A stretch of 11,423 bases of DNA from Promethearchaeota archaeon (lineage in GTDB: Archaea > Asgardarchaeota > Lokiarchaeia > Sigynarchaeales > SOKP01), in NCBI GenBank assembly GCA_019894875.1, contig JAGXNR010000085.1, forward strand, positions 1 through 11,423, given 5' to 3'. Under the pieces are notes generated by a model that was not told where the DNA came from, did not search any database, and saw only the letters and a program-made list of their open reading frames with translations. Both the position numbers and the translations under genes were made by a program. This document shows positions 1 through 11,423 of the stretch, in pieces. Position 1 is the stretch's first letter; the number at the start of each line of letters is the position of its first letter.

Positions 1-506
1 TTTAGATGTGATTTTGATTTTCCTTTTGGTGGTTTTTCTTTTATTTCGATACAATACTTTCCTTCACAATCAACAGCTCCACCCTTATAAGGATCATCTG
101 TATAGTTTGTAACTAATATAAAGTCTTGATTTTCTTTTCTGAATATCTCAACAACTTCCTTATAAACATTGTAAGAAACTAAAATATCCCCCCAAGTTAA
201 AAATAAATGGCTGTCATTTATCATATCTTTACATAATAGTAAAGCATCTCCAGTACCATTTAATTCTGTTTGCTCAACGTACTCAATATTTATTCCCCAT
301 TTATTTCCATTTTGGAAATGATTAATAACTTGCTCCTTTAGGTATCCTACAACAATAATAAATTCTTTAAAACCTGCTATGATTAATCCATTGATAATAT
401 ATTCCAATAGGGGTTTACTATGAACAGGAATCATAGATTTCTGGTATCTATTAGTATATGGTTTCAAACGTTTACCTAGTCCCGCACATAGAATAACTGC
501 TTTCAA
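1..506 (-). CDS. Sugar-1-phosphate nucleotidyltransferase (NDP-sugar pyrophosphorylase family), N-terminal part, cut by window edge
   Basis: About 168 codons are visible; the C-terminus lies beyond position 1. The protein opens with the NTP_transferase signature KAVILCAGLGKRLKP, the glycine-rich nucleotide-binding loop of enzymes that join an NTP to a sugar-1-phosphate. Further on come SKPLLEYIINGLIIAGF (the usual PLLEYII helix), VEQTELNGTGDALLL (base and sugar contact region), TWGDIL (metal-binding Asp position) and EIKEKPPKGKSKSHL. The start is a TTG at 506-504: an in-frame TGA lies three codons upstream, so no earlier start is possible, and AGGGA sits about ten bases before it. The family includes glucose-1-phosphate thymidylyltransferases, mannose-1-phosphate guanylyltransferases and archaeal GlmU-like uridylyltransferases. 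GTGDALL is somewhat closer to the last, but the substrate cannot be fixed from this half. It is divergent from the gene at 741. Confidence 0.88.
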   Translation of the reverse strand, partial: MKAVILCAGLGKRLKPYTNRYQKSMIPVHSKPLLEYIINGLIIAGFKEFIIVVGYLKEQVINHFQNGNKWGINIEYVEQTELNGTGDALLLCKDMINDSHLFLTWGDILVSYNVYKEVVEIFRKENQDFILVTNYTDDPYKGGAVDCEGKYCIEIKEKPPKGKSKSHL

Positions 507-563
507 TAAATTTCAATCCCTTTATTTGTTACTATTAAAAAGGCTTCATTACCCGCATCTTCA

Positions 564-576
564 CTTATATTTTTAG
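564..576 (-). promoter_or_regulatory. Candidate TATA box of the nucleotidyltransferase
   Basis: Read on the minus strand this is CTAAAAATATAAG, an AT-only core with purines upstream. It lies about 60 bases before the TTG start, which would give a leader of about 35 bases. No other good candidate lies at that distance. Position and composition are the only support. Confidence 0.3.
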
Positions 577-670
577 GATGCTACCCGTATCTCTTAGTTT
601 TATCATTTTATAAAGAATTATTATATTATACTGGTATTACTGAAGTATTATAATTCTTTTTTTTTCAATT

Positions 671-685
671 TAAGTAGAATATATT
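671..685 (+). promoter_or_regulatory. Candidate BRE/TATA promoter of the longin-like gene
   Basis: TAAGTAGAATATATT lies 56 bases before the ATG at 741. The same 15 bases with one mismatch occur at 5170-5184 before another plus-strand gene, and a 12/15 match occurs at 7774-7788 before ThrRS, all at similar distances. The shared position and sequence are what set this apart from general AT-richness. Confidence 0.45.
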
Positions 686-740
686 AATTTGATAGAACAG
701 TTTCTTATTTGATTAAACCCGACCTACTTAGCTGAGATTA

Positions 741-1490
741 ATGATTTGTGATGTTTTAATTATTAAAGACGGTTTACCATTGCTATCCAAGAGTTTTCCT
801 AATTCTTCTAATGGTAAGAATATGTTTTCAGAATTAGATAATCTGATAATGGTATCCGGTTTTTTCTCAGCATTAAATTCCTTTTCAAATTCGTTTGATT
901 CACTCGGTTACATAAGCGAGTTGAAAATGGAAAATTCTAATCTAAAACTATCTTTTCTAAAAGACCCCCATGTCCCAGATATAATTTTTCTCGCGACATT
1001 TGATAGCGACTCAGACCTGAAGAGTGTTCAAAGATTTTTGAATAAAATTGCGGAAGAATTTTTCGAAAAATTTGACACTACTCAAATTGCGGATTGGAAT
1101 GGAAAATTAGATAGTTTCAAAACTTTTGAGAATATAATAGAGAAATATGTAAATGAAAATGAGACCGTAGAACAGACTCCGCATGATACAAAAGCGTTTG
1201 ATTGGTTAACAAGTTTTGAAACAGATGATAAAATAGAACTAGAAGAAGAATTTGAATCAAAAAATCCCGATCCTGAATACTATGACTTTATTCCGAGTTT
1301 CATAGGACCCACTTCAAAAAGTATTAACCCAAAAAATTATTTAACAGGAGATATCTCTTATAAAATTTATGAGAAAATTGACGGAATGAAATCCATCAAC
1401 CAGATCACTCATGAACTAAGCATGGAACAAAATAAGGTGTATAATATATGTAAGAATCTCGTTAAGTTGGGTTTTATCTCATTTAACTAA
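741..1490 (+). CDS. Longin/roadblock-like protein with C-terminal winged helix
   Basis: This 249-residue protein has no firm family name. Residues 1-130 alternate short strands with amphipathic helices and contain IIKDGLPLLSKSF and LIMVSGFFSALNSF. That layout, a strand, a DG turn and then a helix beginning xSGFxxA, is typical of longin or roadblock-like small-GTPase partner domains, which are abundant in Asgard archaea. Residues 135-195 are an acidic, low-complexity linker. Residues 200-249 form a winged-helix-like unit (IYEKIDGMKSINQITHEL, then a recognition-type helix ending in LVKLGFIS), similar to the small wHTH modules of bacterial GTPase-signalling proteins. The ATG at 741 has no strong Shine-Dalgarno. 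The CheR-CheD locus follows on the same strand after a gap of about 140 bases. The fold assignment is inference from pattern, not from a database match. Confidence 0.75.
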   Translation: MICDVLIIKDGLPLLSKSFPNSSNGKNMFSELDNLIMVSGFFSALNSFSNSFDSLGYISELKMENSNLKLSFLKDPHVPDIIFLATFDSDSDLKSVQRFLNKIAEEFFEKFDTTQIADWNGKLDSFKTFENIIEKYVNENETVEQTPHDTKAFDWLTSFETDDKIELEEEFESKNPDPEYYDFIPSFIGPTSKSINPKNYLTGDISYKIYEKIDGMKSINQITHELSMEQNKVYNICKNLVKLGFISFN

Positions 1491-1496
1491 TTAATC

Positions 1497-1502
1497 TTTT
1501 TT
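1497..1502 (+). terminator. Possible T-tract terminator after the longin-like gene
   Basis: A run of six T follows the TAA stop by seven bases. Archaeal intrinsic termination often needs only a T tract, but T runs are common in DNA this AT-rich, so support is weak. Confidence 0.25.
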
Positions 1503-1689
1503 ACCACAAATATGGTTTTATCTATTAGAAGCATTTGTTTTCATATTTTCTTATTACAAATAATTAAATATTTACATAATCATATAATAGTAGAGTAAAA
1601 AATAACATTTATTAGGGTTTTGGTGTAAAAATATTTCTTCAACGAATTCAGCAGTATTCAAAACAACAATTGATGATCTGATTGATAAG

Positions 1690-2145
1690 TTGAAAGAAAT
1701 CTCTGACTTGAAATTTGATCAATATCAAAGAAATTTCCTTGAAAAAAGAATTTCTTTTAGAATGAGGCACTTAAACCTAAATATTGATGAATATATTAAT
1801 TATATTCAGAAAAACCCTATAGAGGTTGATTTATTCTTAGATAAATTTACAATAAATTATACTTATTTTTTCAGAAATCTTAACGTTTTTGAGAATTTTG
1901 AGAAATTTATAAAAATTTATATCAAAAATCATAAGAAAAACATCCTTAAAATTTGGTCTGCTCCTTGTGCTACTGGTGATGAGCCTTTTACTATAGCATT
2001 GATCTTGGATAATTTGAAAAAGAATATCATGAATTTTCTGACTTTCAAATATTTGCATCTGATATTGATACAAATGCACTTAAAATGGCAAAAGAAGGGA
2101 TTTATGGAGAATATGCTGTCCATGAAATGCCAGAGCACTATTTGA
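1690..2145 (+). CDS. CheR-type methyltransferase, N-terminal half (5' part of the frameshifted CheR-CheD gene)
   Basis: This encodes the front half of a CheR S-adenosylmethionine-dependent glutamate methyltransferase, the enzyme that methylates chemoreceptors. CheR_N features are LKEISDLKFDQYQRNFLEKR and NYTYFFRN, which contains the conserved Arg. The SAM-binding motif is IWSAPCATGDEPF, the counterpart of WSAGCSTGEEP in the family. After LDNLKK (about 2021) the frame leaves the CheR pattern and ends in roughly 40 unrelated residues; the pattern resumes in the -1 frame, which the next CDS describes. TTG at 1690 is the first conventional start. However, the frame is open back to 1606, and the family helix (DDLIDKLKEIS) begins upstream of 1690. 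The true start may therefore be a rare ATT at 1633, seven bases after GGTG. An undetected upstream frameshift is the alternative. Confidence 0.8.
   Translation: MKEISDLKFDQYQRNFLEKRISFRMRHLNLNIDEYINYIQKNPIEVDLFLDKFTINYTYFFRNLNVFENFEKFIKIYIKNHKKNILKIWSAPCATGDEPFTIALILDNLKKNIMNFLTFKYLHLILIQMHLKWQKKGFMENMLSMKCQSTI
2017..2021 (+). other. Frameshift site in an A5 homopolymer within CheR-CheD
   Basis: Reading TTG AAA AAG continues the first CheR frame. One extra A in this run would give LKKEYHEFSDFQIFASDID, joining the SAM motif directly to the conserved ASDID region of CheR. Nothing else in CheR is lost on either side. The cause could be a sequencing or assembly indel, a real inactivating mutation, or slippage at G AAA AAG. 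Confidence 0.75.
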
Positions 2146-3713
2146 ACACATATTTTTCAAAGAAAATTACTGAACTTGGTCCAAAATATACCCTTTGTAA
2201 AGAAGTTAAGGATAAAGTAGAATTCATACAAGAGGATATTATTAGTGGACATAATAAAAATAATATTTATGATGTGATCTTTTGTCGTAATTTCTTTATT
2301 TATATTAATCTGTCCGCACGTGAGAATCTACTAATAAATATAGATAAAAAGATACATGAAGGGGGTTTATTAATTTTAGGAGGTTCTGAGAATATTCCTA
2401 GAGAAAACTCTACTTTTAATAACATTAGTATTAGAGACCACTTTTATATCAAAAATTTAGCTAATAAACCTAACTCATATAAAAATGCATTAAGTTCTAT
2501 TTTTCCGAGCCGGATACAGAAAAGAACCACGAAAAAAGGTAATCTCTCTAAAAATCTTAGTGGTACAGGTGAATTAAAAGAGAAACCTAAAAGTAGTGTT
2601 AAAGCTATTAACCCTATTGAGAAGATATTGAAGAGAAAGAAACCTAAAAAAGAGAAAAAGTTAACAGAATTAGATATAAATCCATTAATTGAACCTGCTG
2701 AAGTTAGGATTACTGGAATTGTAGTTAATAATGGAATTAAACAAACGGCACCTAAAGTCAATCTTATTCATCCATTAGAAAATAAGGAAGAGCCAGTTAA
2801 GACAGAAGATAACAAATTAATTAAACGTGAAATTCTCCTTAAACAAAGAGAAAATGAGATCGAAAAGAAAGAAAAATTTATTGAAGAACAATATAAAATT
2901 CTGGAATTTGAGCAAAAGGAAGTAGAAAAACTCCTTTATCAGACAAATGAAAAAGAAAAAGATATCACTAATCGTTTATTAGTTTTAGAACGTGTCAAAA
3001 GGCAAATTGAACAAAGAGAGAGAGCTTTGAATCTGAGAGAAGAACAACTAGAAAAACGCTTGGTAAAAATAGGACAGTATTCAAAAAAAATGATTCAACA
3101 AGAACTTCAAATTAGCAATCAGTCAAAGAAACTAGATAATTTTGACGAAACAGAAGATAGTTTTACTCTTTATGAAGAAAAAAGAATGGATCAGGTCAAA
3201 ATTCATGGTAATAAGAAAGAAATAATAATCAAGATGGGATATTATGGTCTGATACAGTCTTATGATAGAAACATGAGTGCAACAAAATTTAGAATTGAAG
3301 GTCTTGGTTCTGGTATTGGTCTAATATTAAGAGATCTAAAAAATAATGTTTTTGCTATGTCTCATATTTCCTTACCACGATCATCCGCTTCAAAACAAGG
3401 ATATCACTTGCTTTTCCCTCACACGTTTGCTGACACATCAGTGAAAGATTTAATTAATAATTTGTTATATAATGGAGCTAGTAGAGAAAATGTTAAAGCT
3501 CTAATAGTCGGTGGAGCTAAGTTATTTTTAGATTACGATATGACGTATCAAGAAAATATTGATACTATTAAAAAAGAATTACAAGCGTTAGAAATTAAGA
3601 TAGATGCTGAAGATATTGGAGGATTAAGTGAAAGATCGGTACTATATGATACTATTAATGATTCTTTATCTGTTAAGAAATCTTGGGAATTTCAATACCG
3701 AAAAATCACCTAA
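2085..3713 (+). CDS. CheR C-terminal half, coiled coil and CheD-like domain (3' part of the frameshifted CheR-CheD fusion)
   Basis: The coding pattern in this frame really begins near 2022 (FQIFASDIDTNALKMAKEG). The ATG at 2085 lies inside the CheR domain and has no Shine-Dalgarno, so it is not a natural start. The order is as follows. CheR SAM domain to about residue 130, with GIYGEY, VIFCRNFFIYI (family FCRNVLIYF) and GGLLILGGSENI. A Lys/Ser-rich linker to about 240. A highly charged heptad coiled coil, about 245-345 (KREILLKQRENEIEKKEKF onward). A CheD-like domain, about 380-542, with GLGSGIGLILRD, MSHISLP, IVGGAKLF and AEDIGG. CheD normally deamidates chemoreceptor glutamines and binds CheC. 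Here the catalytic Cys position is Gly410 and the Thr position is Ile404, while the His is kept (His427). The spacing matches Thermotoga CheD Thr21/Cys27/His44, so the domain is probably a pseudoenzyme. Confidence 0.88.
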   Translation: MAKEGIYGEYAVHEMPEHYLNTYFSKKITELGPKYTLCKEVKDKVEFIQEDIISGHNKNNIYDVIFCRNFFIYINLSARENLLINIDKKIHEGGLLILGGSENIPRENSTFNNISIRDHFYIKNLANKPNSYKNALSSIFPSRIQKRTTKKGNLSKNLSGTGELKEKPKSSVKAINPIEKILKRKKPKKEKKLTELDINPLIEPAEVRITGIVVNNGIKQTAPKVNLIHPLENKEEPVKTEDNKLIKREILLKQRENEIEKKEKFIEEQYKILEFEQKEVEKLLYQTNEKEKDITNRLLVLERVKRQIEQRERALNLREEQLEKRLVKIGQYSKKMIQQELQISNQSKKLDNFDETEDSFTLYEEKRMDQVKIHGNKKEIIIKMGYYGLIQSYDRNMSATKFRIEGLGSGIGLILRDLKNNVFAMSHISLPRSSASKQGYHLLFPHTFADTSVKDLINNLLYNGASRENVKALIVGGAKLFLDYDMTYQENIDTIKKELQALEIKIDAEDIGGLSERSVLYDTINDSLSVKKSWEFQYRKIT

Positions 3714-3762
3714 GCTCATTTATCAAACGTTCTTGTAAGGTTTAGTGTTAATGATTTGAATT

Positions 3763-4707
3763 TTAATATCGATAGATATCAAAGATCCAAGCTTTACCCC
3801 CCGCCTTATTGATTGCAGAAGCAACTTCTTTTTGTTTTCCTGGAGCGATAGCAACCATACATCCTCCACCTCCTGCACCCATTTGCTTTGCACCTAGAGC
3901 TCCAGCAATTTTCGAAGTATTACATAATTCTACTATTTTTTTTGTATCAGCTTTAAGAATACCTTCTTGTTCTTGCTGAATATTCATAAAATTACCTAAT
4001 TTTTCAAAATCTCCTTTTAGTAAAGCGTCTTTAGCTTCATAGACACAATTTTCTATAATACTAAAGGCATTTAAAGTAGCAGCATCTTTCTCATTTATTT
4101 GCTTTTTAATTCTATTTAATATAGCCGATGATTTCCTTTCTTCCATAGAATCCCCCACCACCACAGGTAATTTATCAACGTCTAAATATTCAACACTTGG
4201 ATTCTCATCAGTTTGAATAAACACAATACCACCAAATGCTTCTGTGTATTGATCAAGACGACCACATTGGATATTGAGATCGTGGTTCTCTCCTTTGTAG
4301 GCCAACTCCGCGATTTCAATGTCTGAAAGCTTCAAGTCATATGCTTGATTTATAGCTTTAATGAATCCAATGGATAAAGCTGCAGATGTAGATAATCCTG
4401 CTCCAATAGGGATAGCAGAATTTACTTCCATATAAAAACCATTTTTTATATATTTCTTTAATCTCTCATAAAGTACGCTCCAGTAAGATAGATCTATATT
4501 ACGAGGGGCTTTATCACCTAACTTAAATTTAGTTCTTTCTTTTGTGTTACTACTATAGAATTCAATAATATTATCTTTTCTTCCTTCATATTTAATCGTC
4601 ATCATTAAGTTTATTGCCATTCCTATGACAGGTTTCTCTAAAAGATCAATTTTATCTCCCATCAGACAAATTCGACCCGGTACCTTTACAGTAATATTTG
4701 TTTTCAC
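3763..4707 (-). CDS. GHMP-family kinase (galactokinase/mevalonate-kinase-like)
   Basis: This 314-residue soluble kinase transfers the ATP gamma-phosphate to a small-molecule hydroxyl. All three GHMP motifs are present: motif 1 PGRICLMGDKIDLLEKP (residues 10-26), motif 2 IPIGAGLSTSAALS (99-112, the ATP P-loop) and motif 3 GAKQMGAGGGGCMVAI (272-287). GRLDQYTEAFGG (149-160) contains the likely catalytic base Asp152 and resembles the GxxDQ segment of galactokinase-type sugar kinases. Motif 1 reads GDKID where galactokinases have GEHxD, so the substrate may not be galactose. Sugar kinase is favoured, with mevalonate kinase as the alternative. The start is GTG at 4707, with GAGG nine bases upstream. 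The gene follows the 101-residue gene on the same strand and is convergent with CheR-CheD. Confidence 0.87.
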   Translation of the reverse strand: MKTNITVKVPGRICLMGDKIDLLEKPVIGMAINLMMTIKYEGRKDNIIEFYSSNTKERTKFKLGDKAPRNIDLSYWSVLYERLKKYIKNGFYMEVNSAIPIGAGLSTSAALSIGFIKAINQAYDLKLSDIEIAELAYKGENHDLNIQCGRLDQYTEAFGGIVFIQTDENPSVEYLDVDKLPVVVGDSMEERKSSAILNRIKKQINEKDAATLNAFSIIENCVYEAKDALLKGDFEKLGNFMNIQQEQEGILKADTKKIVELCNTSKIAGALGAKQMGAGGGGCMVAIAPGKQKEVASAINKAGGKAWIFDIYRY

Positions 4708-4774
4708 ACTAATAGAACCTCGATAAAGAGTTTTAGAATTTCAGAATCAAGAATCAACAATATAAAAATAGTTT

Positions 4775-5080
4775 TTATTTTTGTTTCCGTTTTTGTTGAG
4801 CTTTTTTTCTTTTACGGTCAGTTTCTTGAATTTGTTCTTCTAATTCACTTAATTGGGAGTCAGTTTTACCCTCCAGTGTAAATCGTCCGAAAATTTTACT
4901 TTCTTCACGTTCACCCGTTTTTGAGATTTTTTCAAAAGATAGATCTATAGGTAATTCTTGATTCAAGGCTAAGTTTATAAAGTTAATAAAACCAATATGC
5001 TTACTTGGGCTAATTGGGAATTTTATACTTATCTCTTTATTTTTTTTAGTTTTCGTTTTTAAAATTAATCTTAACTTCAA
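4775..5080 (-). CDS. Small basic protein of unknown function
   Basis: This 101-residue protein matches no family I recognise. Residues 1-70 look like an alternating strand pattern (MKLRLILKTKTKK, ISIKFPISPSKHIGF, PIDLSFEKIS, KIFGRFTLEG). They are followed by a helix SQLSELEEQIQETDRKRKK and a strongly basic tail (KAQQKRKQK) that could contact nucleic acid or ribosomes. The start is TTG at 5080, preceded by AATAAAGAGATTGAAA, almost the same leader as the nucleotidyltransferase at position 506. It lies 67 bases upstream of the GHMP kinase on the same strand, so the two may be cotranscribed. That it is a real gene rests on its clean frame, leader and protein-like composition. Confidence 0.6.
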   Translation of the reverse strand: MKLRLILKTKTKKNKEISIKFPISPSKHIGFINFINLALNQELPIDLSFEKISKTGEREESKIFGRFTLEGKTDSQLSELEEQIQETDRKRKKAQQKRKQK

Positions 5081-5169
5081 CGATTTTCAATCTCTTTATT
5101 GTATATATTGTTTAAGTGAATTAATTATATATTTAAAATAATTAAAATAAAAAAACTATGTTATTTTAT

Positions 5170-5184
5170 TAAGTGGAATATATT
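5170..5184 (+). promoter_or_regulatory. Candidate BRE/TATA promoter of the CDP-alcohol phosphatidyltransferase
   Basis: TAAGTGGAATATATT differs by one base from 671-685 and lies 50 bases before the TTG start at 5234, a distance close to that seen for the other two copies. Confidence 0.45.
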
Positions 5185-5233
5185 TTAATTTAACTCATTC
5201 AAGAGTAAGAATTAATCACTATAACTAGGGAAA

Positions 5234-5857
5234 TTGCCATCAAAATATAGATTAAGATATATTTTTAAGCCATTGGTGAAGTTGGTAGCAAGGGGATTAA
5301 TTAGAATTGGAGTCTCACCAAATTTAGCTACTATTATTATGATTTGTTTTTCGATTCTGAGTTTTATTTCAATAGGACTGTTTCAAAATCTTCTCTTATT
5401 CTCTATATTTGTGTTTATTACTGGAATTATGGATGGATGCGATGGAGCAATCGCCCGATTGACCAATAAATCTACGAAGTTCGGAGGATTTTTTGATTCT
5501 GTTATGGATAGAATTTCAGAGTTTTTGATATTCTTAGGCTTATATATTTATAACCATAATCAATTCCTTTGGAGTATGATCGATATGAAATTGATAATTT
5601 TCATTAGTTTCCTAGCTTCAATAATGATTAGTTATACAAGAGCACGAGCCGAAAATTTTTTTAAAGGAGATTTTGATATAGGTCTTATGGCTCGCTCTGA
5701 GAGATTGTTTTATCTAGTTATAACAATGATGATTTCTTTCTTTTGGAATTTTGTCAAGGAATTTCTTTTTCTATTTATGTGGCTTGTAGTAATTACTTAT
5801 ATTTTTAGAATGATAAAAATTTATTATTTGCTGAAGAAAATTGGAATTACTCAATAA
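5234..5857 (+). CDS. CDP-alcohol phosphatidyltransferase, probable archaetidylinositol-phosphate synthase
   Basis: This 207-residue integral membrane enzyme transfers a phospho-alcohol from a CDP-linked lipid to an acceptor. The complete family signature D(x2)DG(x2)AR(x8)G(x3)D(x3)D is present, with Asp67, Asp70, Asp88 and Asp92 binding two metal ions. SYTRARAENF followed by GLMARSERLF matches the archaeal subgroup that makes archaetidylinositol phosphate from CDP-archaeol and inositol phosphate. About six hydrophobic segments are visible, for example residues 31-50, 54-66, 95-105, 121-134, 155-172 and 176-192. The start is TTG at 5234 with AGGGA three bases before it, which is tight, but no better start lies nearby. 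It is a single gene, divergent from 5080 and convergent with RibK. Archaetidylglycerol or serine synthases are the alternatives. Confidence 0.88.
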   Translation: MPSKYRLRYIFKPLVKLVARGLIRIGVSPNLATIIMICFSILSFISIGLFQNLLLFSIFVFITGIMDGCDGAIARLTNKSTKFGGFFDSVMDRISEFLIFLGLYIYNHNQFLWSMIDMKLIIFISFLASIMISYTRARAENFFKGDFDIGLMARSERLFYLVITMMISFFWNFVKEFLFLFMWLVVITYIFRMIKIYYLLKKIGITQ

Positions 5858-5879
5858 ATAGATTAAAACAGGTCTGTAA

Positions 5880-6590
5880 TTATTTCTTAGTAAATTCGAT
5901 TCTCAAGCGATCCCCATTTTGTAATTTTAACTCATCTCTTAAGTAATCTTTCGCAAGAATTTCAACGACGTTTTTCTTATGATGAGTTCTTTTTATTTTT
6001 AATATTGCTGAGTCAACTTTAACATCTTGATTGTCTAATCGTGATACAAAACAATTAAAACAGTCCACCGAACCGTATGTACGTCCTAATTTGTCGTCCT
6101 CAAAGCCTTCTATGCTTACGGGTATTTGATTTTTCAGGTTTTCATCTAATAACTCTTTATTGAGATCACTTAATTGTATATTTAACGTTCCATAATACGG
6201 CTTAAATCCAAGTTTTTTCTGAAATTGTGCTAAATAGCCGGGGATTCTAACATAATATCCCCCCTCTCCCATTCCTTCAGTAACTTCACCAACAATTAAA
6301 ATTTCTTCTAAGATTTGTTTTAAATTTTTGTACATTGCAAGGATCACATCAGCTCCTTTCTTAGTGATTTTTATTACTTGCTCCTTACCGACAATCTTTC
6401 TCTGAATCCAACCTATTTCTTCCAAATTATTTATTCTTCGAGAGGCTGTTTGTTGAGATAGATCTAAAATCTTTCCAAACTCCGTACTACTAATATGAAT
6501 AGCTTTCTTACTACCTATATTTTGACAAAGATGATAAAGTGCAAACCAATTTGCATAATTATCTTGATTAATATCTCCATTAAATTCCAT
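5880..6590 (-). CDS. ribK: CTP-dependent riboflavin kinase with N-terminal winged helix
   Basis: This enzyme phosphorylates riboflavin to FMN using CTP (EC 2.7.1.161), an archaeal enzyme unrelated to bacterial RibF. Residues 10-95 form a MarR-like winged helix (STEFGKILDLSQQTASRRIN as the helix-turn-helix, ITKKGADVIL as the wing end). Residues 98-236 are the RibK domain: EGMGEGGYYVRIPGYLAQF, then LGFKPYYGTLNIQL, with the conserved GTLN, and a C-terminal LRDELKLQNGDRLRIEF barrel strand. Total length matches two-domain archaeal RibK rather than the stand-alone form of about 135 residues, so it may also act as a DNA-binding regulator. The start ATG at 6590 lies nine bases after the RibL stop, indicating an operon with the next enzyme of the same pathway. 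Confidence 0.93.
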   Translation of the reverse strand: MEFNGDINQDNYANWFALYHLCQNIGSKKAIHISSTEFGKILDLSQQTASRRINNLEEIGWIQRKIVGKEQVIKITKKGADVILAMYKNLKQILEEILIVGEVTEGMGEGGYYVRIPGYLAQFQKKLGFKPYYGTLNIQLSDLNKELLDENLKNQIPVSIEGFEDDKLGRTYGSVDCFNCFVSRLDNQDVKVDSAILKIKRTHHKKNVVEILAKDYLRDELKLQNGDRLRIEFTKK

Positions 6591-6599
6591 GATTTTAAA

Positions 6600-7055
6600 T
6601 TATCTTCGTTTTTCTTTACTTTTTTTAATTATTTTTTGTTTTATTAGGCTTGAACTATGCAGCTCATATTTTTCGTAATAAGTTTCGAGTCTTCTTACTT
6701 CAATATCGTTAAAACCGATTTCTTTAAGACCATTTTTAAGAGTTTTAATGCTATACCTTTGATTTGGTCCAAGTAATACTATGTCTGGTTGTATCTCTTC
6801 TACGGTCTTTAGAGTGTCATTATCATGTCTTCCTAATTTTGCATCCTTGACATTTTTGATACTTTTTATAACTGCTAATCTCTGGTCTTCTGGAACAATT
6901 GGAGCCTCTCCAGAATATAATTCTCGATTTTTATCGGTAGCCACGATCACATAAACATCTCCAAGTTTTGCGGCTTCATTGATTAAATAAATGTGTCCTG
7001 GATGGACTAAATCGAAAGTTCCTGCAATCAATATTTTTTTCGCTATTTTACTCAC
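6600..7055 (-). CDS. ribL: Archaeal FAD synthetase (FMN adenylyltransferase)
   Basis: This 151-residue cytidylyltransferase-superfamily enzyme adenylates FMN to FAD (EC 2.7.7.2). AGTFDLVHPGHIYL contains the HxGH nucleotide-binding motif at residues 18-21. IVPEDQRLAVIKSIKNV and PDIVLLGPNQ follow as in archaeal RibL, and LHSSSLIKQKII stands for the C-terminal ISSTxI-type motif. The tail is basic (KKSKEKRR). The assigned GTG start at 7055 has no Shine-Dalgarno before it, whereas AGGTGA spans that codon and sits five bases ahead of an in-frame ATA at 7046. The family usually begins just before KKILIAGTFD, so the real start may be further in. It is immediately upstream of ribK, and the two together convert riboflavin to FAD. 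Confidence 0.92.
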   Translation of the reverse strand: MSKIAKKILIAGTFDLVHPGHIYLINEAAKLGDVYVIVATDKNRELYSGEAPIVPEDQRLAVIKSIKNVKDAKLGRHDNDTLKTVEEIQPDIVLLGPNQRYSIKTLKNGLKEIGFNDIEVRRLETYYEKYELHSSSLIKQKIIKKSKEKRR

Positions 7056-7098
7056 CTAGATTCATAATTACGCCTAAAATTTCTGATGGATTGAGAGA

Positions 7099-7710
7099 TC
7101 AATTTTCATTTTCGAAACATTGCTTTAAATCATTCATTTGAATGGCAAGAGAAACATCTCCTCTAGTTTTCTCAATAATATTTCTTGCGACGTCAACTTT
7201 ATGTCTTAGATCTTGAGTAACCCCAACGGGATAATCAACAGAAAATAGATTGGTATAGATTTCGTCCATACTCTCTAAAATTTTGTTTAATTCATTTGTT
7301 TGAGAGTTTCTTATATTATCTAACGCATACCTTCTTAATTCACCTATAACATCAGCTAATCCAAGAGCAAAATTGATAGGACTTATTTTCAACTCTGATG
7401 GTGAGGGAATTTCTTTATCACTAATGATCGAATAAAATACAATCAATTCTGTATATTCCTGTTCTGGTGTCTTCAGGAATTTAGAAAACACCCCAGGATT
7501 CTTATTGACTAAACCACTTAACGTTTCAAGACCAAGTTCTACATTTTTTTTTTTCTCTTGAAACATACTGAATTCTTTTCTATGAATATGTTTAATACCT
7601 ACGCTGCAATCTCGAACGATGTTTCGAGATAGACGTAAAATATTTTCTCTGATATTGTAAAGAGTATCAAATAAATTAGATATTTCTGAAAAAGCTTTTT
7701 TAAGATTCAT
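7099..7710 (-). CDS. Translin/TRAX-family protein
   Basis: This 203-residue all-helical protein belongs to the translin family, whose members form octameric shells that bind and, in TRAX-type subunits, cleave RNA. Diagnostic segments are LSRNIVRDCSVGIKHIHR near residues 27-44, EQEYTELIVFYS near 83-94, INFALGLADVIGELRRYALD (family LGLxDLTGELMR) near 111-130, and LRHKVDVARNIIEKTRGDV (family LRRKVDVxRxxLE) near 168-186. Acidic residues in the second and third segments occupy the region of the TRAX active site, so RNase activity is plausible but not shown. The ATG at 7710 has no clear Shine-Dalgarno, and the transcript may be nearly leaderless. It heads the minus-strand block, 43 bases ahead of ribL, and is divergent from ThrRS. 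Confidence 0.85.
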   Translation of the reverse strand: MNLKKAFSEISNLFDTLYNIRENILRLSRNIVRDCSVGIKHIHRKEFSMFQEKKKNVELGLETLSGLVNKNPGVFSKFLKTPEQEYTELIVFYSIISDKEIPSPSELKISPINFALGLADVIGELRRYALDNIRNSQTNELNKILESMDEIYTNLFSVDYPVGVTQDLRHKVDVARNIIEKTRGDVSLAIQMNDLKQCFENEN

Positions 7711-7773
7711 GATAGTTCAGATAAATTTTAGAAACAATTAATTTGAACTTTGTATATAATTATTTATCAGAAG

Positions 7774-7788
7774 TAAGTAAAATATTTA
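7774..7788 (+). promoter_or_regulatory. Candidate BRE/TATA promoter of thrS
   Basis: TAAGTAAAATATTTA lies 47 bases before the ATG at 7836 and matches the 671-685 element at 12 of 15 positions. Another TATA-like stretch, GTATATAATTAT at 7752-7763, lies further up and may serve either direction of this divergent region. Confidence 0.38.
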
Positions 7789-7835
7789 GAATTTATTATA
7801 AACAAATAGTATACAAACAAAAAAAATGATCTTAT

Positions 7836-9896
7836 ATGAAAATCTTATTAATTCATTCTCAAAATGTTGAAGTTATCAAAAACAAAGAAGCAACTTCTAA
7901 TCCCCAAGAATTTCCCGAAGATATTATAGAAATGGAAGGCTTAGTATTAGTTTGTTATGTATCAGTTGAGGATCAAGATACTTATGATACAAACCTAATT
8001 GCAAAACAAGGAGCTGGGGAAATTGAGGCCGCAATCTTACAAATTTCGCGTTTTCCAGATGTTATAAGAGAACGAAATGAAGAAATTAGAAAACATAATA
8101 GAAAAATTGAGAAGAATGAAATTAAGGGAAAACCAAGAAAAATGCTAAACCTTATCATGGACCAAAGTATGTATCGAGTAGATAAGGTTCTCGTTTATCC
8201 CTGGGCACACTTGAGTAAATTTTTGAGTAATGAAGCAAATGCTATGGAAGTTTGTCCAAAGATTGCAAGGCTTTTACAAGAGAAAGGAATTGAAGCGAAG
8301 TTTTCACCATTCGGTTGGTATAAATCATTTAAAATTAACTGTTTAGGTCATGAATTAGCTGAAATGTATAGAGATGTTAAACTAGCTATTAAACCCGAAG
8401 AACAAGTTAAAGATTCAAAATTTAAGGTAATTACCGAGTTGGGTAAAGAAATTGATTTAACATTTGATGAACAAAAAAAATTTTTACCCTTAAAAGAAAT
8501 TACTGATAAGGATTTTAAATTATTTCTAAAATCCGAGTTAGGATCTAGAACTGTAGATAAAGCAATCGAACCCGCTCATATAAAAGTGATGAAAGAGTTT
8601 GAGCTCATTGATTTTGACGAAAACACCGATAAGGGCAACCTTCGCTGGTATACCAAGGGTGTAATTATGAAAAATTTGATAAAGAACTTCGTAGAAGATA
8701 GAATAATAGATTATGGTGCCATTCTTATTGACACCCCAATAATGTATTCTGTAAAAAATAAAAAATTAACCGCCCAAACCGCTCGATTTCCTGCAAGAAG
8801 TTACTGGCTTGAATCTGGGAAGGATAGATTCATATTAAGATATGCAAGTGATTTCCTTTTATTTGACCTCTTCTCTCAAATGAATTTGAAACCCCAATAT
8901 TTCCCTTTAAGAGTATATGAATATGAGCAATATGATTTCAGACGTGAGCAAGAGGGAGAACTCTCAGGATTAAGAAGGCTAAGAGGTTTTATAATGCCTG
9001 ATATGCACACACTCTGTAAGGATATAGATTCTTCGATTGAAGAGTTTAAAAAACAATATCAATTGATTAAAAATTTAGAAAAAGATTTAGGTATAAAGAG
9101 TTATGTTATTTTTAGAGTCACAAAAGATTTTTATGGGGAGAATAAAGATTGGATTATAGATTTAATTAAAACAGAAAAACAACCCGCCTTATTAGAATTA
9201 TGGGAAGAAAGATATGCCTACTATATTCTAAAATTTGAAAGGGGGGTGCTTTCTGCGGAGAATAAAAGTGCTACATTAGCCACAAATCAAATTGATGTAG
9301 AAAGTTCATTAGAATTTATGATTGATAATGAGGGAGAAAAAAGGCAAAAGTATAATATTTCTTTCACGGATTCAGATGGTCAAATAAAACATCCAATTAT
9401 TCTCCATAATTCTCCTACGGGAGGTTTAGAGAGGGTGTTATGGGGTTTAATAGAATCTGCAATCCGAAATAAGGAATCCATAGTACCAGGTTTTAAAACT
9501 TGGCTTTCTCCCATTCAAGTACGGATCATTACCATTTCGAATGAACAAAATGAGTATGCTAAAAGAATCCTTGATATAATAAACGGGGAATCCTATAGAT
9601 GTGACTGGGATGACAGAGAAGAGTCAGTTGGTAAAAAAATAAGACAATCCGAAATTGAATGGATACCTTATACAGTTATCCTCGGTAAAAAGGAGCAGGA
9701 AAACCAAACGATATCAATCAGAAAAAGATTAATTGGTGAACCTTTTGGTCCAAAGAAGCAGACATCTGAACAAACAAATAATGTAAATTTAGATGATTTA
9801 TTAGAAAAGCTCGAAGATGACACACGAAATTTTCCCAAATATAAATTACCAAAACCGTTTAGAAAATTCTCTACAAAGATTTACTTCAGAAAATGA
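7836..9896 (+). CDS. thrS: Threonyl-tRNA synthetase, archaeal type
   Basis: This enzyme attaches threonine to tRNA-Thr. The 686-residue protein begins with the archaeal D-aminoacyl-tRNA-deacylase-like editing domain, about 1-190 (MKILLIHS, VYPWAHLS, FGWYKSFKINCLGHELAE), which removes mischarged serine. The class II catalytic core, about 270-540, has motif 1 near DTPIMY, motif 2 FRREQEGELSGLRRLRGF (368-385) and motif 3 GGLERVLWGL. The anticodon-binding domain starts at TWLSPIQVRII and ends near 640, followed by a Lys-rich tail. The zinc-site histidines are present (His391 in MPDMHTL, His524 in ILHNSP), but the position of the third ligand, Cys334 in E. coli numbering, is Asp339 in RYASDF. The His-to-ligand spacing (52 against 51) supports that alignment. 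About 35 charged residues (77-112) also appear inserted in the editing domain. Confidence 0.95.
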   Translation: MKILLIHSQNVEVIKNKEATSNPQEFPEDIIEMEGLVLVCYVSVEDQDTYDTNLIAKQGAGEIEAAILQISRFPDVIRERNEEIRKHNRKIEKNEIKGKPRKMLNLIMDQSMYRVDKVLVYPWAHLSKFLSNEANAMEVCPKIARLLQEKGIEAKFSPFGWYKSFKINCLGHELAEMYRDVKLAIKPEEQVKDSKFKVITELGKEIDLTFDEQKKFLPLKEITDKDFKLFLKSELGSRTVDKAIEPAHIKVMKEFELIDFDENTDKGNLRWYTKGVIMKNLIKNFVEDRIIDYGAILIDTPIMYSVKNKKLTAQTARFPARSYWLESGKDRFILRYASDFLLFDLFSQMNLKPQYFPLRVYEYEQYDFRREQEGELSGLRRLRGFIMPDMHTLCKDIDSSIEEFKKQYQLIKNLEKDLGIKSYVIFRVTKDFYGENKDWIIDLIKTEKQPALLELWEERYAYYILKFERGVLSAENKSATLATNQIDVESSLEFMIDNEGEKRQKYNISFTDSDGQIKHPIILHNSPTGGLERVLWGLIESAIRNKESIVPGFKTWLSPIQVRIITISNEQNEYAKRILDIINGESYRCDWDDREESVGKKIRQSEIEWIPYTVILGKKEQENQTISIRKRLIGEPFGPKKQTSEQTNNVNLDDLLEKLEDDTRNFPKYKLPKPFRKFSTKIYFRK

Positions 9897-10519
9897 ATCG
9901 AATTAAATGTCTTATTTTTGACTTAGGTGGGGTAATTGTAGATCTTGACTTCTCAAATTTTTATAATAGCATTATCACTCAATCTCCATTAAATAAACCT
10001 CAAACCCCAATTATGCTTGAATTCTTTCGTCAATCAGACATTTATCACCAAGGTCTTATGAGTGATAACGAATTTTATCAGTTAGCATGCGACATACTCC
10101 AGGTTTGTGAAGTTAATCAAGAAAGCTTCTTTACTGCTTTTAACAGCATAATTTCGGGATATAATCCTGAGATTGTAGAATTAATAAAGGAAATAAAAGA
10201 ATTTTCTAAATTAAAACTTATTTGTTTGTCAAATGTAAATTCTAGTCATTGGAAATTTCTTTTAAAAAAAAAGTGGGATTTCTTTGATTACTTCGATGAA
10301 TTAATCTTATCTCATGAAGTACATATGACCAAACCTAGATATAAAATATTTCAATATGCTATCCAAAAAGCAGGATGTCTTGCTGAAGAGATTGTATTTA
10401 TAGATGATGGCTTAAACAATATCCGTTCAGCACGAGAATTAGGTATAATCGGAATAAAGTTCACAAATAAGGAAAATCTTATTGAGGAACTTAAAAACCT
10501 ACAAATTTTAGAAGATTAG
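9893..10519 (+). CDS. HAD-superfamily phosphatase (subfamily IA, YihX-like)
   Basis: This 208-residue soluble hydrolase acts on an unknown phosphorylated metabolite. Motif I is FDLGGVIVDLDF, with nucleophile Asp10. The usual second Asp is Gly12, as also in the YihX glucose-1-phosphate phosphatase group (FDLGNVIVD), so this is a subfamily trait rather than a defect. Motif II is CLSNVNSSHW, motif III is the Lys of MTKPRYKIFQ and motif IV is VFIDDGLNNIRSARELGI. Residues 20-85 form the small helical cap. The length equals that of YihX, about 200 residues. The ATG overlaps the ThrRS stop as ATGA, so translation is coupled. A link to threonine or tRNA metabolism is only suggested by position. It is convergent with the GTPase. 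Confidence 0.9.
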   Translation: MNRIKCLIFDLGGVIVDLDFSNFYNSIITQSPLNKPQTPIMLEFFRQSDIYHQGLMSDNEFYQLACDILQVCEVNQESFFTAFNSIISGYNPEIVELIKEIKEFSKLKLICLSNVNSSHWKFLLKKKWDFFDYFDELILSHEVHMTKPRYKIFQYAIQKAGCLAEEIVFIDDGLNNIRSARELGIIGIKFTNKENLIEELKNLQILED

Positions 10520-10534
10520 AAATTCTTTTGATAA

Positions 10535-11059
10535 TTAAATTTCCCCTATTTCCTGAAGACAAGCTCTAGCAACTATTTCAAATGCCCGTTCTACATTTGT
10601 TCCTATTTTTGCAGAAGTCTCAAGGTATTCACAACCTAATCTCTTAGCTAAATCCTCTGCTTCTTCTTTATCGACTTCTCTCTCTAAATCAACTTTGTTT
10701 CCTAAAAGTAGCATAGGTATCGTTTTTTTAACAGTCTTCTTAATTGAGCTTATCCAACCAGGAATTTTTAAAAGAGTTTGACTAGAGGATAAATCGAACA
10801 CACCAAGTGCGCCATTACTCCCCTTAAAATATATTGTACGTAGTTTATGGAACTGAGGTTGACCCCCAATATCCCATAAGAGAAGGCGGACCTGCTTTCC
10901 ATTGATATCTACGTCCTTTATCAAGAAAGTACTACCAATGGTTTTTTTTAAACCTTCTCTAAAATAATCCTTAATATAACGCAACAATAGGCTTGTTTTT
11001 CCTACACCTCCCGGCCCGAAAAGTGTGATTTTGAATTTATATTGTCCAATCCCCGACAT
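10535..11059 (-). CDS. Ras-superfamily small GTPase (Rab/Arf-like)
   Basis: This 174-residue GTP-binding switch protein has every G box: G1 GPGGVGKTS (15-23), G2 Thr40 in KKTIGSTF, G3 WDIGGQ (62-67, with the catalytic Gln67), G4 NKVD (121-124) and G5 ETSAK (147-151). It should therefore bind and hydrolyse GTP. Switch I resembles Rab (TIGxxF), while WDIGGQ is the Arf/Ran-like form of switch II, so it does not fit one eukaryotic family. The C-terminus (ACLQEIGEI) lacks a prenylation Cys motif, and the N-terminus lacks an Arf-type amphipathic helix, so any membrane contact would need partners such as longin or roadblock proteins. The start ATG at 11059 has GGAG eight bases upstream, the clearest ribosome binding site in the window. 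Such GTPases are numerous in Asgard archaea. Confidence 0.95.
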   Translation of the reverse strand: MSGIGQYKFKITLFGPGGVGKTSLLLRYIKDYFREGLKKTIGSTFLIKDVDINGKQVRLLLWDIGGQPQFHKLRTIYFKGSNGALGVFDLSSSQTLLKIPGWISSIKKTVKKTIPMLLLGNKVDLEREVDKEEAEDLAKRLGCEYLETSAKIGTNVERAFEIVARACLQEIGEI

Positions 11060-11112
11060 CTTTAAACTCCTTGAATTGATTAAATACTTCGTATATTTTC
11101 TTAATAATTTAA

Positions 11113-11123
11113 TCTTATTTATA
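11113..11123 (-). promoter_or_regulatory. Candidate TATA box of the small GTPase
   Basis: On the minus strand this reads TTATAAATAAG. It lies about 54 bases before the ATG, giving a leader of about 30 bases that contains the Shine-Dalgarno. The left arm of the inverted repeat at 11122-11151 touches its upstream edge. Confidence 0.4.
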
Positions 11124-11151
11124 ATTCATTTCATAAAGGTAGAATGAATTA
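11122..11151. repeat. Perfect 9-base inverted repeat, possible operator at the GTPase promoter
   Basis: TAATTCATT (11122-11130) and AATGAATTA (11143-11151) are exact reverse complements separated by 12 bases. The centre-to-centre spacing is 21 bases, two helical turns, which suits a dimeric DNA-binding protein. It abuts the candidate TATA box on its upstream side. Confidence 0.4.
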
Positions 11152-11423
11152 AACTATCAATTATTTCTTTAATTATAATTTTAATTATCTTTTTAAGATA
11201 TTTATATCTTTATAATAAAGCTTATCTATTTTTTAAAATCTATTAAGTAAACTTTTTGTCAAGTATTATTATTTTTTTTCCCTCTACTACCGAGATTACT
11301 CATTAGCCATTCCGGTGATCCAACACCATTAAAAAATTTATTACATTTGTAACAAGATCATTAAAAAATTACCAAAAAACGAAACTTTCTTTTTGTTGTT
11401 TGTGTATTAAACCTTTGCTGTTG
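11152..11423. other. Stretch without a complete gene at the right edge
   Basis: Positions 11152-11257 are almost pure A+T, including a 16-base palindrome-like AAGATATTTATATCTT (11195-11210). I see no RNA gene or intact open frame. Positions 11259-11357 on the minus strand are less AT-rich and read as a short protein end without a start (SCYKCNKFFNGVGSPEWL, continuing to a TGA at 11261-11259), directly after an in-frame TGA at 11360-11358. It could be the decayed or frameshifted tail of a gene lying mainly beyond the window, or chance. Confidence 0.4.

Follow-up and report, generated by a model that had tools for sequence, protein, structure and literature searches.

CheR methylates glutamates in the same chemoreceptor helices that CheD deamidates. 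What can a protein be doing that carries both domains in one chain and is encoded among housekeeping genes? The question is raised by a contig of a Promethearchaeota archaeon (JAGXNR010000085.1), the 11,423 nucleotides of which were analysed as a whole and are called the window below. It contains 15 open reading frames of at least 80 aa, 13 of them without overlaps, and two of the latter are pieces of one CheR-CheD gene. At 1633-3713 of the forward strand, a single reading path encodes first CheR_N and CheR, then a disordered linker and a long helix, and finally a CheD fold; it is cut by one frameshift near 2013-2040. The neighbours are housekeeping-like (sugar nucleotidyltransferase, GHMP kinase, CDP-alcohol transferase, riboflavin kinase, cytidylyltransferase, translin, ThrRS, HAD and a small GTPase). 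The features of the locus are as follows.

741..1490, forward strand: F1, a longin/roadblock-like domain with a winged-helix-like end, directly 5' of the fusion at 12 syntenic loci
1622..1625, forward strand: GGTG, Shine-Dalgarno-like (found by eye), 5' of the fusion gene
1633..1635, forward strand: ATT, likely a non-canonical start codon
1672..1818, forward strand: CheR_N, an all-alpha domain, in the frame of 1627 (PF03705, E 7.8e-9)
1855..2025, forward strand: CheR SAM domain, part 1, with NYTYFFRN and the SAM motif APCATGDEP (PF01739, E 5e-12, profile 1-59)
2013..2040, forward strand: frameshift zone splitting the gene in the contig; the CheR frame differs on its two sides
2040..2435, forward strand: CheR SAM domain, part 2, with FASDID and CRNxxIY (PF01739, E 6.7e-28, profile 64-192)
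2436..2810 (approximate), forward strand: Lys/Ser-rich linker, predicted disordered (residues 294-387 of the relative P0003 have pLDDT <50)
2811..3150 (approximate), forward strand: long helix with the heptad pattern of a coiled coil (P0003 model helix 388-501; heptad test on P0003)
3186..3710, forward strand: CheD-fold domain
3312..3314, forward strand: Gly codon at the place of the CheD catalytic Cys (T. maritima Cys27; ungapped alignment to 2f9z_C)

Pfam places CheR_N and the beginning of CheR in the 1627 frame; what remains of CheR lies in the 2028 frame, as does CheD. The CheR_N and CheR matches are both above the curated cut-off. NCBIfam concurs, its best CheD match being the T. maritima type (E 1.6e-23, below the equivalog cut-off). 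The PDB sequence search with the window gene returned B. subtilis CheR and T. maritima CheD, and the fused C-terminal half has the CheD fold as well as the CheD profile.

The beginning of the gene is unusual. From the last stop to CheR_N, the window has no in-frame ATG, GTG or TTG, and a usual start codon is absent in seven of the 11 fusion copies examined. Among 13 rows of the Lokiarchaeal clade, ten including the window have ATT at this site; the variants are ATA in G005, ATA and then ATG in G115, and ACT in the fossil copy of G117. GGTG is present in 12 of these rows (absent in G125) and may serve as the ribosome site. The arrangement of GGTG, 6-7 nt and then ATT is found at 1622-1635 of the window and also in L117-L120, L122-L125 and L136. 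If AUU is a conserved start, this would account for those database copies (e.g. P0012 and P0018, 650 aa) that are called from a Met within CheR_N.

The fusion is a real protein family and not a peculiarity of the window. A protein search scored 7,992 candidates and gave 114 matches, of which 111 were aligned; P0112-P0114, having other domains, were left out, and P0001 is the window's own second open reading frame. CheR and CheD motifs occur together in 98 of the 111 aligned homologues (length 495-744 aa), and all fusion homologues with an organism name are Asgard. The order CheR, coiled coil and CheD, proposed for this DNA by an earlier sequence-only reading, is thus found in the window and in the family, and the relatives are not regularly split into separate genes. 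The model of P0003, 75% identical, runs from CheR through 94 disordered residues and a 114-residue helix to CheD. Structure comparison (Foldseek, VIA-align) recovered the CheR and CheD folds at its two ends; the VIA-align list contained mostly methyltransferases, the CheD half being one clear row there, in addition to Foldseek. The proposed coiled coil likewise has its counterpart in the modelled helix and its heptads.

The CheR half retains its active site throughout the family, as the same reading had supposed for the window. In rows with a letter at the position, the Arg of FFRN is kept in 97/97, Asp in 100/100, the second Arg in 103/103 and Tyr in 103/103, which we take to match the catalytic R98, D154, R230 and Y235 of Salmonella CheR. 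On these residues, the half would be a working SAM-dependent glutamate methyltransferase. It shares with CheR of B. subtilis (5ftw) and Salmonella (1af7/1bc5) the fold, the CheR_N and SAM domains, the SAM motif and the catalytic Arg, Asp and Tyr, whereas the coiled coil and the CheD fold are additions of the fusion. CheR with an extra binding region is also seen in the CheR-TPR fusions, FrzF and its kin; when its TPR part is removed, FrzF is reported to methylate three sites rather than one (PMC3447774, in the part available). Unlike in those proteins, the extra part here combines a pseudo-CheD and a coiled coil, and the hosts are Asgard archaea.

The CheD half has lost its nucleophile. The triad of T. 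maritima CheD is Cys27/His44/Thr21, and CheD deamidates Gln of receptor helices (accessible text of PMC7022378). Unlike T. maritima CheD (2f9z_C), the fused domain lies behind CheR and a coiled coil, and the catalytic Cys is missing from all 98 proteins with both ends, where the column holds Gly (78), Ser (18) or Glu (2). Separate CheD genes differ in this respect: among the loci compared, Cys is present in 16 of 16 distinct ones from Asgard and in all 18 of those from other phyla, gene copies being counted once. At this place, the fusions within the G153-155 che clusters carry Ser or Thr, and the G156 fusion carries Gly; the fusion of G162 is strongly divergent, and its residue there is uncertain. 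Cys is kept in a short 511-aa CheR-CheD fusion of G107 (L149 2709-4244), an early branch among the fusions in the CheD tree, and in a 311-aa coil-CheD piece of G106 (L181).

At the place of Thr21, 101 of 107 rows have Ile. The same residue occurs in several separate Asgard CheDs that bear the Cys, and the loss of Thr21 was therefore dropped as a sign of inactivity. His44 is kept in the window and in 83 of 107 rows. It is scarcely credible that the fused CheD still deamidates by means of Ser or another residue, making the protein a bifunctional enzyme. Such activity would agree with the retained His44, with Ser in 18 of the 98 and with the Cys of the short G107 fusion, but the Cys place is occupied by Gly in most of the 98, and 24 of the 107 rows have Asn, Tyr or Arg in place of the His.

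Judged by the lost Cys, the fused CheD is probably a pseudo-enzyme, predicted to lack deamidase activity, and the deamidase label in database names is probably wrong. Some of these names read 'methylase/... glutamine deamidase CheD', i.e. both domains have already been recorded together. The Phe of GGAxxF (F102 in B. subtilis), reported to be conserved where CheC exists (PMC3513319, accessible portion), is kept in the window and in 99 of 106 rows. For CheD of B. subtilis, the same portion of that source gives deamidase activity a minor role and CheC binding a major one, which makes a CheD that only binds plausible. Since the nucleophile is lost while the fold and the CheC-contact Phe are kept, the fused CheD may be regarded as a binding arm that would not deamidate. 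The sequence-only reading had likewise seen a sensor or scaffold rather than an enzyme in this domain, though the family-wide loss of Cys had escaped it.

Both halves appear to come from a chemosensory system. In the CheD tree the fusions form one group (support 96/78; 98% of bootstrap trees); the grouping is weaker in the CheR tree (73/76; 75% of bootstrap trees). The trees place them beside unfused CheD and CheR from Asgard che clusters (e.g. L134, L138, L143, L153), which are nearest to both halves and differ from the fusion in being separate genes. By this evidence, the cheR and cheD genes of an Asgard che system were probably joined in a single event; because of the long branches (G156, G162, G107), a single origin is likely but short of demonstrated. 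Four genomes, G153, G154, G155 and G162, have the fusion inside a che cluster, on a contig that also encodes a receptor, CheA, CheW and a CheW-CheC protein.

A different setting is found in one Lokiarchaeal clade, to which the window belongs. Here the fusion follows F1 among housekeeping genes at 12 syntenic loci. Of the clade members, G001-G005 and G008 are named as Lokiarchaeota or Lokiarchaeia MAGs, and the rest were placed by the tree. Outside the clade, the same gene order occurs without the fusion in G107, G154, G106, G108 and G006, with F2 within 0.3 kb of F1, and in G112 and G113 with a wider gap of 0.9 kb; the fusion was therefore probably inserted at the Lokiarchaeal slot. F1 without the fusion and with F2 within 0.3 kb is also found in G124. 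F1 resembles VAMP7 and other longins (best Foldseek matches, E 6e-5), matches no Pfam family above the cut-off, and its fold is tentative because the mean pLDDT of the model is 62.8. It was rejected as an obligate partner of the fusion, having at least 384 homologues at E <= 0.001 and a gene order that is kept without the fusion.

Seeing no other chemotaxis gene and no receptor around it, the sequence-only reading had placed the gene away from any chemotaxis cluster. This is true of the locus and does not extend to the genomes. Receptors were found in 51 of 227 genomes of the phylum, CheW in 44 and CheC in 41. A full or near-full fusion is present in 16 genomes (G001-5, G008, G107, G115, G119, G120, G125, G153-156, G162; G001, G005 and G119 are counted though with one stop). 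All 16 have receptors and 12 have CheA, the search for which covered 28 genomes; it was not found by genome search in G001, G005, G008 and G119. The absence of a gene rests on genome searches and, in five genomes, on the deleted site as well.

At the Lokiarchaeal slot, the state of the fusion was compared with the orthologous che site genome by genome. In the six slot genomes bearing CheA (G002, G003, G004, G115, G120, G125), the fusion is always intact, in one open frame with both ends. Deletion of che genes was seen in G126 (cluster wholly gone, on a 2.27 Mb contig), G128, G117, G005 and G001 (CheA reduced to 239 of 694 residues), and in all five the fusion is broken or fossil, its remains being a tail of 102 aa, a remnant with an internal deletion, a head of 67 aa and two stop-bearing copies. 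The contrast of six against five has a naive exact p of 1/462 if kinship is ignored; all four independent tree pairs agree in uniting che deletion with a broken fusion, for which the sign test is non-significant (p 0.125).

The strict count left out G106 and G107 (fusion or pieces elsewhere), G153-156 and G162 (in a che cluster or unplaced), G124 (che cluster deleted, slot empty), G008, G119 and G121. In G008 the fusion is intact and the contig ends in the che flank, which is 91-99% identical to that of the cluster-bearing G007, and the absence of che genes is therefore unusable as proof. An orthologue of K8 was not found in G119 and G121, so that che deletion was not seen there; the fusion has a stop in G119 and is a frameshifted C-terminal part in G121. 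When G119, G121 and G008 are added, the last scored against the reading, the pairs average 3.9 agreeing and 0.1 not differing. CheA is present and the slot empty in G006, G106 and G107; G127 has CheA and has lost the block. The fusion is not essential to the pathway, since some genomes with CheA are without it at the slot or entirely (G006 with its empty slot, G127).

The dN/dS values in the CheR and CheD domains are 0.04-0.16, even between genomes without detectable CheA (some of the dS values being >1 and rough). The fusion was therefore useful until recently or still is, and loss of function is recent or incomplete. The conserved neighbourhood at 12 loci, the low dN/dS without detectable CheA and the intact fusion of G008, where CheA was not found, might suggest a signalling methyltransferase that is independent of chemotaxis and modifies non-receptor proteins, as had been proposed from the sequence. 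This is improbable, as receptors accompany the fusion in 16 of 16 genomes, it lies in a che cluster in four of them, and it is broken in five of five with che deletion seen; targets other than receptors are unsupported.

Several other proteins were observed around these clusters. Asgard che clusters encode CheW and four CheC repeats in one protein of about 650 aa (L128 1140-3086; G002:C3:42879). A protein of about 273 aa adjoining CheW, K2 (L126 15023-15838; weak longin match PF19036, E 0.04), outlasts the deletion of the che core as nearly full copies in G001, G117 and G128. Adjoining CheA in one cluster is a 1056-aa protein with DUF11 matches and a weak tropomyosin-like stretch (L128 4006-7173). 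Receptor-like proteins with a usual or near-usual tip persist where CheA was not found (L163, L165-L167, L170, L173 and L174, from G119, G008, G128, G005 and G001).

The window copy itself may no longer work, a point that the sequence-only reading had missed. Its sister is G119 (100/100 in the tree; ThrRS 90% identical), which has a TGA in CheR and two receptor-like genes, and in which CheA, CheB, CheW and CheC were not found by genome searches. It is quite possible, if somewhat short of probable, that the window holds a recent pseudogene in a lineage without the che core: the gene is frameshifted, its counterpart in the sister bears a stop, and the flanking open reading frames are open. On the other hand, dN/dS between the window and G119 is 0.11-0.12 in CheR and CheD, similar to that of the neighbours (here too, some dS values are >1 and rough); the contig is metagenomic, where a one-base difference can be a sequencing error, and an 86% identical relative is unbroken across 650 aa. 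The lesion is thus either very young or an error, and long-term decay was dropped as unsupported.

On the whole, the fusion is rather likely to serve chemosensory adaptation, with its non-catalytic CheD as the part that docks CheR on receptors and/or on CheC. After cheR and cheD of an Asgard che system had joined, probably once, the CheR half would methylate receptor glutamates with SAM, and the CheD half would bind instead of deamidating. The flexible linker and a presumably dimerising coiled coil would tether the two. The CheD half could then dock CheR on the chemoreceptor helices that both proteins recognise, and such docking would replace the C-terminal pentapeptide tether of enterobacterial receptors. 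A pentapeptide-like end was found in none of 20 Asgard receptor C-termini, a small sample; the conserved C-terminus of the fusion itself, WExxYRK, was considered as pentapeptide-like and dropped by eye for its misfitting spacing.

Alternatively or in addition, CheC might control where CheR acts and could compete for the pseudo-CheD. CheD of Halobacterium is a hub binding CheC2, CheC3, CheB and CheF (PMC3579733, available part). A stronger form, in which the pseudo-CheD mainly binds CheC (with CheY-P) and the methyltransferase is sequestered or released by the CheY-P level, giving feedback from response regulator to methylation, is possible and on the doubtful side. The contact Phe, the sole interface residue compared, is kept as described; Asgard che clusters contain CheC together with the CheW protein of four CheC repeats; and the balance of binding over deamidation in B. 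subtilis (PMC3513319, as above) points the same way. It is weakened by four of the 16 fusion genomes in which CheC was undetected (G001, G005, G008, G119), in two of these (G001 and G005) owing to deletion of the che cluster. Highly improbable, finally, is an extension of the docking role in which the pseudo-CheD reads methylation sites and hands receptor helices to CheR, and in which, in G008 and kin among the Lokiarchaeia, marking outlives CheA, receptor methylation itself becoming the signal in place of kinase control.

Lokiarchaeum ossiferum has been reported to have 15 receptors, cheA/B/C/D/R/W/Y and putative arrays, and many such che genes to be present in 27 of 97 MAGs (accessible text of PMC9834061). 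No description of a single-chain CheR-CheD protein was found in the open-licence literature, nor is one mentioned in the available parts of PMC11237513, PMC2577667, PMC2829493 and PMC10782961; the literature search found no adaptation study for Lokiarchaeia. The state of B. subtilis CheD, which mainly binds (PMC3513319, portion cited), seems to be fixed across the whole fusion family, and the claim is therefore directly testable. If it is true, the fusion is a pseudo-enzyme solution to the recruitment of CheR without a receptor pentapeptide, and it also marks the gain and loss of chemosensory systems in Lokiarchaeia.
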